DNA of 64,000 nt from positions 186,001-250,000 of the forward strand of contig NC_019977.1 of the NCBI RefSeq assembly GCF_000328665.1. The letters are read 5' to 3'. The first letter of the stretch is position 1. Every line of letters begins with the position of its first letter. The notes below the pieces were generated by a model. It was not told the DNA's origin and did no database searches. It saw nothing but the letters and a program-made list of their open reading frames with translations. Shown one piece after another: positions 1 through 64,000 of this stretch. This DNA comes from Methanomethylovorans hollandica DSM 15978. Lineage in GTDB: Archaea; Halobacteriota; Methanosarcinia; Methanosarcinales; Methanosarcinaceae. A program made the position numbers and the translations under genes.

Positions 1-304
1 GGTAGTTAAATGCCATCTTTTTAGGTATATTCAGTTCCTTCAGAATAACGGAAGCCATCAATGTGGCAGGTATTTTTTCGGCCCCGGCCATTTCAAGTAT
101 CGTTTTTCCTCGGTTCCATTGTTCCAGCTGTGCCGGTCCGTTCCTCTTCAAATGTCCAAAGTCTGATCTAACCTTAGATACTGTCTTTTGTGATAATATT
201 GTATACGCAATTCCAGGGTGGACGCCGAACTCTTTGGCCACAGGTCCTATGTCTTCTATGTCCTCCAATAATCCATAGATCTCTTTATATTTGCTTTTGT
301 CCAT
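1..304 (-). CDS. TPD-family protein (archaeal CDIN1/C15orf41-like), 3' part outside window
   Basis: The 5' part of a minus-strand gene, about 100 codons, that runs off the left edge. It starts at ATG 304 and overlaps the glycosylase stop codon by 20 nt, so the two are probably co-transcribed. The N-terminus resembles the helix-turn-helix region of the TPD family (archaeal relatives of the human CDAN1-interacting nuclease), with the characteristic PATLMASVILKEL stretch at about residues 80-92. In that family the HTH part is followed by a PD-(D/E)XK nuclease-like domain, which would lie beyond base 1. Recognition rests on the N-terminal pattern only, so the family call is moderate. The cellular role in archaea is not established. 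Confidence 0.6.
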   Translation of the reverse strand, partial: MDKSKYKEIYGLLEDIEDIGPVAKEFGVHPGIAYTILSQKTVSKVRSDFGHLKRNGPAQLEQWNRGKTILEMAGAEKIPATLMASVILKELNIPKKMAFNY

Positions 305-923
305 GTATTGTTCCTTTCCTGTGACCATTTATCAGAATGCATTCTTTGCAGAGTTTTTTTCCACAATAGGATTTTGCATATTCAACAATAAGTGCATGGT
401 ACTCCTTGAATGTGTTTACATCCTTTGAAAGTGTATTTTCAAATAACCTCTGCAGTTCTTCGTAATTACCTTCTACACCCATGCATCCCATAATACGTGT
501 AGTATATGCATCGATAACAAATTTAGGTTTATCAGCAGCGTACAATATTATACTATCCGCAGTTTCATTGCCAACACCGTTCAGAGCCAATAATGTCGTA
601 CGTAACTGGTCAACTGGAAGCTTGAACAGTTCATCTATATCCCTCTCGATCAGAAACTGTGCTATGTTTTTTAATCTGCTGGCTTTCTGGCGATAGAATC
701 TGCAGCATCTTATCATTTCTTCCAATGAAGACATATCTATTTTGACAAGACCATGCGGTTCAAGCACTTCTGCCCGTTTGAGATTACATATGGCCTTTTC
801 CACATTGTTCCACTTTGTTTGCTGAGTTAGCAAAGCTCCAACAATTACCTCAAAGCGTGTTTCTGCAGGCCACCACTTTTGTGGACCAAATTCCTCCAGA
901 AGTGTTCTATATATCTTTTTCAG
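285..923 (-). CDS. HhH-GPD DNA glycosylase, COG2231 type (endonuclease III-related)
   Basis: Base-excision-repair glycosylase of the endonuclease III superfamily. The helix-hairpin-helix is LNGVGNETAD, followed by the catalytic Asp in VIDAYTTR. The Nth catalytic lysine position is Glu (GNETA), as in monofunctional COG2231/MagIII-like glycosylases, so lyase activity is unlikely. The C-terminal iron-sulfur region has only three close cysteines (SYC, KLC, KEC), so the usual 4-Cys cluster looks incomplete. The nearest ATG/GTG/TTG start is TTG 833, but family residues FGPQKWWPAE lie upstream in the same open frame. That frame extends to 1013 with no ATG, GTG or TTG. I extend the call to CTG 923 as a minimum; the true start is uncertain. 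Confidence 0.7.
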   Translation of the reverse strand: MKKIYRTLLEEFGPQKWWPAETRFEVIVGALLTQQTKWNNVEKAICNLKRAEVLEPHGLVKIDMSSLEEMIRCCRFYRQKASRLKNIAQFLIERDIDELFKLPVDQLRTTLLALNGVGNETADSIILYAADKPKFVIDAYTTRIMGCMGVEGNYEELQRLFENTLSKDVNTFKEYHALIVEYAKSYCGKKLCKECILINGHRKGTIHGQKQI

Positions 924-1009
924 GTCACTTTCTTTAAATTTTGAAGGTAACAGAGAACTCTCAACTCCAAATCTCTTTTTCTTTTTATGGGAAGTATGTG
1001 CTTCTAATT

Positions 1010-1281
1010 TTATTTATTCTTTGCATTTTTGATCATTTCGTATGTTCCGATAGCAGCCATATTCTTGTTACTTACAGTTATCTTTTCAAAATATTCATTT
1101 GTCTCAAAATTCTATGTACGTATGAAGCACGCCCATTTCAGAAAAAGTTGTTCAGTGGGAACTTCCTTTCCTGTTATGTAATTAGTCTCTTTTGTGCGTC
1201 AATCCACTTGATATAAACGTGGAATTGTTTTCCTTTGGAATTTGATCTTGCATCAAGGAGACACTTTGCCGGAATTCCCAT
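1010..1281 (-). pseudogene. possible decayed reading frames between prs and the glycosylase
   Basis: The 287-nt spacer on the minus strand holds protein-like fragments in successive frames. One is a 35-codon ATG-started frame, 1281-1174. The next runs through TGKEVPTEQ and is interrupted by TAG before NFETNEYFEKI, ending at TAA 1010. I recognise no family. This may be a decayed gene, a frame with an amber codon, or chance. No RNA gene or clear terminator was seen here. Confidence 0.2.
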
Positions 1282-1300
1282 TATTCTTATGAATGATTGT

Positions 1301-2155
1301 TTAATTCTGAAAATTCTTTATGGATCCAGCAATAAGGGATGCAACACTTACAGAACTCTGTGCTTTTTCCAGTGTATCTGTGGCTATAATGTCGCGCACA
1401 CCTGCATTGAAGAGGCGCAACACCGCATTCTTTGCCAGTACGGGATGTACGCATGCAAGGTAAACTTCTCTTGCCCCCTGGCTCTTGAGGAGTTTTATAG
1501 ATTCTGCCATTGTACCGCCTGTAGCGATCATATCATCCACCAGGACCACATCCCTGCCACAGACATCCATATTCTTCGTTTTGATGTTCACGGTGTCCCC
1601 GGAAAGCCTGGTCTTTTCAAGATGATCGTACTGGATACCTACTCCTTTTGCAGTATTTTCTGCAAGGGTCATAGCACCTGTATCCGGAGCCACTATCAGA
1701 GGATCTTTCAGTTGGAGGGAGCTAATGTATTTTCCTATAACTTCTGATGCATCCAGGTCAAAAGCATCAGAACTAAAATAATTCAGGATACTTGGCTTGT
1801 GGATATTCACAGTAAATATCCTGTCTGCAGATATGGCTCTAGCTACAGCTCTTGCACTGATGGGTTCCCCACATTTGAACTTCTTATCCTGACGTGCATA
1901 CCCCATATAGGGAATAACCACGTTTACCACCTGCGCATCTTCGCAGGCATCTATCATAAGCAGTAGTGCCATGAGGTCAGAGTCTGTTGTTGTGCTCTGA
2001 ATGATGGTCACTTCGTCCATAGGTTCTTCCATTATGCGGGTATAGATCTCTCCGTCGGGGAAACGGTTAAACTCACAAAGGGTTGGTTCAATGTTCATTT
2101 CCCTTGCTACACGGGTAGCAAGCGCCTGTGATGCCGGTCCTCCTATTATTTTCAA
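1301..2155 (-). CDS. prs: ribose-phosphate pyrophosphokinase (PRPP synthase)
   Basis: Makes PRPP from ribose 5-phosphate and ATP for nucleotide, histidine and tryptophan synthesis in the cytosol. At 284 aa it is the short archaeal form. It shows the ATP loop region YARQDKKF at about residue 85, the NIHKPSIL segment that replaces the bacterial DLHxxQI, and the PRPP-binding loop VLVDDMIATGGT at about residue 205. The start is TTG 2155, supported by GAGGT seven bases upstream. It lies about 70 nt downstream of moaC, probably in one minus-strand unit. hisE further right in the window uses a PRPP-derived substrate. Confidence 0.95.
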   Translation of the reverse strand: MKIIGGPASQALATRVAREMNIEPTLCEFNRFPDGEIYTRIMEEPMDEVTIIQSTTTDSDLMALLLMIDACEDAQVVNVVIPYMGYARQDKKFKCGEPISARAVARAISADRIFTVNIHKPSILNYFSSDAFDLDASEVIGKYISSLQLKDPLIVAPDTGAMTLAENTAKGVGIQYDHLEKTRLSGDTVNIKTKNMDVCGRDVVLVDDMIATGGTMAESIKLLKSQGAREVYLACVHPVLAKNAVLRLFNAGVRDIIATDTLEKAQSSVSVASLIAGSIKNFQN

Positions 2156-2224
2156 TTTAAGTACCTCATAAAATTATTTGCTTATTCATTCGGATATGAT
2201 TTTCCTACTCTACAATGTCTTATG

Positions 2225-2716
2225 TTAATTAGTTTTGCTTCCCTTTGTCTTCTCAAGTACTTTTATATTCTGTATGGCTGTGTGAGGATAATTGCCTGTA
2301 TTGTCTTTTTCTGCAGATTTTACCATGTCCCACACTGTCAGCAGTGCGATAGAAACACCAGTGAGTGCTTCCATTTCCACTCCTGTTCTTCCAACAGATC
2401 GGACTTCTACAGTGGCAGCTATTGTTCCTTCATGGAAGGAAAAGTTTACATCTACACCTGTTATAGGTATCTGATGACACATTGGTATCATTTCCGGGGT
2501 TCTTTTTACTCCGAGTATAGCTGCAGTCCTGGCAGTTACCAATACGTTGCCCTTTTCTATAGTGCCATTTTTAATTCTCTCAATAGTTAGGTCGGAGAGT
2601 AAGATCTCGCCGACAGCTGTTGCATATCTTTCAATGATATCTTTACCACTGATATCCACCATTATGGCTCTGTCATCCTTCAGATGGCTTAGTTTTGTTT
2701 CCAAGAGAACCACCAT
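2225..2716 (-). CDS. moaC: cyclic pyranopterin monophosphate synthase
   Basis: Second step of molybdopterin biosynthesis, needed for the molybdenum or tungsten formylmethanofuran dehydrogenase of methanogens. MoaC signatures are clear: MVDISGKD near the N-terminus, KRTPEMIPMCHQIPITG, and GRTGVEMEALTGVS followed by the catalytic KSAEKD segment. TTG 2719, ATG 2716 and GTG 2713 are all possible starts; ATG is chosen. No strong ribosome-binding site precedes it, which suits translational coupling to the 61-aa gene whose stop is at 2721. Confidence 0.95.
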   Translation of the reverse strand: MVVLLETKLSHLKDDRAIMVDISGKDIIERYATAVGEILLSDLTIERIKNGTIEKGNVLVTARTAAILGVKRTPEMIPMCHQIPITGVDVNFSFHEGTIAATVEVRSVGRTGVEMEALTGVSIALLTVWDMVKSAEKDNTGNYPHTAIQNIKVLEKTKGSKTN

Positions 2717-2720
2717 CAAT

Positions 2721-2906
2721 TCAATCTATACGCAGTTTTTGCCGCTGCTTATAGTCCTCAACTGTGTTCTCCAACTTTTGAATAAGATCTTTTGCCTCAT
2801 CCAATGTCAACTTGAGTATTTCCTCATCTTCATCATGGATGATTATTATCCTTACTTTTTTTCTCTCGATATCAACTATGATCTTTCTGCCCTCATCTTT
2901 TGCCAT
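2721..2906 (-). CDS. small conserved-looking charged protein, unknown function
   Basis: A 61-aa protein sandwiched between the NAD(P)H-hydrate repair gene and moaC. ATG 2906 is preceded by GGGAG at a normal distance, and the gene ends just before moaC, so it is a real operon member. It is predicted to have two beta strands (KIIVDIERKKVRIIII) followed by an acidic turn and a helix rich in Lys, Glu and Asp. No signal peptide or membrane segment is visible. I do not recognise the family. Confidence 0.65.
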   Translation of the reverse strand: MAKDEGRKIIVDIERKKVRIIIIHDEDEEILKLTLDEAKDLIQKLENTVEDYKQRQKLRID

Positions 2907-2911
2907 ATATA

Positions 2912-4384
2912 TCACTCCCTCATCACATCAGTTATCTTGTCTATTATATCGGTAGCAAGTAATCCATATCCATTCTCTTTAAATGCAAGGTCCCCCGCAG
3001 CTCCGTTTATATATGCAGCACAAGCTGCAGCTTTCATAGGTGTATTGGTAGCTAAAAGTGCACCTGTGATCCCTGCAAGCACATCTCCTGTACCACCTAC
3101 GCTCATTCCTGCATTACCTGTTCTGTTTAGTAGAACTTTCCTCCCATCTGAGATTATATCTACCACTCCTTTGAGCAGGGTAACTAATTTCTTTTCTTTG
3201 GAAAATATCATTACTTCTTCTATTCTTTTATTTAAGTCCACGGCGGTTTCCATTTTCCTTATACGTGCAAACTCTCTTACATGGGGTGTGATCACTATTT
3301 CAGAAGCACCGCTATCAGCATTTTCCAGGGCAGACAATGCATCTGCATCGATCACTAGCTTTTTACACATGGGAATTATACTGCGCACAGTTTCAATCAC
3401 TTCCTCTCCATTCCCAAGCCCCATACCCATAACTATCACGTCATGCTGATGTGCAAGCCTTGATATCAGAGGTATATCTTCAATGCACAATCTTTGATCT
3501 GATAAGCAACGTACAATAAGGTCAGGAGAGAAAGATGCAATTATACCGGCTACATTGGATGGAGCTGCCACTGTTACTATATCAGCTCCGGTTCTAAGTG
3601 CTGCCAAGGCTGTCAGGGCAGGAGCTCCCGAATAAGCTCCCCCGCCTATTATGAGTATTCTGCCAGCTTGTCCTTTGTGTGAATCGTGACTTCTTGTATT
3701 CAGGCTTCTCAAGTTTCCTATACCTATAAAACTTTCAGCATGAGCACAAACACCTATATCTTCAATTCTTACTTCTCCTGTATAGCAGGACATCATAGGT
3801 GTATTCAATTCTTTTTTCATTTTATGGAACGTAATGGTAGTGTCTGCTTTGACGCATTTTACAAGTTCATTATTTGCGTCGATTGTTCCCGAAGGCACGT
3901 CAATGGATATCACATATTTCCCAGACAAATTTATTAGATCTATCGCTGAAGCTTCTAGCTCTCTTATCTTTCCTGTCATGCCGGTTCCAAGTATTCCGTC
4001 AACTATGATGTCAGAACTGTTTATCAGGTCTGATAGCTTTACGTCTCCAGAGTCTGTTATTTCGTTTATACTATTGGTCTGGCAATGTCTAAGCAGCGCA
4101 AAGTTTCTCTTTGCTTCTTCAGTACGGATTGAGGCTGCATTTCCTAATAGTATGACATTGACCTGGAATTGTGGGAATTGACAAAGGTGACGTGCGGCTA
4201 CACAGGCATCCCCTCCGTTGTTCCCTCTGCCTGCAATCAGCAATATTTTTCCTCCGGAAAAATGGTCCCTTATAGCTCTTGATATTGAACAACCTGCGTT
4301 TTCCATGAGCTGAATGGGTAAAAGACCAAGCTGTGCACAATTTGCATCAATGGCTTTCATTTCTTCCCAGATAATAGAATCCAT
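2912..4384 (-). CDS. nnr: bifunctional NAD(P)H-hydrate epimerase / ADP-dependent hydrate dehydratase
   Basis: Metabolite-repair enzyme that restores damaged NADHX/NADPHX. The N-terminal YjeF_N epimerase domain (residues 1-210) shows LMENAG, GRGNNGGDACVAARHL and DGILGTG, then SIDVPSG. The C-terminal ribokinase-like dehydratase domain (about 225-490) shows GGGAYSGAPALTALAALRTGAD, VITPHVREF and the catalytic loop NAGMSVGGTGDVLAGI. Length 490 aa is normal for the fused form. It is the first gene of a minus-strand unit with the 61-aa gene, moaC and perhaps prs; the following SD (GGGAG) lies at its stop codon. Confidence 0.95.
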   Translation of the reverse strand: MDSIIWEEMKAIDANCAQLGLLPIQLMENAGCSISRAIRDHFSGGKILLIAGRGNNGGDACVAARHLCQFPQFQVNVILLGNAASIRTEEAKRNFALLRHCQTNSINEITDSGDVKLSDLINSSDIIVDGILGTGMTGKIRELEASAIDLINLSGKYVISIDVPSGTIDANNELVKCVKADTTITFHKMKKELNTPMMSCYTGEVRIEDIGVCAHAESFIGIGNLRSLNTRSHDSHKGQAGRILIIGGGAYSGAPALTALAALRTGADIVTVAAPSNVAGIIASFSPDLIVRCLSDQRLCIEDIPLISRLAHQHDVIVMGMGLGNGEEVIETVRSIIPMCKKLVIDADALSALENADSGASEIVITPHVREFARIRKMETAVDLNKRIEEVMIFSKEKKLVTLLKGVVDIISDGRKVLLNRTGNAGMSVGGTGDVLAGITGALLATNTPMKAAACAAYINGAAGDLAFKENGYGLLATDIIDKITDVMRE

Positions 4385-4480
4385 AGTTATCTATTAATCC
4401 ATTGTTTACATTCTATTTATTCATTCATATTTCCCTTATCCAGTTATTATTGAAATATCGTGTTTAATGGGCTGAAGATC

Positions 4481-4519
4481 ATGGAGGTCGTTCTATTAAC
4501 GCCAACACCAAAGAGATGA
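4481..4519 (+). other. 12-codon upstream mini-ORF overlapping the DHH gene start
   Basis: ATG 4481 opens a frame encoding MEVVLLTPTPKR and stops at TGA 4517-4519, overlapping the next start codon as ATGA. The main gene has no good Shine-Dalgarno of its own, so coupling through this mini-ORF is possible. This is seen only as a sequence pattern; translation is not shown. Confidence 0.3.
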
Positions 4520-5967
4520 ATGTTATTGACAAGTCTAAAATAAAACCACTTTATTTGGTCCTGGGCAGCGGTAGTTTAGGTTTCGCTCTTGTGAAAGAAC
4601 TCAAGGAACGCGACAAAGAATTATTTATTGTAGATAAAGACCCTCAAAAGGTGGAAACCCTTAGAGAAGAAGCTTATGATGCCATTGTAGGAGACATCAG
4701 TGATCCGGAAGTTCTGGAAAAGATCAATACTAAAAACTTGGCAGCTATTATGATCCTTAGCTCTGACCCTCTTGCTAATAAAGCTGCGTTAGCGAATATA
4801 CGGAAGAAAGTTTCGCCGGATGTTTACTGTGTAGCCAGGGCCTCAGATGCAATCAATATGCAGGAAATGGAAACTCTTGGAGCTGACCTTGTGATCATTC
4901 CTCCCAAGGTAGTGGCAAAATCCCTCGCAAGATCTCTGGAAAGAGCAGAGTCCATGTTAAGGGGAAACAAACTTGTCCAGTGGTTCAATGGGTTGAGGGG
5001 AAAGACATTGGCAATAGTCGTGCACAATAATCCGGATCCTGATTCAATCTCAGGTGCTCTTGCTTTACAGGAGATAGCTAAGAGTTTTGATGTGGTTTCA
5101 GATATTCTATATGGTGGGGAGATAGGCCATCAGGAGAACAAAGCATTTGTCAACTTGCTGGGTATAGACCTCTTCAAGATGGAAGACCGTGATATCTCAA
5201 ATTATGACAAAATTGCTCTTGTAGATTGTGCAGTTCCCGGTGCCAATAATAAATTGCAGCCAGGCACTCACATCGGTGCTGTCTTTGATCACCATCCTCT
5301 CGGTGATACACATATAGATGCAGAGTTCATTGATATACGTCCTAATGTGGGGGCTTCAGCAACCATTCTTACAAAATATCTTCAGGAACTAAATATTGAT
5401 ATCGACCAGAAGCTTGCAACTGCTTTACTCTATGGTATCCGTACCGATACTCTGGACTTTAAGAGAAATACGGATTCTTCAGACCTTTCTGCAGCATCTT
5501 TTTTGTATCCTCTTTCGGAACACGATATTCTGGACCAGCTGGAACGCCCTTCAATGTCTACAGAAACTTTGGATGTCTTGGGTGAGGCTATTCTCAACAG
5601 ACGTGTGTATAGCGGTTATCTCATTTCGAACGTAGGCACTATACGGGACAGGGATACATTACCTCAGGCAGCAGACTACTTGCTGAACCTCGAAGGGATC
5701 TCTACTACCCTGGTCTTTGGTATATCTGAGGATACTATCTTTATTTCTGGAAGGAGTAACGACATACGTGTTAACCTTGGGGATGTAATGAAAAAGTCAT
5801 TTGGTGAAGGTTCAGGTGGTGGCCATGCCAATGCTGCAGCTGCACAGGTCTCTCTTGGTTTGTTCAGTGTTGCAAAAGACAGGCAAATTTTGCTTAAGCT
5901 TGTGGACGAATCGGTTGTTAAAAGGTTCCTTAATGCGGTGGGTGTGGAAGAATCAAGCAAGAACTAG
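4516..5967 (+). CDS. TrkA-N (RCK) domain - DHH/DHHA1 phosphoesterase fusion
   Basis: The N-terminal 130 residues form a Rossmann NAD-binding TrkA-N/RCK domain (LGSGSLGFALVKEL, FIVDKD). They are followed by a DHH-family phosphoesterase domain with HNNPDPDS, LVDCAVPG, DHHPLGD and GIRTDT metal-binding motifs, and a C-terminal DHHA1 domain with GGGHANAAAA. Relatives act on nanoRNA, pAp or cyclic di-AMP; coupling to an RCK domain suggests nucleotide-second-messenger turnover linked to ion or redox sensing (inference). It ends with TAG and has an in-frame TAA five codons on. Length 483 aa is usual for the archaeal fusion. An upstream 12-codon frame overlaps its ATG. Confidence 0.85.
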   Translation: MNVIDKSKIKPLYLVLGSGSLGFALVKELKERDKELFIVDKDPQKVETLREEAYDAIVGDISDPEVLEKINTKNLAAIMILSSDPLANKAALANIRKKVSPDVYCVARASDAINMQEMETLGADLVIIPPKVVAKSLARSLERAESMLRGNKLVQWFNGLRGKTLAIVVHNNPDPDSISGALALQEIAKSFDVVSDILYGGEIGHQENKAFVNLLGIDLFKMEDRDISNYDKIALVDCAVPGANNKLQPGTHIGAVFDHHPLGDTHIDAEFIDIRPNVGASATILTKYLQELNIDIDQKLATALLYGIRTDTLDFKRNTDSSDLSAASFLYPLSEHDILDQLERPSMSTETLDVLGEAILNRRVYSGYLISNVGTIRDRDTLPQAADYLLNLEGISTTLVFGISEDTIFISGRSNDIRVNLGDVMKKSFGEGSGGGHANAAAAQVSLGLFSVAKDRQILLKLVDESVVKRFLNAVGVEESSKN

Positions 5968-6403
5968 TCTGTTAAGGACTAATTTCTTTTTGTTTTTTAT
6001 TTTCCTAAATTCGGTCGTCGTTCTCTATTGGTTTTTTTATGTCTTTTGCTGTTACTGAGAGTTACTATCTGTTACTATCTCAATCACACATACATAAATA
6101 TACATATTCATTCTTTAATATACACACATTTATAAATACATATACGCACATCTATATATATACATATATACATATCTATTTATGTGTATGTCTATTTTGC
6201 AACTACTGGTTATCTTTTCAATACTTATGAGATTTATGTTTCTTACATTTTCATATCTATTTATATATACTTCTTTTTTTCAAGGTCATTAAACATATGT
6301 ATGAATTTGCATGGACAGGCGAATGAATCTTTTCATAATTGTATGATTGATACTATGCTGTCCCCGATATCTTGATTACTTATATTATATCAATAGGATC
6401 TCA
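5968..6403 (+). other. AT-rich, microsatellite-like intergenic region
   Basis: A 436-nt gap without a credible gene. From about 6085 to 6270 the plus strand is a degenerate alternation of TA and CA steps (cacatacataaatatacat, tctatatatatacatata) unlike neighbouring spacers. Short frames across it are low-complexity Tyr/Ile/His strings and are not supported. It must include the promoter of the YkgJ-type gene. Confidence 0.6.
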
Positions 6404-7126
6404 ATGTCATTTTCAGAGCGATACAAAGATCTTCTGATCCAAGATGCAAGAAAGGAACTGCACCGGGCAACTGAAATAAAAGCTGGATGCATAGCTTCAA
6501 TGATAAAAGCCATAGGCTTCTCATGTACTCAATGCGGGAACTGTTGCAGAGGTGATCATAGCGATAACCGTGTAATGCTCCTGCAGCAGGACGTTTTACG
6601 CATATCTAAATGCAGTGATTTATCTGCTTCAGAATTTTCATTGCCTTTTATTCCTGCTGAAGCTGAGAATGCTCTCAAAGGAATTTCAGATCCCTCAGAT
6701 CTAGTCCCATTCATTGATAGTGAAGGGAATGTTCACAGCTTTGGTTGGATGCTCAGGCGTAAAAATAATAGTTGTTGCCTTTTTCTTGAAGTTGCGGGTC
6801 TATCTTCCAGGTGCAATGTTTATAATCATCGGCCTGCCCTATGTCAGACCTATCCTTTTTATATGGAAGATTGTAAGCTTCATACGTCAGAATGTGAGGG
6901 GTTGGGGTCAGATATATCTTATTTTGATAGTCTTACATTTGCAAGGCTGGTACTAGATAGGTATATACATGAACTTGAAGAGCGTATTCTGGTATATCAG
7001 CGCTACGAACATTTTGAGCCAATGGGAAAAAATGTTGACTTTTCTCTGGAAAGGTTCAAAAAGGGGCATGTATTCTATATAGTGCATGATAGTGAAGGGA
7101 CCCATCGCAGATGTGAGCGTCTGTGA
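6404..7126 (+). CDS. YkgJ-family cysteine-cluster protein (putative Fe-S or zinc protein)
   Basis: Cytosolic 240-aa protein of the YkgJ/UPF0153 family, often annotated as Fe-S oxidoreductase; its reaction is unknown. The metal-binding signature CTQCGNCCRGDH lies at about residues 39-50, and the second half is CNVYNHRPALCQTYPF at about 140-155. A further cysteine in HTSEC follows. The start ATG 6404 has AGGATC just upstream; an in-frame start further 5' would add a hydrophobic leader not typical for the family. It stands alone between an AT-rich gap and the aconitase-family gene, with no operon partner. Confidence 0.8.
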   Translation: MSFSERYKDLLIQDARKELHRATEIKAGCIASMIKAIGFSCTQCGNCCRGDHSDNRVMLLQQDVLRISKCSDLSASEFSLPFIPAEAENALKGISDPSDLVPFIDSEGNVHSFGWMLRRKNNSCCLFLEVAGLSSRCNVYNHRPALCQTYPFYMEDCKLHTSECEGLGSDISYFDSLTFARLVLDRYIHELEERILVYQRYEHFEPMGKNVDFSLERFKKGHVFYIVHDSEGTHRRCERL

Positions 7127-7175
7127 TCCCTATATATAGCTTTATTTATAATGAAATATTAGAACGTTGATCACC

Positions 7176-8462
7176 ATGTCTGAGAATATCAACTATCCAA
7201 TGACTATTGCTGAGAAGATCTTCTCTAAAGCATCAGGAAAGGCCGTGAAGGCAGGGGAATTTGTACTTGCAAATATCGATCGTGCAATGACCCATGATAT
7301 CACGGGTCCTCTTGCAATAGATGGTTTTTATGAGATCATGGCAAGTAAGCAAGAGAAGAAAGTGTGGGATCCCAGCAAGATAGTGATCATTTTTGATCAT
7401 CAAGTGCCGGCAGATTCTCTAAATGCTGCAGCAAATCACATAAAACTTCGCAAATTCTCTCAGGAGCAAGGCATACTGAACTATGATGTATATGAAGGTA
7501 TCTGCCATCAGATCATGCCTGAAAAAGGGCATGTAAGGCCTGGAGATCTTGTAGTGGGTTCGGATTCCCATACTTGTGCATATGGAGCTATTGGTGCTTT
7601 TTCTACTGGTATAGGCTCTACGGACATGGCAGCTGTCTTTGCCACAGGCAAGCTATGGTTCAAGGTACCTGACACCATCAGGTTCGAAGTGGAAGGTAAG
7701 TTGCCAAAAATGGTCTATTCTAAAGATCTCATATTGCACCTAATTGGCGATATAGGTGTAGAAGGTGCACGTTACCAGGCTGCAGAGTATGCAGGATCGA
7801 CTATCCACAGTATGTCTATCTCAGAGAGGATGACCATCTCCAATATGGCCATAGAAATGGGTGGAAAGGCTGGTATTATCGAAGCCGATGAAATTACTGC
7901 CGCTTACCTTGAGGAACGCATTCCTGATTATAAATTTGATCCATACTGGAAACCAGACGATGGTGCAAAATATTCTGAGATCAGGAAATATGATATCTCC
8001 AAGCTCGAACCACAGGTTGCCTGTCCCCACAACGTTGACAACGTGAAGCCGGTTACAGAAGTGGAAGGCACAAAACTTGATCAGATATTTGTGGGTTCAT
8101 GTACCAATGGCAGGTTTGAAGATATTGAGGTAGTAGCAAAGATCATGGGTGATGAGCCTGTTGCCAAGGGTGTCAGGTTGCTTGTCATTCCTGCTTCCAG
8201 GACAGAATACCTGAAAGTCCTCAAAGCCGGTTATGTAGAGCAGTTCATGGAAGCAGGTGCCATTGTGGAGGCTCCGTGCTGTGGTCCATGTATGGGCGGC
8301 TCTTTTGGATTGCTAGGCGATGGTGAGGTCGGGCTTGCAACATCTAACCGTAACTTCAAGGGCAGGGAAGGAAGCCCCGCTTCTTTTGTCTACCTGAGCT
8401 CTCCTGCAACTGCTGCCGCATCAGCCCTTACCGGTGAGATCACTGATCCAAGGAAGGTCTGA
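7176..8462 (+). CDS. leuC: aconitase-family large subunit: 3-isopropylmalate dehydratase / homoaconitase
   Basis: Large subunit of a [4Fe-4S] hydro-lyase used in leucine synthesis or in methanogen 2-oxosuberate (coenzyme B) synthesis. Markers are [31 protein letters not shown] (first cluster Cys) and [10 protein letters not shown] (remaining cluster Cys). Length 428 aa fits the archaeal LeuC/HacA class, not full aconitase. ATG 7176 is chosen over an in-frame TTG nine bases upstream because the family starts near MTIAEKIF. The small subunit is not adjacent. LeuC and HacA large subunits cannot be separated by eye, so the symbol is provisional. Confidence 0.85.
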
Positions 8463-8512
8463 CGCAATTAGACCAAAAGAGATAAATACATTTCTTCAGT
8501 GATATTTTGGAT

Positions 8513-8567
8513 AAGACGTTGGTTATACCAATACCCGTCATATTGGATGGATATATTCCAACGTCTT
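8513..8567 (+). other. bistable RNA-like hairpin in the leuC-hisE spacer
   Basis: A 10-bp inverted repeat, AAGACGTTGG (8513-8522) with CCAACGTCTT (8558-8567), encloses CCAATA/TATTGG (8528-8533 with 8541-8546). The same bases can also form two small hairpins, TTGGT/ACCAA (8519-8523 with 8527-8531) and TTGGA/TCCAA (8543-8547 with 8557-8561). A T-rich stretch follows. It may be a terminator for the upstream gene, a structured leader element for hisE 95 nt downstream, or a small RNA. Function is not shown. Confidence 0.45.
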
Positions 8568-8661
8568 CACATTAAATTCTATTTTTGATCAACAGGGAAA
8601 ACTTTTTACATAAAGACCTCTTCATTGCTTTTGCTTCGTATTCTTTGAGCCGAGGTGAACT

Positions 8662-8961
8662 ATGTCTAATACTGATCTATCTATCCTGAATGAAGTTTAT
8701 GATATTATCTATGACCGCAAATCGAATCCTATAGAAGGCTCTTATGTCTGTTCCTTGCTCAATCATAGGAAAGGTATCAACAAGATACTTGAGAAGGTCG
8801 GAGAAGAGGCGATTGAAACAATTTTAGCAGTTAAAGAAAAAGAAAAAGACCAGATCGTATGCGAGTCGTCCGATCTGATATTCCACATGTTGGTTATGTT
8901 CGCGGCACTCGATATTTCTCTGGAGGATATTGCCCAGGAAATGAGAAAGAGGAGAAAATAA
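8662..8961 (+). CDS. hisE: phosphoribosyl-ATP pyrophosphatase
   Basis: Second step of histidine biosynthesis, hydrolysing phosphoribosyl-ATP to phosphoribosyl-AMP. The 99-aa protein is the stand-alone HisE type, an all-alpha MazG-like fold. The metal-binding motif [12 protein letters not shown] is at about residues 46-57 and [13 protein letters not shown] is at about 73-85. The start ATG 8662 is preceded by GAGGTGA. No other his gene is in the window, so this is an isolated hisE, as is common in methanogens. Confidence 0.95.
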
Positions 8962-9003
8962 ACACCTCTTTATTATCTTTTCTTCTCTGTCAGAGCTATT
9001 CTG

Positions 9004-9879
9004 TCAGTATACTGCAAGCTCGTGCAGTACATCTGTTTTTGAAAGTACACTTTTTGGAACGCCATCATAGGTTACTATGATGAATCCCACTCCATGGACA
9101 TTAAACAGCTTAACGGCATCTATCAGGGAAGCTTCTGAGTCAATAGTTACCAGATCCATTGCCATTATGTCTTTAACTTTTGCATCCATACTTCCCTTTG
9201 CAAGGGCTTGCCCAATTTCCTTAAAGGTAATTACTCCTACAATCTTTCCCTCGTCTTCTACGGGAGCACCATGTATGTTACTCTGTGAAAGCATCGCAGC
9301 AGCATCTTTTATGCTGGTATTCAAGTTCAATGCAATGAAATTTTTGCTGGAATAATATCTTACAGGCTTTTTAGGCAGAGATATCATCTCATTTATTGAA
9401 AAAACAAGTATATTCTCGGTATCGTCCCTCCCCACTATCTCTCCTCTTACTATAAGCCTATTGACCGGAGTTGGTCCCATCTGTAAAAGGTCGCCCTGTT
9501 CAAATGTTCTTATGTTGCCAAGTACTTTTATCATTCCATGGCAAAGGTCAGGGTGACGTACAGTAGTAAAGCTGATCTCTGCTACAGTTGCCCCTTCTAC
9601 GACTTCTCCATTCCTGTAGATGGGTACCATCGCTTCATTCTCCATCATCGTGACATTTAAAGCCTCGTAAGCCTCCCCGGTTGCCTTATACCCTCCTTTT
9701 GGACCAGGCACTCCTTCCACAAGTTCAAGCACTTTTAAGGATTGCATCTGGTTTCTGACCGTGCCCGGATTTCGGTTGATTATTTCTGCTATTTCTTCAC
9801 CTTTTATCGCGCGGTCTTTCTCCCTCTGTAGATTGATCAAAGCAATAAGTATGTCTTTTTGGATAGGTGTGAGCTCCAT
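9004..9879 (-). CDS. winged-helix / CBS-domain regulator
   Basis: The N-terminal winged HTH (residues 1-75, with EIAEIINRNPGTVRNQMQSL as the recognition region) is followed by a beta-rich middle segment and a pair of CBS domains (about 175-290; GAPVEDEGKIVGVITFKEI and VGFIIVTYDGVPKSVLSKTD). CBS pairs bind adenine nucleotides or SAM, so this is probably a ligand-responsive DNA-binding regulator in the cytosol. ATG 9879 has GGTGAT upstream. It is divergent from the NOG1-like gene, and the 153-nt shared spacer holds the TATA-like run ATATATATAA. Targets are unknown. Confidence 0.8.
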   Translation of the reverse strand: MELTPIQKDILIALINLQREKDRAIKGEEIAEIINRNPGTVRNQMQSLKVLELVEGVPGPKGGYKATGEAYEALNVTMMENEAMVPIYRNGEVVEGATVAEISFTTVRHPDLCHGMIKVLGNIRTFEQGDLLQMGPTPVNRLIVRGEIVGRDDTENILVFSINEMISLPKKPVRYYSSKNFIALNLNTSIKDAAAMLSQSNIHGAPVEDEGKIVGVITFKEIGQALAKGSMDAKVKDIMAMDLVTIDSEASLIDAVKLFNVHGVGFIIVTYDGVPKSVLSKTDVLHELAVY

Positions 9880-10032
9880 ATGATCACCATTCGTCTCTTA
9901 GAAACTTAAAATATAGTACTCCACCCATATATATATAATTGAGTATTTTTCATCAATGTTAATTATATTCTATCCGCAGAACAACAATTATATACGTCAT
10001 TATGCCTTGAACTTCATACAGGTAAAGAAACA

Positions 10033-11010
10033 ATGATATTCGAGAAGATTCCTACTATCCGTACTTCTGATGAACTAATAGATAAAGCTTTCAGAAGAGG
10101 TGTAAGGGCAGCAACTGGGAAAAAATCAAGTAGCAGGGCAAGCTTCCTTGACTCCCAGGAGTCTATGCTGCTAACTTCAGCAAATATATTGACCGATAAT
10201 CTGGCCAATATCAGCAAAAAATTCCCTAACTTTGATGAGCTGTCTGGCTTTTATTACGAACTTGCAGATATACTTGTAGGGGTGGACAGATTACGTACTT
10301 CCCTTTCCAGAGTAGCATGGACAAGTGAAAAGATACATGATCTCACCAGGGAGTATGTAGGTCGGATGCGTGGTAGCCCAACACCGGAAAACTTACGCAA
10401 ACAATGTTTCGGTCGTATGGGGTCGTTGATGGATTCCATAAGTAAAGAACTTTTACTCTTAAATGAAGCCCGCAATATCCTGCGCAAACTTCCGGATGTC
10501 CATGAAGAGCCAACGATCGTTGTGGCGGGTTATCCCAATACTGGTAAGTCCAGTTTTGTAACAGCAGCAACGAAAGCAACTCCTGAAGTTGCTTCTTATC
10601 CATTTACTACTAAAGGGATATTAATAGGTCACTTTTCAATAGGTGATCAAAGGTATCAGGTTATCGATACGCCTGGTCTTCTGGACAGGCCAATGTCCGA
10701 GAGGAACGATATTGAACTGCAAGCAATTACTGCTTTAAAACATCTGGATGCAGTGGTGCTCTTCCTTATTGATGCAAGCGAGAATTGTGGTTATACCATT
10801 GAGGAACAAAAAAACCTGTTACAGGAAGTAAGAACTCAGTTCGATCTGCCGATACTTGTAGTATCCAACAAATCTGACCTTCCCCATTTTCAGGACTTAG
10901 AGTTCACAGACATGTCCATGTCCACATCTACTGGAGAAGGCATCGAAGAAGTACTAACTACACTTATTGAAATGATCACAGAAAAAAAGAGTGACAGAAT
11001 TGTCGTTTAA
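10033..11010 (+). CDS. NOG1-like GTPase
   Basis: OBG/NOG1-family GTPase linked to large ribosomal subunit assembly. An N-terminal helical NOG1 domain (residues 1-160) precedes the G domain: Walker A GYPNTGKSS at about 168, G3 IDTPGLLDRP at about 214, and G4 SNKSD at about 280. At 325 aa it matches archaeal forms, which lack the long eukaryotic C-terminal tail. ATG 10033 follows AGGTAAAG. The gene is monocistronic, divergent from the CBS regulator and convergent with the aminotransferase, with strong hairpins after its stop. Confidence 0.9.
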   Translation: MIFEKIPTIRTSDELIDKAFRRGVRAATGKKSSSRASFLDSQESMLLTSANILTDNLANISKKFPNFDELSGFYYELADILVGVDRLRTSLSRVAWTSEKIHDLTREYVGRMRGSPTPENLRKQCFGRMGSLMDSISKELLLLNEARNILRKLPDVHEEPTIVVAGYPNTGKSSFVTAATKATPEVASYPFTTKGILIGHFSIGDQRYQVIDTPGLLDRPMSERNDIELQAITALKHLDAVVLFLIDASENCGYTIEEQKNLLQEVRTQFDLPILVVSNKSDLPHFQDLEFTDMSMSTSTGEGIEEVLTTLIEMITEKKSDRIVV

Positions 11011-11015
11011 ATTTA

Positions 11016-11067
11016 ACTTCTACAGCAGAAGTCTCCTTCCTCGCTTTCATCAGAAAGCAGGGAGGGG
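11016..11067. terminator. paired hairpins between convergent genes
   Basis: Hairpin ACTTCT/AGAAGT (11016-11021 with 11027-11032) is followed by a longer one, GCTTTC/GAAAGC (11043-11048 with 11053-11058, loop ATCA), extended by pairing of 11033-11041 with 11059-11067 including G-T pairs. They lie between the stop of the NOG1-like gene and the stop of the aminotransferase, so they may end transcripts from both sides. Confidence 0.45.
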
Positions 11068-11071
11068 TAGT

Positions 11072-12187
11072 TCACGTAAGCACTTTTTCCATTATTTCCA
11101 ATGCTTTATGGATGCTTGGCATAGATGATGCATAGGATATCCTTATGTGTCCATCGCCTTTTTCTCCAAAAGCTGTGCCTGGCACCACTACCAATCCATT
11201 GGCTATGAGGTCACTGGCTACTTTAGTGCAATCATCCACTTCAGGGAATGCATAAAAAGCTCCTTTAGGAACCACGCATTTAAGTCCCAAGGATCTTAGC
11301 CCGTCTATCAATACGTTCCTACGCCGCAGGAACTCTTCTCTCATCTGGGTCACTGAGTCCTGGGGTCCGGATATGGCTGCAAAAGCTGCTTTCTGTGCAA
11401 TTGAGTTGGCGCATGCCTGCACATACTGATGAACCTTCAGCATCTCTTCCACATATTCTTTCTTAGCGGCCACATATCCTATTCGCCACCCGGTCATAGC
11501 ATATGTTTTGGAAACGGCATTTACAGTTATCACATTGTCCGTGAACCTGGCAGGGCTGACATGCTCTCCTTCATATATAAAATGCTCATAGACTTCGTCA
11601 GAGATTATGGTAACATTCTTGTCATCTGCTATCTCTGCAAAGGCTTTCATATCTTTCTTACTTTGTACTGCACCGGTAGGATTCGCCGGAGAATTGATTA
11701 TCAATGCCTTTGTCTTAGAATTAACTCTCTCCATTATGGTTTCAGGACGAATGGTAAGTTCATCATCCAAGGGAATATTGGATACTTTTCCTCCCATCAT
11801 GTTCACAAGAGCGTTGTAGGACACAAACCCAGGATTTGCTATCATCACTTCATCACCTGGGTTTACAAGAGAGGCGATGGCAAGTTCAAGAGCTTCTGAA
11901 GCTCCGGAAGTGATAATGATCTCTGAAGGATCAACGGCAAAAGAGTTCTCTTTTTTAAACTTCCTGCTCAATTCCTCTCGAAGTTCTGGAATTCCAGGGC
12001 CAGCTGTATATGCGGTGAATCCCGAGTTTATAGCATCGATAGCTGCTTGTTTGATGTGTTGTGGTGTATCGAAATCAGGCTGTCCAAGTCCGAGATTTAT
12101 CGCATCTGAACCCGCAGCTTCGAACATCTTCCTTATCCCTGATATGTTCATATTGAGGACCCTGTCAGCAAACTTTGACCCAGACAT
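11072..12187 (-). CDS. class I/II PLP aminotransferase (aspartate aminotransferase family)
   Basis: Fold-type I aminotransferase of 371 aa. Visible: NLGLGQPDFDTP, YTAGPGIPELRE, INSPANPTGA, DEVYEHFIYEG and the PLP lysine in NAVSKTYAMTGWRIGY, then the substrate arginine in GHIRISYA. Substrate cannot be fixed by eye; archaeal members are annotated as aspartate or aromatic aminotransferases. The start is ATG 12187 (MSGSKFAD), 13 nt after the hexuloisomerase stop, rather than an upstream ATG inside that gene. It is the last gene of a minus-strand cluster beginning with the Era-like GTPase. Confidence 0.88.
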   Translation of the reverse strand: MSGSKFADRVLNMNISGIRKMFEAAGSDAINLGLGQPDFDTPQHIKQAAIDAINSGFTAYTAGPGIPELREELSRKFKKENSFAVDPSEIIITSGASEALELAIASLVNPGDEVMIANPGFVSYNALVNMMGGKVSNIPLDDELTIRPETIMERVNSKTKALIINSPANPTGAVQSKKDMKAFAEIADDKNVTIISDEVYEHFIYEGEHVSPARFTDNVITVNAVSKTYAMTGWRIGYVAAKKEYVEEMLKVHQYVQACANSIAQKAAFAAISGPQDSVTQMREEFLRRRNVLIDGLRSLGLKCVVPKGAFYAFPEVDDCTKVASDLIANGLVVVPGTAFGEKGDGHIRISYASSMPSIHKALEIMEKVLT

Positions 12188-12200
12188 ATTCTTCCATCCT

Positions 12201-12815
12201 TTATTCCAGTTTATTATGTCTTGATTTGAGGTCCTCTTCAGAAGCACCTGTTATATGGATCAGTTCTGCTATGATCCCATCGAGGAAAACAGTTGCAGAT
12301 GTCTCAAACGATGTGCCAAGGGGTGTAAGGTATGCGAACTCTCCTTTCAGATGTCTTTCAACATACTCGCCGGCATCTTCCTTTGTTCTTCCTGCTATCT
12401 TCACTACAGTATCGGATATTTTTCCTAACGCCGAATCCTCGTTAGAAGTAATAGTGATGAGTTTAGCACCTATCTCTTTTGTGGTCTTTCCCAGGTTAGC
12501 CATAGAAATTGTCTGCCCAGAGCCAGATATGGCAACGACCACATCTTCTTTTGTCACTGCAGGTGTTGTTGACTCTCCTACTACATAAGCTGTAAATCCA
12601 AGGTGCATAAGCCTCATAGCAAAGGCTCTTCCTACAAGCCCAGATCTGCCAGCTCCCATAACAAATATTGCTCGCGCATTTACTATATGCTCGAGCATTT
12701 CTTTGATTCTTTGTTGGTTAAGTTCAGTCACTACCTTCTGAAGATGTTTTGTCATCATCTCCATTGATGAAATCAAATACTTGCATCCAGTTACTTCTAA
12801 TCTTTTTTGTATCAT
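12201..12815 (-). CDS. hxlB: 6-phospho-3-hexuloisomerase (SIS domain)
   Basis: Isomerises 3-hexulose 6-phosphate and fructose 6-phosphate; in archaea it serves the reverse ribulose-monophosphate route that supplies pentoses, consistent with a nearby prs. It is a single SIS domain: VMGAGRSGLVGRAFAMRLMHLGF at about residues 50-72, AISGSGQT at about 96-103, and TPLGTSFE near 165. ATG 12815 with GGAAGC upstream is preferred over ATG 12863, which would overlap the preceding gene. A formaldehyde-activating or HxlA partner is not present in the window. Confidence 0.88.
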   Translation of the reverse strand: MIQKRLEVTGCKYLISSMEMMTKHLQKVVTELNQQRIKEMLEHIVNARAIFVMGAGRSGLVGRAFAMRLMHLGFTAYVVGESTTPAVTKEDVVVAISGSGQTISMANLGKTTKEIGAKLITITSNEDSALGKISDTVVKIAGRTKEDAGEYVERHLKGEFAYLTPLGTSFETSATVFLDGIIAELIHITGASEEDLKSRHNKLE

Positions 12816-12834
12816 TTTCTTGCTTCCTTTGTGC

Positions 12835-13362
12835 TTAGAAATTTGATGTATTCCTGCTCTCATCCTTATAGGTTATATTTTTCAGTTTCCATTCCTCTAT
12901 GTTGCACAGTTCCTGATACAATCTCATAATATTGGCATAATCGCCTGCCCAGTATATATCAATGAGTACATTTGTTTCTTTCAGCTCTTTAAATATAGAA
13001 TCTGCCAGATATATCAGTGCCTGATTACTTAAGAAGGGGACATTAAAAGTTGCCCGATACCCCCCTTCAAATTTAGCATAGGATATCAATACATATCCAT
13101 AACTTTCATAAACAGTGATGTCCTCAAAGCTGCAAATTATCTCTTTTTCGTGGACTGCTAGCTTGTCAACATTAGATATACACGTGAGAACTTTCCAGAT
13201 TACTGTCCCAGGAGCAGTTCTCCCAAACCATACTGATATTTTTCCATAACTACACACCACATTAATGTCATCCCTACCCATTTCCATGGTACAGAGTGAT
13301 TGAGTAGGAGATATTGTTATTCTACTATTATCTGCAGGTTCCATCTTGGTCACAGTTTGCAT
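12835..13362 (-). CDS. hypothetical protein
   Basis: A 175-aa soluble protein with alternating beta strands in the first 110 residues and an amphipathic helix around LSNQALIYLADSIFKELKET. There is no signal peptide, membrane segment or recognisable motif. It lies 13 nt after DUF2073 and 20 nt before the hexuloisomerase, so it is probably in the same operon. I do not recognise a family. Codon usage looks like its neighbours, giving no sign of recent transfer. Confidence 0.6.
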   Translation of the reverse strand: MQTVTKMEPADNSRITISPTQSLCTMEMGRDDINVVCSYGKISVWFGRTAPGTVIWKVLTCISNVDKLAVHEKEIICSFEDITVYESYGYVLISYAKFEGGYRATFNVPFLSNQALIYLADSIFKELKETNVLIDIYWAGDYANIMRLYQELCNIEEWKLKNITYKDESRNTSNF

Positions 13363-13375
13363 CTATCATCAGCTC

Positions 13376-13744
13376 TCATTTATGAGCTGATAGGAGTGCA
13401 CTAATCATATTTCGATCTTTTTTAAGTGTTTTAAGCTGATCTGCGGGTCCAACTACTGTAAGCCTTGTGCGGACAGTGTGCTTCTTAAGTAGCTTTCCAA
13501 ATATTGAGGTGTCATCTTTTGATGGATAACTCTCCATCTCTATTCCTGTGAATCCGTCCGGATCAATCAGGGTCATTGTCATTTCTATGAGGCTTGCCTC
13601 CTCTTCAGGTGTTAGACCTTTTTCCAGGACAAGGATCTTGCCGCTTCTGACCTCATCGATAATGAATCTAACTTTCTCAACCGGGGCCATCTCAGCCAGT
13701 TTTTCTTCAGATATAAGGTCCATCTGGATTCCCTGCATTTGCAT
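13376..13744 (-). CDS. DUF2073 family protein
   Basis: Archaeal DUF2073 protein of about 122 aa, coded directly after an Era-like GTPase, as commonly seen in euryarchaea. Its ATG 13744 overlaps the GTPase stop as TGATG, a sign of translational coupling. It shows MDLISEEKLAEM, a central SGKILVLEKGLTPEEEASLIE segment and a C-terminal LTVVGPADQLKTLKKD. The constant pairing suggests it modulates or partners the GTPase (inference); no enzymatic motif is visible. Confidence 0.85.
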   Translation of the reverse strand: MQMQGIQMDLISEEKLAEMAPVEKVRFIIDEVRSGKILVLEKGLTPEEEASLIEMTMTLIDPDGFTGIEMESYPSKDDTSIFGKLLKKHTVRTRLTVVGPADQLKTLKKDRNMISALLSAHK

Positions 13745-14379
13745 CACCCAAACCTTTTTGCAATCTCTTCATAGAGGTTGTCTATATTCTTTCCTTCAAG
13801 TGCTGATATGGCTACCATGGGGTGCTGAGGGAATGCATCTCTTATAGTGGACGGGGACGATTCAGGGAGATCTATCTTATTGGCAGCTATTAAAAGGGGT
13901 AACTTCCTTGCTTCCATATTGCCTATCACTGTGACGTTTACCTGGGTGTACGGGTCTTCGGTGGCATCCATCACAAGTATGACGCCGTCAAGATTGTCAA
14001 GCCATTTCACCGCTTCAATAACTCCCTCAGTTGCTTCTTTTGCTCTCCTTTTTGCCTCGTTTTCTTCCATTCCATGTTCCATAAACTCATGAAAATCTAT
14101 TTTAGTGGCAAGACCCGGTGTGTCTATTATATCGAGGGTTATAGAATGCCCATTTGCCTTGATCGTCACACCTTCGCGGCGCCTTGCACGGCGGGTTTCA
14201 TGTGCTATATGGGACACAGAACCCATTGCATCTCCTGTCCAGTCGCGCAGAATGCGATTTGCAAGTGTAGTCTTTCCGGCGTTAGGCGGACCATAAATGC
14301 CTATACGTGCATTCTTTTTTCTAAATACCTTTTTAAAAAAGTCAGAGAAATTCTGCTTGAATGATGTAATTACGCCCAT
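13744..14379 (-). CDS. Era-like small GTPase
   Basis: A 211-aa GTP-binding protein with Walker A GPPNAGKTTLANRIL at about residues 29-43, G2 region HETRRARRREGVTI, G3 IDTPGLATKIDF, G4 AANKIDLPE and G5 VAISALEGKNI. It lacks the KH domain of bacterial Era. It is the first gene of the minus-strand cluster, with GGAGGG before ATG 14379. A ribosome or rRNA-related function is likely by family, but archaeal members are uncharacterised. Confidence 0.88.
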   Translation of the reverse strand: MGVITSFKQNFSDFFKKVFRKKNARIGIYGPPNAGKTTLANRILRDWTGDAMGSVSHIAHETRRARRREGVTIKANGHSITLDIIDTPGLATKIDFHEFMEHGMEENEAKRRAKEATEGVIEAVKWLDNLDGVILVMDATEDPYTQVNVTVIGNMEARKLPLLIAANKIDLPESSPSTIRDAFPQHPMVAISALEGKNIDNLYEEIAKRFG

Positions 14380-14484
14380 TTATTCCCTCCTGGAAATCCA
14401 GCTCATGAAACTTGAAATGTTATTTTTCTATAATAATCCTTTGATTTATAAAAATCATATATTCTGGTTCTGTTTTTGTACTTC

Positions 14485-15486
14485 TCATTCATGTGAGGCA
14501 GCCATAGCTGAATTTATGGCTATTTCTGCTATGTTAGCTCCGTAATCGCCAGTCCTCTCTATACTGTCCATAACAATGCCTAATGCAACAATTGCTTCAT
14601 TGGATTCTATCTTCAAAATGTACTGATCAAGCTTATTTATCTTTAACTTCAGTGCATGTTCTCTTTCTATCACTTCATTTGCCAGTTCAGCATCGTGGTT
14701 ATAGAGGGATTCAATGGCATCTTCAACTATCTGACGGGTTGCCTCAGTAGCTTTTTCTATCATTCCCATTATATTGTCTGGAATCATATAGTCCATATGC
14801 ATTGCCATATTAGCTATCTTCTGTGCATGATCTGCAATGCGCTCAAGCGGGCCTGCAGCCATGCGAAGGTCGTGATATTCATCTATTGATGTTTCAGAAG
14901 TGTCGGGAAGCTTTGTGCCTTTAAGTACTGCACGGAATTGTTTTGATGTCAGAAGGAATAACCTGTCAACATCATCATCTCTTTGTATCACGTCAAGTGC
15001 CAGGTCCTTATCATTGGTCTTAAGTGCTCTGATAGCATCTTTTTGCATAGAGTTGGATAAAAGGAACATTCTTCTAACGCTCTTTTTAATTGATATCTCA
15101 TTGGGATTAAGCAGATCCTTTATAACAACTTTTTTTCCAGTTTCTTCAATTATCTCGGGCCCGATTAATTTGTAACACATCTCTCTTATGATGTTCTTTT
15201 GTTCAGCCAGCATTCTCTCTGACTTTATTTCTAATATGTCCGCCCCTACCAGGTAGGCTGCTATGATATCTCTTATCAGGATATCTCCCATCCGGTCAGT
15301 TACATCAAGCTGTGTCTTTTTTATTGGTGGAGTATCCTGGATGGGGTCTATCACGAGCTTACCGTCCGGTTGTGGTGAAAGTGAGAGACGGCTTCCAGTC
15401 CTTATGCCCACTTTGTCTGCCCATTGCTTTGGCAACGAAATTATGTAGGTTGACCCACCGGTTTGTTGCACCTTTCTTATCTCTAT
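14485..15486 (-). CDS. AbrB/SpoVT - PhoU domain phosphate-response regulator
   Basis: The N-terminal swapped-hairpin AbrB DNA-binding domain (QQTGGSTYIISLPKQWA, then GSRLSLSPQPDGKL) is fused to two PhoU helical bundles (from about residue 95, with DDDVDRLFLL and ERTGDYGANIAEIAI). It is a likely transcriptional regulator of phosphate genes, separate from the pst operon PhoU at 31691. Family members start MEIRKVQQTGG; here IEIRKV is encoded, in frame, before GTG 15471, with TGA just upstream and no ATG/GTG/TTG. ATA 15486 sits six bases after GAGGG, so a non-standard AUA start is proposed. Confidence 0.85.
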   Translation of the reverse strand: MEIRKVQQTGGSTYIISLPKQWADKVGIRTGSRLSLSPQPDGKLVIDPIQDTPPIKKTQLDVTDRMGDILIRDIIAAYLVGADILEIKSERMLAEQKNIIREMCYKLIGPEIIEETGKKVVIKDLLNPNEISIKKSVRRMFLLSNSMQKDAIRALKTNDKDLALDVIQRDDDVDRLFLLTSKQFRAVLKGTKLPDTSETSIDEYHDLRMAAGPLERIADHAQKIANMAMHMDYMIPDNIMGMIEKATEATRQIVEDAIESLYNHDAELANEVIEREHALKLKINKLDQYILKIESNEAIVALGIVMDSIERTGDYGANIAEIAINSAMAASHE

Positions 15487-15851
15487 AACAATCCCTCATT
15501 TAGTCAGGTTTATAGGATATATAGAAATTAGTTTTGTATATATACATTTGTCCAGTACAAGCAATCTATTATATATCTCCTTGTATTCTTTTAGTTTCTC
15601 AATAGCCTGCCCATAAACTCTTATGACTATGTTCTTCGTAGAAAGATCATGCCCTGGATATGCATCATTGTTTCATCGGAATTTTTTTACAGTTCAGGTT
15701 GGGGCATTGATCTGTGTGGGAGTTTTGATCAATGAGTTTTCCAGGGAGTATATCAATAAAAATTGATGTATCTGGCAGCTACTTCTATTGTGCCAGCCGA
15801 CATATTAAATAGGTACTAAAGCACCTTTGTCCATTACTCATTGGTGAAGGT
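15487..15851. other. intergenic region with divergent promoters
   Basis: A 365-nt gap between the AbrB-PhoU regulator (minus) and the beta-lactamase-fold gene (plus). The minus strand carries a TATA-like TATATACAAAAC near 15535-15546, suitable for the regulator. A GGCAGCTAC...TGTGCC near-inverted repeat lies at 15774-15795. I see no gene; a 26-codon plus frame at 15732 has no support. Confidence 0.4.
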
Positions 15852-16523
15852 ATGAATATGAACAGCAAGATCATAGAAGGTGTAGAGATTACTTGGCTTG
15901 AGAATGCTTGTTTCAGGCTTCGTGGGGAAAATGTAACTATATATTTGGACCCACATGGTTTATCAGGCAATTTTCCTCTTGAAGATATGGCAGATATCAT
16001 CCTTCTTACCAGCGAGCATCCTCGAAGCTTTGATCCGGACTCCATACGTATTGTAAGGAACAGCAACACAACCACGCTGTTACCAGAGAATATAACCCTT
16101 CAATTCAGGGGTGATGCAAGACGTGTTGAAGCAGGGGATGAACTGGTAGATGATCTCTGTATCAAAGGCATTTCTATAGAAGTAGTGCCTTCCTATAGGC
16201 CGGATGCTACGGAAGGAGCAGGTGTCGGCTATATCATAACCATTGGTGGTAAAAGAATATATTATGCAGGCTTTACAGGTTTTATCCCTGAGATGCAGAC
16301 AATTTCAGCAGATATTGCCATGCTTCAGATTGGTGAGTGCACCATGAATCAAGAACAAGCCACAAAAGCTGTATCTATGATCTCACCTCAAATTGTCATT
16401 CCTGTATACTATAAATGCGCAGATATTCCTGATGCTAATATAGCTGCTAATATACAGACTTTCAAAGAAAGTGTATCGACAAAAGTTCCCCATGTAGAAG
16501 TGCTGTCTTTTCAAGAGTTCTAA
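15852..16523 (+). CDS. metallo-beta-lactamase-fold protein with degenerate metal ligands
   Basis: A 223-aa protein aligned by pattern with UPF0173-type metal-dependent hydrolases: WLENACFRL, YLDPHG, DIILLTSEHPRSFD and GGKRIYYAGFTGFIPEM. The usual THxHxDH motif is reduced to TSEHPRSFD, and the later AGDTG aspartate is Phe (AGFTG), so most metal ligands are lost and hydrolase activity is doubtful. The fold may be kept for binding. ATG 15852 follows GGTGAAGGT. The RNase P gene begins 14 nt after its stop, suggesting one transcript. Confidence 0.75.
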   Translation: MNMNSKIIEGVEITWLENACFRLRGENVTIYLDPHGLSGNFPLEDMADIILLTSEHPRSFDPDSIRIVRNSNTTTLLPENITLQFRGDARRVEAGDELVDDLCIKGISIEVVPSYRPDATEGAGVGYIITIGGKRIYYAGFTGFIPEMQTISADIAMLQIGECTMNQEQATKAVSMISPQIVIPVYYKCADIPDANIAANIQTFKESVSTKVPHVEVLSFQEF

Positions 16524-16537
16524 TTTGGTATTGCAGC

Positions 16538-16888
16538 ATGTCCCGTTTTAAACAAAAAGGTAAGAATCTTGCAAAGGAACTGGCCATGGAACGTATTCAA
16601 AGGCTCTTTGAATTGGCGGATGCGGAGCACAGTTCAAACCCAGCAAGGAGCGATGCATATGTTTCGCTTGCAAGGAAGGTTGGAATGCGTTATCTTGTGA
16701 GATTCCCTCGGGAGTTGAAGGTACGATATTGTAAAAAATGTGGAAGTTATCTTGTTCCTGGTAATAATTGCAGGATACGTCTCAAAGGAAGATATATCGC
16801 AATAACCTGCCTAAAATGCGGTGGTATCAAACGTTATATCTACCACTCTGCCATAGCTTCAGAGCCTTCAGCTGATAAATCGGTTTAA
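16538..16888 (+). CDS. rnp4: ribonuclease P protein component 4 (Rpp21/Rpr2)
   Basis: Protein subunit of archaeal RNase P, which matures tRNA 5' ends; it pairs with Rnp1 (Rpp29). The N-terminal helices carry MERIQRLFELADAE and YVSLARKVGMRY. The zinc ribbon follows, with CKKCGSYLVPGNNC at about residues 66-79 and CLKCGG at about 94-99. Length 116 aa is typical. It follows the beta-lactamase-fold gene closely and its 3' end overlaps a convergent small gene by 21 nt. A tRNA-Ser gene, a potential substrate, lies 260 nt away. Confidence 0.93.
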   Translation: MSRFKQKGKNLAKELAMERIQRLFELADAEHSSNPARSDAYVSLARKVGMRYLVRFPRELKVRYCKKCGSYLVPGNNCRIRLKGRYIAITCLKCGGIKRYIYHSAIASEPSADKSV

Positions 16889-17110
16889 CAAATGTACGAT
16901 CAAATAGGTAGTAATGAATATTATAAGGCCCATAATAGTATATAATAAGATATTTCTATATACCACCTTTTTCTCGGATCCCGGATAAATGCCCATTCCT
17001 CCCCCTTTACAGCTCTTTGAACCGCATCCGCTACATCCTGTAGCAGGATTATCAGCTATTGTTTTCTTCTCTTTTCGGACCATATGAAGAATGACCTTTT
17101 TTTCTGTCAT
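16868..17110 (-). CDS. small Cys/Gly-rich single-span membrane protein, unknown
   Basis: An 80-aa protein with a cytosolic or exterior N-terminal segment holding CSGCGSKSCKGGGMG (residues 26-40) and a C-terminal hydrophobic helix (about 51-75, LLYTIMGLIIFITTYLIVHLL). The cysteine cluster could bind a metal. Convergent 21-nt overlap with rnp4. No family is recognised. The absence of a strong SD and the short length lower confidence, but the organised Cys motif and membrane helix argue against chance. Confidence 0.55.
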   Translation of the reverse strand: MTEKKVILHMVRKEKKTIADNPATGCSGCGSKSCKGGGMGIYPGSEKKVVYRNILLYTIMGLIIFITTYLIVHLLNRFIS

Positions 17111-17148
17111 ATTCTCATATCCAGTAAGGTATATATCATAAAATTAAG

Positions 17149-17233
17149 CGACGAGAGGGGGATTCGAACCCCCGAGGTGCGTAGCACCACAGGATTAGCA
17201 ATCCTGCGCCATACCGGGCTTGGCTATCTCGTC
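17149..17233 (-). tRNA. tRNA-Ser (GCT)
   Basis: On the minus strand, acceptor GACGAGA (from 17233) pairs with TCTCGTC (ending 17150), with discriminator G at 17149. The anticodon loop TTGCTAA lies between AGGAT and ATCCT, giving anticodon GCT. A long variable arm (GTGGTGCTACGCACC) confirms the class II serine tRNA. The T arm is GGGGGTTCGAATCCCCC. No intron and no encoded CCA. Confidence 0.96.
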
Positions 17234-17301
17234 ATGAAAAATGAACTGTTTTCCCGACTTCCGTTCCTAATGTTATCCACGTATTTAACGTTTTTCCATA
17301 A

Positions 17302-17620
17302 AGTGGCAGGCATGCCTCAGGTTGCTATCATTCACATACACAAATGGTCTGCAGCCTCGCCTCCACCCCGCAACCCTACAAGCGACGGTTGTTCATGGTT
17401 GGTCTGCTCCCTTCCGGGCCTGGACTGGTCCCCACGATCAAGATAGAAAGACATGTTCTCCAACAAGCCCTTAAATCAACATCATCCAAGCAGGACGGAG
17501 TTTCTCAGTTGAAACCACAGGTTTGGGGATGATCCAGACATCTTCCATCGGCTTCGTCCCCCGCATATCGGCGATTTCGGGTTATAGATGACGCCGGACT
17601 ATCCGGACTAGCCTGCCAAG
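17302..17620 (-). ncRNA. 7S signal recognition particle RNA
   Basis: Minus-strand RNA of about 319 nt. Its two ends pair as helix 1 (TGGCAGGC at the 5' end, from 17618, with GCCTGCCA near 17304). The SRP54-binding helix 8 signature GGCCCGGAAGGGAGCAGACC is present at about 17397-17420, and the Alu-domain region with repeated GTCCGG is at the 5' end. Length and both domains match archaeal 7S RNA. Ends are inferred from helix 1. It lies 68 nt upstream of tRNA-Ser on the same strand; the plus-strand frames across it are spurious. Confidence 0.9.
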
Positions 17621-17759
17621 GACTAATAATATGTAGGTACTAATAAACCTATTCCCTCCATAAAATGAATAATGATAGAAACACTTTAAATCAGAGTATC
17701 TACATAGAAGTGATTGTATCAAGTACAGAATATAACAATGTAAGGAAAGGGGTTGAACA

Positions 17760-17999
17760 ATGGAAGAACTTGTCGGATTTGTTACTGGTAATAATAACAG
17801 GAAGAAGCTACTATCTCTTCTCGGATCAAAAAAAGAGATGGACTCAGAACGCATAGCAAAGACAATGCATATTTTCCGTCCATCTGTGGATAAGATCATT
17901 GAAGAACTGGTAGAAAAAGAACTTGTGGAAAAACAGGGAGCTAATTACAAGCTTACCGACCTGGGTGCAACAGTAGAAAGGACGATCCAGAATATCTAG
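17760..17999 (+). CDS. small winged-helix DNA-binding protein
   Basis: A 79-aa single winged HTH: helix 1 NRKKLLSLLGS, helix 2 DSERIAKTMHI, recognition helix RPSVDKIIEELVEK and wing LVEKQGANYKLTDLG. ATG 17760 follows AAGGAAAGGGG. The type is like MarR/ArsR-family minimal regulators that recur in Methanosarcinaceae genomes. It stops with TAG, uncommon here. It is convergent with the decayed KaiC-like gene. Target unknown. Confidence 0.75.
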   Translation: MEELVGFVTGNNNRKKLLSLLGSKKEMDSERIAKTMHIFRPSVDKIIEELVEKELVEKQGANYKLTDLGATVERTIQNI

Positions 18000-18008
18000 A
18001 TACTGGCT

Positions 18009-18467
18009 TTACAGGAGGGTACAATCTTTTATTTTGATACCCCTTTCTGTGATCGCATATTCAGTAGAGTTGAGTCTGTGTTGCGTACCTTTGCTCTTTG
18101 ATACGCACATATATCTTCTTTCTGCTTCTGAATTCCTTAATATGATTATGTTGTCCATCAGGAATTCTGCATCCATTCTGGTATTTTCCGTAATGGTACT
18201 GGAAGATCTGGGGGTTGTGAATACTGATGTAATATTTTTCTTCTTCAGATACTTGAGCAGGGAATAAGGGTACCTTCTTAATTGTAACTGATCAGGCAGC
18301 ATCATTTCAAGATTGAATATACCGTCAAAAAACAATCTTCTGGCATTTATTCTCTTTATATTCTCCTTGATCAAGGTGTCATGTTCCTAAGGCCACATGC
18401 TGTCTGGATCTAGAGATATGATATTCAGGTTTCTCTTCAACATCGTGTGGGTAATTGCAGCACCAGT
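18009..18467 (-). pseudogene. truncated KaiC-like RecA-superfamily ATPase with in-frame TAG
   Basis: The C-terminal part reads like a KaiC-family ATPase: ITSVFTTPRSSS, FLMDNIIILRN, then MCVSKSKGTQH and YAITERGIKI. Upstream in the same frame is ITHTMLKRNLNIISLDPDSM, interrupted by TAG at about 18398-18396 before EHDTLIKENIKRI. The Walker A part is missing and the frame closes at TGA near 18473. It is most simply a decayed gene; an amber codon read as pyrrolysine is a less likely alternative. Intact relatives lie at 24725 and 37629. Confidence 0.55.
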
Positions 18468-18740
18468 ACATCACCAACCTCCCATAAAATAACAATTCAC
18501 TGTATACAAGTATCTACTGAAATTAGGAATCCACATCATGTGACATAGTTGTAAAGACTGCCAAGACCTGTTCAGTAAGTCAGAACACGCTTTTGCTCCA
18601 AATACCTTACGAATTTACCCACTCAATGTTGTGGAGATCCATATTTTTAAAGTTCTTAATAATAATCAGTTGAATAAAAGTCTCTTTTTATGGCTAAATG
18701 ATATGATAAATATATGTAATTGTAAGTAATATGAGAATGC

Positions 18741-19871
18741 ATGGCAGTTGTTTCCATTGTAATGCCTTCTATGAACGAAGAATCCACTATACGGACATGC
18801 ATACTGAAAGCTATGTCCTTTTTCGAGTCAAAGGGTCTTGAAGGTGAAATCATCGTGGTGGACAATTCTACGGATCGAACGGCAGAAATAGCCAGATCTA
18901 TGGGTGCAGTGGTCATACCTTCAGTAAGAGGCTATGGGAATGCGTATCTTAAGGGGCTTGCAAGGACAACTGGGGAATATATCGCTATTGCTGATGCGGA
19001 CAACACTTATGATCTCAACGAATTACCCAAGTTCTTTGATATCCTCATGCAAGGAGAGGCAGATTTCGTAATTGGCAGCAGGTTAAAAGGTAAGATCAAA
19101 AAGGGTGCTATGCCATGGTTACATCAGTATATCGGTAATCCTCTCCTCACATGGATGTTGAATGCTCTTTTCGGTACAACTATTTCAGATGCTCATTGTG
19201 GCATGCGGGCTTTTACACGGGAAGCTCTTGAAAAGATGAGCCTCAAGAGTCATGGCATGGAATTAGCTTCAGAGATGGTCATAGAAGCTGCAGATAAAGG
19301 TCTGCGGATAAAGGAAGTTCCAATATCATATGATGTAAGGGATTCTCCTTCCAAGCTCAGGTCTTTGCACGATGGCTGGAGGCATATAAGGTTTATGATG
19401 CTCTATCGTCCGGTATCTTTCTTGCTTGTGCCTGGTACGTTTGTTTTTTTAGTGGGAGCAGCCTTACTGTTTACGCTGCCCCGTATGGGCAATGTGGCTG
19501 AGACCAGGCTTCATTCGTTCATATTGGCAAGTATGCTGACAGTAATTGGTAGTCAGCTTTTTGCAACCGGCCTTTATTTGGGTGCATATGGGCATATAAA
19601 TGGCTTATATGTGAAGGAGAATTCTTTCATAAAAAAGATAATGGATTATCATTCGCTTGAAGTTGAACTGTTTGCAGGCATGGTTTTTTTACTTGCAGGT
19701 CTATTTATTGGTCTGAAAGTAGTTTATACATGGGTTATTTCAGGCTATGGTTCTCTTTTTCAGATCCAAACAGCAGTATTTGCCATGGTATTTGGTTCCA
19801 TAGGTTTGCAAATGATCTTCACAGCTATATTCCTTAGCGTCCTGATGCTTGGGATGGACACCGATAGGTGA
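18741..19871 (+). CDS. family 2 glycosyltransferase (dolichyl-phosphate hexose synthase type)
   Basis: The cytosolic GT-A domain (residues 1-225) has VMPSMNEESTI, VVDNSTDRTAE, the catalytic DADNTYD and IGSRLKG, and resembles DPM1/AglD-type enzymes that load a sugar onto dolichol phosphate. Four predicted membrane helices follow (about 228-250, 262-285, 315-335, 345-370). It begins a plus-strand run with two GT4 transferases and aglB, so it probably supplies lipid-linked sugar for N-glycosylation. Start ATG 18741; a preceding AT-rich stretch (TAAATATATG) may be the TATA element. Confidence 0.88.
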   Translation: MAVVSIVMPSMNEESTIRTCILKAMSFFESKGLEGEIIVVDNSTDRTAEIARSMGAVVIPSVRGYGNAYLKGLARTTGEYIAIADADNTYDLNELPKFFDILMQGEADFVIGSRLKGKIKKGAMPWLHQYIGNPLLTWMLNALFGTTISDAHCGMRAFTREALEKMSLKSHGMELASEMVIEAADKGLRIKEVPISYDVRDSPSKLRSLHDGWRHIRFMMLYRPVSFLLVPGTFVFLVGAALLFTLPRMGNVAETRLHSFILASMLTVIGSQLFATGLYLGAYGHINGLYVKENSFIKKIMDYHSLEVELFAGMVFLLAGLFIGLKVVYTWVISGYGSLFQIQTAVFAMVFGSIGLQMIFTAIFLSVLMLGMDTDR

Positions 19872-19875
19872 CACT

Positions 19876-21036
19876 ATGAAGATCGCCTTTGTGTATGATG
19901 CAGTTTATCCTTGGGTGAAGGGCGGTGCTGAAAAGAGGATTTATGAACTGGGCACACGTCTCCTGGAAAAAGGGCATGAAGTCCATCTTTTTGGTATCAA
20001 GTGGTGGGAAGGTCCAGATGTTATTGAATACGAGGGGATGTTCCTGCACGGTGTCTGCAAGGCAAGGAACTTATATGTGGACGGAAGAAGATCCATTTCT
20101 ACAGCAATTCTATTCTCTCTGCAACTGTTCCCACATCTGAGTTATGAGAAATTTGATCTGATTGATGTAAGCGTATTCCCTTATTTTTCATGCTTTACAG
20201 TAAAATTTGTATCTATATTGAACAAAGCGCATGTAGTGTACACCTGGCATGAAGTATGGGATGATTACTGGTACGAATATATGGGCAAGGCCGGTTTTTT
20301 TGGAAAAGTCATCGAAAAGGCAGTTTCAAAGATATCCGGGGATAATATTGCCGTTTCGGGCTGGACCAAACAAAGGCTCCAAAAGCTGGGTGTTCCCGAG
20401 GGAATCATCTCTGTTGTTCCAAATGGTATTGATCTTAAAGAGATCTCTGAAATAGATTCAGAAGCTGACTGCAAGTCACATGGAATTGCTAACAAACATT
20501 ATGATGTCATCTTTGCCGGGAGGCTTATAAAAGATAAAAATGTCGATGTTCTCCTAAGAGCCATATATCTTCTAAAAGTCGAGAATCCTTATATCAGCTG
20601 CTGTATTGTGGGCGATGGTCCTGAAAAAGCAGAACTTATGGACCTTTCAAATGAAATAGGGGTCTATAAGAACGTTCAATTTGTAGGTTTTCAGGATTAC
20701 AGTTCTCTTATCGGAAAAATGAAAGCTTCAAGGGTTTTCGTACTTCCTTCTTCGAGGGAAGGCTTTGGGATGGTTGTAATAGAGGCATTTGCCTGTTCGA
20801 TACCTGTAGTTACTGTAAAAGAAAAGTATAATGCAGCACAAGGATTGGTTGAGGATGGGGTTGATGGTTTTGTTGTATCTTTAGAAGACAGGGAGATTGC
20901 GCAGGCGGTGTGGAAAATCATTGAGGATGATACTACTTATAAAAACATGTCAAAGGCTGCATTTCAGAAATCTCGGGATTATGACTGGGACAAGGCTTTA
21001 TCTATTCTTAAAAATATTTATGAGGCACGGGTATGA
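19876..21036 (+). CDS. family 4 glycosyltransferase
   Basis: GT-B fold transferase of 386 aa. N-terminal acceptor domain: FVYDAVYPWVKGGAEKR. C-terminal nucleotide-sugar domain: VPNGIDL, FAGRLIKDKNVDVLLRA, VGDGPEK and the family 4 EX7E region SSREGFGMVVIEA. ATG 19876 with GGTGA upstream is taken rather than the ATG within the previous gene. It overlaps the next transferase by 4 nt (ATGA), so they are translationally coupled. Probable role: elongating the lipid-linked oligosaccharide used by AglB. Confidence 0.88.
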   Translation: MKIAFVYDAVYPWVKGGAEKRIYELGTRLLEKGHEVHLFGIKWWEGPDVIEYEGMFLHGVCKARNLYVDGRRSISTAILFSLQLFPHLSYEKFDLIDVSVFPYFSCFTVKFVSILNKAHVVYTWHEVWDDYWYEYMGKAGFFGKVIEKAVSKISGDNIAVSGWTKQRLQKLGVPEGIISVVPNGIDLKEISEIDSEADCKSHGIANKHYDVIFAGRLIKDKNVDVLLRAIYLLKVENPYISCCIVGDGPEKAELMDLSNEIGVYKNVQFVGFQDYSSLIGKMKASRVFVLPSSREGFGMVVIEAFACSIPVVTVKEKYNAAQGLVEDGVDGFVVSLEDREIAQAVWKIIEDDTTYKNMSKAAFQKSRDYDWDKALSILKNIYEARV

Positions 21037-22109
21037 AAATTGCTATTTTTCATGATTACATCGGAGCTATTGGAGGAGGCGAAAAACTGGTCCTGACACT
21101 TGCAAAAGGACTAGGTGCAGATGTGATCACTACGGATGTGGATATGGATTCAGTGATCAAAATGGGTTTTGATGACGTCAAGATCATAAGTCTTGGAAAG
21201 ACATTAAAAATACCACCTCTTAAACAGGTAAATGCTTCTTTTAAGTTTGCAGCATGTGATTTTTCCAAAAACTATGATCTTTTTATCTTTTCAGGAAACT
21301 GGGCATTCTTTGCAGCAAAAAAGCACAAGCCAAATATTTACTATTGCCATACCCCAACAAGAGCCTTTTATGATCTTTATAAGGTTTACCGTAAAAACCA
21401 ATCTGTATTTACATATCTGCCATTCGTCATTTGGGTACATGTGCACAGGAAGATCTCGGAGTATTATCTTACTCATGTATCTAGTATAGTCACAAATTCC
21501 ATGAATACTCAGAAACGGATACAAAAGTACTTCGACAGGGATTCTGTGATTGTATATCCACCTGTCGATACTTCAAGGTTCGGATATAAGGAATATGGGA
21601 ATTTCTGGTTGTCTGTGAACAGGCTTTATCCTGAAAAGAGGGTAGAACTGCAGATAGAAGCCTTCAGGGCGATGCCGGATGAAAAATTGATCATTGTGGG
21701 GGGCTATGCGGCAGGGGATCATGCATCTGGATATGCAGCCAGTCTCATTACCGGAATTCCTAAAAATGTAACACTGATGGGTAGTGTTTCAGAGGAAAAA
21801 CTACTTGAATTATATGCTACGTGTAAAGGGCATATTACGACAGCACTTGATGAAGATTTTGGTATGACACCTGTAGAAGCTATGGCATCAGGCAAACCAA
21901 CGGTTGCAGTAAAAGAAGGGGGATATCTTGAAACTGTGTTAGATGGAGTCACAGGTTTGTTGGTGGATCCCGAAGTATCCTCTATTGTCAATGGTGTCAA
22001 AGAAATCTCTTCAGATCCCCACAGGTATCGCGAAGCATGTATCAATAGAGCTAAAGAATTTGATGTTTCTGTAATGCTTCAGAAAATGCGGGCAATGCTG
22101 ATACAATGA
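21033..22109 (+). CDS. family 4 glycosyltransferase
   Basis: GT-B transferase of 358 aa. It starts FHDYIGAIGGGEKL, contains YYCHTPTRAFYDLY as seen in mannosyltransferase-like GT4 enzymes, then VNRLYPEKRVEL, and the catalytic ALDEDFGMTPVEAMASGKP. It starts inside the preceding stop codon (ATGA overlap) and ends 26 nt before aglB, so the four genes 18741-24487 form one unit. Donor and acceptor sugars cannot be told from sequence. Confidence 0.88.
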   Translation: MKIAIFHDYIGAIGGGEKLVLTLAKGLGADVITTDVDMDSVIKMGFDDVKIISLGKTLKIPPLKQVNASFKFAACDFSKNYDLFIFSGNWAFFAAKKHKPNIYYCHTPTRAFYDLYKVYRKNQSVFTYLPFVIWVHVHRKISEYYLTHVSSIVTNSMNTQKRIQKYFDRDSVIVYPPVDTSRFGYKEYGNFWLSVNRLYPEKRVELQIEAFRAMPDEKLIIVGGYAAGDHASGYAASLITGIPKNVTLMGSVSEEKLLELYATCKGHITTALDEDFGMTPVEAMASGKPTVAVKEGGYLETVLDGVTGLLVDPEVSSIVNGVKEISSDPHRYREACINRAKEFDVSVMLQKMRAMLIQ

Positions 22110-22135
22110 AATTTAATGTTTAATAATTAATCAAT

Positions 22136-24487
22136 GTGAATAAAAGGGATGAAAGGATGAGTATGATCGATTCTCTCTCTGTCAGGACTAAGATATTCTT
22201 AACAATACTTTTTGCATTGCTCATACGTTTGTTTCCAATATCTTCTCTATTCTCGGATGGTAGGGTTACCTTTGTAAGTTATGATTCTTACTATCACATG
22301 AGAGGTATCCTCTATACTACACAGCATTTTCCGGAACATATTCTGTCCGATCCTTACATCAACTATCCATTTGGTTTTGACATAAGCTGGCCTCCTCTCT
22401 ATGATTTGACAGTTTCCTTGCTGGTGTTAATAGTTGGCTTTGGCACTCCAAGTACTAGTACGATAGAGCTTGTTGCGGCACTTTTTCCAGTAATACTTGG
22501 AACTCTTTCCTTGATACCTTTGTATTTTGCAGCTTCCAGTATTTTTAGCAGAAAAGTTGGTTTTTATAGTATAGTGGTAATAGCAGTGATGCCCATTCAT
22601 CTTGCGGTCTCAATGTTTGGTGCAACAGATCATCATATTGCTGAGATCTTGCTCTCTACTACAGCTTTTACTTTGTTCATTTTCTCACTTAAGGAAGGTT
22701 TTTCTTATGATCTTTGCAGGGAATTAACAAAAAATGACCTTTTGGCATGTGTTCGGTCCCGTTCAGTGCTTTACGCTATAGCTGCTGGTATGATACTTGC
22801 AGTTTCTGTGCTCACCTGGACAGGTTCTCCTATATTCATAGGTCTTTTTGCATTATATGTGCCTGTACAACTGGCTCTTGACATTAGACAGAAAAGACCT
22901 TCAGGATACCTGCTGGTCAGCTCATGTGTGATGTACTTGGTTGCCCTTGCATTCATCTTGCCCTTTGTAGCATCTATGGTAAGAGAAGGTTATGAGCTGA
23001 GTGCAGCTTTTGTTTCGTGGTTCCATGTATTGTACATTTTGTCAATGCTCTTATTCGTATTCATATGTTGGGTTTTATCTTATCTAATTGGTAAGAAGGG
23101 TAAATGGTTGCATTATCCTTTTGCTATCCTTTTCTTTATTGCCGTTGCAGTGACTGGTATATGGTCATTGATGCCAACCTTTTTCTCAAACATCGTTTCA
23201 GGTATTGGTTATTTGCTAGGCTTTGCTGAAAACCTTAGCACTATCAATGAAGCGTTACCTCTCTTCTGGGACCAGTATGGAAATTTCACTCTGGGTTCGG
23301 TCTGGGGTGGCTTTGGTCTGTTCTTCTTTGTTACTCTGGTGTCTTTTCTGTTTATCTTACGTAAGTGTGATCCATCAAAAAATCCGGAGGTCGCCTTTTT
23401 TGTTGTATGGTCGATTATTGTCTTTGCACTTGCTTTCTCTCAAAGACGCTTCATGTATCTGTTATCAGTGAATGTAGCAGTTATGTCAGGTTACTTTATG
23501 GGGCAGTTGCACTCATGGATTATACCAAAAGTGGTCAAGGAGCATGGTGGAAAGCGCAAAAAAGTACAGGAAACTCATAACAATGTGCCATTGATTTTAG
23601 CGCTTGGAGTTTTATTACTGCCAGGTTTTTTAATATCAGTGGCTGCAGTGTCAAATCCTTCCATTATGCCCTCTGATTGGGAAGAAACACTGGACTGGGT
23701 CAAAGTGAATACTCCAGTTACCTCTTATTACAATGATCCTATGAAAACCCCTGAGTATGGAATATTAAGCTGGTGGGACTTCGGTAATTGGATTATTTAC
23801 AGATCCCAAAGGCCAGTAGTTACCAACAACTTCCAGCCGAGTGTAAGGGAAACAGCTGTCTTTTTCCTCTCCCAGAATGATTCAGCTGCATCAAGTATTC
23901 TTGATGCAAGAAAAGTAAAATATTTGCTAACAGATATCTCAATGGTCAAAGGTAAATTCTTTGGTATTGCTAAACTTGCTGGTGAAGACTATGATAGTTT
24001 CTTTGATGAAGAAACAGCCCCTAAAGGTTCATCTACAGTTACCACAAAAGTAGAAAATGACAAATTTAAGAACTCAATGCTTGTTAAGTTACATGTTTAT
24101 GATGGCAGTGGTTCCGGTAACTATCGTTTGTTATACGAGTCCAATACAACCGTTACCAATGACCCCGAAGTTAAATATGTAAAAGTATTCGAGTACGTGC
24201 CTGGGGTGATCATTACAGGAAAAGCTGAACCCGGAGAAACAGTTTATGGAGCAACTACTCTTGTCAGCAACCGGGAAAGGAAATTTGACTACTACAATTC
24301 TGCGGTCGCGGATCAAGATGGTACTTACTCCCTCGTTCTGGCTTACTCTACACAGGGCAGTAATTCTTCAACTTATGCGATTTTACCATACACCCTCATT
24401 GGAGACAAGAGCAGGTCTCCCAAGGAGATCAGTGTTACGGAGAATGCTGTGCAGGCAGGTGAAGTTTTGCAGTTGGATCTTGTGTAG
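22136..24487 (+). CDS. aglB: oligosaccharyltransferase AglB (STT3 family)
   Basis: Membrane enzyme that transfers lipid-linked glycan to Asn of exported proteins. About 12 membrane helices fill residues 15-500, with catalytic loops FVSYDSYYHMR and GATDHHIAEI. The soluble C-terminal domain carries WWDFGNWI (the WWDxG sequon-binding motif) at about residue 543. Length 783 aa is normal for archaea. It starts at GTG 22136; an in-frame ATG 22157 after GATGAAAGG is an alternative. It ends in TAG, with readthrough giving about 20 more codons to TGA. It is followed within 1.5 kb by the S-layer gene, a likely substrate. Confidence 0.93.
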   Translation: MNKRDERMSMIDSLSVRTKIFLTILFALLIRLFPISSLFSDGRVTFVSYDSYYHMRGILYTTQHFPEHILSDPYINYPFGFDISWPPLYDLTVSLLVLIVGFGTPSTSTIELVAALFPVILGTLSLIPLYFAASSIFSRKVGFYSIVVIAVMPIHLAVSMFGATDHHIAEILLSTTAFTLFIFSLKEGFSYDLCRELTKNDLLACVRSRSVLYAIAAGMILAVSVLTWTGSPIFIGLFALYVPVQLALDIRQKRPSGYLLVSSCVMYLVALAFILPFVASMVREGYELSAAFVSWFHVLYILSMLLFVFICWVLSYLIGKKGKWLHYPFAILFFIAVAVTGIWSLMPTFFSNIVSGIGYLLGFAENLSTINEALPLFWDQYGNFTLGSVWGGFGLFFFVTLVSFLFILRKCDPSKNPEVAFFVVWSIIVFALAFSQRRFMYLLSVNVAVMSGYFMGQLHSWIIPKVVKEHGGKRKKVQETHNNVPLILALGVLLLPGFLISVAAVSNPSIMPSDWEETLDWVKVNTPVTSYYNDPMKTPEYGILSWWDFGNWIIYRSQRPVVTNNFQPSVRETAVFFLSQNDSAASSILDARKVKYLLTDISMVKGKFFGIAKLAGEDYDSFFDEETAPKGSSTVTTKVENDKFKNSMLVKLHVYDGSGSGNYRLLYESNTTVTNDPEVKYVKVFEYVPGVIITGKAEPGETVYGATTLVSNRERKFDYYNSAVADQDGTYSLVLAYSTQGSNSSTYAILPYTLIGDKSRSPKEISVTENAVQAGEVLQLDLV

Positions 24488-24578
24488 ATCCAGATTTTCA
24501 CATTTCTACATCAGTTAAAAATATATAATAAATTTAATTATATTATTTGATGTCTATGTATGACATCAGGTGATATAA

Positions 24579-24722
24579 CTGCTTTACAGATGTCCATTAT
24601 GTGAAGGAAAAGTGAATCTGTGAAGGTATCCTGCCATTAAGAGGCAGGACAATTTTAGAAGACAACTGGTGATCTACAAGTGCTTTGAGTGTGGTAACGA
24701 AGAAACGTATCCTGACCTTTGA
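24579..24722 (+). pseudogene. tiny zinc-ribbon reading frame with CTG start and in-frame TGA
   Basis: A 47-codon frame reads LYRCPLCEGKVNL, TGA (24621-24623), RYPAIKRQDNFRRQLVIYKCFECGNEETYPDL, stop. The two CxxC pairs form a typical zinc ribbon on either side of the TGA. There is no ATG/GTG/TTG; CTG 24579 lies five bases after AGGTGA. The simplest reading is a pseudogene with lost start and a nonsense mutation; recoding is a remote alternative. It converges tail-to-tail with the KaiC-like gene, two nt apart. Confidence 0.45.
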
Positions 24723-24724
24723 AC

Positions 24725-25504
24725 TCAGACCGTTGAATAGACTTCTTCATGCGGGTGGATAACAAAACCATCAGGTGTGATCTCATATGGATGGATTTTT
24801 TTGCTATGGTCAGACCCACGCATCTTATATATTTCCATACTGCGCATGCGTACGTTTTCATGTCTCTTATAGTATAGCACAATGGTTCCATCAGTAACGA
24901 AATTTTCAACTCCGAACCTTGAGGGCATTGATTCATCTATTACCTCGCAGGTCATCATAGAAGTAAGTCCTATTACTTCAAGGGTGGTGCTGAGCTTTAG
25001 CAACTCCACACGGATTTTTGCCTGATCTTGCAGATAAAAACTTATAGAGGTCGTGGAATCTACAAGAGCCCTTCGGGCATTGATCTCTTCCTGAGTAGTA
25101 ATGATCTGGTCCATAAGGGAACGAATATCAAAGGGCCGAATGTCCACATATTTCTCCTGCGAGGGTATACCGATCTTTGTGGAACAAGCATCAATGATAG
25201 CAAGCTTGTTCTCATCTTCTAATTCTTCAAGGTTCCATCCAAATTTCAGTACGTTCTCACGTATCTGCTCCGGCCTTTCCTCAGTTGCAACTATGATGCC
25301 GTTCTCACCATATTTTGTAATGCCATTATAGATGAACTGGATGGAAAAATTTGTCTTTCCTGCTCCGGATGTGCCCGAAACCAGATATGTCCTGTCCCTT
25401 ATAAGTCCCCCCCCGCAGAGTTCATCAAATCCGGGTATGCCAGTCCTCACTCTGTTAGGGCCTTCTTCCATCTTTATCTCTTCAGATATAGCGCCATCAA
25501 ACAT
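24725..25504 (-). CDS. KaiC-like RecA-superfamily ATPase, single domain
   Basis: A 259-aa KaiC/RadA-like ATPase: RTGIPGFDELCGGGLI, Walker A GTSGAGKTNF at about residue 44, EERPEQIRENVLKFGW, Walker B ARRALVDST, and the C-terminal KMRGSDHSKKIHPYEI typical of KaiC-family proteins. Such archaeal members are thought to act in signalling, and are abundant in Methanosarcinaceae; the partner is unknown. ATG 25504 is preceded by GAGGCG. It is divergent from the S-layer gene, leaving a 440-nt regulatory spacer. Confidence 0.85.
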   Translation of the reverse strand: MFDGAISEEIKMEEGPNRVRTGIPGFDELCGGGLIRDRTYLVSGTSGAGKTNFSIQFIYNGITKYGENGIIVATEERPEQIRENVLKFGWNLEELEDENKLAIIDACSTKIGIPSQEKYVDIRPFDIRSLMDQIITTQEEINARRALVDSTTSISFYLQDQAKIRVELLKLSTTLEVIGLTSMMTCEVIDESMPSRFGVENFVTDGTIVLYYKRHENVRMRSMEIYKMRGSDHSKKIHPYEITPDGFVIHPHEEVYSTV

Positions 25505-25810
25505 CTTGTGTTTCGCCTCGTTTTGTACTTTATGTTTTGTATTTATAATATATCTGAGAAGATATAAATGTGTTGAGGTAATTATAATGATGATGGAAAA
25601 ATATCTAGCAAATTATTCTAATCTATTCGACAATCTATTAAATGCACTTTTTTGTGTGTCGTTCTTCCAGGAGGTCAATATGTCATAGTTCGACATTTCC
25701 CGTTAAATACATCGATACTTATCTTTTCTACGTGGTAAATAATGAATTTAAGACCACAAAAGATTTAAAGGGAAATTAGTTAATAGGCTCTTGTAGTCCA
25801 ATATGACGGG
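25505..25810 (+). promoter_or_regulatory. divergent spacer with S-layer gene promoter
   Basis: The region holds the S-layer promoter. AT-rich elements GATTTAAAGGG (near 25760) and TTAGTTAATAGG (near 25777) are plausible TATA boxes upstream of the structured leader. The minus-strand promoter of the KaiC-like gene must lie near 25515-25560, where TATATTATAAATAC is seen on the minus strand. No gene is supported in between. Confidence 0.4.
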
Positions 25811-25827
25811 ATTAAGAGGGTGATGAT

Positions 25828-25893
25828 GAGAACTTCGTCAATGGGCGAACTTGACGTTCTCCTGATGACGATCTGAGAGCGCATAAGCGTTCT
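25828..25893 (+). promoter_or_regulatory. structured 5' leader of the S-layer mRNA
   Basis: Two hairpins precede the S-layer start. The first pairs GAGAAC (25828-25833) with GTTCTC (25856-25861) and GTCAA (25837-25841) with TTGAC (25851-25855), with only a TTC bulge. The second pairs AGAGCGC (25876-25882) with GCGTTCT (25887-25893) around ATAA. The start codon follows 51 nt later with GGAGGAAAATA as a strong SD. Such leaders may stabilise an abundant mRNA (inference). Confidence 0.6.
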
Positions 25894-25944
25894 GATCCAA
25901 TGATCCTCACTCTTAGATCTAATACAAACTAACGGAGGAAAATA

Positions 25945-27921
25945 ATGAATAAATTCGCAGCAGTAACAATTGCCGCACTTATGCTGATGGCTGTATTCGT
26001 TTCAGCCGCAAGCGCAGCAACTTCTGTAAACACCGTGGAGGTCAGAAGCCCGGTGTTCAGCGGTGCTAGATTAAGTGAAATTACTGTGGATTTCGACTAT
26101 ACCGAATTCGCAGGATTCTATTATGATATTGACGACGACATTGGTTCCGAGACCATGAGGATCGCCTTGGTTGATGATCCAAGGACCATCAGGGACAACG
26201 GACTTATATACACATCCACTATCCAGGAAGTAGGCTACACATACGATAACTGGGCAGGAGAGTACCCCAAGATGGGCTTCCTTGCACAGGAATATGTGCC
26301 AGTGAACGGCCAGCCGGATGTTCTGTCCAAGCTCCTGCTTGACAGCGACGACAAGTACACTCTGAGAGTGGGTCAGACCCTTGACCTCGGAGAGGGCTAT
26401 GCAGTCACACCCAAGCAGATCGATGTAGATGGTAACAAGGTCTGGCTCGAGCTGACCAAGGACGGCGCATACCTTGATGACCAGGTCCTTACAGTAACTA
26501 ACACCGATGTTGAGAACAGCACCTGGGAATACGAAGAGGATGACGTAGGCGGCGAAGATGATGTAGTCATCATGAGAGTCCATGTCAATGAAGTGTTCCA
26601 GGGTCAGGTAGACAGCCTTGCAGTTGTTGAAGGTATGTGGCTCATATCCAATGAACCAATGGTAATCGAGAGCGATGACACTTTCGGCGAACTTGAGGTT
26701 ACAACCATCGGCGACAACTATATTGAACTCAAGAACGATGGTTCAATAGCACTCACCAAGAACAAGGAAATTGCACTCGCAGGCGATGTAAAGATCCAGG
26801 TCGCTGACTCCGATGATGTCAGGTTCTACTTCTTCAAAGAGGTCACTGAACCAGGCACCTATCCAGTAAGGGGTTCAGTTGCAACCGGCAGTTTCGACTG
26901 GGATGCAAGTTCATTCGCAGGCTTCTATTATGATATCGACGCAAACGTAGCATCTGAAGAAATGAATGTTATAGTCAGCGAAGGCAGGAATATCGCAGAT
27001 GGTGCTCTTGTATACACCTCAACTATGCAGAGTGTAGATTATGAGTTCTCTGACTGGGCAGGCCAGTACTCCAAGATGGGCTTCCTTGCAGAAGAATATG
27101 TACCAGTGAACGGCCAGCCGGATGTTCTGTCCAAGCTCCTGCTTGACAACGACGACAAGTACACTCTGAGAGTGGGTCAGACCCTTGACCTTGGTGAAGG
27201 CTATGCACTCACACCCAAGCAGATAGACGTTGATGGTAACAAGGTCTGGCTCGAGCTGACCAAGGACGGCGCATACCTTGATGACCAGGTCCTTACAGTA
27301 ACTGACACAGATGTTGAGAACAGCACCTGGGACTACGAAGAGGATGATGTAGGCGGCGAAGATGATGTAGTCATCATGAGAGCCCATGTCCAGGAAGTAT
27401 TCCAGGGTCAGGTAGACAGCCTTGCAGTTGTTGAAGGTATGTGGCTCATATCCAATGAACCAATGGTAATCGAGAGCGATGACACTTTCGGCGAACTTGA
27501 GGTTACAACCATCGGCGACAACTATATTGAACTCAAGAATGATGGTTCTATGACCCTTAGCAAGAACAAGGATATAGCACTCGCTGGAAACATGTTCTTC
27601 AAGGTTGCAGATGCTGATGCACTCCGCTACTATCCATATGCTGAGTACACCATCGGTGGCAATGGAACTACCGTTCCGGGCAACGAGACTCCAGGCAACG
27701 AGACTCCAGGCAACGAGACTCCAGCCGTTCCGGGCAACGAGACTCCAACCACACCAGGTACTCCAACTGTTGTAGAGACTCCAACAACTCCAGTTGCTCC
27801 AGGTAACGAGACTCCAGTCAACGAGACTCCAGTTGAAGAACCAGCAGGAACTCCAGGCTTTGAAGCGATCTTCGCAGTCGCTGGTCTCCTAGCAGTTGCA
27901 TACCTTGTAAGAAGGAACTAA
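25945..27921 (+). CDS. major S-layer protein, tandem DUF1608 domains, PGF-CTERM
   Basis: Cell-surface lattice protein of 658 aa. A Sec signal peptide is predicted to be cleaved after VSAASA (about residue 24). Two homologous domains follow, about residues 35-295 and 305-560, each with FAGFYYDID, the YVPVNGQPDVLSKLL segment and ENSTW sequon. A Thr/Pro/Asn-rich linker of GNETP units (about 572-632) leads to TPGF, a hydrophobic span and RRN, a PGF-CTERM signal for archaeosortase processing and lipid anchoring. Numerous NET and NST sequons are targets for the AglB encoded upstream. Codon use is strongly biased, as expected for a very abundant protein. Confidence 0.93.
   Translation: MNKFAAVTIAALMLMAVFVSAASAATSVNTVEVRSPVFSGARLSEITVDFDYTEFAGFYYDIDDDIGSETMRIALVDDPRTIRDNGLIYTSTIQEVGYTYDNWAGEYPKMGFLAQEYVPVNGQPDVLSKLLLDSDDKYTLRVGQTLDLGEGYAVTPKQIDVDGNKVWLELTKDGAYLDDQVLTVTNTDVENSTWEYEEDDVGGEDDVVIMRVHVNEVFQGQVDSLAVVEGMWLISNEPMVIESDDTFGELEVTTIGDNYIELKNDGSIALTKNKEIALAGDVKIQVADSDDVRFYFFKEVTEPGTYPVRGSVATGSFDWDASSFAGFYYDIDANVASEEMNVIVSEGRNIADGALVYTSTMQSVDYEFSDWAGQYSKMGFLAEEYVPVNGQPDVLSKLLLDNDDKYTLRVGQTLDLGEGYALTPKQIDVDGNKVWLELTKDGAYLDDQVLTVTDTDVENSTWDYEEDDVGGEDDVVIMRAHVQEVFQGQVDSLAVVEGMWLISNEPMVIESDDTFGELEVTTIGDNYIELKNDGSMTLSKNKDIALAGNMFFKVADADALRYYPYAEYTIGGNGTTVPGNETPGNETPGNETPAVPGNETPTTPGTPTVVETPTTPVAPGNETPVNETPVEEPAGTPGFEAIFAVAGLLAVAYLVRRN
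26247..26745 (+). repeat. S-layer internal repeat copy 1
   Basis: Nearly identical at DNA level to 27051-27549, offset exactly 804 nt (268 codons). From 26596 to 26735 the two copies match base for base, including third codon positions. Confidence 0.9.
27051..27549 (+). repeat. S-layer internal repeat copy 2
   Basis: Second copy of the 804-nt-spaced repeat; 27400-27539 is identical to 26596-26735. Outside this block the two domains diverge to ordinary paralogous similarity, which points to local gene conversion or selection on codons. Confidence 0.9.
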
Positions 27922-27930
27922 AATAAATTG

Positions 27931-27956
27931 AGAAGGGATTAAACCCTTCTTTTATC
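27931..27956 (+). terminator. terminator after the S-layer gene
   Basis: Hairpin AGAAGGG (27931-27937) with CCCTTCT (27944-27950), loop ATTAAA, followed by a T-rich tract, ten bases after the stop codon. Confidence 0.7.
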
Positions 27957-28062
27957 TCTTTTTTGATATCTCTATTAAATGTCCTTCATCTTCTTTGATA
28001 GGACCTCAATTTAATAAACAATGAATATTTATTAGCGGAGTATTTACATCCGAGGTAATACC

Positions 28063-28623
28063 ATGAAGAAACAGTTAAGTTTGGTGTTGGTTTTCGTAGT
28101 ATTGTTCATGGGTTTCTCTGGCTGCATATTCAAAGGGAGCGATAATAGCAATAATTCCTCTGATGGCCCGGCTATCCCTGTAGAAAGTGTTTCTGAACTT
28201 GTGGTAATTAAGAACATCCCTGCAGACTTTGAATACCTTGGTACTAAACCAGTAACTGCAGATGCTGTGAGTAAGGAATATGCTCAAGCAGAAAATGTCG
28301 TAGAAGCTGCTGAAGGTATCTACAAGAGTCCAAGTTTGGATTATTACCTCACAGTGATAGAGTTCGCAGATGCTATGTCAGCAGAGTCTTTCCTTACAAA
28401 CTACAAGGGTACGTTCAACGTTCTCCAAAACAACGATACATTACAAAATATTGAATTAACTGGTCATGAAGCTACCAGGAGCATGAGCTATTCTATTATA
28501 GGTGGTAAACAGGTTCCCAGATACAAGTATTTCTGGAATAATGATAGCTTAGTCTTCATCATTGGAGGAAATTCTGAGGACCCTGCTGTAGGTCTTAATT
28601 TTGCAAAGGCTACTGGATATTGA
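28063..28623 (+). CDS. secreted lipoprotein, unknown function
   Basis: A 186-aa exported protein. The signal peptide MKKQLSLVLVFVVLFMGF ends in a lipobox-like SGC (Cys at residue 21), then a Ser/Asn linker. The mature domain begins near VESVSELVVIKNIPADFEYLG and has the pattern seen in small archaeal surface lipoproteins of unknown role. Start ATG 28063 follows GAGGTAATACC. It is monocistronic, between the S-layer gene and tRNA-Met; a TATA-like TTTATTAGC lies about 35 nt upstream. Confidence 0.75.
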   Translation: MKKQLSLVLVFVVLFMGFSGCIFKGSDNSNNSSDGPAIPVESVSELVVIKNIPADFEYLGTKPVTADAVSKEYAQAENVVEAAEGIYKSPSLDYYLTVIEFADAMSAESFLTNYKGTFNVLQNNDTLQNIELTGHEATRSMSYSIIGGKQVPRYKYFWNNDSLVFIIGGNSEDPAVGLNFAKATGY

Positions 28624-28709
28624 ATATGTCCTAAGCCTCTATGTTTTTTTCACATGTAACTTCAATCGATACGCTTTAATATGAAAATACCCATCTACAT
28701 GCTACACAT

Positions 28710-28819
28710 GCCCGGATAGCCTAGTCGGTTGGGGCGCCAGACTCATAGGGAAAATTAACGAGTGCGTCCAAATCTCCTGAGATATCTGGAGGTCGCGTGT
28801 TCGAGTCACGCTCCGGGCA
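28710..28819 (+). tRNA. tRNA-Met (CAT), elongator type, with intron
   Basis: Acceptor GCCCGGA (28710-28716) pairs with TCCGGGC (28812-28818), discriminator A. Anticodon stem CCAGA/TCTGG encloses loop CTCATA plus A. The intron is 28748-28783 (36 nt) after position 37. It forms a textbook bulge-helix-bulge: CTCA (28742-28745) pairs with TGAG (28778-28781), with three-base bulges TAG and ATA at the cuts. The anticodon stem lacks the GGG/CCC of initiators, so this is elongator Met (or Ile2, less likely). Confidence 0.93.
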
Positions 28820-28978
28820 CTAATTTTTAATTCAGAGTTTTAATCTAATTTTTTCTTATTGTTTGCATATTTAGTCACATTTGACAAAAATATTTTAATC
28901 ATTTTATTTAAGTCTTTCTCAATTATTTCTATCTCTTATCGCGTAAACCATATATGCTGTCAGAAGTTACATAGGCTC

Positions 28979-31690
28979 ATGAACTTTCAGATCCTGGATG
29001 CTGACTATGTAACCGAAGATACTGCTCCTGTTGTGCGCCTCTTTGGCAGAGCTGAGGATGGTAAGAGTGTCTGCTGTTATGTGCCGGGGTTTGAACCATA
29101 TTTTTATGTGAATGCTTCCGATGAGCTTGACCTGATCTGCAAGCTCATCAAGGAACGTTTTGACGTGGTCAAGAATGTCGAGATCGTCCAGCGGTTTGAG
29201 CCAGTAGGGTACCAGAAGTCCAAAAAGTCCATGATACAGGTCACGACCTATGAGCCAAGGCATGTTCCTGAGATCCGTGATGATATACTGCAGATCCCCG
29301 GAGTCATGGAGGTATACGAAACGGACATACTGTTCCGGAACCGCTTTTTGATAGACAGGGAACTGCATGGCATGGGCTGGGTATCTGTTTCCCCCTCTCA
29401 GGAAGCCCATCAGGGGGGTAAGATCTATTGTGACACCGTCTGCTTAGACAGGCAGCCTGCTGAAGTGGATAAGCTACCTAATGCTCCTCTTAAGTTCCTT
29501 TCCTTTGATATCGAATGTCTGCCAATAGGCGGCTCAATGCCTTCTCCGGATGAGTCTCCTGTGATCATGATCAGTCTCACATTTGCTCCAGCCTACAATG
29601 GTCACGATTCCATTGTACTTGTGGCAAAGCCTGTCTCAGGGGCTGGTCCTGATGTAGAGTCACTGCAAAACGAAGAGTCCATGTTAAAGCGGTTCTTTGA
29701 GATACTCAGGGACTATGACCCGGATATACTAATAGGTTACAACATCAACGATTTCGATATTCCTTACATTAGTGACCGGATCAAGTTCCTTGCAGACTCT
29801 GGAACTAATATAAACTCTGGCTCAGGGCGTGACGGGAGGCCAATGAGCTACCGGAAGATCGGAACAATGACCATGATCTCCATGGCAGGGAGGGTTGTGG
29901 TCGATGTCCTTCCTCTTGTCCGCAGCCAGTTCAGTTTAAAGAGATACACCTTGCGTAATGTAGCCAAAGAGCTGCTGGACCGGGAAAAACTTGATGTGGC
30001 GCCTTCAGAAATGGAGGATCACTGGAACGATGAAGGAGAAAAACTTCTCAAATTCATAGATTATGCAAGACGCGACTCAGAACTTGCCATGGAGTTGGTC
30101 ATGAAACTCCAGTTACTTGACAGGTACATAGCCATCTCCAGGGTAAGTGGTTCCCTCTTACAGGAAGTCATTGATGGCGGCCAGACGTCTATGGTGGAGA
30201 ACCTTTTGCTGCGTGAATGCCGCATTAGGGATCGAGTGATACCTCCCAAACCTGATGACAATCTAGTCTATTCCAGGAACAAGAACAGCGAAGGTTTGAA
30301 GGGAGGTGAAGTACTGGAGCCTAAAAAAGGACTTCTTGAAAACGTAGTGATATTAGACTACAAGTCCCTCTATCCCACTATAATGATGGCCCACAATCTC
30401 TGCTATTCAACCGTCGTTGAGAAAGATATCCCAGGAGAAGGGGAGACCATTACTCCGCCATCAGGTGGAAGATTTGTAACCGCAGACGTTTCAAAAGGGA
30501 TCATGCCTGCTATCCTGGAAAATCTGCTCAACAGAAGGATAGAGACCAAGAAGCGCATGAAAGACATATCCAATGAGGATGAATACAAGGCTCTTGATGC
30601 AACCCAGCTTGCCATGAAAATATTGCTGAACAGCTTTTATGGGTATGCAGGTTATACCCGTGCACGTCTGTACAGTCTAACTCTGGCTAATGCTGTCACA
30701 AGCTTTGGCAGGGAGAATATCCTTACCACACGTTCACTTATAGAGGATACTATACACACTATTTACCTTAAGGATGGCAATTCCTATCTACAAAGTGAGA
30801 TAGCATCCGACCCTCTGAACAAGGACATTTCTCTCTCAGTAGTATATGGGGATACTGATAGTGTCTTTGTGCAATGCACAGGAAAAACTGAGATCTCACT
30901 TGAAGATGCAGAGCTTGTAGGTAAGAAGATCTCAGGCATAGTTTCGGCTTCTTTGCCAGATCCAATGGAACTGGAGTTTGAGTCCATAGCAAAACGTGCT
31001 CTTTTCATAGCAAAAAAAAGGTATGCTATCTGGGTATTCGAGCGCTTTGGAGATGGCTGGAAAGATGGTATAAAGGTAAAAGGTATGGAAACCGTCCGCA
31101 GAGACTGGTGTGAACTCACATCCAAGACGTTGAACAGAGTACTTGAGCTAGTGCTTAAGGCAGGTGAAGTAGAGGCAGCAGTGCAGCATGTGAGAAAAGT
31201 AGTAGATTCTATACGTAACCTGGATGTCACAAAGGATAGGGATATTATAGATGATCTGACGATGACGCGCATGTACTCCAAGAGGCGTGAACACTATAAG
31301 AACAAACAACCTCATATTACGGTAGCTGAGAAGATGGAGCAGAGAACCGGTTCTCTGCCGCCTGTGGGTGAGCGCATACCTTTTGTCATTATTGCAGGTA
31401 AAGATCTATTCGTGAACCGTGCCGAGGATCCGGAATATGTCCGTGAGAACAATGTGCCCATTGATGTTGATTACTATGTTAAGAAACAGATCCTTCCTCC
31501 TGTGGAGAGGATCCTGGGAGTATTCGGTGTAGACCTTGTAAACCTTGATTATGATTCAAAGCAGACCGGCCTGTCAGATTTTACAGCCGGCCCCTCTGAA
31601 AAAAAGATACGGAGATCAGTGCCAAGGACGTCGGATATAGGGGGGCAACCACCCAACAGTGGTTCACAAAGTTCGCTCTTTGATTTCTGA
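28979..31690 (+). CDS. polB: family B DNA polymerase
   Basis: Replicative or repair polymerase of 903 aa with 3'-5' proofreading. Exonuclease motifs: LSFDIECLP (Exo I, about 181), YNINDFDIPYI (Exo II) and YARRDSELAMEL (Exo III). Polymerase motifs: DYKSLYPTIMM (A), ILLNSFYGYAG (B) and YGDTDSVF (C). The C-terminus ends QSSLFDF, a likely PCNA-binding box. ATG 28979 is preferred to an ATG 120 nt upstream whose product would start with an unrelated hydrophobic stretch. Its stop abuts the convergent phoU stop with no spacer. Confidence 0.95.
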   Translation: MNFQILDADYVTEDTAPVVRLFGRAEDGKSVCCYVPGFEPYFYVNASDELDLICKLIKERFDVVKNVEIVQRFEPVGYQKSKKSMIQVTTYEPRHVPEIRDDILQIPGVMEVYETDILFRNRFLIDRELHGMGWVSVSPSQEAHQGGKIYCDTVCLDRQPAEVDKLPNAPLKFLSFDIECLPIGGSMPSPDESPVIMISLTFAPAYNGHDSIVLVAKPVSGAGPDVESLQNEESMLKRFFEILRDYDPDILIGYNINDFDIPYISDRIKFLADSGTNINSGSGRDGRPMSYRKIGTMTMISMAGRVVVDVLPLVRSQFSLKRYTLRNVAKELLDREKLDVAPSEMEDHWNDEGEKLLKFIDYARRDSELAMELVMKLQLLDRYIAISRVSGSLLQEVIDGGQTSMVENLLLRECRIRDRVIPPKPDDNLVYSRNKNSEGLKGGEVLEPKKGLLENVVILDYKSLYPTIMMAHNLCYSTVVEKDIPGEGETITPPSGGRFVTADVSKGIMPAILENLLNRRIETKKRMKDISNEDEYKALDATQLAMKILLNSFYGYAGYTRARLYSLTLANAVTSFGRENILTTRSLIEDTIHTIYLKDGNSYLQSEIASDPLNKDISLSVVYGDTDSVFVQCTGKTEISLEDAELVGKKISGIVSASLPDPMELEFESIAKRALFIAKKRYAIWVFERFGDGWKDGIKVKGMETVRRDWCELTSKTLNRVLELVLKAGEVEAAVQHVRKVVDSIRNLDVTKDRDIIDDLTMTRMYSKRREHYKNKQPHITVAEKMEQRTGSLPPVGERIPFVIIAGKDLFVNRAEDPEYVRENNVPIDVDYYVKKQILPPVERILGVFGVDLVNLDYDSKQTGLSDFTAGPSEKKIRRSVPRTSDIGGQPPNSGSQSSLFDF

Positions 31691-32350
31691 TCAGTTCAGC
31701 CTTACTCTTTCGGCTGTTGCCAGATATACTATGCTTTGGCATATATTGCATACATGGTCGCCTATACGTTCCAGGTATCTCAGGACAAATAACAGGTGTG
31801 AAGCATCACTGATAATGGTGTTATTCTTGTTCATTATCTCTATATATTGTCTCTCATTTTCAAAGAAGAGCTCATCTAATTTATCATCATATTCTGCTAT
31901 TTTTTTAGCCAGTTTGGCATCTGAGTTCTTGAATGCCACAATTGTATCCTCAAGCATCTTTTCTGCTATATCGCTCATTGAGGATATCCTTGACAACAGT
32001 GGCTCAACATCAGTAATTCCTCCTTCTACTTCCAAGGTTACCCATGCAATGTTGCTGGCAAGATCGCTTAATCTCTCCAGATCTATGGCAATAGTAAGAC
32101 ACGAAGTTATAAGTCTCATGTCTCCAGCCATAGGTTGCTGAAGAGTTATAAGACTTGATACGCACTTATCGATTATCATCTCATGTTCGTCTACGATATC
32201 ATCCATTGCAATAGTTTCTTCTGCAAGTTCCTTGTCCAGTGTTAGGAGAGATGTTGTAGAGTTTTTGATCATATTCAGTGAGGTCACAGCCATTTCTACT
32301 GTGTTAGATCTCAAAATCTCCAGGTTTCTCTGGTATTTTTCTCTTGACAT
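31691..32350 (-). CDS. phoU: phosphate transport regulator PhoU
   Basis: A 219-aa protein of two PhoU helical bundles: EETIAMDDIVDEHEMIIDK and the second-bundle RYLERIGDHVCNICQSIVYL, each with the metal-binding E/DxxxD pattern. It lowers Pst activity when phosphate is plentiful and binds a metal cluster in relatives. Last gene of the pst operon, four bases after pstB. Unlike the protein coded at 14485, it lacks an AbrB DNA-binding domain. Confidence 0.92.
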   Translation of the reverse strand: MSREKYQRNLEILRSNTVEMAVTSLNMIKNSTTSLLTLDKELAEETIAMDDIVDEHEMIIDKCVSSLITLQQPMAGDMRLITSCLTIAIDLERLSDLASNIAWVTLEVEGGITDVEPLLSRISSMSDIAEKMLEDTIVAFKNSDAKLAKKIAEYDDKLDELFFENERQYIEIMNKNNTIISDASHLLFVLRYLERIGDHVCNICQSIVYLATAERVRLN

Positions 32351-32354
32351 GTAT

Positions 32355-33128
32355 TCACCCGAACCTTCCAGTGATGTAATCTTCTGTCGGTTTCATCTTC
32401 GGATTCTCAAATATCTGCTCAGTTTTGCCATATTCTATGATATCCCCTGTGAGGAAGAAAGCAGTGTGATCTGATATCCTTGCAGCCTGTTGCATATTAT
32501 GTGTGACTATCACTATGGTATATTTCTTTTTGAGCTCCATTATAAGCTCTTCTATCTTGGAGGTGGATATTGGATCAAGGGCACTGCAAGGTTCATCAAA
32601 TAATATTACTTCTGGTCTAACAGCCAGGGTTCTTGCAATACATAGTCTTTGTTGTTGTCCTCCACTTAGATCAAGAGCAGATGTTGTCAATCTTTCGGCA
32701 ACTTCTTCCCACAAAGCTCCTGATCTTAGGGCATCTTCTACCACTCCATCGATGTCTTTTTTAGCAACACCGTGTATTTTAGGTCCATACGCAATGTTGT
32801 CTTGGATAGACATCGGAAATGGGTTTGGTTTCTGGAACACCATGCCTACTCTTTTTCTTAGATCCACTACATCAATATCCTTGGAGTAAATGTCCTTATT
32901 GTCTATTTTTACGCTGCCTTGTATCCGACAATTCTTTACAAGATCATTCATTCTGTTAAGACACCTTAGAAATGTAGATTTTCCACATCCAGAAGGCCCT
33001 ATTAAGGCTGTAACACTGTTCTTAGGTATATCAATAGAAACATCGTGAAGTGCATGGTTTTCACCATACCATAGATTAAGCCCTCTTACTTCTATCTCGG
33101 TATGGTTTCCTTTATTAGGTTCTGACAT
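32355..33128 (-). CDS. pstB: phosphate ABC transporter ATP-binding protein
   Basis: ATPase of the high-affinity phosphate importer, 257 aa. Walker [13 protein letters not shown] at about residue 42, Q-loop [12 protein letters not shown], signature [13 protein letters not shown] at about 152, Walker [14 protein letters not shown] and H-loop VTHNMQQA. The PNPFPMSI stretch is diagnostic for PstB. It sits 15 nt after pstA in the order pstS-C-A-B-phoU. Confidence 0.97.
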
Positions 33129-33143
33129 CTGCTTACCTCTTTA

Positions 33144-34001
33144 TTAATTTCTGAGCTTTCTTCTATAATGTCTCCTTATCATGACCGCTATCATGTTGAA
33201 ACTTAGGACTATGGCCAGCAGTACCAGTGCAGTACCATATTGTATAGGTCTTGTTTGAGCTATATTGGTGCCAGCAGTTGCAATTACATACAAATGATAA
33301 GGAAGTGCCATGAATTGGGAGTATATTGAATCAGGGAGCCTTGGAAGGAAATACGCAGCTCCTGTTAACAATATAGGTGCGGTCTCTCCTGCAACTCTAC
33401 CTACTGCAAGGATAATGCCTGTTATCATTCCTGGAATAGCAGGAGGCAGTACGACCTGTCTGATAGTCTGCCATTTAGTGACTCCAAGTGCCAGTGAAGC
33501 ATAGCGGTATTCTTCGGGTACAGTTATCAGTGCTTCCTGGCTTGCTCTGATTATGATCGGTAGAGCCATTAGTGCAAGGGTCAGCGCTGAAGCTATCAAT
33601 GACGCTCCATATCCCAGATACTTCACAAACATCGCAAGTCCGAAAAGTCCAAACACAACGGATGGTGTTCCTGCAAGGTTGATTATAGCCATTTCTATGA
33701 CCCATTTGGTTCTACCCGGTTGTGCATATTCATTGAGGTATATAGCAGATAGTATCCCTACAGGTAAAGCTACAATCATCGATCCAATTATCAGATATAC
33801 TGTTCCCAATATAGCAGGATATATCCCGCCTTCTGTCATTCTGTTCCTGGGCATCTCTGTGAGGAAATCGATGCTAAGGACACTATATCCATTTATGATT
33901 ATTTGCAGAAGTATTATTGCAACCAACGCTGCTACCAGGGCAGTTCCTAATTTTAGAAAGGAAAAAGCTATCCTCTGATCACGTTTCGCTTTACTTGTCA
34001 T
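33144..34001 (-). CDS. pstA: phosphate ABC transporter permease PstA
   Basis: Inner permease subunit, 285 aa, with about six membrane helices. The coupling-loop EAA motif is seen as YRYASLALGVTKWQTIRQVVLPPAIPG, and the N-terminal region has LTEMPRNRMTEGGIYPAILGT, typical of PstA. Overlaps pstC by 4 nt (ATGA), so the two permeases are translationally coupled. Confidence 0.95.
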   Translation of the reverse strand: MTSKAKRDQRIAFSFLKLGTALVAALVAIILLQIIINGYSVLSIDFLTEMPRNRMTEGGIYPAILGTVYLIIGSMIVALPVGILSAIYLNEYAQPGRTKWVIEMAIINLAGTPSVVFGLFGLAMFVKYLGYGASLIASALTLALMALPIIIRASQEALITVPEEYRYASLALGVTKWQTIRQVVLPPAIPGMITGIILAVGRVAGETAPILLTGAAYFLPRLPDSIYSQFMALPYHLYVIATAGTNIAQTRPIQYGTALVLLAIVLSFNMIAVMIRRHYRRKLRN

Positions 34002-34897
34002 TGTCCTGCCCCCAGGTTGAATCTATATTTTCTTTTTATGTATTCTGCAATAATATTGGTCATTAAAGTGGTTATGAACAGTATGGAACCTATTGCAAAG
34101 AGTGCATAGAAATGTTCACTGCCTTGTGGTACTTCTCCCATTTCCAATGCAATGGTGGCAGTCATAGTCCTCACAGGGGCAAAAAGCCCATCCGGGAAAC
34201 CAGGTATTATTGCAGTGTTTCCTGTGACCATCATCACTGTCATTGTTTCCCCTATGGCTCTTCCAATGCCCAGCATCACAGCAGCAGATATTCCAGACAG
34301 GGCAGCAGGGATTGTTACTTTGTAAATAGTTTGCCATTCTGTAGAACCCAGGGCAAGAGAGCCTTCTTTTATTGCGCGGGGTACTGAGCTGATTGCATCT
34401 TCAGAAATGGATATGATCGTAGGTAATGCCATTATTCCTAATATTATAGAACCAGCAAGTGCACTTTGTCCTGTAGGGAGGTCTAACGTGTTCTGAAGTA
34501 GTGGGACTAGGACTACAAGGCCGAAGAATCCATACACAACTGAAGGAATCCCGGCGAGGATCTCTATAACAGGTTTAAGCACATCTGCTTCTTTTGCCCC
34601 CGCAAGCTCTGAAATGTATATAGCCACTGCAATTCCGAGAGGTACTGCTAAAACAATAGCTCCAAATGTAACTATTATTGACCCGAATAGTAACGGCAGC
34701 AATCCGAACTGATGTGGTTGGGATGTAGGGTACCACCGCGTACCTGTAAGGAATTCTATTAATGGGTATTTCTGGAATAGAGCAAGCCCATCTTTAAATA
34801 AAAAAATACAGATGAGGAGAAGGATAACTACTGCTGTAACTGCTGAGAGATATAGCAGAGATTCGATCGCTTTTTCTCTGTAATGTCCAGTTGTCAT
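33998..34897 (-). CDS. pstC: phosphate ABC transporter permease PstC
   Basis: Permease subunit of 299 aa with six predicted helices. Identifying segments are FLTGTRWYPTSQPHQFGLLP and the EAA loop KEGSLALGSTEWQTIYKVTIPAA, and GRAIGETMTVMMVTGN near residue 215. It lies 24 nt after pstS. Forms the membrane channel together with PstA. Confidence 0.95.
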   Translation of the reverse strand: MTTGHYREKAIESLLYLSAVTAVVILLLICIFLFKDGLALFQKYPLIEFLTGTRWYPTSQPHQFGLLPLLFGSIIVTFGAIVLAVPLGIAVAIYISELAGAKEADVLKPVIEILAGIPSVVYGFFGLVVLVPLLQNTLDLPTGQSALAGSIILGIMALPTIISISEDAISSVPRAIKEGSLALGSTEWQTIYKVTIPAALSGISAAVMLGIGRAIGETMTVMMVTGNTAIIPGFPDGLFAPVRTMTATIALEMGEVPQGSEHFYALFAIGSILFITTLMTNIIAEYIKRKYRFNLGAGQ

Positions 34898-34921
34898 TTC
34901 AGATCCTTTTTCTTGATCTTA

Positions 34922-35836
34922 TTAGATTGCAGGGAAGTACCCTACCTCAGAAACTATTGACTGCCCCTCGGCACTCATCACATAATCCATAAATTCTTTT
35001 GTAAGTCCCTGGGGTTCGCCGTTAGTGTAGTAAAATAGCTTCCTTGCCAATGGGTATTCTCCCCTGAGGATCTTTTCTTGGGTTGCGGGCACGAATATCC
35101 CATCTCCTCCATCAAGTGCAAGAGCCTTCACACTGTTATCTACATATGCATACCCTATATATCCGATAGCTCCTTTGTTCTGGGCTGTTTCCTGGACGAT
35201 GGCTCCGGTTGCAGGTTGAACAAGAGCATCCTGGCGGTATTCGCTTTCTCCAAGAACCTCTTCCTTGAAGTATTCATATGTGCCTGAGCTACTATCACGG
35301 CTGATCACAGTAATTTTTCTGTCCTCACCGCCAACGTCTTTCCAGTTACTTATATTTCCATCGTAGACGGCTTTTAGCTGTGCGAAAGTCAATTGGTTTA
35401 CAGGGTTCTCTGGATGTACAACAACTGCAATTCCATCCCATCCAATTGTGGTTTCTAGTGGATTGATACCTTTTTGTTTTGCTTGCTCTATTTCTGAGTC
35501 TTTCATTGACCTGGAAGCCATGGCTATTTCTATTTCACCATCTATAAGAGCAGCTATTCCCACTCCTGAACCCCCGCCAATTACTGTTATACTTTTGTCA
35601 GCATTCTTGAGCATAAACTCTTCAGCTTCTGCCTGAGACAGTGGAAGCACAGTGTCAGATCCTTTTATCATGATGCCTTTTTCATCAGTCGTATCTTCAG
35701 AAGCACTTGATGTGTCTTCTGTGGTGCCAGCTTCTTTATTGTTATCTACACAGCCAATCCCTGCAAATGTGAACCCTATAACAAGGAACACAGTTATAAG
35801 GATAAGTGTTTTGTAAAGTCTTGTTCGTTTGAACAT
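34922..35836 (-). CDS. pstS: phosphate-binding lipoprotein PstS
   Basis: Extracytoplasmic receptor of the Pst importer, 304 aa. The signal peptide (LITVFLVIGFTFAG) ends in IGC, a lipobox. After an acidic Thr/Ser/Glu linker, the binding domain has IKGSDTVLPLSQAEAEEFM, GGGSGVGIAALIDGEIEIAMASR and RDSSSGTYEYF, which contact phosphate in PstS proteins. First gene of the operon; its promoter lies in the 353-nt divergent spacer with pyrC. Confidence 0.95.
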   Translation of the reverse strand: MFKRTRLYKTLILITVFLVIGFTFAGIGCVDNNKEAGTTEDTSSASEDTTDEKGIMIKGSDTVLPLSQAEAEEFMLKNADKSITVIGGGSGVGIAALIDGEIEIAMASRSMKDSEIEQAKQKGINPLETTIGWDGIAVVVHPENPVNQLTFAQLKAVYDGNISNWKDVGGEDRKITVISRDSSSGTYEYFKEEVLGESEYRQDALVQPATGAIVQETAQNKGAIGYIGYAYVDNSVKALALDGGDGIFVPATQEKILRGEYPLARKLFYYTNGEPQGLTKEFMDYVMSAEGQSIVSEVGYFPAI

Positions 35837-36189
35837 GATTTGTCTCCTCTTTATTTGTGTTTTTCAATCTGAACATACTATATCTGTAGATAAGTATTCT
35901 GTAAATACAATATATTGCTCTATACATTCTATGGGGTGCTATATTGTTCATATTTTCTATATAGTTAATTTATACTTAAACACTCATGGTTTGTAACTTA
36001 TGAACGGTAAAATCAAATTCAATAGGTAGTTACGTCAATACTATAAGTTTCAAACAAGAGGTTAACAACTATAATTTTCATAATTTATTCTACTTTGATC
36101 AGCAACAAAGTAAATTTAGTTGTTTCAATGCAACCAATTCTCTATAAAGAACAAAAGTACCAAATAGGGTAATTGAAATAATAATAAAC
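35837..36189. promoter_or_regulatory. divergent pstS / pyrC regulatory spacer
   Basis: A 353-nt AT-rich spacer without a gene. It contains facing copies of GAACATACTATAT (35872-35884) and TATATTGTTCATA (35941-35953), and another ACTATAAG near 36039. These could be binding sites for a phosphate regulator such as the AbrB-PhoU protein (inference). A TATA-like AATAATAATAAAC lies just before pyrC. Confidence 0.35.
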
Positions 36190-37560
36190 ATGCCAGATCT
36201 ACTTATTAAGAATGCCAAGATATTTTATGACAATTATCTTCAGCCTGCAGAAATAGTAATAGATGAAGGAAAGGTCATCAAGATAGCAAAAGAAGCCGAT
36301 GTCATAGCTGGTGAGGTAATAGATGCAGCAGGTTCTCTAGTTCTTCCTGCAGGGATAGATGTCCACGTACATTTCAGAGAGCCAGGGCTGACTCACAAAG
36401 AAGACTGGTATACTGGCTCATGTGCTGCAGCGGCAGGCGGTATAGCAACGGTGGTGGACCACCCTAATACTATTCCTCCCACAATTGACAAAAAATCCTT
36501 TGAAGAAAAGCTCAAGCTTGCATCTCGTAAATCCATTGTAGATTTTGGTATCCACGGAGGAGTCACAAACAACATTGAAAAATTAACAGAGTTGTGGGGG
36601 GAAGGGGTCACAGCATTTGGTGAGATATTTATGGCTGAATCCACCGGGGGTCTAAACATCGATGAGATAACACTTGAAAAGGCCTTAGGAATATTGAATG
36701 AATTAGGGGCAATTGCGGTCATTCATGCAGAAGATGATACCATCCGCTTGGAATGTGAGGCTTTATTAAAAAATGATATGTCACCTTCTTCTCATTCAAG
36801 AGCAAGGCCTAATATATGCGAGGCTACAGCAGTGCAAAAAGTCGTGGATCTTCTTAGGAAGACCGGTGCAAGAGGTCACATCTGCCATGTTAGTGCTTTT
36901 GAGTCTGTGGGTGTGCTAGGCAGAGACAGGTATATTGCACGGGAAAAAAGTCTATCACCTATCACATGTGAGGTCACACCTCATCATCTTTTCCTTTCTA
37001 CCCGGGATTGGGAAAGACTGGGTTGTTATGGTAAAATGAACCCACCTCTCAGGGACCGCAGAAGTGTGAAGTTTCTCCTGAACTCACTGAATGACGGAAC
37101 CATAGATATTGTTGCATCAGATCATGCTCCTCATTGTGAAAGTGAAAAAGACATGGACATAAAGACAGCTCCATCAGGAGTTCCAGGAGTGGAAACTTTA
37201 ATGCCTTTGATGCTCATGGCAGTGAAAAAGAATCTTCTTCCGCTGGGGCGTATGGTAGATGCCACAAGTGCTGCTCCAGCCAGGATATTTGGTCTGGACA
37301 GGCATTCTAAAGGCAGGTTAAAAGTAGGTTTTGATGCTGACCTCATTATTGTGGACACAAAAAAGGTTACTACTATAAAAGGCGAACTTTTGCATGGAAA
37401 GGTGGGCTGGACTCCCTTTGAAGGGGTTGAAGCTATCTTCCCCGATATTACGATATCAAGGGGTAATGTTATATGGGATGGCGAGATATCGGCCCCCCGT
37501 GGGCGAGGAAATTTCTTGCCCGGAACAGGAAAGTACATGGCAACTAGTGGCCATCATTGA
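36190..37560 (+). CDS. pyrC: dihydroorotase
   Basis: Third step of pyrimidine synthesis, cyclising carbamoyl aspartate. Amidohydrolase TIM barrel of 456 aa with the zinc motif DVHVHFREPG at about residue 57, later His in IHAEDD and CEVTPHH, and the catalytic ASDHAPH at about 311. FGEIFMAES lacks an obvious carbamylated lysine, as in some type I dihydroorotases. ATG 36190. Transcribed away from pstS; no other pyr gene is nearby. Confidence 0.93.
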   Translation: MPDLLIKNAKIFYDNYLQPAEIVIDEGKVIKIAKEADVIAGEVIDAAGSLVLPAGIDVHVHFREPGLTHKEDWYTGSCAAAAGGIATVVDHPNTIPPTIDKKSFEEKLKLASRKSIVDFGIHGGVTNNIEKLTELWGEGVTAFGEIFMAESTGGLNIDEITLEKALGILNELGAIAVIHAEDDTIRLECEALLKNDMSPSSHSRARPNICEATAVQKVVDLLRKTGARGHICHVSAFESVGVLGRDRYIAREKSLSPITCEVTPHHLFLSTRDWERLGCYGKMNPPLRDRRSVKFLLNSLNDGTIDIVASDHAPHCESEKDMDIKTAPSGVPGVETLMPLMLMAVKKNLLPLGRMVDATSAAPARIFGLDRHSKGRLKVGFDADLIIVDTKKVTTIKGELLHGKVGWTPFEGVEAIFPDITISRGNVIWDGEISAPRGRGNFLPGTGKYMATSGHH

Positions 37561-37628
37561 GGATTCCATGAGCATAAAACCATAACCTTTTAAATATATA
37601 ATACATATATTATGTTCATGGTGTTGTG

Positions 37629-38525
37629 ATGAAATCCAAGTTCGCTATTCATACTACTCTAAGCAGCGATGCTATTAAGGTTCTTGAAAGATATGAGAAG
37701 GACCTAGGTGCTAAAAACGTAGTATTAGAGAAAGCTTTACTCAATCTGGATAACAGTCGATTCAAGGCTAAACTTGATACACAAAACATTGACAGGTTAC
37801 TCAAAAGAGTTCCTACTGGAGTACCTGGATTGGACGAATTTCTTGAGGGAGGTTTCCCAAAGGGTTTTTCAATTATAGTAACAGGACCTCCAGGGACAGG
37901 TAAAACTACTTTTTGTATGCAATTCCTAATGGAAGGTGCAAAGAATAGTGAGCGATGCATTTTCTTCTCATTCGAAGAAAGGGCTCAGCAGCTAGTACAA
38001 CATTTCATGAGATTTGGCTGGGACATAGGTAAGTATATTGATGATGGCTATCTGGAGGTTTTCGGTATATCTATGCTCACTTCTGAAGAGATGATCGAAA
38101 TTATCGAATCCCATAAACCTGATAGGGTTGTATTTGATTCTCTTAATGTATTTACGGCTCCTGATGAGTTCAGGAGGTCAACCTCATGGCGTGCTCTGCA
38201 CAGATTGCTTAAAAAGGAGAAGATAACTTCATTGTTGGTAACCGAAAAGACGCATGGCATAGAGGAAAAACATTTTGATGACTATGATTTTCTGGGAGAT
38301 GGCATTGTTTTCCTTGATTTCATTCAGACAAACGATATCGATACTACTCCAATGCCTGTAATGGCAATACAGAAAATGAGGGCTACGTGCATAGAGCGCA
38401 CTCCACAACCTTTTAGGTTCACTGCTACAGGCATTGCTAAATACCGAGCATTAAACATTCCTCAAAAGATCTTACAAGACAAAATAGATCAGCGTCGTAC
38501 GGAACGGGATTTAGGTATAGTATGA
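37629..38525 (+). CDS. KaiC-like ATPase with N-terminal helical extension
   Basis: A 298-aa RecA-superfamily protein. Residues 1-60 form a ribbon-helix-helix-like or helical segment (TTLSSDAIKVLERYEKDLG). The ATPase core follows: RVPTGVPGLDEFLEGGFPKG, Walker A TGPPGTGKTTF at about 85, FEERAQQLVQHFMRFGW and Walker B DRVVFDSLNV. GTG 37626 or ATG 37629 can start it; TATATAATACATATAT lies 20-40 nt upstream as TATA element. Its 3' end overlaps the convergent DUF1614 gene by 15 nt. The role is probably signalling; the partner is unknown. Confidence 0.82.
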   Translation: MKSKFAIHTTLSSDAIKVLERYEKDLGAKNVVLEKALLNLDNSRFKAKLDTQNIDRLLKRVPTGVPGLDEFLEGGFPKGFSIIVTGPPGTGKTTFCMQFLMEGAKNSERCIFFSFEERAQQLVQHFMRFGWDIGKYIDDGYLEVFGISMLTSEEMIEIIESHKPDRVVFDSLNVFTAPDEFRRSTSWRALHRLLKKEKITSLLVTEKTHGIEEKHFDDYDFLGDGIVFLDFIQTNDIDTTPMPVMAIQKMRATCIERTPQPFRFTATGIAKYRALNIPQKILQDKIDQRRTERDLGIV

Positions 38526-39203
38526 TATGAGGCTTGATATCAACGCTACAACATAAATAGCTTTAAAGCTTCCCGTACCTCCTATGCTAATATATGCACT
38601 TCCATTTTTTTCCCCATCTAGCGTTAGCAGAGAAGCTATATATCCTGCCAGTATTCCTAATATGCTTGAAGTGAAGATAACGCTGTCTGCATTATTTGGA
38701 GAAAGTATTAATGCAAGGGGGAATGCTATTATTCCGATATAGTCGGGTATCTCTATCCCAACTCCATCTATCATCTCTGATGCAAGAAATGTGATCACAG
38801 TGATTATCAGGGCAATTTCTAAGGATTCGGTGATTGGTCCTGTTATCAGCAAGTATACAACAGCTACTAAGGGGATAATCACCCCTGCAAAATTTATAGT
38901 CAATTTTGTATCAAATACTCTTTCTTTAGGAGTTATGAGTTCTTCTGATACGGGCACACTGTATATTTTTTCTAGAACAAGAGCATTCTGGGAAAGGAGC
39001 TCGGCTTTTCTAGTGCGCATGCTGGTTATTGGTATTTCTATGTTTCTTGTGACCAACATGAGGAGAAGCATGACAAAAAGTGGAAAAGAGGTTATGGAAC
39101 CAATGCTTATCTTGTTCTCATAACAGAGGATAGCTATAGGTAGCAGTATCGATCCGAATATTGCGATCATTTTGAGTTCTGCACGGTTAACATATCCTCT
39201 CAT
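38511..39203 (-). CDS. DUF1614 family membrane protein
   Basis: A 230-aa integral membrane protein with about eight helices. The family-typical stretch GVGIEIPDYIGIIAFPLALIL (about residues 147-167) and SAYISIGGTGSFKAIYVVALI near the end identify DUF1614. No function is known. Its ATG 39203 has a strong GGAGG. It is in the same frame as the KH gene upstream, separated by one TAG and ten sense codons, so amber readthrough would fuse the two. Confidence 0.85.
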   Translation of the reverse strand: MRGYVNRAELKMIAIFGSILLPIAILCYENKISIGSITSFPLFVMLLLMLVTRNIEIPITSMRTRKAELLSQNALVLEKIYSVPVSEELITPKERVFDTKLTINFAGVIIPLVAVVYLLITGPITESLEIALIITVITFLASEMIDGVGIEIPDYIGIIAFPLALILSPNNADSVIFTSSILGILAGYIASLLTLDGEKNGSAYISIGGTGSFKAIYVVALISSLISYYT

Positions 39204-39233
39204 TCCTTTCCTCCGGCTATGTCTGTGGAATCT

Positions 39234-39761
39234 CTAAAGTTGAGATCGAATCAACATTTGTTTTTTCTTTTCCAGGAGTCCATATACCTGGCCGTGGGTT
39301 GCACCACCTATCAACATCTCGATGGCGGTTCTAATTATTTGATTCTGTTCAGGGGTACCTAAGACACTTACAGTTTTTCCATAAACGGAAATTTTTACGC
39401 CAATCATGCTTTCCATTATCTCTCTAGTCTTTCCGGCCTTTCCTATGATACGACCCTTTAGACGTATCATCTCTTGGGGGGTACCTGCAGAATTTGACAG
39501 ATCTATGGTTTCAAGCATCATCATCTCATCATCCATCAATACCATGGCTTTTTCTGGGTTGAACCCTCTAGCTATGGCTTGGATGACATCCGGTGCTCTC
39601 ATAGATTGAATAGGGTCTTCCCCGGGTATTATCTCCACAGTACCGTTCTCACTATCAATGGCTATAGTAGCTGTTGATAATTGCTCTATGAGGGTTTTGA
39701 CCTCTCCCTTTGGGCCGATTATTGCTCCTATTCTGTCCTGTGGTACTTTAATGTGAGTCAT
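39234..39761 (-). CDS. KH-domain RNA-binding protein, Dim2/Pno1 type
   Basis: A 175-aa protein with two KH domains: KVPQDRIGAIIGPKGEVKTL at residues 5-24 and IRLKGRIIGKAGKTREIMES around 98-117, each with the GxxG loop. Archaeal Dim2-like proteins bind the 3' end of 16S rRNA and interact with initiation factors. The start overlaps the Rio kinase gene by 14 nt, and together with aIF1A it makes a conserved archaeal ribosome-biogenesis operon. It ends in TAG. Confidence 0.88.
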   Translation of the reverse strand: MTHIKVPQDRIGAIIGPKGEVKTLIEQLSTATIAIDSENGTVEIIPGEDPIQSMRAPDVIQAIARGFNPEKAMVLMDDEMMMLETIDLSNSAGTPQEMIRLKGRIIGKAGKTREIMESMIGVKISVYGKTVSVLGTPEQNQIIRTAIEMLIGGATHGQVYGLLEKKKQMLIRSQL

Positions 39762-40557
39762 GGTTATGCTCCTTTTTATCTTTTGTCACGAATGTATAAA
39801 ATTCATTTTCATCGGATTTTATTCCGTATTTTTTAAAATAACGTACAATGTTCTGGATATCCCTGCGCAGGAATTGGTCAGCCTTTGGGTGTTCAGGAGT
39901 TACTGACTGTCCCATGTCTATCAATATCGGCTCCATTTCTTCGGTCTCAATTAGCACGTTATATTCACTCAGGTCTGCGTGTATAAGTTCTGCATCCATA
40001 TAGAGCCTTTTAATATAGTCCCTGAGTATATCATATACTTTTTTGGCAGTTGCCTCTTCCAGTTGCACGTCTTTTAAGAGCGGATATGGTTTTTCGTCCT
40101 TTCCAGCAAATTCCATTACAAGTATATTCCTCTCAGTTAAGACAGGCTTTGGGACCTTTATCCCTACTTCATGTGCTCGTAGTAGATTGCGGTATTCTTT
40201 TTTTGTCCAGGCAAAAACTATCTCTTTTTTTGTATGTCGTATGTCTCTGAAGCGTGGGTCTCCCAGTATATAATCTTCCATTGAGTTGAAAGTACTGGAA
40301 TTGATACGATATATTTTGACTGCAAGGCTATCTTCCCGGCCATCTGCTAGGAATACATTCGCTTCTTTTCCTGTGCTTATAGACCCTCCTAAAGCTTCTA
40401 TTATACCTTTGTTGGAAAGTGTGTATAATGCTTTTAATGTTGCTTCATCAAAAACATTTTCAGTGACTTTTGTCTTTTCGCTATCTTTCTTTTTGATCCT
40501 GCCGCTATCAACTAGCGTGTCCATGGTTTTGATTTGGTCTTCGATAGCTTTTTTCAT
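39748..40557 (-). CDS. RIO-type serine/threonine kinase (Rio1)
   Basis: Atypical kinase of 269 aa involved in small-subunit maturation. Motifs: LGGSISTGKEANVFLADG (flexible P-loop, about 57-74), LAVKIYR with catalytic Lys, hinge LVMEFAG, catalytic loop LIHADLSEYNVLI at about 192-204, and metal-binding LIDMGQSV. The ISTGKEA pattern is Rio1-like. It overlaps the KH gene by 14 nt and follows aIF1A by 3 nt. Confidence 0.93.
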   Translation of the reverse strand: MKKAIEDQIKTMDTLVDSGRIKKKDSEKTKVTENVFDEATLKALYTLSNKGIIEALGGSISTGKEANVFLADGREDSLAVKIYRINSSTFNSMEDYILGDPRFRDIRHTKKEIVFAWTKKEYRNLLRAHEVGIKVPKPVLTERNILVMEFAGKDEKPYPLLKDVQLEEATAKKVYDILRDYIKRLYMDAELIHADLSEYNVLIETEEMEPILIDMGQSVTPEHPKADQFLRRDIQNIVRYFKKYGIKSDENEFYTFVTKDKKEHNHDSH

Positions 40558-40560
40558 ATT

Positions 40561-40881
40561 TTATCGGCTCTTTAAAAATCCTTTGCGTTCAAGCCAGTTA
40601 ACCTGTGGGCGTGTATACTTCCATATGACGTCTGCCTTAGTGTCTTGAAAATCCCAGGGTACAGCTATGACTATATCTCCCTCTCTTATCCATGTTTTTT
40701 TCTTCATCGAACCTGGGATCCTCCCCATTCTTACAACACCGTCCATACACCTAAGTTTCACCCGATTAGCACCAAGCATATTCTCTACTACAGCCAATAC
40801 CTCTCCTTGGTCCTTACGAGGTGTACGCACTCTGGTTGTGCTGCTTTCAGGGTTTTCGAAATCGCTGCTATTAGGTGACAG
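40561..40881 (-). CDS. eif1A: translation initiation factor aIF1A, apparently with a CTG start
   Basis: OB-fold initiation factor that aids 30S scanning and tRNA binding. The core is unmistakable: [45 protein letters not shown] and [12 protein letters not shown]. The only canonical start, GTG 40830, would fall inside the conserved TRVRTPRK segment and delete the usual polar N-terminal tail. The frame is open upstream through [17 protein letters not shown] to CTG 40881, which lies seven bases after GAGG; a TAA closes the frame just beyond. A CTG start is therefore proposed. First gene of the aIF1A-Rio1-KH operon. Confidence 0.88.
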
Positions 40882-41054
40882 TTTGATTCCTCTTTAAGCT
40901 TCTTATTTTATATGTATTATTATGGTTGCATAGAATAAGTGTGTTTGCTATACATTGCGTATTGTTAAAGTTTGTGAACATATGTCGTTAGATTTTGTGC
41001 TGTATTGAAGTACAATTTCTGTGACTAATTTCTACACACTCCTCATTTTATAGG

Positions 41055-41280
41055 TGTGATATATTTATATATTATCACGTTCTTTAGATACATCCTCGCG
41101 GGGACATAGGCGTTCTCGCGTAATCGGTCCATATTCGCTCATTATTTGCATGATGTGGGTTGATAAGAAAGTATATATACGTTGAAGGCGTATAATTACA
41201 ATCTCGAGTATGGTGGTGAATTTCGCCGTAATGTTCGTTTTGTTACCTGCCTTGCGAAATCGGAAGGTATATATAGCAAG
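41055..41280 (+). promoter_or_regulatory. tandem rRNA operon promoters
   Basis: Three spaced TATA boxes precede the rRNA genes: ATATTTATATATTA (about 41060-41073), GTATATATAC (41171-41180, preceded by purine-rich AAGAAA as BRE) and GTATATATAG (41267-41276, preceded by CGGAAG). The last fits a start near 41298. Multiple promoters suit high rRNA output. The rest of 40895-41292 shows no gene. Confidence 0.6.
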
Positions 41281-41291
41281 ACGTGCATTAT

Positions 41292-41331
41292 GGTGATTCC
41301 CGCACAACAACTGTTGTGCGTGACAATCACC
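41292..41331 (+). other. pre-rRNA leader hairpin
   Basis: GGTGATT (41292-41298) pairs with AATCACC (41325-41331), and CGCACAAC (41301-41308) pairs with GTTGTGCG (41313-41320), a strong stem-loop just downstream of the third TATA box. Possibly the first element of the rRNA leader; function unknown. Confidence 0.55.
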
Positions 41332-41373
41332 GCTTTATCGTAAGTGGAGACAGGAGTTATTTCTTGTCTGACG

Positions 41374-41405
41374 TTGGATTTGGCAGTTCGATTAATTCTG
41401 GTCGG
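41374..41405 (+). other. pre-16S processing stem, 5' strand
   Basis: TTGGATTTGGCAGTT (41374-41388) and TTCTGGTCGG (41396-41405) pair with 43027-43058. Between them CGAT pairs with ATCG, with three-base bulges TAA (41393-41395) and AAA (43041-43043): the canonical bulge-helix-bulge cut by archaeal splicing endonuclease. Confidence 0.88.
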
Positions 41406-41522
41406 TAGTGTTTCATTATCGAAAGGAATTAACGAATTTATGCGTGCAAGAAATTCTCAGTGAATTTCCTGAACAATTCCGATATAGACTTCCAAATTTT
41501 GAACCAATGTGTGTGATCAACA

Positions 41523-42998
<1,476 letters not shown>

Positions 42999-43026
42999 AG
43001 CGACCTGCAAACGCAGGTCAGCACAA

Positions 43027-43058
43027 CCGACCAGAAATCGAAAAACTGCCAAATCCAA
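43027..43058 (+). other. pre-16S processing stem, 3' strand
   Basis: CCGACCAGAA, ATCG, bulge AAA, AACTGCCAAATCCAA: the complement of 41374-41405. Base pairing is 10 + 4 + 15 bp apart from the two bulges. Confidence 0.88.
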
Positions 43059-43085
43059 AAAAAGGATAAGCTGGTGAAGAGAAAA

Positions 43086-43158
43086 GGGCTTGTAGATCAG
43101 TTGGAAGATCGCTGCCTTTGCAAGGCAGAGGCCCTGGGTTCGAATCCCAGCAAGTCCA
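43086..43158 (+). tRNA. tRNA-Ala (TGC)
   Basis: Spacer tRNA of the rRNA operon. Acceptor GGGCTTG pairs with CAAGTCC, discriminator A. Anticodon stem CTGCC/GGCAG encloses TTTGCAA, giving TGC. T arm CTGGGTTCGAATCCCAG. The 16S-23S spacer tRNA-Ala(TGC) is the usual euryarchaeal arrangement. No intron. Confidence 0.97.
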
Positions 43159-43247
43159 TGTTAGTGCACCAAGCGAGTAATGTTGCTTGGGAAGGATGAA
43201 GTGTTCGATACATCGAATCGATCATGATGAGATCATGTACAAGTGTG

Positions 43248-43272
43248 CATATCAGACGTTTACTGGAATTAG
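43248..43272 (+). other. pre-23S processing stem, 5' strand
   Basis: CATATCAGA (43248-43256) pairs with TCTGATATG (46227-46235), and TGGAATTAG (43264-43272) pairs with CTAATTCCA (46211-46219). Between them CGTT pairs with GACG (one G-T), with bulges TAC (43261-43263) and ATA (46224-46226): a bulge-helix-bulge. Confidence 0.85.
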
Positions 43273-43283
43273 TAAGGTGGACT

Positions 43284-46195
<2,912 letters not shown>

Positions 46196-46210
46196 TGCCT
46201 GTCTGCCCTG

Positions 46211-46235
46211 CTAATTCCAGACGATATCTGATATG
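46211..46235 (+). other. pre-23S processing stem, 3' strand
   Basis: CTAATTCCA, GACG, bulge ATA, TCTGATATG; pairs with 43248-43272 as a bulge-helix-bulge. Confidence 0.85.
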
Positions 46236-46303
46236 TGTACTGATAGTACGTGATCTAAATGAAAGGTTTTATATGTAATCTCATCATTTGAACTCCGCTA
46301 GTT

Positions 46304-46375
46304 GCCAAGGTGGCGGAGCGGCTACGCAATCGCCTGCAGAGCGATACCATTCCGGTTCGAATCCGGACCTTGGCT
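46304..46375 (+). tRNA. tRNA-Cys (GCA)
   Basis: Acceptor GCCAAGG pairs with CCTTGGC, discriminator T as required for cysteine. Anticodon stem ATCGC/GCGAT encloses CTGCAGA, giving GCA. T arm CCGGTTCGAATCCGG. It lies between 23S and 5S and is the substrate of the phosphoseryl-tRNA synthetase coded at 56304. Confidence 0.97.
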
Positions 46376-46395
46376 CATTCCCTTCATCAGAGTAA

Positions 46396-46522
46396 GAGTA
46401 TAGCGGCCATAGCGGCAGGGCAACTCCTGTACCCATTCCGAACACAGAAGATAAGCCTGTCCACGTTCCGCACTGTACTTAAGTGCGCGAGCCTTTGGGA
46501 ACTACGGATCGCTGCTATGCTC
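46396..46522 (+). rRNA. rrf: 5S ribosomal RNA
   Basis: GAGTATAGC (from 46396) pairs with GCTATGCTC (to 46522). The interior has the conserved GGGCAACTCCTGTACCCATTCC-type loop B and C region and AACACAGAAGATAAGCC. Length 127 nt. Last RNA of the operon. Confidence 0.92.
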
Positions 46523-46706
46523 ACTCTATGATTTAAACACTATCTCTTCTAATTTCTAAACAAATGCAGTCTAAATTCTACTTCTTTTGATATAGCTATT
46601 AAACTATAATCTAAGCTGTTGTTTTATTTATGCTACAATTATTTGCTGTAGGCAAAAGTTTTATTGGAGGCAACTTACATATATCTTTACTCTTATCTAC
46701 CCCCTC

Positions 46707-48155
46707 ATGACATCCAGATTCGAAATATTACATAAGGATGCTGCAGGGCGTATAGGTAAACTCACTACTGCCCATGGTGTAGTGGAAACTCCTACTGTTA
46801 TGCCTGTTATCAATCCCAATATACAGACCATTAAGCCTTCAGAAATGCGAGATTTCGGGGCTCAAATGCTCATCACTAATTCTTATATCATCTACCGTAA
46901 GGAAGAGTTGCGTGAGAAAGCTCTTAAGGATGGCCTGCATTCCCTGCTGGACTTTGATGGTCCTATTATGACCGATTCGGGCTCCTTCCAATTATCAGTA
47001 TATGGTGAGGTAGAAGTGAGCAACGAGCAAATTGTGGAGTTCCAGCAGAAGATTGGTTCGGATATAGGTGTTCCTCTGGATATTCCCACACCTCCTAATG
47101 TCACAAGAGAGCAAGCAGAATCTGAACTTGAGACTACTATCCAACGGCTCAAAGCAGCGAGAGATCTGGTTAAGGATGGCATGTTACTTGCAGGCCCAGT
47201 TCAAGGTTCAAGTTATCCGGATCTGCGTGAACAATGTGCGAGTACCCTCTCAAAAGTGGGCTTTGATGTATATCCATTTGGGGCGGTCGTACCTCTCATG
47301 GAAACATACCGCTATGCAGATCTGGTCGATGTCATCATTGCTGCCAAAAAAGGATTGGACCCTTCTGCACCGGTCCATCTATTTGGAGCGGGTCATCCAA
47401 TGATGTTTGCTCTTGCAGTATCTCTTGGGTGTGATTTGTTCGATTCTGCAGCTTATGCTCTTTATGCTAAGGATAGGAGATACATCACTACTACAGGTAC
47501 ATATCATGTGGATAAGCTCCAATATCTTCCATGCTCCTGTCCTATATGCGTGTCTCGTACAGCTGAACAACTCAAAAAAGCATCTAATTGTCAGGACCTT
47601 CTAGCCCGGCATAACCTCTATGTAACGTTTGAAGAAATACGTCATATAAAGCAATCTATTAAAGAAGGCAACTTGCTGGAACTTGTTGAACAAAGATGCC
47701 GTGCGCATCCGAGATTGCTTTCAGCCTTGAAGCAGATGTATAGGTATTCTGATTGGCTTGAACAGCACGATCCTGCATCCAAATCCACATTTTTCTACTG
47801 TGGACCTGAGTCCTCTAAGCGTCCTGAAATTCTGAGGTTCTCCCGCAGGTTAGACCGTTTCTCGCTTAAAGGCAAAGCTTTGATCAGAGCTTCACCTACT
47901 CGCATCGACTCTGAATTTGATCATGTGCTCATATTCAGGCCACCATTTGGTGCATTTCCTCAGGAACTCTCTGAGATATATCCATTCAATACAGAATCTG
48001 TTCATAATCCTGATTATGAATCTCTTGAAGAGGCATATATGAATGTCCTCGAGCTTATTGGATTAAATCCTCATGTAGAATTCACATTCATGATCGCAGA
48101 CCGGTTTGAGCATCCTCTTATCGAGAAATTGAAGCATTTAGCAACTATTATTTAA
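46707..48155 (+). CDS. tgtA: archaeosine tRNA-guanine transglycosylase
   Basis: Exchanges G15 of archaeal tRNA for preQ0, the first step to archaeosine. Catalytic barrel: MLITNSYIIYR, MTDSGSFQLSVYG with nucleophile and substrate Asp, DIPTPPNVTR and HLFGAGHPMMFALAVSLGCDLFDSAAYALYA. The zinc site is LPCSCPIC. A C-terminal 150-aa domain follows, but no PUA domain is evident, as in Methanosarcina-type split TgtA. Length 482 aa. It sits 184 nt after the 5S gene. Confidence 0.94.
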   Translation: MTSRFEILHKDAAGRIGKLTTAHGVVETPTVMPVINPNIQTIKPSEMRDFGAQMLITNSYIIYRKEELREKALKDGLHSLLDFDGPIMTDSGSFQLSVYGEVEVSNEQIVEFQQKIGSDIGVPLDIPTPPNVTREQAESELETTIQRLKAARDLVKDGMLLAGPVQGSSYPDLREQCASTLSKVGFDVYPFGAVVPLMETYRYADLVDVIIAAKKGLDPSAPVHLFGAGHPMMFALAVSLGCDLFDSAAYALYAKDRRYITTTGTYHVDKLQYLPCSCPICVSRTAEQLKKASNCQDLLARHNLYVTFEEIRHIKQSIKEGNLLELVEQRCRAHPRLLSALKQMYRYSDWLEQHDPASKSTFFYCGPESSKRPEILRFSRRLDRFSLKGKALIRASPTRIDSEFDHVLIFRPPFGAFPQELSEIYPFNTESVHNPDYESLEEAYMNVLELIGLNPHVEFTFMIADRFEHPLIEKLKHLATII

Positions 48156-48213
48156 TATCATTATTAAAAAAATATAAATAGTTTCGAAAATAGTTCTCAT
48201 TGCGGTGATTTAA

Positions 48214-49161
48214 TTGGTTTCAATCTCAGATTCAAAGACTACTCATCCGTTCATTGAATTGCTAAGACCGGAAATTGCAGATATGGACCTCGCCTTACCA
48301 GCAGCAAGTGCATTGCTGGCTTCTTATCTTGCAACAGGTTCTCTACCCCCTATTTTCTCATTTGTTATTGCAGTAATAGGAGGGTATGCAGCCATTACAA
48401 GCTCATATGTGTATAATGATTGCTGTGATGTAGACATTGATTCTATAAACCTTCCAAATAGGCCTCTTCCATCCAGAGAACTCAGTAAGCAAAAGGCTCT
48501 GAAATACGCTTTATTTCTTGGATTGATAGCATCAGCAGCTGCATTGATCCTCAATCCTGAATCATTTGTTGTGCTTATTGTAGCAGTACTAATCATTAGT
48601 ATATATTCAAGTGTGGCCAAAAGGACCACTTTCTTAAGTTTCATTCCTGTAGGAATTGCTTATGGACTTGTACCCATTGGTGTATGGCTGGCATTTGATC
48701 CAGCAGGGGTACTTAAACAGCCCGACTACGGTGCCATTTTACCTCTTCCTGCCATTTTCCTGGGTCTCATGATGTGTTTCACTGATTGGGGATTTACGCT
48801 ATCTGGTGTGGCAAGGGATGTAGAAGGAGACCGTTCACGTGGTGCACCCACCCTTCCTGTAACATTTGGTGTGCCTGTAACATCCATATTCGTGTTTATC
48901 ATGTGGATCGTAGGGGTTTTTGCTTCCATTGCAATAGGCATCACTGCTCATCTTGGGCCAGTGTTTTTTATTGGTGCTATTCTTGCGGGTTTATGGATGT
49001 TGTCACAGTCTTTTGATTTCATCCAAAATCCAACTCCTCAAAGAGGTGGCCGCCTCTTCCTTCAGGGCTCACGTTACAGGGGCATCATGTTCGGGTCACT
49101 TATAGTTGATGTACTGCTACTGGTATTATCAACCACTTACGCTTCAATATTATGGTGGTAA
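48214..49161 (+). CDS. UbiA-family membrane prenyltransferase
   Basis: A 315-aa enzyme with 8-9 membrane helices. The two Asp-rich motifs that bind Mg-prenyl diphosphate are YNDCCDVDIDSINLPNRPLPS (about 67-87) and ARDVEGDRSRGAPTLPV (about 203-219). TTG 48214 is the start, five bases after GGTGA. The family includes archaeal digeranylgeranylglyceryl phosphate synthase and quinone or phenazine prenyltransferases; the substrate is not fixed. It is followed at once by a reductase-like flavoprotein and a radical SAM protein, so these likely act on one prenyl lipid. Confidence 0.88.
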   Translation: MVSISDSKTTHPFIELLRPEIADMDLALPAASALLASYLATGSLPPIFSFVIAVIGGYAAITSSYVYNDCCDVDIDSINLPNRPLPSRELSKQKALKYALFLGLIASAAALILNPESFVVLIVAVLIISIYSSVAKRTTFLSFIPVGIAYGLVPIGVWLAFDPAGVLKQPDYGAILPLPAIFLGLMMCFTDWGFTLSGVARDVEGDRSRGAPTLPVTFGVPVTSIFVFIMWIVGVFASIAIGITAHLGPVFFIGAILAGLWMLSQSFDFIQNPTPQRGGRLFLQGSRYRGIMFGSLIVDVLLLVLSTTYASILWW

Positions 49162-49166
49162 TTATT

Positions 49167-50324
49167 ATGGATGCAGATATTATAGTAATTGGTGCCTCTC
49201 CGGCAGGTCTCATGGCTGCTCGTAATGCTGCCTTAAAGGGCACAAATGTTATTCTGATCGACAGGAAAGAGGCAATCGGCAATCCCACTCATCCTGCAAA
49301 CACTTTCTTCAAAGGGATGTTCGACAAGACAGGTGAAACCGTTGACCAGAGCTATGTGATAAAGAATCTCAAAGGTGCACATATAGTGGCTCCTTCAGGT
49401 AGCGAGGTTGTTGTAGAAAGCCCGGCGTATTTCCTGGATCGCAGGAAGTTCGATGAATACTATGCACAGCAGGTGCTCAAAGCAGGTGTTGATATTCGCA
49501 CGGGAACAGAAGCTCTAAATGCCATCCGCAATGAAGGCATATTTTCCCTAAGTACAAATAAAGGAATGCTGAAGTCTAAGATCATCATAGTCTCAGATGG
49601 TATAAATTCCAGAATAGCAGGGCTCTTGGGTATGAAACCCATCAAATATCCTGGGGATATAGCATGGTCTATGGAAGCCGAGATAGAGGCTCCAGGTATT
49701 GGAGAACCTGACATGTTCGAATATTATGTAGGAAACCATGCCCCAGGGTGGAAATCAACATATTCACCTTGTGGCGGTGATCGCGCAACTTTGGGAGTGT
49801 ATGTGCGCAGGCATGGTAAGGATGTCTCATCTTTCTTTGATACGTGGGTGGAGCGTTTCAAGAAAATAAATGGCTTGGAAGAGCTATCCATTACCCATAG
49901 GTCAGTGGGGGGAGATCCTATAGCTGCCATTCCCGGAGATATAGTAGGTGAAGGAGTTATGATCACGGGAGGCTCTGCTGCCCAGTCAGGCATAGGATAT
50001 GGGATGCATGCTGGGCAGATGTGTGGTGATGTGGCAGCAGATGCCATTGCAAAGAATGATGTTTCTGCCAGGTTCCTGTCAGAGTACAGAAAACGCTGGA
50101 ACAAGGAGTACAGAAATGAGTATTATCTGGGTCGTATGGCACTTGAGACTCTGCGCAAGATGACAGACAAAGAAATAGATTCCATGATGCAGGTATTTGA
50201 GGGTGAGGATCTTTCTTTCATTCAAGGTGCCCCCTTAAATAAGGCAATACATGCAGCAATGTTCATGCTCAGGAAAAAGCCATCTTCATTGCTTGCCTAC
50301 AGGGCAGCATTGAGAAGGAAGTGA
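49167..50324 (+). CDS. geranylgeranyl reductase-like FAD protein
   Basis: A 385-aa flavoprotein of the p-hydroxybenzoate hydroxylase fold. FAD-binding IVIGASPAGLMAARNAALKG at residues 5-24, IVSDGINSRIAGLLG, and GVMITGGSAAQSGIGYGMHAG, the third FAD contact. It lacks the canonical YxWxFP of archaeal lipid GGRs, having GWKSTYSPCGG instead, so it is a divergent paralogue. ATG 49167 is six bases after the prenyltransferase stop. It likely reduces one or more double bonds of a prenyl chain. Confidence 0.82.
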   Translation: MDADIIVIGASPAGLMAARNAALKGTNVILIDRKEAIGNPTHPANTFFKGMFDKTGETVDQSYVIKNLKGAHIVAPSGSEVVVESPAYFLDRRKFDEYYAQQVLKAGVDIRTGTEALNAIRNEGIFSLSTNKGMLKSKIIIVSDGINSRIAGLLGMKPIKYPGDIAWSMEAEIEAPGIGEPDMFEYYVGNHAPGWKSTYSPCGGDRATLGVYVRRHGKDVSSFFDTWVERFKKINGLEELSITHRSVGGDPIAAIPGDIVGEGVMITGGSAAQSGIGYGMHAGQMCGDVAADAIAKNDVSARFLSEYRKRWNKEYRNEYYLGRMALETLRKMTDKEIDSMMQVFEGEDLSFIQGAPLNKAIHAAMFMLRKKPSSLLAYRAALRRK

Positions 50325-50332
50325 ACGTGGTT

Positions 50333-51475
50333 ATGAGTAAGTATTATTTTTACAGGAATCCCCTTTTCAAGGTCTATGCAACGGTCCAGAATGGTCTTGT
50401 TAAGATGGATACAGAAGGCCTAGTATCTCCTTTTTTCAGCCCGATGGTAAAAGGCCTCATGCAGATGTTCGATGGTACGAAACCTTCTTTAGTGGAGGCT
50501 GATAGGCTCATTTATTCCACGTGGATGCCTCCAATACCCAGCAAACCCTTTGATAGGCTGGTATCCAGCCAGATGGGTAACATGAGGGGTAAATATATAC
50601 CAGAGCAATTGACCATTTCCATTACGGAGGATTGTCCCAATAAATGCCTTCACTGTGCATTGCCTGATACAAAGAATCGTGCAAAGCTGGAGCCAAATGT
50701 TGTGAGGTCGATCATCGATCAGGCACAGGAGATAGGTACTACTTTAATTATATTTGACGGAGGAGAACCCTTACTTTATGTGGGTCTGGAAGAGCTGATA
50801 TCTCATGTGGACCAGGAGCGTGCTATTCCCGGTCTGTTCACTTCAGGTGTGGGTTTTACTGCGGAACGTGCACAAAGCCTCAAAGAGGCTGGCCTATACA
50901 CGCTTAGTGTGAGCCTGGACAGTCCACATGAAGAGGGTCATGACCTTATGCGTGGCCGTTCCGGTGTTTTCAGAGATGCCATGTCGGCAATACGCAATGG
51001 AGTAGAGGCTGGCCTGTTTGTGAATATCTATGTGGTCATCTCTCCGAGGAACATACATGAACTGGACGATTTCTATCAATTGGCTCGAGAAGCAGGTGTA
51101 CACGAGATATCCTTCTTTGAGATCGTTCCTACTGGTAGATGGATTGACCATACTGATGAAGTGCTATCTGCTGAAGACCGTAAAAAATTCGATGATTTTG
51201 TATCCTCTGCCTCTATGAGCGATGGTCCTAGGATATTTCCGATTCCTCAAGTAGTAAGGAAAATGGGTTGTTTTGCCGGGCGCAAATGGCTGCATATAAC
51301 CCCTGAAGGGAACATATGGCCCTGTTCCTGTCTGCCTTTAAGCTATGGGAATATACATAATGACAGCCTTAAATCAGTATGGAAAAAGATCACTAAAGAT
51401 CCCTCCTTCACGGGTGGTAAATGCCTGATGCGCAATTCCGAATTCAGACATATCCATCTAGGGCTAAATGACTAA
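50333..51475 (+). CDS. radical SAM / SPASM-type protein
   Basis: A 380-aa radical SAM enzyme: the cluster motif CPNKCLHCALP at about residue 102, SAM-binding FDGGEPLL, and SVSLDSP. C-terminal cysteines GCFAGRKWLHITPEGNIWPCSCLPLSYGNI form a SPASM-like auxiliary-cluster region. ATG 50333 is taken; GTG 50321, overlapping the reductase stop as GTGA, is possible. It is last in the three-gene unit, before a bidirectional terminator. Substrate unknown; context suggests modification of a prenyl or ring intermediate (inference). Confidence 0.85.
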   Translation: MSKYYFYRNPLFKVYATVQNGLVKMDTEGLVSPFFSPMVKGLMQMFDGTKPSLVEADRLIYSTWMPPIPSKPFDRLVSSQMGNMRGKYIPEQLTISITEDCPNKCLHCALPDTKNRAKLEPNVVRSIIDQAQEIGTTLIIFDGGEPLLYVGLEELISHVDQERAIPGLFTSGVGFTAERAQSLKEAGLYTLSVSLDSPHEEGHDLMRGRSGVFRDAMSAIRNGVEAGLFVNIYVVISPRNIHELDDFYQLAREAGVHEISFFEIVPTGRWIDHTDEVLSAEDRKKFDDFVSSASMSDGPRIFPIPQVVRKMGCFAGRKWLHITPEGNIWPCSCLPLSYGNIHNDSLKSVWKKITKDPSFTGGKCLMRNSEFRHIHLGLND

Positions 51476-51493
51476 AAAACAAAATTAAAATTT

Positions 51494-51511
51494 AAGGGTG
51501 AAAACACCCTT
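51494..51511. terminator. bidirectional terminator
   Basis: AAGGGTG (51494-51500) with CACCCTT (51505-51511), loop AAAA. T-rich tracts lie on both sides, serving the radical SAM gene on plus and the coiled-coil gene on minus. Confidence 0.75.
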
Positions 51512-51520
51512 ATTAGTTTT

Positions 51521-52378
51521 TTATAACAGTCCAGATCTCTGAAGTGCCATGAGATTTTCTGTGGTGAGCTTTTCTCCAGCCTTGAACTTATCAAAGATAT
51601 CTTCGGCATCTTTGCGCATGTCGGCCTTGGATATTTCTCTCCTGCCATCAGTTTCTCCCTTCTTGAGTTTGCGGACCTCTTTATCAATATCCCTTATCTC
51701 TTTCTGGGCAGCGATGAACTTCTTGTGCTTCTCATCTGCGCTTTCCTGGTATTTTACAAATTCCTTGTGAGCACCATCGGATTCTGCACGTATTTTGTCA
51801 GCTTCCTTAAAGGTGGCTATCATAAGGTCATGGTATTCTTGAGCCTTTTGTGCATACTCAGAAAGTAATGTATGCTCTTTTGAAGCCTCATCCCTTATAT
51901 CCTGCGCCTTTGTGAGCAGTTCCTTTAGTTCCTGGTTGCCTTCAAGCTGCTGCTTTTTTGCATTGTATATCTTTCGCAGCTCTGTGATCTTGTTTACCAG
52001 TTCTCTTTCTTTGCTTGTGCTCAGAACCTCTGTCTGCTGGGCAAATTCCAAACGATCGATGTCTTTACGTATGTCTTTGATGGAGGGGCCTGCAAGGTTA
52101 TTATCTCCGCGTATGGTGTCTATCTGAGCATAGATCTCGTTGGCCCTATTGTTGATCTCATCTCTAAGGTCCTTGTGCTCTTTAACCATCACATTGTTTT
52201 CATCACGAAGGTTCTTGTAGTTCTGGGCCTCGTTAATAAGATCCTTTGTCTTCTTGTTGAGCTCATTGCGCTTTGCGGCAAGCTTACTCGCCTCTGCATT
52301 GAGTTCGTTGCGCTGTGTCTTGTATTCCTCAGACAGTCTTTTCAGTTCTGTCTTCTTCTCGTTCAGTTCTTTCAACAT
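51521..52378 (-). CDS. long coiled-coil protein (COG1340 type)
   Basis: A 285-aa protein, almost entirely heptad coiled coil rich in Lys, Glu and Arg from residue 1 to about 245, with a short C-terminal globular end (ADMRKDAEDIFDKFKAGEKL, then ENLMALQRSGLL). No signal peptide or membrane segment. COG1340-like proteins regularly follow serB in methanogens, as here (40 nt). A structural or scaffold role is likely; the serB link is unexplained. Confidence 0.8.
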   Translation of the reverse strand: MLKELNEKKTELKRLSEEYKTQRNELNAEASKLAAKRNELNKKTKDLINEAQNYKNLRDENNVMVKEHKDLRDEINNRANEIYAQIDTIRGDNNLAGPSIKDIRKDIDRLEFAQQTEVLSTSKERELVNKITELRKIYNAKKQQLEGNQELKELLTKAQDIRDEASKEHTLLSEYAQKAQEYHDLMIATFKEADKIRAESDGAHKEFVKYQESADEKHKKFIAAQKEIRDIDKEVRKLKKGETDGRREISKADMRKDAEDIFDKFKAGEKLTTENLMALQRSGLL

Positions 52379-52418
52379 TTCTTGTTAATCCTCCCTCTCC
52401 GGCATTGAAGCCGGCATT

Positions 52419-53129
52419 TCATGCATTTCTAATGCACGATACACACCGCTGATCCAGATCGAATGATTCGATAACTGGAATCACAGCTTTGAGGTTCTTC
52501 TCTATTATCACAACATGTGCATGTTGTCGTAATACGGGCTTAGAATTGAATGCTATAGCATATCTTGCTCTTTTGAAGATACCTATATCATTTGCTCCGT
52601 CACCTACAACTACGCAATCTTCAGGTGCGATCCCGTGCTGAGCTGCAATTTCTTCAAGCACCAGTTCCTTTGAGTTCTGTGCAGTAAGTGATCCTTTCAC
52701 TTCTCCGGTAAAGATACCATCTTTAATAATTAGTTCGTTGGATACTACATGGTCTATCCCAAGCAGTTCCCCCACTCTTTCCGAAGCTAGTGTGAATCCG
52801 CCAGATATCATCGCAGTACTATATCCAATGGATTTCACAAAACTGATCAGTTCTTTAGCGCCAGGCATCAGAGGCATCTTCTCCAGAGCTGTTCTCGCTT
52901 CTCCTAAGCTTAATCCTTTTAGAAGTCTTACTCTTTCGGTAAGTGCCTGAGAGAAATCTAGCTCCCCTTTCATTGCCCTTTCAGTAATTGCTGATACCTC
53001 TTGGCCAACTCCCGCCACTTTAGCAAGCTCATCGATAGTTTCAGCATCTATCAACGTACTGTCCATATCAAAAACTATCAGTTTCTTACTACTATTACTT
53101 TTCTCAGAAAGATCACTTATATAACTCAC
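52419..53129 (-). CDS. serB: phosphoserine phosphatase
   Basis: HAD-family enzyme releasing serine from phosphoserine. Motif I FDMDSTLIDAETIDELA at about residues 20-36, motif II ISGGF at about 110, motif III Lys in NSKELVL, and motif IV VGDGANDIGIF at about 175. Length 236 aa. The start ATG 53129 heads a two-gene unit with the coiled-coil gene. Phosphoserine is also the substrate of SepRS coded nearby, so both draw on one pool. Confidence 0.95.
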   Translation of the reverse strand: MSYISDLSEKSNSSKKLIVFDMDSTLIDAETIDELAKVAGVGQEVSAITERAMKGELDFSQALTERVRLLKGLSLGEARTALEKMPLMPGAKELISFVKSIGYSTAMISGGFTLASERVGELLGIDHVVSNELIIKDGIFTGEVKGSLTAQNSKELVLEEIAAQHGIAPEDCVVVGDGANDIGIFKRARYAIAFNSKPVLRQHAHVVIIEKNLKAVIPVIESFDLDQRCVSCIRNA

Positions 53130-53280
53130 TTGATCGACCTAGGATTTAAGATTGTAAATGGGCTTATGGAACGGGTTGTTGTGAAATAAGTGACATTGCT
53201 TTTAACCTTTTCGGATAGATTTCTGTAAGCTGCGGTAAACTCCTAATCTCCCTTCTTAAAGGCATTTTGCTTTCCAAAAG

Positions 53281-53322
53281 TAATATATGCTACACAGCAC
53301 TATTGCTGTACTGTGATTTTAC
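53281..53322 (+). promoter_or_regulatory. mtd promoter with operator-like palindrome
   Basis: TATA box TAATATATGC (53281-53290) is followed at once by the palindrome ACAGCA-CTAT-TGCTGT (53294-53309), overlapping the expected start site and leaving a leader of about 10 nt. A protein bound there would block initiation. The repressor is unknown. Confidence 0.55.
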
Positions 53323-54147
53323 ATGGCCAAGATTGGAATCATTAAACTAGGTAACTTAGGTATGAGCCAGGTAGTAGACCTGGTCCAGGATGAGATCGCA
53401 GCGAGAGAAGGTATTACTGTTCGTGTATTCGGTACAGGTCCCAAGATGGGAAAAGATGAAGCAGCTGCTACAGCTGATCTCAAGAAAATGGAAGCAGATT
53501 TCTATGTAATGATAAGCCCCAACTCCAGTGCCCCAGGTCCAACTGCGGCGCGTGAACTTTACAAAGACGTTCCATGCATTATCATTTCAGATGGACCTAC
53601 CAAGAAAGAGGACCGTGAGGCTCTTCAACAGGCAGGTTTCGGTTACATCATCATGACCGTTGATCCGCTCATTGGTGCAAAGACAGAGTTCCTTGACCCC
53701 GTGGAAATGGCATCTTTCAATTCCGATGCAATGAAAGTCCTTTCAACATGCGGTGTTGTAAGGCTCATTCAGGAAGAACTGGACAAGGTCGCAGCACTGG
53801 TCGATGCAGGTGAACCTATCCAGTTGCCTCATATTCTTGCAAAGCCAGAGGTATGTATCGAAAGAGCTCACTTCAACAACCCTTATGCAAAGGCAAAAGG
53901 TCTTGCAGCACTCCACATGGCTGACATGGTCGCAAAGATCAACTTCCCAGCATGCTTCATGATGAAGGAGCTTGAACAGGTAGCTCTTACAACTGCAGCT
54001 GGTCACGAAATGATGAGGGCAGCAGCACAGCTTGCCATAGAGGCACGTGAAATAGAGAAAGCTAACGACAGTGTCTTCAGACAGCCCCACTCCAAGAAGG
54101 GAGGCAAGCAGTTCCAGAAGACAAAGCTGTATGAAAAGCCCCAGTGA
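53323..54147 (+). CDS. mtd: F420-dependent methylene-tetrahydromethanopterin dehydrogenase
   Basis: Reversible methanogenesis enzyme converting methenyl- to methylene-H4MPT (or H4SPT) with reduced F420, in the cytosol. The 274-aa sequence is conserved throughout: IGIIKLGNLGMSQVVDLVQDE, MISPNSSAPGPTAARE, IISDGPTKKED and AHFNNPYAKAKGLAALHMADM. Strong codon bias suggests high expression. Its own TATA box lies 33 nt upstream. This gene alone places the organism among cytochrome- or hydrogen-type methanogens or close relatives. Confidence 0.98.
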   Translation: MAKIGIIKLGNLGMSQVVDLVQDEIAAREGITVRVFGTGPKMGKDEAAATADLKKMEADFYVMISPNSSAPGPTAARELYKDVPCIIISDGPTKKEDREALQQAGFGYIIMTVDPLIGAKTEFLDPVEMASFNSDAMKVLSTCGVVRLIQEELDKVAALVDAGEPIQLPHILAKPEVCIERAHFNNPYAKAKGLAALHMADMVAKINFPACFMMKELEQVALTTAAGHEMMRAAAQLAIEAREIEKANDSVFRQPHSKKGGKQFQKTKLYEKPQ

Positions 54148-54187
54148 AGTACCATAGGTACTTCCTTTTCTTATTCAAACAGATCTT

Positions 54188-54376
54188 ATGAAACTTATAC
54201 TCGCTTTTTTAGCTTCGATCATCATTTTCGTAGTCTTTGTTGCTATCACAGCATTTTTTCTCAAGTCTGCACTAGACCTTCATAAAAAAACCATGGGTTC
54301 AGTGGCATCTCACAATGCAAGCAATCGGGATGATCTAAAGTCAGAAGATTATGAAATAGAAGAAGAAAGCCAGTAA
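54188..54376 (+). CDS. small single-span membrane protein, unknown
   Basis: A 62-aa protein with one N-terminal helix (KLILAFLASIIIFVVFVAITAFF, split here for residues 2-24) and a polar, acidic C-terminal tail ending EDYEIEEESQ. No convincing SD. It lies 41 nt after mtd on the same strand and may be co-transcribed. No family is recognised. Confidence 0.55.
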   Translation: MKLILAFLASIIIFVVFVAITAFFLKSALDLHKKTMGSVASHNASNRDDLKSEDYEIEEESQ

Positions 54377-54388
54377 AGATATTCTGGC

Positions 54389-54973
54389 TTATTGCCTCAC
54401 TCTTGGCATGGCAATGATCTCTCTTATCTGAGCGTTGAAGAATCTTTGTGAATGTGTGGGCTTCATAACAACAGCTACATCTGCACCGTGGCCTGTGCCT
54501 GCAATAGCAATAATCTCTGTTTCAGGGGTCACAGGGATCTTACCGGAGTCAGCTGCCATCATTGTTATTTCCACAACCACTTTGAATCCCTGGCCGAACA
54601 ATGACCTCAAAGTGTTCGATATCACGTCTATTCTGCTTGTTCCTCCAAATTTGTTAGATATAGCTCTCTCTATGCCTGAAAACAGGTGGGACTGCGTAAC
54701 AACTTCTACTCCCATATCATGTAATTCCTTTAAAGTATCATTTTCCATTTCCCATTTTCCATCTTCTTTGACCCCATACTGATAGCTCACACAAACTATC
54801 TTCAGCATTTTTCCTTTTGCAGCTTTTGCCATTTCCAGTGCTGTATACCCAGTGGTGCTTGACACTACTATCTGCCTGATCCCCAGCTCTTCAGCCCTTT
54901 TGATAGCAGCATCAATAACCAGCTGTGTATTCTCCTTGCCTGTACTTTCAAGGTATAATATTGTTTTTTCCAT
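54389..54973 (-). CDS. pyruvate kinase C-terminal-like domain protein (COG1751)
   Basis: A 194-aa stand-alone version of the pyruvate kinase alpha/beta domain: IRQIVVSSTTGYTALEMAKAA at about residue 32 and EIIAIAGTGHGADVAVVMKP near 165. It contains no kinase barrel, so it is not a glycolytic kinase; the family is uncharacterised and may bind nucleotide. ATG 54973 follows AAGGGTAAC. Convergent with the small membrane protein, 12 nt apart, and divergent from the chaperone gene. Confidence 0.8.
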   Translation of the reverse strand: MEKTILYLESTGKENTQLVIDAAIKRAEELGIRQIVVSSTTGYTALEMAKAAKGKMLKIVCVSYQYGVKEDGKWEMENDTLKELHDMGVEVVTQSHLFSGIERAISNKFGGTSRIDVISNTLRSLFGQGFKVVVEITMMAADSGKIPVTPETEIIAIAGTGHGADVAVVMKPTHSQRFFNAQIREIIAMPRVRQ

Positions 54974-55072
54974 GTTACCCTTCCTTAATTTTTATGAACG
55001 ATGCTCTTATCTATCATGATCAGTATAAAATATCAGCGATTAAACAAGTCTTAGATAGAAACAGGTGATCTT

Positions 55073-55819
55073 TTGGCAGAAACAGATTACGATGACAAGA
55101 GCGTGAAAATAGTAACCAAACCCATCAGATCAGAGAACCCAGTGCTTATAGAGGGTTTTCCGGGAATAGGTCTAGTGGGGAATATCGCAAGCCAGCAGAT
55201 CATAGATGAACTCAAGATGGCCTATGTGGGGTCAATCGATTCAAGACATTTCCCTCCGATAGCTGTGCTTTACGAAGGTCTCATTAATATGCCTGTCAGG
55301 ATATACGAAAGCGAGGGGCGCAATCTTGTGATGGTCGTTTCAGATATACCCATTAATCCGGTAGTATCGTATGATATCAGCAGAGCATTACTGGACTGGG
55401 CCAAGGGGATCAACGTAAAGGAAATAGTTTCCATCGCAGGCATAGCTACAATGTCCGAAGAGCGCAAAGTGTTCGGTGCTGCTACAACACCTGAAATGCT
55501 TGAACGGATCAAGGATAAAGTGGAAGTATTCCAGATGGGCACTATTTCAGGTATATCAGGAAGCATTATGGCAGAGTGTCTGGTCAGGGAAATACCAGCC
55601 ATAAGTCTTTTGGGAGCCACTCAGAGCCAGAACCCAGATCCCCGGGCAGCAGCAGTGGTGATAGATGTCTTAAATCTGCTCTACGATTTCTCAGTGAATA
55701 CAGAAAGCCTGATCGAACAGGCGGAAAAGATAGAGATTGAGATGCAGAGGCTTGCGGAGGATGTAAAATCGACCGAGCAGCAGTCTACGCCGAGGAAAGA
55801 GTTCCCCATGTATGGGTGA
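55073..55819 (+). CDS. proteasome assembly chaperone PAC2-family protein
   Basis: A 248-aa PAC2/PbaB-like protein: VLIEGFPGIGLVGNIASQQIID at about residues 24-45, VSDIPINP, and SGISGSIMAECL. The last residues PMYG carry a hydrophobic-Tyr-X tail, as used by archaeal PbaB and PAN to dock on the 20S proteasome alpha ring. TTG 55073 follows AGGTGAT. It is 4 nt from the DUF473 start and probably co-transcribed. Confidence 0.88.
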   Translation: MAETDYDDKSVKIVTKPIRSENPVLIEGFPGIGLVGNIASQQIIDELKMAYVGSIDSRHFPPIAVLYEGLINMPVRIYESEGRNLVMVVSDIPINPVVSYDISRALLDWAKGINVKEIVSIAGIATMSEERKVFGAATTPEMLERIKDKVEVFQMGTISGISGSIMAECLVREIPAISLLGATQSQNPDPRAAAVVIDVLNLLYDFSVNTESLIEQAEKIEIEMQRLAEDVKSTEQQSTPRKEFPMYG

Positions 55820-55823
55820 TAAC

Positions 55824-56213
55824 ATGGAGTACATTGCACTAACCGGTATGTCCGAGCGCGTGATTTCCGAACTACGGAATCACCATCCTCTTACGATTGA
55901 AGTACGTAGTCCGAACAATTTCTTCGCAGCTTACAAAGCCAAGATAGGTGACTTCATATTCGTCACTCATGTAAGTCCAGACGATCTTCGTGGGGGAGCT
56001 ATGGGTATCGTAGCAAAAGTGCTTAAGCACCAAGTTATGACTCACAGAATGGTCCAAAGCAATGATCTCTATTATGAGGAACGCGAAATGACCATGTTGC
56101 GTATACAGCTTGAACCCAGATTTATAGCAAGGGTGCGTCGTGTTACTTGCAATCAGATGTGTAAAGCTGCTAAAGTAGATGCTGAGGAAATGCCCTTCTT
56201 TGATGCAAGGTAA
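55824..56213 (+). CDS. DUF473 family protein
   Basis: Archaeal DUF473 protein of about 129 aa: ALTGMSERVISELRNHHPLTIEVRS near the N-terminus, then DFIFVTHVSPDDLRGGAMGIV and a basic FIARVRRVTCNQMCKAAKV end. ATG 55824 with GGGTGATAAC upstream is chosen; ATG 55812 would overlap the chaperone stop. The protein is small, soluble and partly basic, so RNA or protein binding is possible, but function is unknown. Confidence 0.82.
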   Translation: MEYIALTGMSERVISELRNHHPLTIEVRSPNNFFAAYKAKIGDFIFVTHVSPDDLRGGAMGIVAKVLKHQVMTHRMVQSNDLYYEEREMTMLRIQLEPRFIARVRRVTCNQMCKAAKVDAEEMPFFDAR

Positions 56214-56303
56214 AGTAAGTTGTATTTTGGGGCATTCTCTTAAGCCTTTTTTCTATTTTCGGATTCCTAGTTTTCTCTTGAATTAAAGAGTCAACAGGCA
56301 GGA

Positions 56304-57923
56304 TCATTCGATCTCTGCCCTTACAGTTGTGAAAACCGGTCCACGAATATCTATCTTCTTGTTATTGCTGGTTATATATCGCTGAGCCAGGGGCTTGATC
56401 CTAATATTGATTTCAGAAGGCACTTTCACTATCCTCACTCTGGTTTCTACCTGTTTTTCGCCATTCTTTGCAGCTTCTTCGATTTCCCACGCTGATTGGG
56501 CGGCAAAAGCATCTATGAATCTTATGCCTGTCCTTGCGGAATCATTTTCAAACGCCTCTTCCCATTTCTTATTGTTGGGCAGTCCCAGAATATCGCTCTT
56601 AAATGTCAGCACTTCATTGAAAGCTGCCGGACCACAGAGTTTAGTGTTCTCTTCGGGTTCCACAACTGATACTTTCACTTTCCTGCCATACACAGTACCT
56701 TCCCATGCAGTGAACTCGCAGGGACTGGGTTCGGAACCATGTAATTCACATTGTTTTACTATAGCAGCAAGTATCTCTTCTCCTTCAGAAGTAACAGGTG
56801 TTTTTTCCACATAGATCATCTTTGCAAGTTCACTATCCTGCATGTTCCATGGAGAATACTGTGGTATCTGCGGATATGTCAGAGAACGCACATCCATGGC
56901 ACCATACAGGATCATGGCAAGTCTTTCCACTCCCAGACCTAGGTTCATTACAGGACATGGTATCTCATACTCTGCAAGGGCTGTAGGCGAATATATTCCA
57001 AAAGTAGCAATCTCGACCCAGCCATCCGAATATTTTGTCTTTGAACCCACCAGCTTTGGGTGATATGCAAATACCTCTATCTGCGTATCAGGTACATAGT
57101 ACTTACTTCTCTTTTCATCTGGTCTGAACCTGAACTTTTCAAAGCCGAATTGTGCCAGAAGACCTTGTGCAACCGCTTTTCCATGGTCTACCGTAACATT
57201 CTCATCCATGATGACACATGAAGCTGAATAATATGTCATGAGGCGTGCAGCATCTTCAGCCTGTTCTCTTCTGAAACAACGATCTATGGAGAAGAAGTTA
57301 AAAGGAGGTTCAGCACGTTCCAGCATTCCTGAAAGGCTTATGAACCATCCGGAGGTCATGTGGCTGCGCAATGTCTTTCGGCCACATACAGGTGCCAGTT
57401 CCTTGAACTCAGGGAATACCTGGTCTATCATCTCTACTATAAGTGAGTCAGAAACGCCCAGCTCCATTGACATTTCGGGTACAAGGTCATCCCCTTCTAT
57501 ATCCCCTTTCTTATAGGAATGAAGTATCCTCCTTATCTTTTCAATGCCTTCTTCGCCAATATCCCCGATCATTCCTTTGATCATGGCTATCCGTTCATCG
57601 GATATTCCTACATTAGGTCTGGGCAGTCCTCCTAAATAGAAACATCTGTCAAGGACTGCAAGTGCTTCATGTCCGAACTGTTTGTGCACTTCTTTTTCAT
57701 CGACTATAAGAGGATTCATCATCTCATGGAAACCCATTCGCAAATATGCTTCTCTTAGGCGGGATATGGTCTCATATACGGGATGCACTTTACCATAGTT
57801 TAATTCCATGTGTGGATATCCCTGGTTGATGTTTGCTCTTTTCACATATTCTCTGCCGTTGTTCCATGCGGCATCAAAATCTTCTTTAGCGGCTGTTTTG
57901 ATCTCTTCAGGGTTGAATCTCAT
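56304..57923 (-). CDS. sepS: O-phosphoseryl-tRNA synthetase
   Basis: Class II synthetase (539 aa) attaching phosphoserine to tRNA-Cys; SepCysS then makes Cys-tRNA. Class II motif 2 is visible in FSIDRCFRREQAEDAARLMTYY, motif 3 in NLGLGVERLAMILYG, and the phosphoserine pocket region in LRSHMTSGWF. The C-terminal anticodon-binding part recognises GCA, as in the tRNA-Cys at 46304. No sepcysS is present in the window. ATG 57923 with GAGGAC upstream. Typical of methanogens. Confidence 0.95.
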   Translation of the reverse strand: MRFNPEEIKTAAKEDFDAAWNNGREYVKRANINQGYPHMELNYGKVHPVYETISRLREAYLRMGFHEMMNPLIVDEKEVHKQFGHEALAVLDRCFYLGGLPRPNVGISDERIAMIKGMIGDIGEEGIEKIRRILHSYKKGDIEGDDLVPEMSMELGVSDSLIVEMIDQVFPEFKELAPVCGRKTLRSHMTSGWFISLSGMLERAEPPFNFFSIDRCFRREQAEDAARLMTYYSASCVIMDENVTVDHGKAVAQGLLAQFGFEKFRFRPDEKRSKYYVPDTQIEVFAYHPKLVGSKTKYSDGWVEIATFGIYSPTALAEYEIPCPVMNLGLGVERLAMILYGAMDVRSLTYPQIPQYSPWNMQDSELAKMIYVEKTPVTSEGEEILAAIVKQCELHGSEPSPCEFTAWEGTVYGRKVKVSVVEPEENTKLCGPAAFNEVLTFKSDILGLPNNKKWEEAFENDSARTGIRFIDAFAAQSAWEIEEAAKNGEKQVETRVRIVKVPSEINIRIKPLAQRYITSNNKKIDIRGPVFTTVRAEIE

Positions 57924-57974
57924 AGTGATGTCCTCTAAGATGATGGTTAATTCAGTGCGATATTATTTATTTCT

Positions 57975-58607
57975 TTATTTGCGGGATAATAATTGAATCT
58001 CAAGCGCTTGCATAGCTATTTCAAGCTTTTCTTGCCTGGCCGCTGCTGTGAGTTCACCTCTTGAGATCTCCAGCAGCAGACGTAGTCTATCTGTCTTTGC
58101 CCGAAGTCCATGTGTCATGGCATCCGGGTAATCAAATAACATCAGGCCTATGTATAATTCTTCCATTATATTCAGGTACCTTTCTCCCTCGCCCAACATT
58201 CCCCGGCGTATCAGATCAAGTATATGTCTTTTTATTTCTCCTCCGCCATCTCCCAATCCGTTAAGATATGCTACAGGCTCCACTTTCAATTCTCCAGGTC
58301 CCGGGATCTTTTTTCCAGAAACAAGTGCATATATGATGCTACATTCTGTAAATTCCTGTTGGGCATGTTCAACAAAACCTGCATAGTATATGTCCTGCTG
58401 ATCTTTAAGGACTGATATCATGTTTTCCATGTTATCTTTTGCAGTCTGGATATTGGAATATGCCAGTTCAAGTTCCATTTTGTGGACGTGTTGCATGGCC
58501 ACTCTGCAATTACGTACAACTTCTCTTGACAGCTTTATGCCCTGCTCCCTTGCTTTGTCTTTTTCTTCCAGATCTATTCTAATCTGTTCTATGATACTTT
58601 TTATCAT
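57975..58607 (-). CDS. translin-family RNA-binding protein
   Basis: A 210-aa all-helical archaeal translin/TRAX homologue: LEEKDKAREQGIKLSREVVRNCR, AHKM-like HVHKMELELAYSNIQ, YAGFVEHAQQEFTE, and GLGDGGGEIKRHILD. In eukaryotes translin-TRAX (C3PO) handles RNA fragments; archaeal octamers have RNase activity. It is minus-strand, 51 nt upstream of sepS, with AGGGACC before ATG 58607. Confidence 0.83.
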   Translation of the reverse strand: MIKSIIEQIRIDLEEKDKAREQGIKLSREVVRNCRVAMQHVHKMELELAYSNIQTAKDNMENMISVLKDQQDIYYAGFVEHAQQEFTECSIIYALVSGKKIPGPGELKVEPVAYLNGLGDGGGEIKRHILDLIRRGMLGEGERYLNIMEELYIGLMLFDYPDAMTHGLRAKTDRLRLLLEISRGELTAAARQEKLEIAMQALEIQLLSRK

Positions 58608-58792
58608 GGTCCCTTCTTTCGGTTCAAGATCCCATTATTCATTTGTTATAATTGCAACTAACAGGGCAATATTTGCATAACTATATTTTCTTAAAGGCTC
58701 CGATCTTCCGAAGCCTATACATAAATTTAGAAATGTATTTAAGAGGATGTACTCCTGAAAGGGTAACATCCATGTCCCTTTAGAAGGAAATA

Positions 58793-59062
58793 TCAATCAT
58801 CTACAGGAATTGTTTCGAGCTGACTTGCAACATTCCATATCAGGGTACGGGTGTGTAATGGGATGTTTGGGTCATTGCTAATATCTTCTAATATAGAAAT
58901 GCTTGCTGTGGTCCTCATGAACAGAGGATCTTCCTCATTTTTCAGTGTGGTCAGCACATCACTTGCAGAACGTCTTATATTCCTTGGAACAGAACTATCA
59001 TTTGCGATATGCTCTAATATCTGTATACACTGGTTTATAACATCTTTAAAATCATTTGCCAT
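58793..59062 (-). CDS. UPF0147 family protein
   Basis: An 89-aa archaeal protein of the UPF0147 family: [22 protein letters not shown] and [25 protein letters not shown], a pair of helical repeats. ATG 59062 is taken because AGGTGATTTGT precedes it; an upstream in-frame start is unsupported. Widely conserved in euryarchaea with unknown role. Divergent from the UPF0148 gene. Confidence 0.88.
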
Positions 59063-59179
59063 ACAAATCACCTTCAGATGACTTATCACTAAAATAAGAT
59101 AATCAAATTACAACTAAACTATTATATGGTATAAAAAGACTTTCATTGGTAATGTATCAATGACGTAACGGAGAAATAA

Positions 59180-59689
59180 ATGAGTCAAAAAGATGATGAA
59201 TCAATAAACAAGATCTCACGGATGCTTGAGATCGGTGGTACAATGCTGGCACAGCACTGTGCAGACTGCGGAGCTCCATTGTTCAGGTATAAAGGCAATG
59301 TGATCTGTCCGGTATGTGATACAGGACCAAAACCTTCTGGTCAGGTGCAGGAGAAAACCATAGAAAAAAAGACGGTTCTTTCTTCTGAGCTTTCTTCCAA
59401 TGCAGAGGATAAACAGCAAGTTGCTTCCTCAGTAAGCTCGCTAAATGCAGTCCCTTCTCCAAGTGATCTGCCCGGAGCAATTAAGAAGGCTGCTTCTATG
59501 GCTTCGGAAATTCCAGTCCGATCCAAATCTGTTTCTGGGAGCTCTTTACAGGAACTGGAAGTGATCCTGGTGGAAAAAACTGTTATGCTTGCACATTCTA
59601 TGCAGCAGGAACAGGACCCACGTAAGATCAAGGAGTTCTTGGAACTTATTGAACAAAGCCTGGATATAATAGACAGATTAAAGAACTAA
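59180..59689 (+). CDS. UPF0148 / Sjogren autoantigen-like zinc-ribbon protein
   Basis: A 169-aa protein. The N-terminal helix KISRMLEIGGTMLAQHC leads into a zinc ribbon CADCGAPLF...ICPVCDTG (about 26-51), as in archaeal UPF0148 and human SSSCA1. A low-complexity Ser/Glu/Pro linker follows, then a C-terminal helix LEVILVEKTVMLAHSMQQEQDP. Start ATG 59180 preceded by AACGGAGAAATAA. Function unknown. Confidence 0.85.
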   Translation: MSQKDDESINKISRMLEIGGTMLAQHCADCGAPLFRYKGNVICPVCDTGPKPSGQVQEKTIEKKTVLSSELSSNAEDKQQVASSVSSLNAVPSPSDLPGAIKKAASMASEIPVRSKSVSGSSLQELEVILVEKTVMLAHSMQQEQDPRKIKEFLELIEQSLDIIDRLKN

Positions 59690-59725
59690 TATTAAAAAAG
59701 AGGATAAAGATAAGTCTTTATCTTA

Positions 59726-61978
59726 TCATTTATACTCTGCTGATACTACTTCCCTTATCCTGGCAGCTGTCTTAGGTCCAATGTTTTGTACCTTTATCAA
59801 CTCTTCATATTGTGCATTCATCACATTCTCCACGCTTCCGAAATGCTTAAGAAGGCTTTTTGCCGCTTTCGGCCCGATATCGTTTATAGCAGAGACTATG
59901 TATTCCTGCTGCTCTGATAACATTTTAGAGGCCTTTTTCCCATGGATCTTAATTTCCCTCTGTTTTTCAGATTGTTCCCTTTTTGCAAGGGTTTGGATTA
60001 GCATAGCACTATCTTCAGCATCCCTTGTGTAGAATATAGATACTCCAAAGTCTATTCCTATGGAGGCCAGAGTTCCATGTATCGACCTGGGGTTTATCTG
60101 GCGTGCTGAGAACAACCCTTCACCCTCTATTAACAGTACGGGCTTTTGATAGGAGCGTGAGATATTGGAGATCTGTTCGAACAAAGTGTTGTTCAGGAGG
60201 GAATTGACAAAATCCTCTGTGCTCTTTCTTTCAATAGCTATCCTTTCGCTGATCACATAATCTCCTACTTCCAGGGTCTTCACATCGACATCCACACCAA
60301 GCTTTTCAAGCTCTCTGGCAACCTGGCTGCGCACTTCCCGGTGATCTATAACGACCCTTATGCCCTCATTTTCAAATTCAGATAATTTTTTCTGGTCTTT
60401 TTCTACCTGTGGTTGAACATATTGTTCCAAAGTGGTGGCATTTGCAGACATGTTTTCCTGCAACTCTTTCATATTGCTCTGCATCCGGCGTTCCTTAGAC
60501 AGGCTGCTCCAGTAATAACCTTCGTCCCTGGTACCTTTGGTAACAAGTACCACGACCCTGCCTGCATGTTTTCTTGCTGTTCTTCCCTTACGCTGTATGC
60601 TCCTTATTTCGGAAGGAATTGGTTCATAAAAGACAACAAGGTCGGTCGATGGTATGTCCAACCCTTCCTCTGCCACAGAAGTGGCCACCAGTACATTATA
60701 TGTGCCTTTTTTGAAGTCCTCGATTATATGGACCTGTTGTTTTTGAGTAAGACCTTTATCTTTGTATTTCGAGCTTTGTCCTACAAACCTTACAGGATAA
60801 ATGTCTTCCATTGATCCCAGGGAAGCTGTGACCATATCTGCAGTATCTCTATAGTTCGTGAAAACAATTACTCTTGACTCCGGTCTCCCGGCTATCTGTC
60901 TGGATACGATGTTCCTCACCTGATCAAGTTTTGGATGTTCTATATCAGTATCCTTTATCCGATGAATGGCCTGCCGCATATATAGGTCCTCAGCCAGTCT
61001 TTTTGCAGCCTTGCTCCCGCTTTTTGAATATGCTTCGTGTTCCAGTCTCTCCATGTACTTACGCAAGGATTCCATCCCCTGCGTCTCTATGATCTCTACG
61101 GCATGGCCCACCTTCATTATTTCGGCAACTATAGATATTGCGGCATAGACTGACGAATCAGGTGCCCCTCTTAACTCACCTTGAAGTTTTTTCTGCATAC
61201 CCAACAGGTCTTTCTTAGTGACGAACTTAGGATTGTGTACAGGGAACCCAAGCTCTGTAAGTTTTTTGAACCTCTCCTCCATTACCTTTTCAAGCAATCC
61301 TTTGATCTCAGACATATCTTTCGGAAGATCGATCTTTATCCATTCTATCTCCTTCTTGTGGATATATGGCTTCACATCGCTATCAGATTCTGTTTTAACG
61401 GCAACTGATCCGATATGCAGGGCTTCGCATACCTCGCTTATTTTCTCGTCAGTGCTTCCGGGACTTGCCGTTATCCCAATGCAATGAGGATTACTTGCAT
61501 TTTCAAAATATTTTTCTGCTATGTATGTGTAAGCATAGTTACCTACTGCTCTATGTGCTTCATCGAATGTTATGTGGCAGACATCGCCAAGACTGATGCG
61601 TTTTGTAATTATGTCGTTCTCGATGACCTGGGGCGTGGAAACGATCAGTTTGGCATCTTTCCAGAGATCTGCTCTTTTTTGAGGGGTCACACTTCCGGTA
61701 AAAGTAATGATGTGCTCTTCAGGCATGTTCATTACCTTCTTGAAAAAAGCTGCGTGTTGCTCCACAAGAGGTTTAGTAGGAGAAAGCACAAGGGCTTTAC
61801 CCCCCAATTTTTCCATCCTGGCCGCAATGACAAGTAAAGATACTATGGTTTTCCCAAGGCCGGTTGGTAGCACTATCAATGTGGGTGAGTAAAGGGCCCT
61901 GCCTGCAAGGTCAAGCTGGTATAACCTTTGCTCAACCATATCTGGTTGTATAAGGGGGTGTTTGATGTAGTTTATCAT
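59726..61978 (-). CDS. hef: Hef helicase-nuclease (XPF/FANCM-like)
   Basis: Replication-fork repair enzyme of 750 aa. The N-terminal SF2 helicase has VLPTGLGKTIVSLL (Walker A), FDEAHRAVGNY (DEAH), ITASPGSTDEK and QRKGRTARKHAGRV (motif VI). The C-terminal ERCC4 nuclease has VVIDHREVRSQ and IAIERKSTEDF (ERKxxxD), then two HhH motifs (INDIGPKAAKSLL, VQNIGPKTAARI). This order is diagnostic for euryarchaeal Hef. Monocistronic. Confidence 0.95.
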   Translation of the reverse strand: MINYIKHPLIQPDMVEQRLYQLDLAGRALYSPTLIVLPTGLGKTIVSLLVIAARMEKLGGKALVLSPTKPLVEQHAAFFKKVMNMPEEHIITFTGSVTPQKRADLWKDAKLIVSTPQVIENDIITKRISLGDVCHITFDEAHRAVGNYAYTYIAEKYFENASNPHCIGITASPGSTDEKISEVCEALHIGSVAVKTESDSDVKPYIHKKEIEWIKIDLPKDMSEIKGLLEKVMEERFKKLTELGFPVHNPKFVTKKDLLGMQKKLQGELRGAPDSSVYAAISIVAEIMKVGHAVEIIETQGMESLRKYMERLEHEAYSKSGSKAAKRLAEDLYMRQAIHRIKDTDIEHPKLDQVRNIVSRQIAGRPESRVIVFTNYRDTADMVTASLGSMEDIYPVRFVGQSSKYKDKGLTQKQQVHIIEDFKKGTYNVLVATSVAEEGLDIPSTDLVVFYEPIPSEIRSIQRKGRTARKHAGRVVVLVTKGTRDEGYYWSSLSKERRMQSNMKELQENMSANATTLEQYVQPQVEKDQKKLSEFENEGIRVVIDHREVRSQVARELEKLGVDVDVKTLEVGDYVISERIAIERKSTEDFVNSLLNNTLFEQISNISRSYQKPVLLIEGEGLFSARQINPRSIHGTLASIGIDFGVSIFYTRDAEDSAMLIQTLAKREQSEKQREIKIHGKKASKMLSEQQEYIVSAINDIGPKAAKSLLKHFGSVENVMNAQYEELIKVQNIGPKTAARIREVVSAEYK

Positions 61979-62052
61979 GTCACATTCTTTTTGTTGAGTG
62001 TAACACTATACGCCCCCTATATTTTTAAACATGTGCAAGCACAGTGAAAGTA

Positions 62053-63807
62053 TTACAAAGGCTTTCCTGCAGTTTCTAACTTTCTTTCTCTGTAGATCAT
62101 CTCGTAAAGCACATCGTCGATCGTATCAACCGAAGCTCTGACCTGCTGCATGCTATCTCTGTCCCTTATTGTCACTGTATTATCTTCCAGTGTGTCATAG
62201 TCGATAGTGACACAATAGGGGGTTCCTATCTCATCATTACGCCTATAGCGGCGACCAATGGTCCCGGAATCGTCATATGCGACCAGAATACCTTTGTCTC
62301 TGAGTCTGGCAGCGATCTGCTTTGCAGGTTCTATGAGTTCCTCCTTTGTCATTAAAGGTAGCACTGCCACTTTTATAGGAGCTATTTCTTTCATGAACCT
62401 CATAACGATCCTTGCCTCATCTTCGGTATCATCTGTAGTATCTTTGGCAGGGACTATTTCTTCATCATAAGCATGTTCCATCACTGAATAAAGTATCCTG
62501 TCAATACCAAATGAAGGCTCTATCACATGTGGAACTATATTCTCTCCGCTGACCTTGATAGTTTCTTGAGCGAACTCAACCATGTCTCTGGGTATTGTGA
62601 TTTCTTCTCCGTCCACTAAGACTTTTATCTCTTCTTTTTCGAGTGCTTCCTGTGCAAGGGCTTTAAGGGCTTCAGCAACAACCTTTGCCTTGCCTTTGAA
62701 CATAGGTCCCATTTTTCCCATATTTGGTTTGACCACGAACTTTTCCATCATGCGCGGCTGTTCATACTCAATGTAGACAGAAAGCTCCGTTTTACTCATG
62801 TTCGCATGGGCTGAAAGATCGTAATCAGTCCTGTCAGCAATGCCTACTACTTCCACCCAGCCAAACCTTTCTGTAAGTATTTCTGCATCCCAGCAGTCGA
62901 TGGCATAGTGAGCCATCTCATCTTTCCTGTGTTGTCTGAATCTCAATTTGTCCGGGGCGATGCCAACACGCTGCAGGAAATAGTTGACCAGTGCCACTTG
63001 ATAGGCTAGGAACTCATGTGCAATGCTGCCCTTGTCTACAGCTTCCCTTACGGTCATGATCTCAGATTCGCCTTTGTCCTGAGAGGCATCAGAATATAGG
63101 TTAAGGACCGTATTTTCAAATCTTTGTATGTTGGGATGGGTCTTTGTCCTTGGGTCGATAAATATCTCAGCTTCAGCCTGCGTGAACTCCCGCAGTCTTA
63201 TAACTCCCTGTCTTGGTGATATTTCGTTACGATATGATTTTCCTATCTGGGTTGCACCGAAGGGAAGTTTATCACGGTAATATCTTGCAAGTCTCATGAA
63301 ATCTACAAACATCCCCTGAGCAGTTTCAGGTCTGAGATAACCCTTCCTGCCATTTCCAGGGCCTATCTGGGTCTTAAACATGAGGTTGAAGTCATAGGCA
63401 TTCCCCAGATCTCCTCCGCATTCAGGACATTTAACATTGTTCTGTGCGATGGTTCTGTCCAGTTCTTCATCTGTGAGGCCATCTGCTTCTTCAACTATGT
63501 GCTTTATCAGATGGTCTGCTCTGAACGCTTCTCCACATTGCTTGCACTCGCAAAGGGGGTCTGAAAAACCTCCAACATGACCCGATGCTACAAAGATCTC
63601 TTCAATTCCTACGGTAGGACACTCGATCTCCATGAACCCTTCCTGGATGACGTATAGTTCACGCCAGATATGTTCTATCCTACGTTTTAAGGTGCTTCCC
63701 AGAGGTCCATAATCATAGAATCCGGCAGTTCCTCCGTATAGCTCGAAGGAGTTCCACAGGAATCCACGGCGTTTAGCCAGTTCTATAACCTGTTCGTATC
63801 TATCCAT
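62053..63807 (-). CDS. glyS: glycyl-tRNA synthetase
   Basis: Class II alpha2-type GlyRS of 584 aa. N-terminal catalytic domain: LAKRRGFLWNSFELYGGTAGFYDYGPLG, zinc-type cysteines CECKQCGEAF and CPECGG, ETAQGMFVDFMRLARY, and FRQHRKDEMAHYAIDCWDAE. Class II motif 3 is in EPSFGIDRILYSVMEHAYDEE. The C-terminal anticodon domain starts near IAPIKVAVLPLM. ATG 63807 follows GAGGATC. It is 74 nt upstream of hef but on its own promoter. Confidence 0.96.
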   Translation of the reverse strand: MDRYEQVIELAKRRGFLWNSFELYGGTAGFYDYGPLGSTLKRRIEHIWRELYVIQEGFMEIECPTVGIEEIFVASGHVGGFSDPLCECKQCGEAFRADHLIKHIVEEADGLTDEELDRTIAQNNVKCPECGGDLGNAYDFNLMFKTQIGPGNGRKGYLRPETAQGMFVDFMRLARYYRDKLPFGATQIGKSYRNEISPRQGVIRLREFTQAEAEIFIDPRTKTHPNIQRFENTVLNLYSDASQDKGESEIMTVREAVDKGSIAHEFLAYQVALVNYFLQRVGIAPDKLRFRQHRKDEMAHYAIDCWDAEILTERFGWVEVVGIADRTDYDLSAHANMSKTELSVYIEYEQPRMMEKFVVKPNMGKMGPMFKGKAKVVAEALKALAQEALEKEEIKVLVDGEEITIPRDMVEFAQETIKVSGENIVPHVIEPSFGIDRILYSVMEHAYDEEIVPAKDTTDDTEDEARIVMRFMKEIAPIKVAVLPLMTKEELIEPAKQIAARLRDKGILVAYDDSGTIGRRYRRNDEIGTPYCVTIDYDTLEDNTVTIRDRDSMQQVRASVDTIDDVLYEMIYRERKLETAGKPL

Positions 63808-64000
63808 AATGATCCTCGAAAATGATTTATTAATATGAATGTTATTCTATGATAGAACATCGATATTCCCATTGGATTTAACATTATCGAGGTTTTCAGG
63901 ATTGCTTCCCTTCTTCAAATGTGTTCATAAAATGTAAATAAAATGCCATAATGCTTATATGCGTGACCATATATACAAAGAACTAAGCAAGGCCGAAAGA
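63808..64000. promoter_or_regulatory. divergent spacer at the right edge
   Basis: A 193-nt AT-rich spacer upstream of glyS. Near the edge, GCTTATATGCGTGACC (63953-63968) and CATATATAC (63969-63977) look like TATA elements for a plus-strand gene beyond 64000. No gene is supported here. Confidence 0.35.

Follow-up and report, generated by a model that had tools for sequence, protein, structure and literature searches.

The three-gene operon at 48214-51475 (+ strand) of the window, i.e. the whole 64,000-nucleotide stretch of the Methanomethylovorans hollandica DSM 15978 genome analysed here, very probably encodes the tail attachment enzyme, the tail saturation enzyme and one of the three radical SAM proteins of methanophenazine biosynthesis. 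Membership of the trio in this pathway is well supported by genomic inference. The individual reactions and their order are what we infer from the sequences, and this applies most of all to what the radical SAM proteins do. Cytochrome-containing methanogens, among them Methanosarcina and Methanothrix, use methanophenazine as the membrane carrier of their respiratory electrons, and M. hollandica belongs to a methanophenazine-using family. Because this molecule is a C25 prenyl ether in which one isoprene is reduced, a UbiA enzyme and a prenyl reductase fit its synthesis. In papers up to 2021, its biosynthesis was called undeciphered beyond the C25 diphosphate synthase (PMC6315138, PMC8546582).

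Operon structure and gene neighbourhood

The initial annotation described a UbiA prenyltransferase, a reductase-like flavoprotein and a radical SAM protein as adjacent on one strand, and the three ORFs bear this out. The features of the locus are as follows:

48171..48180, + strand: candidate operon promoter, a TATA-like stretch (AATATAAATA) proposed from sequence reading
48204..48208, + strand: candidate ribosome-binding site GGTGA, ahead of the UbiA gene, which starts with TTG; proposed from sequence reading
48214..49161, + strand: UbiA-family membrane prenyltransferase, 315 aa (PF01040, Asp-rich motifs); proposed C25 tail attachment
49152..50324, + strand: divergent geranylgeranyl-reductase-like FAD protein, 390 aa (GGR fold); proposed first-isoprene reductase
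50321..51475, + strand: radical SAM/SPASM-like protein, paralog A, 384 aa (CX3CX2C); proposed ring formation or modification

The UbiA and reductase genes overlap by 10 bases and the reductase and radical SAM genes by 4 bases, while the 58-base gap between tgtA and the UbiA gene contains the TATA-like stretch and GGTGA. Of the 80 loci that were fetched by name, 59 keep the trio as a unit, and its arrangement is therefore not due to chance; it is dispersed in Methanothrix and ANME-2. In UBA10536, the trio is directly followed by genes for a TAT-signal [NiFe] hydrogenase small subunit, a large subunit and a b-type cytochrome, which is the gene layout of the methanophenazine-reducing Vht hydrogenase.

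Several other neighbours were considered and rejected. A cupin glucose-6-phosphate isomerase gene adjoins the UbiA gene in Methanothrix and, in one ANME-2 case, lies close to that of the radical SAM protein; we regarded it as housekeeping. ANME-2 alone has a flavoprotein gene (PF02441, AfpA-like) and a GTPase-like gene close to the radical SAM gene. A ThiC-like gene is also found near the UbiA gene in Methanothrix; since this protein occurs in mqnC-bearing families and is missing from several trio genomes, it was discarded as the ring-forming enzyme and has no dedicated part in the pathway.

Distribution of the trio in relation to methanophenazine

We then compared the distribution of the trio with that of methanophenazine. 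The radical SAM family was found in 138 of 150 genomes of the class, and the UbiA and reductase orthologs track it, except for gaps in draft genomes. The lineages concerned are Methanosarcinaceae, ANME-2, Methanotrichaceae and the JdFR-19 type. mqnC exceeded its cut-off in exactly the 12 genomes without the trio families, and in no others. As far as their taxon names can be deduced, they most probably belong to Methanoperedenaceae and an allied family. Since these 12 genomes fall into two families, only one or two evolutionary events may underlie the anticorrelation. The remaining genomes give sub-threshold MqnC matches; in the window genome these adjoin a CofG-like radical SAM gene, and we take them to be FO-synthase (CofH) proteins rather than menaquinone genes. 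At the level of the phylum, UbiA orthologs were detected in 81 of 393 genomes, i.e. 80 in one class plus one partial MAG.

This is the pattern expected of methanophenazine genes, i.e. presence in methanophenazine users and absence where menaquinone takes over, with the radical SAM family in 138 genomes and missing from the 12 that carry mqnC. The initial annotation suggested a profile against methanophenazine-containing taxa as a test that could go against its proposal; no trio turned up in archaea that lack methanophenazine. In Methanoperedens enrichments, mqn genes are present and methanophenazine is absent, and ANME-2a is devoid of mqn genes (PMC5244752). Moreover, the Fpo of ANME-2a/b/c and ANME-3 resembles the methanophenazine type (PMC9012536). 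Methylarchaeales are predicted to make methanophenazine (PMC9478090); none of them was among the 80 of 103 matches listed by one contig scan with strict patterns.

A different redox lipid or cofactor, prenylated and saturated in part, could be the product of the trio and happen to be confined to the same lineages. A UbiA and radical SAM gene pair, with no reductase gene beside it, occurs in bacterial MAGs (WOR-3, Cloacimonadota). In two of these MAGs, a ThiC-like gene and an additional UbiA gene belong to the same operon as the pair. The pair can therefore serve another product, and these operons suggest that the same chemistry yields further products. However, the archaeal distribution agrees with methanophenazine use and runs counter to that of menaquinone, the trio adjoins the Vht-type genes in UBA10536, and paralog B of the radical SAM family is paired with the gene for an enzyme whose product is a methanophenazine precursor. 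We consider a different archaeal product improbable.

Link to the C25 diphosphate synthase

This enzyme is the GFPP synthase (GFPS). That of Methanosarcina mazei, MM_0789, makes the C25 diphosphate (Ogawa 2010, as reported in PMC3017947). In each of the 20 genomes examined, which range from Methanosarcina to Methanothrix, paralog B is encoded directly downstream of GFPS; UBA10536 has the same arrangement. The genetic link of the methanophenazine pathway thus runs via the paralog B-GFPS pair, not via the trio itself. The GFPS copy of the window genome scores 362.9 bits with NF040627, below the cut-off of 600 bits that M. acetivorans exceeds (621 bits). Given the same gene position and best-matching family, it is probably an ortholog outside the narrow cut-off of this model. 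No GFPS was found in ANME-2, nor did one appear in the JdFR-19 type; the tail synthase therefore does not belong to a constant gene set. GFPS (MM_0789; NF040627) would belong to the same proposed pathway as the trio, and its gene is the immediate neighbour of that for paralog B, but it makes the C25 diphosphate only and is encoded outside the window.

The prenyltransferase and core lipid synthesis

The window UbiA belongs to the UbiA superfamily (PF01040, 148.1 bits for a cut-off of 34.2), and its Asp-rich motifs NDxxDxDxD (68-76) and RDxxGDR (201-207) are both conserved in 12 orthologs. Its best solved-structure match is the DGGGP synthase 6m31, and that of the flavoprotein is 3oz2, annotated as a DGGGPL reductase. 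Both matches would fit an assignment of the trio to core membrane lipid synthesis, with UbiA as DGGGP synthase and the flavoprotein as the lipid-saturating geranylgeranyl reductase. However, the window UbiA reaches only 92.1 and 81.7 bits with the DGGGP synthase equivalogs NF009521 and NF009522, for which 296 and 353 bits are needed, whereas a UbiA paralog encoded outside the trio in the same genome (L001) passes the DGGGP synthase model with 370.5 bits. In addition, a branch with 98/99 support separates the DGGGPS proteins from the window UbiA family, in a small tree with long branches. Comparison with DGGGP synthases was another test named in the initial annotation, and its proposal withstood it. 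Furthermore, core lipid genes are expected in all archaea and the trio is limited to one class, while four other GGR-family proteins of the genome exceed the family cut-off, which places the lipid enzymes elsewhere. As the UbiA fails the DGGGP synthase models and the tree, and the reductase falls in a clade of its own, we rejected the core-lipid assignment as extremely improbable. On sequence grounds, the window UbiA is not a DGGGP synthase, and the latter is encoded elsewhere in the genome.

DGGGP synthase (PDB 6m31, NF009521) is nevertheless a relevant relative, as an archaeal member of the UbiA superfamily that forms prenyl ethers; it differs in being a general lipid enzyme, from whose model and clade the window UbiA is excluded. 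Phenazine prenylation by a UbiA-family enzyme has a precedent in Mpz10 of Streptomyces (PMC4044012). Like the window UbiA, it is a UbiA-type membrane enzyme, and its acceptor is a hydroxyphenazine. In contrast, it belongs to bacterial secondary metabolism and acts on 1,6-dihydroxyphenazine, and its gene is clustered with dedicated phenazine genes; methanophenazine requires an O-linked C25 chain.

The reductase-like flavoprotein

The predicted structure of the flavoprotein (pLDDT 87) has the GGR fold, with a TM of 0.84 to 3oz2 and of about 0.8 to SaGGR (3atq/4op*); FAD binding is a prediction. It thus shares the FAD-protein fold of the archaeal geranylgeranyl reductases, but their YxWxFP substrate motif and GDAA flavin motif are missing, both being absent from the nine of nine reductase orthologs checked, and PGWKSTYSP stands in their place in the window protein. 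The term "divergent" used in the initial annotation was appropriate, since the best NCBIfam match, GG-red-SF TIGR02032, reaches 112.7 bits for a cut-off of 158.8. The tree places the protein in its own clade, apart from the four other GGR-family paralogs of the genome, one of which adjoins the cofG/cofH genes.

Three radical SAM paralogs

Radical SAM A belongs to the radical SAM superfamily (PF04055, 80.7 bits, above the cut-off) and also exceeds the cut-off of the SPASM domain (PF13186, 31 bits). The CX3CX2C cysteines 105/109/112 are invariant in paralogs A and B and in the bacterial relatives. Radical SAM A has four auxiliary cysteines (317/335/337/368); with three or four such residues, the full SPASM set for two extra clusters is incomplete, which suggests one auxiliary cluster. 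Paralogs B and C, encoded elsewhere, are distributed as A. A and B form sister clades (99/98), with every lineage present in each. In Methanosarcina acetivorans, paralog C has lost all cluster cysteines; being catalytically dead there, it could not catalyse an essential step in this species.

The nearest folds to radical SAM A are SkfB, BlsE, PqqE and MoaA. Like AhbD, NirJ2, PqqE, SkfB and BlsE, it combines a radical SAM domain that carries CX3CX2C with a domain for an auxiliary cluster. However, it remains far below all their equivalog cut-offs, those of AhbD, NirJ2, PqqE and MoaA included (at best 123.5 bits vs. 500 for AhbD). It also differs from SPASM/Twitch enzymes in its three or four auxiliary cysteines and in its three-paralog family tied to methanophenazine users.

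It is possible, although rather doubtful, that only the UbiA and the reductase act in methanophenazine synthesis and that radical SAM A (and B and C) acts elsewhere, e.g. in modifying a peptide or a heme-like cofactor for the same respiratory chain. Heme and peptide enzymes (AhbD, NirJ, PqqE, SkfB) are among its closest characterised relatives, and in Methanosarcinaceae the surroundings of paralog B include heme biosynthesis genes and a CcmE-like gene as well. Nevertheless, no heme or peptide model cut-off was reached, A shares an operon with the UbiA and reductase genes in Methanosarcinaceae, B is paired with GFPS, and the bacterial relatives are paired with UbiA too.

Concerning the ring, PhzA/B (PF03284) was detected in 0 of 150 genomes, the control genomes being equally silent. 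Shikimate-pathway genes (EPSP synthase, prephenate dehydrogenase) lie near B in JdFR-19, and shikimate and prephenate dehydrogenase genes near C in UBA10536. Limited to two cases, these neighbours hint only weakly that the ring derives from chorismate.

Proposed pathway

The methanophenazine-tail function put forward in the initial annotation is supported by a distribution opposite to that of mqnC, by a UbiA that stands apart from DGGGP synthase and by paralog B beside GFPS. In the proposed pathway, the GFPP synthase, encoded elsewhere with paralog B, would make the C25 diphosphate. In the membrane, UbiA (48214-49161) would attach the C25 chain through an ether bond to 2-hydroxyphenazine, at its hydroxyl group, or to a precursor. 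Either prior to this transfer or following it, the flavoprotein (49152-50324) would saturate the first isoprene of the chain. The three radical SAM proteins, A (50321-51475), B and C, would build or tailor the ring, and C would have become a non-catalytic partner in Methanosarcina.

The proposal resembles the menaquinone and ubiquinone systems (UbiA, MqnP, MenA; MenJ) in its aromatic head and UbiA prenyl transfer, and partial tail saturation, with a GGR-family enzyme acting on one isoprene, follows the logic of MenJ. These systems differ by a quinone head group and C-prenylation, and the trio genomes have no mqnC.

More tentatively, and with somewhat less than even confidence, archaea may have a phenazine route of their own. 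The three radical SAM proteins (A in the operon, B beside the GFPP synthase, C elsewhere) would have been duplicated before the class diversified, C would have decayed to a cluster-less partner in Methanosarcina, and the same UbiA and radical SAM chemistry would serve another prenylated redox compound in some uncultured bacteria.

Significance

Methanophenazine probably also carries the respiratory electrons of the ANME-2 methane oxidisers. As no GFPP synthase ortholog was found in ANME-2, the tail is predicted to be made there by a different enzyme. The gene set would provide a marker by which methanophenazine users can be recognised from their genomes. With five to six genes now named, methanophenazine biosynthesis becomes immediately testable in Methanosarcina.

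An operon encoding a prenyltransferase, a divergent reductase and a radical SAM protein

The initial annotation had placed a UbiA-reductase-radical SAM unit in this stretch, and the three open reading frames were indeed confirmed on the plus strand:

48214-49161, plus strand, UbiA prenyltransferase
49152-50324, plus strand, flavoprotein resembling geranylgeranyl reductases (GGRs)
50321-51475, plus strand, radical SAM/SPASM protein A

The genes of this trio overlap by 10 bases (UbiA/flavoprotein) and 4 bases (flavoprotein/radical SAM). The upstream tgtA gene is separated from UbiA by a gap of 58 bases, in which a candidate TATA-like stretch and a candidate ribosome-binding-like site can be read, and a convergent DUF7121 gene faces the 3' end of the operon.

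Distribution of the trio and of menaquinone genes

We surveyed 150 genomes of the class, with families f1 (Methanosarcinaceae), f2 (ANME-2), f5 (Methanotrichaceae), f6 (JdFR-19/B74_G9 type) and f3, most likely Methanoperedenaceae. The radical SAM family was found in 138/150 genomes; the 12/150 without it are 11 genomes of f3 and the sole f4 genome. UbiA and the reductase (at ortholog-level scores) follow this same pattern, with single gaps in draft genomes. The menaquinone gene mqnC exceeds its curated cut-off in precisely these 12 genomes and in none of the others. The phylogenetic profile thus agrees with the proposal that the trio belongs to methanophenazine-containing taxa, its families being missing only from the mqnC carriers. 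This pattern fits published data: Methanoperedens enrichments have mqn genes and lack methanophenazine, ANME-2a has no mqn genes (PMC5244752), and the Fpo type is present in ANME-2a/b/c and ANME-3 (PMC9012536). Because one or two evolutionary events may be enough to explain this contrast, the perfect match carries modest statistical weight. Linkage of the trio is lost in Methanothrix and partly lost in ANME-2.

Separation from core-lipid enzymes

The main alternative was that the trio serves archaeal core-lipid synthesis. Scored with the equivalog model of DGGGP synthase (cut-off 296), the window UbiA reaches only 92 bits, versus 370.5 bits for a paralog in the same genome (L001). It is also split from DGGGP synthases in the tree (support 98/99, from few rows with long branches), and therefore does not group with the known lipid enzymes. 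Both of its metal-binding motifs are intact, and a UbiA-type enzyme prenylating phenazines, Mpz10, is already known (PMC4044012). The reductase belongs to a separate clade (100/100) that excludes the four other GGR-family proteins of the genome; these all score over the family cut-off, while the window reductase falls under it. Its predicted model (pLDDT 87) has the geranylgeranyl reductase fold, with a TM score of 0.84 to 3oz2 and of ~0.8 to SaGGR. The protein carries PGWKSTYSP where GGRs have YxWxFP and lacks the GDAA motif; its active site is altered, as expected of a new substrate. The UbiA model score, the UbiA tree and the separate reductase clade make core-lipid enzymes a very unlikely identity for the trio.

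Three radical SAM paralogs

Two paralogs of protein A, named B and C, occur in the same genomes as A. The tested genomes of f3 and f4 lack them, with no score there above 125 bits (vs. about 250-650 elsewhere). A, B and C each form one clade (100/100, 97/86 and 99/97, respectively) in which every lineage is represented; the triplication therefore predates the diversification of the class. The proteins contain CX3CX2C, with only four auxiliary cysteines in A and three in B and C, which makes for a reduced SPASM domain. Their nearest relatives are AhbD, NirJ2, PqqE, SkfB and BlsE, none within cut-off.

Paralog C looks active in M. hollandica, ANME-2 and Methanothrix. In M. acetivorans (L197:8747-9961) and a Methanimicrococcus-like genome (G122; L203:9001-10227), none of the cluster cysteines is left, neither the three of the radical SAM motif nor the auxiliary ones, while the full-length frame is intact. 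Without them, paralog C cannot be the catalyst of any radical SAM step that Methanosarcina requires. Judged from these sequences, it is a maintained pseudoenzyme in both genomes, for which a structural partner role would be the simplest idea.

Link to the C25 prenyl diphosphate synthase

A prenyl diphosphate synthase gene lies directly 5' of paralog B. In M. acetivorans, its product scores 621 bits against the curated model of the methanogen geranylfarnesyl diphosphate synthase (GFPS; cut-off 600). B adjoins GFPS in 20/20 genomes with both positions listed, from Methanosarcina to Methanothrix, with a spacing from overlap to about 370 bases (exact gaps for six genomes). The M. mazei enzyme MM_0789 is a GFPS producing the C25 diphosphate, described as methanophenazine-specific (Ogawa 2010, as reported in PMC3017947).

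No GFPS ortholog was detected at E <= 1e-60 in seven ANME-2 genomes (G052, G070, G113, G118, G125, G134 and G141), which do carry all three families of the trio, and none was seen in the JdFR-19 type. The tail of the ANME-2 carrier therefore probably comes from another synthase, as would that of the JdFR-19 type, and is perhaps of other length in both.

The sole strong GFPS match of M. acetivorans lies at 5.066 Mb (L189:8432-9319), unlike the locus MA0606, which by its numbering would presumably map near 0.7 Mb. MA0606 is given as the MM0789 homolog in PMC8546582. A CcmE-domain gene is found just 5' of GFPS/radical SAM B in Methanosarcinaceae and directly 5' of B in ANME-2, with heme biosynthesis genes nearby in some genomes (loci L188:8378-8776, L189, L191, L195, L206 and L207).

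UBA10536 and JdFR-19

The UBA10536 MAG (DUGO01; L157, L208) possesses the whole methanophenazine set, B again adjoining GFPS (L208). Immediately 3' of its trio come genes for a [NiFe] hydrogenase, first the small subunit with its TAT signal, then the large subunit and a cytochrome b, in the Vht layout. No mqnC was found in this MAG, whose record carries the label Candidatus Methanoperedenaceae; probably this label is mistaken or the MAG represents a sister lineage resembling methanogens. Shikimate-pathway genes near C in UBA10536 and near B in JdFR-19 hint weakly that the ring may derive from chorismate.

JdFR-19 also shows in-frame TAG codons in otherwise intact genes, namely those of the reductase (L060), EPSP synthase (L192:7622-7624) and radical SAM C2 (L202), and in-frame TAG inside genes was seen in B74_G9 too. 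In JdFR-19, this codon probably encodes an amino acid (pyrrolysine?).

Matches outside the class

The UbiA profile matches 81/393 genomes of the phylum; 80 of these belong to the class, and the other is a 64%-complete MAG with no ortholog-level reductase or radical SAM match. From a named scan of 84,980 species, the matches listed comprise the class, this MAG and three MAGs from bacteria (one Cloacimonadota, one WOR-3 and one unnamed). In the bacterial MAGs, a related radical SAM gene lies directly 3' of UbiA, with no reductase beside the pair:

L106:4674-9097 and L112:3809-8232, ThiC-like / UbiA / radical SAM / second UbiA operon (Cloacimonadota and WOR-3 MAGs)
L103:3788-6029, UbiA / radical SAM pair (another bacterial MAG)

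Their radical SAM proteins branch outside the archaeal ones. The UbiA/radical SAM pair therefore either predates methanophenazine or extends beyond it. The trio with the reductase was seen only in methanophenazine lineages. The bacterial operons may direct the synthesis of another prenylated redox compound.

Proposed pathway

The methanophenazine pathway was "undeciphered" in literature to 2021 (PMC6315138, PMC8546582), and in the open literature to 2026, subscription papers and preprints aside, we found none naming these genes for it. In the most likely model, GFPS would supply the C25 diphosphate, UbiA would transfer this chain to a hydroxyphenazine or a precursor, the flavoprotein would saturate the first isoprene, and radical SAM A and B would act on the ring, this last reaction being the least certain element of the proposal. 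The methanophenazine reading of the trio is supported by its distribution, its separation from lipid enzymes and the GFPS-paralog B link. These data support extending the methanophenazine set from the trio to about six genes: GFPS, UbiA, the reductase and radical SAM A, B and C.
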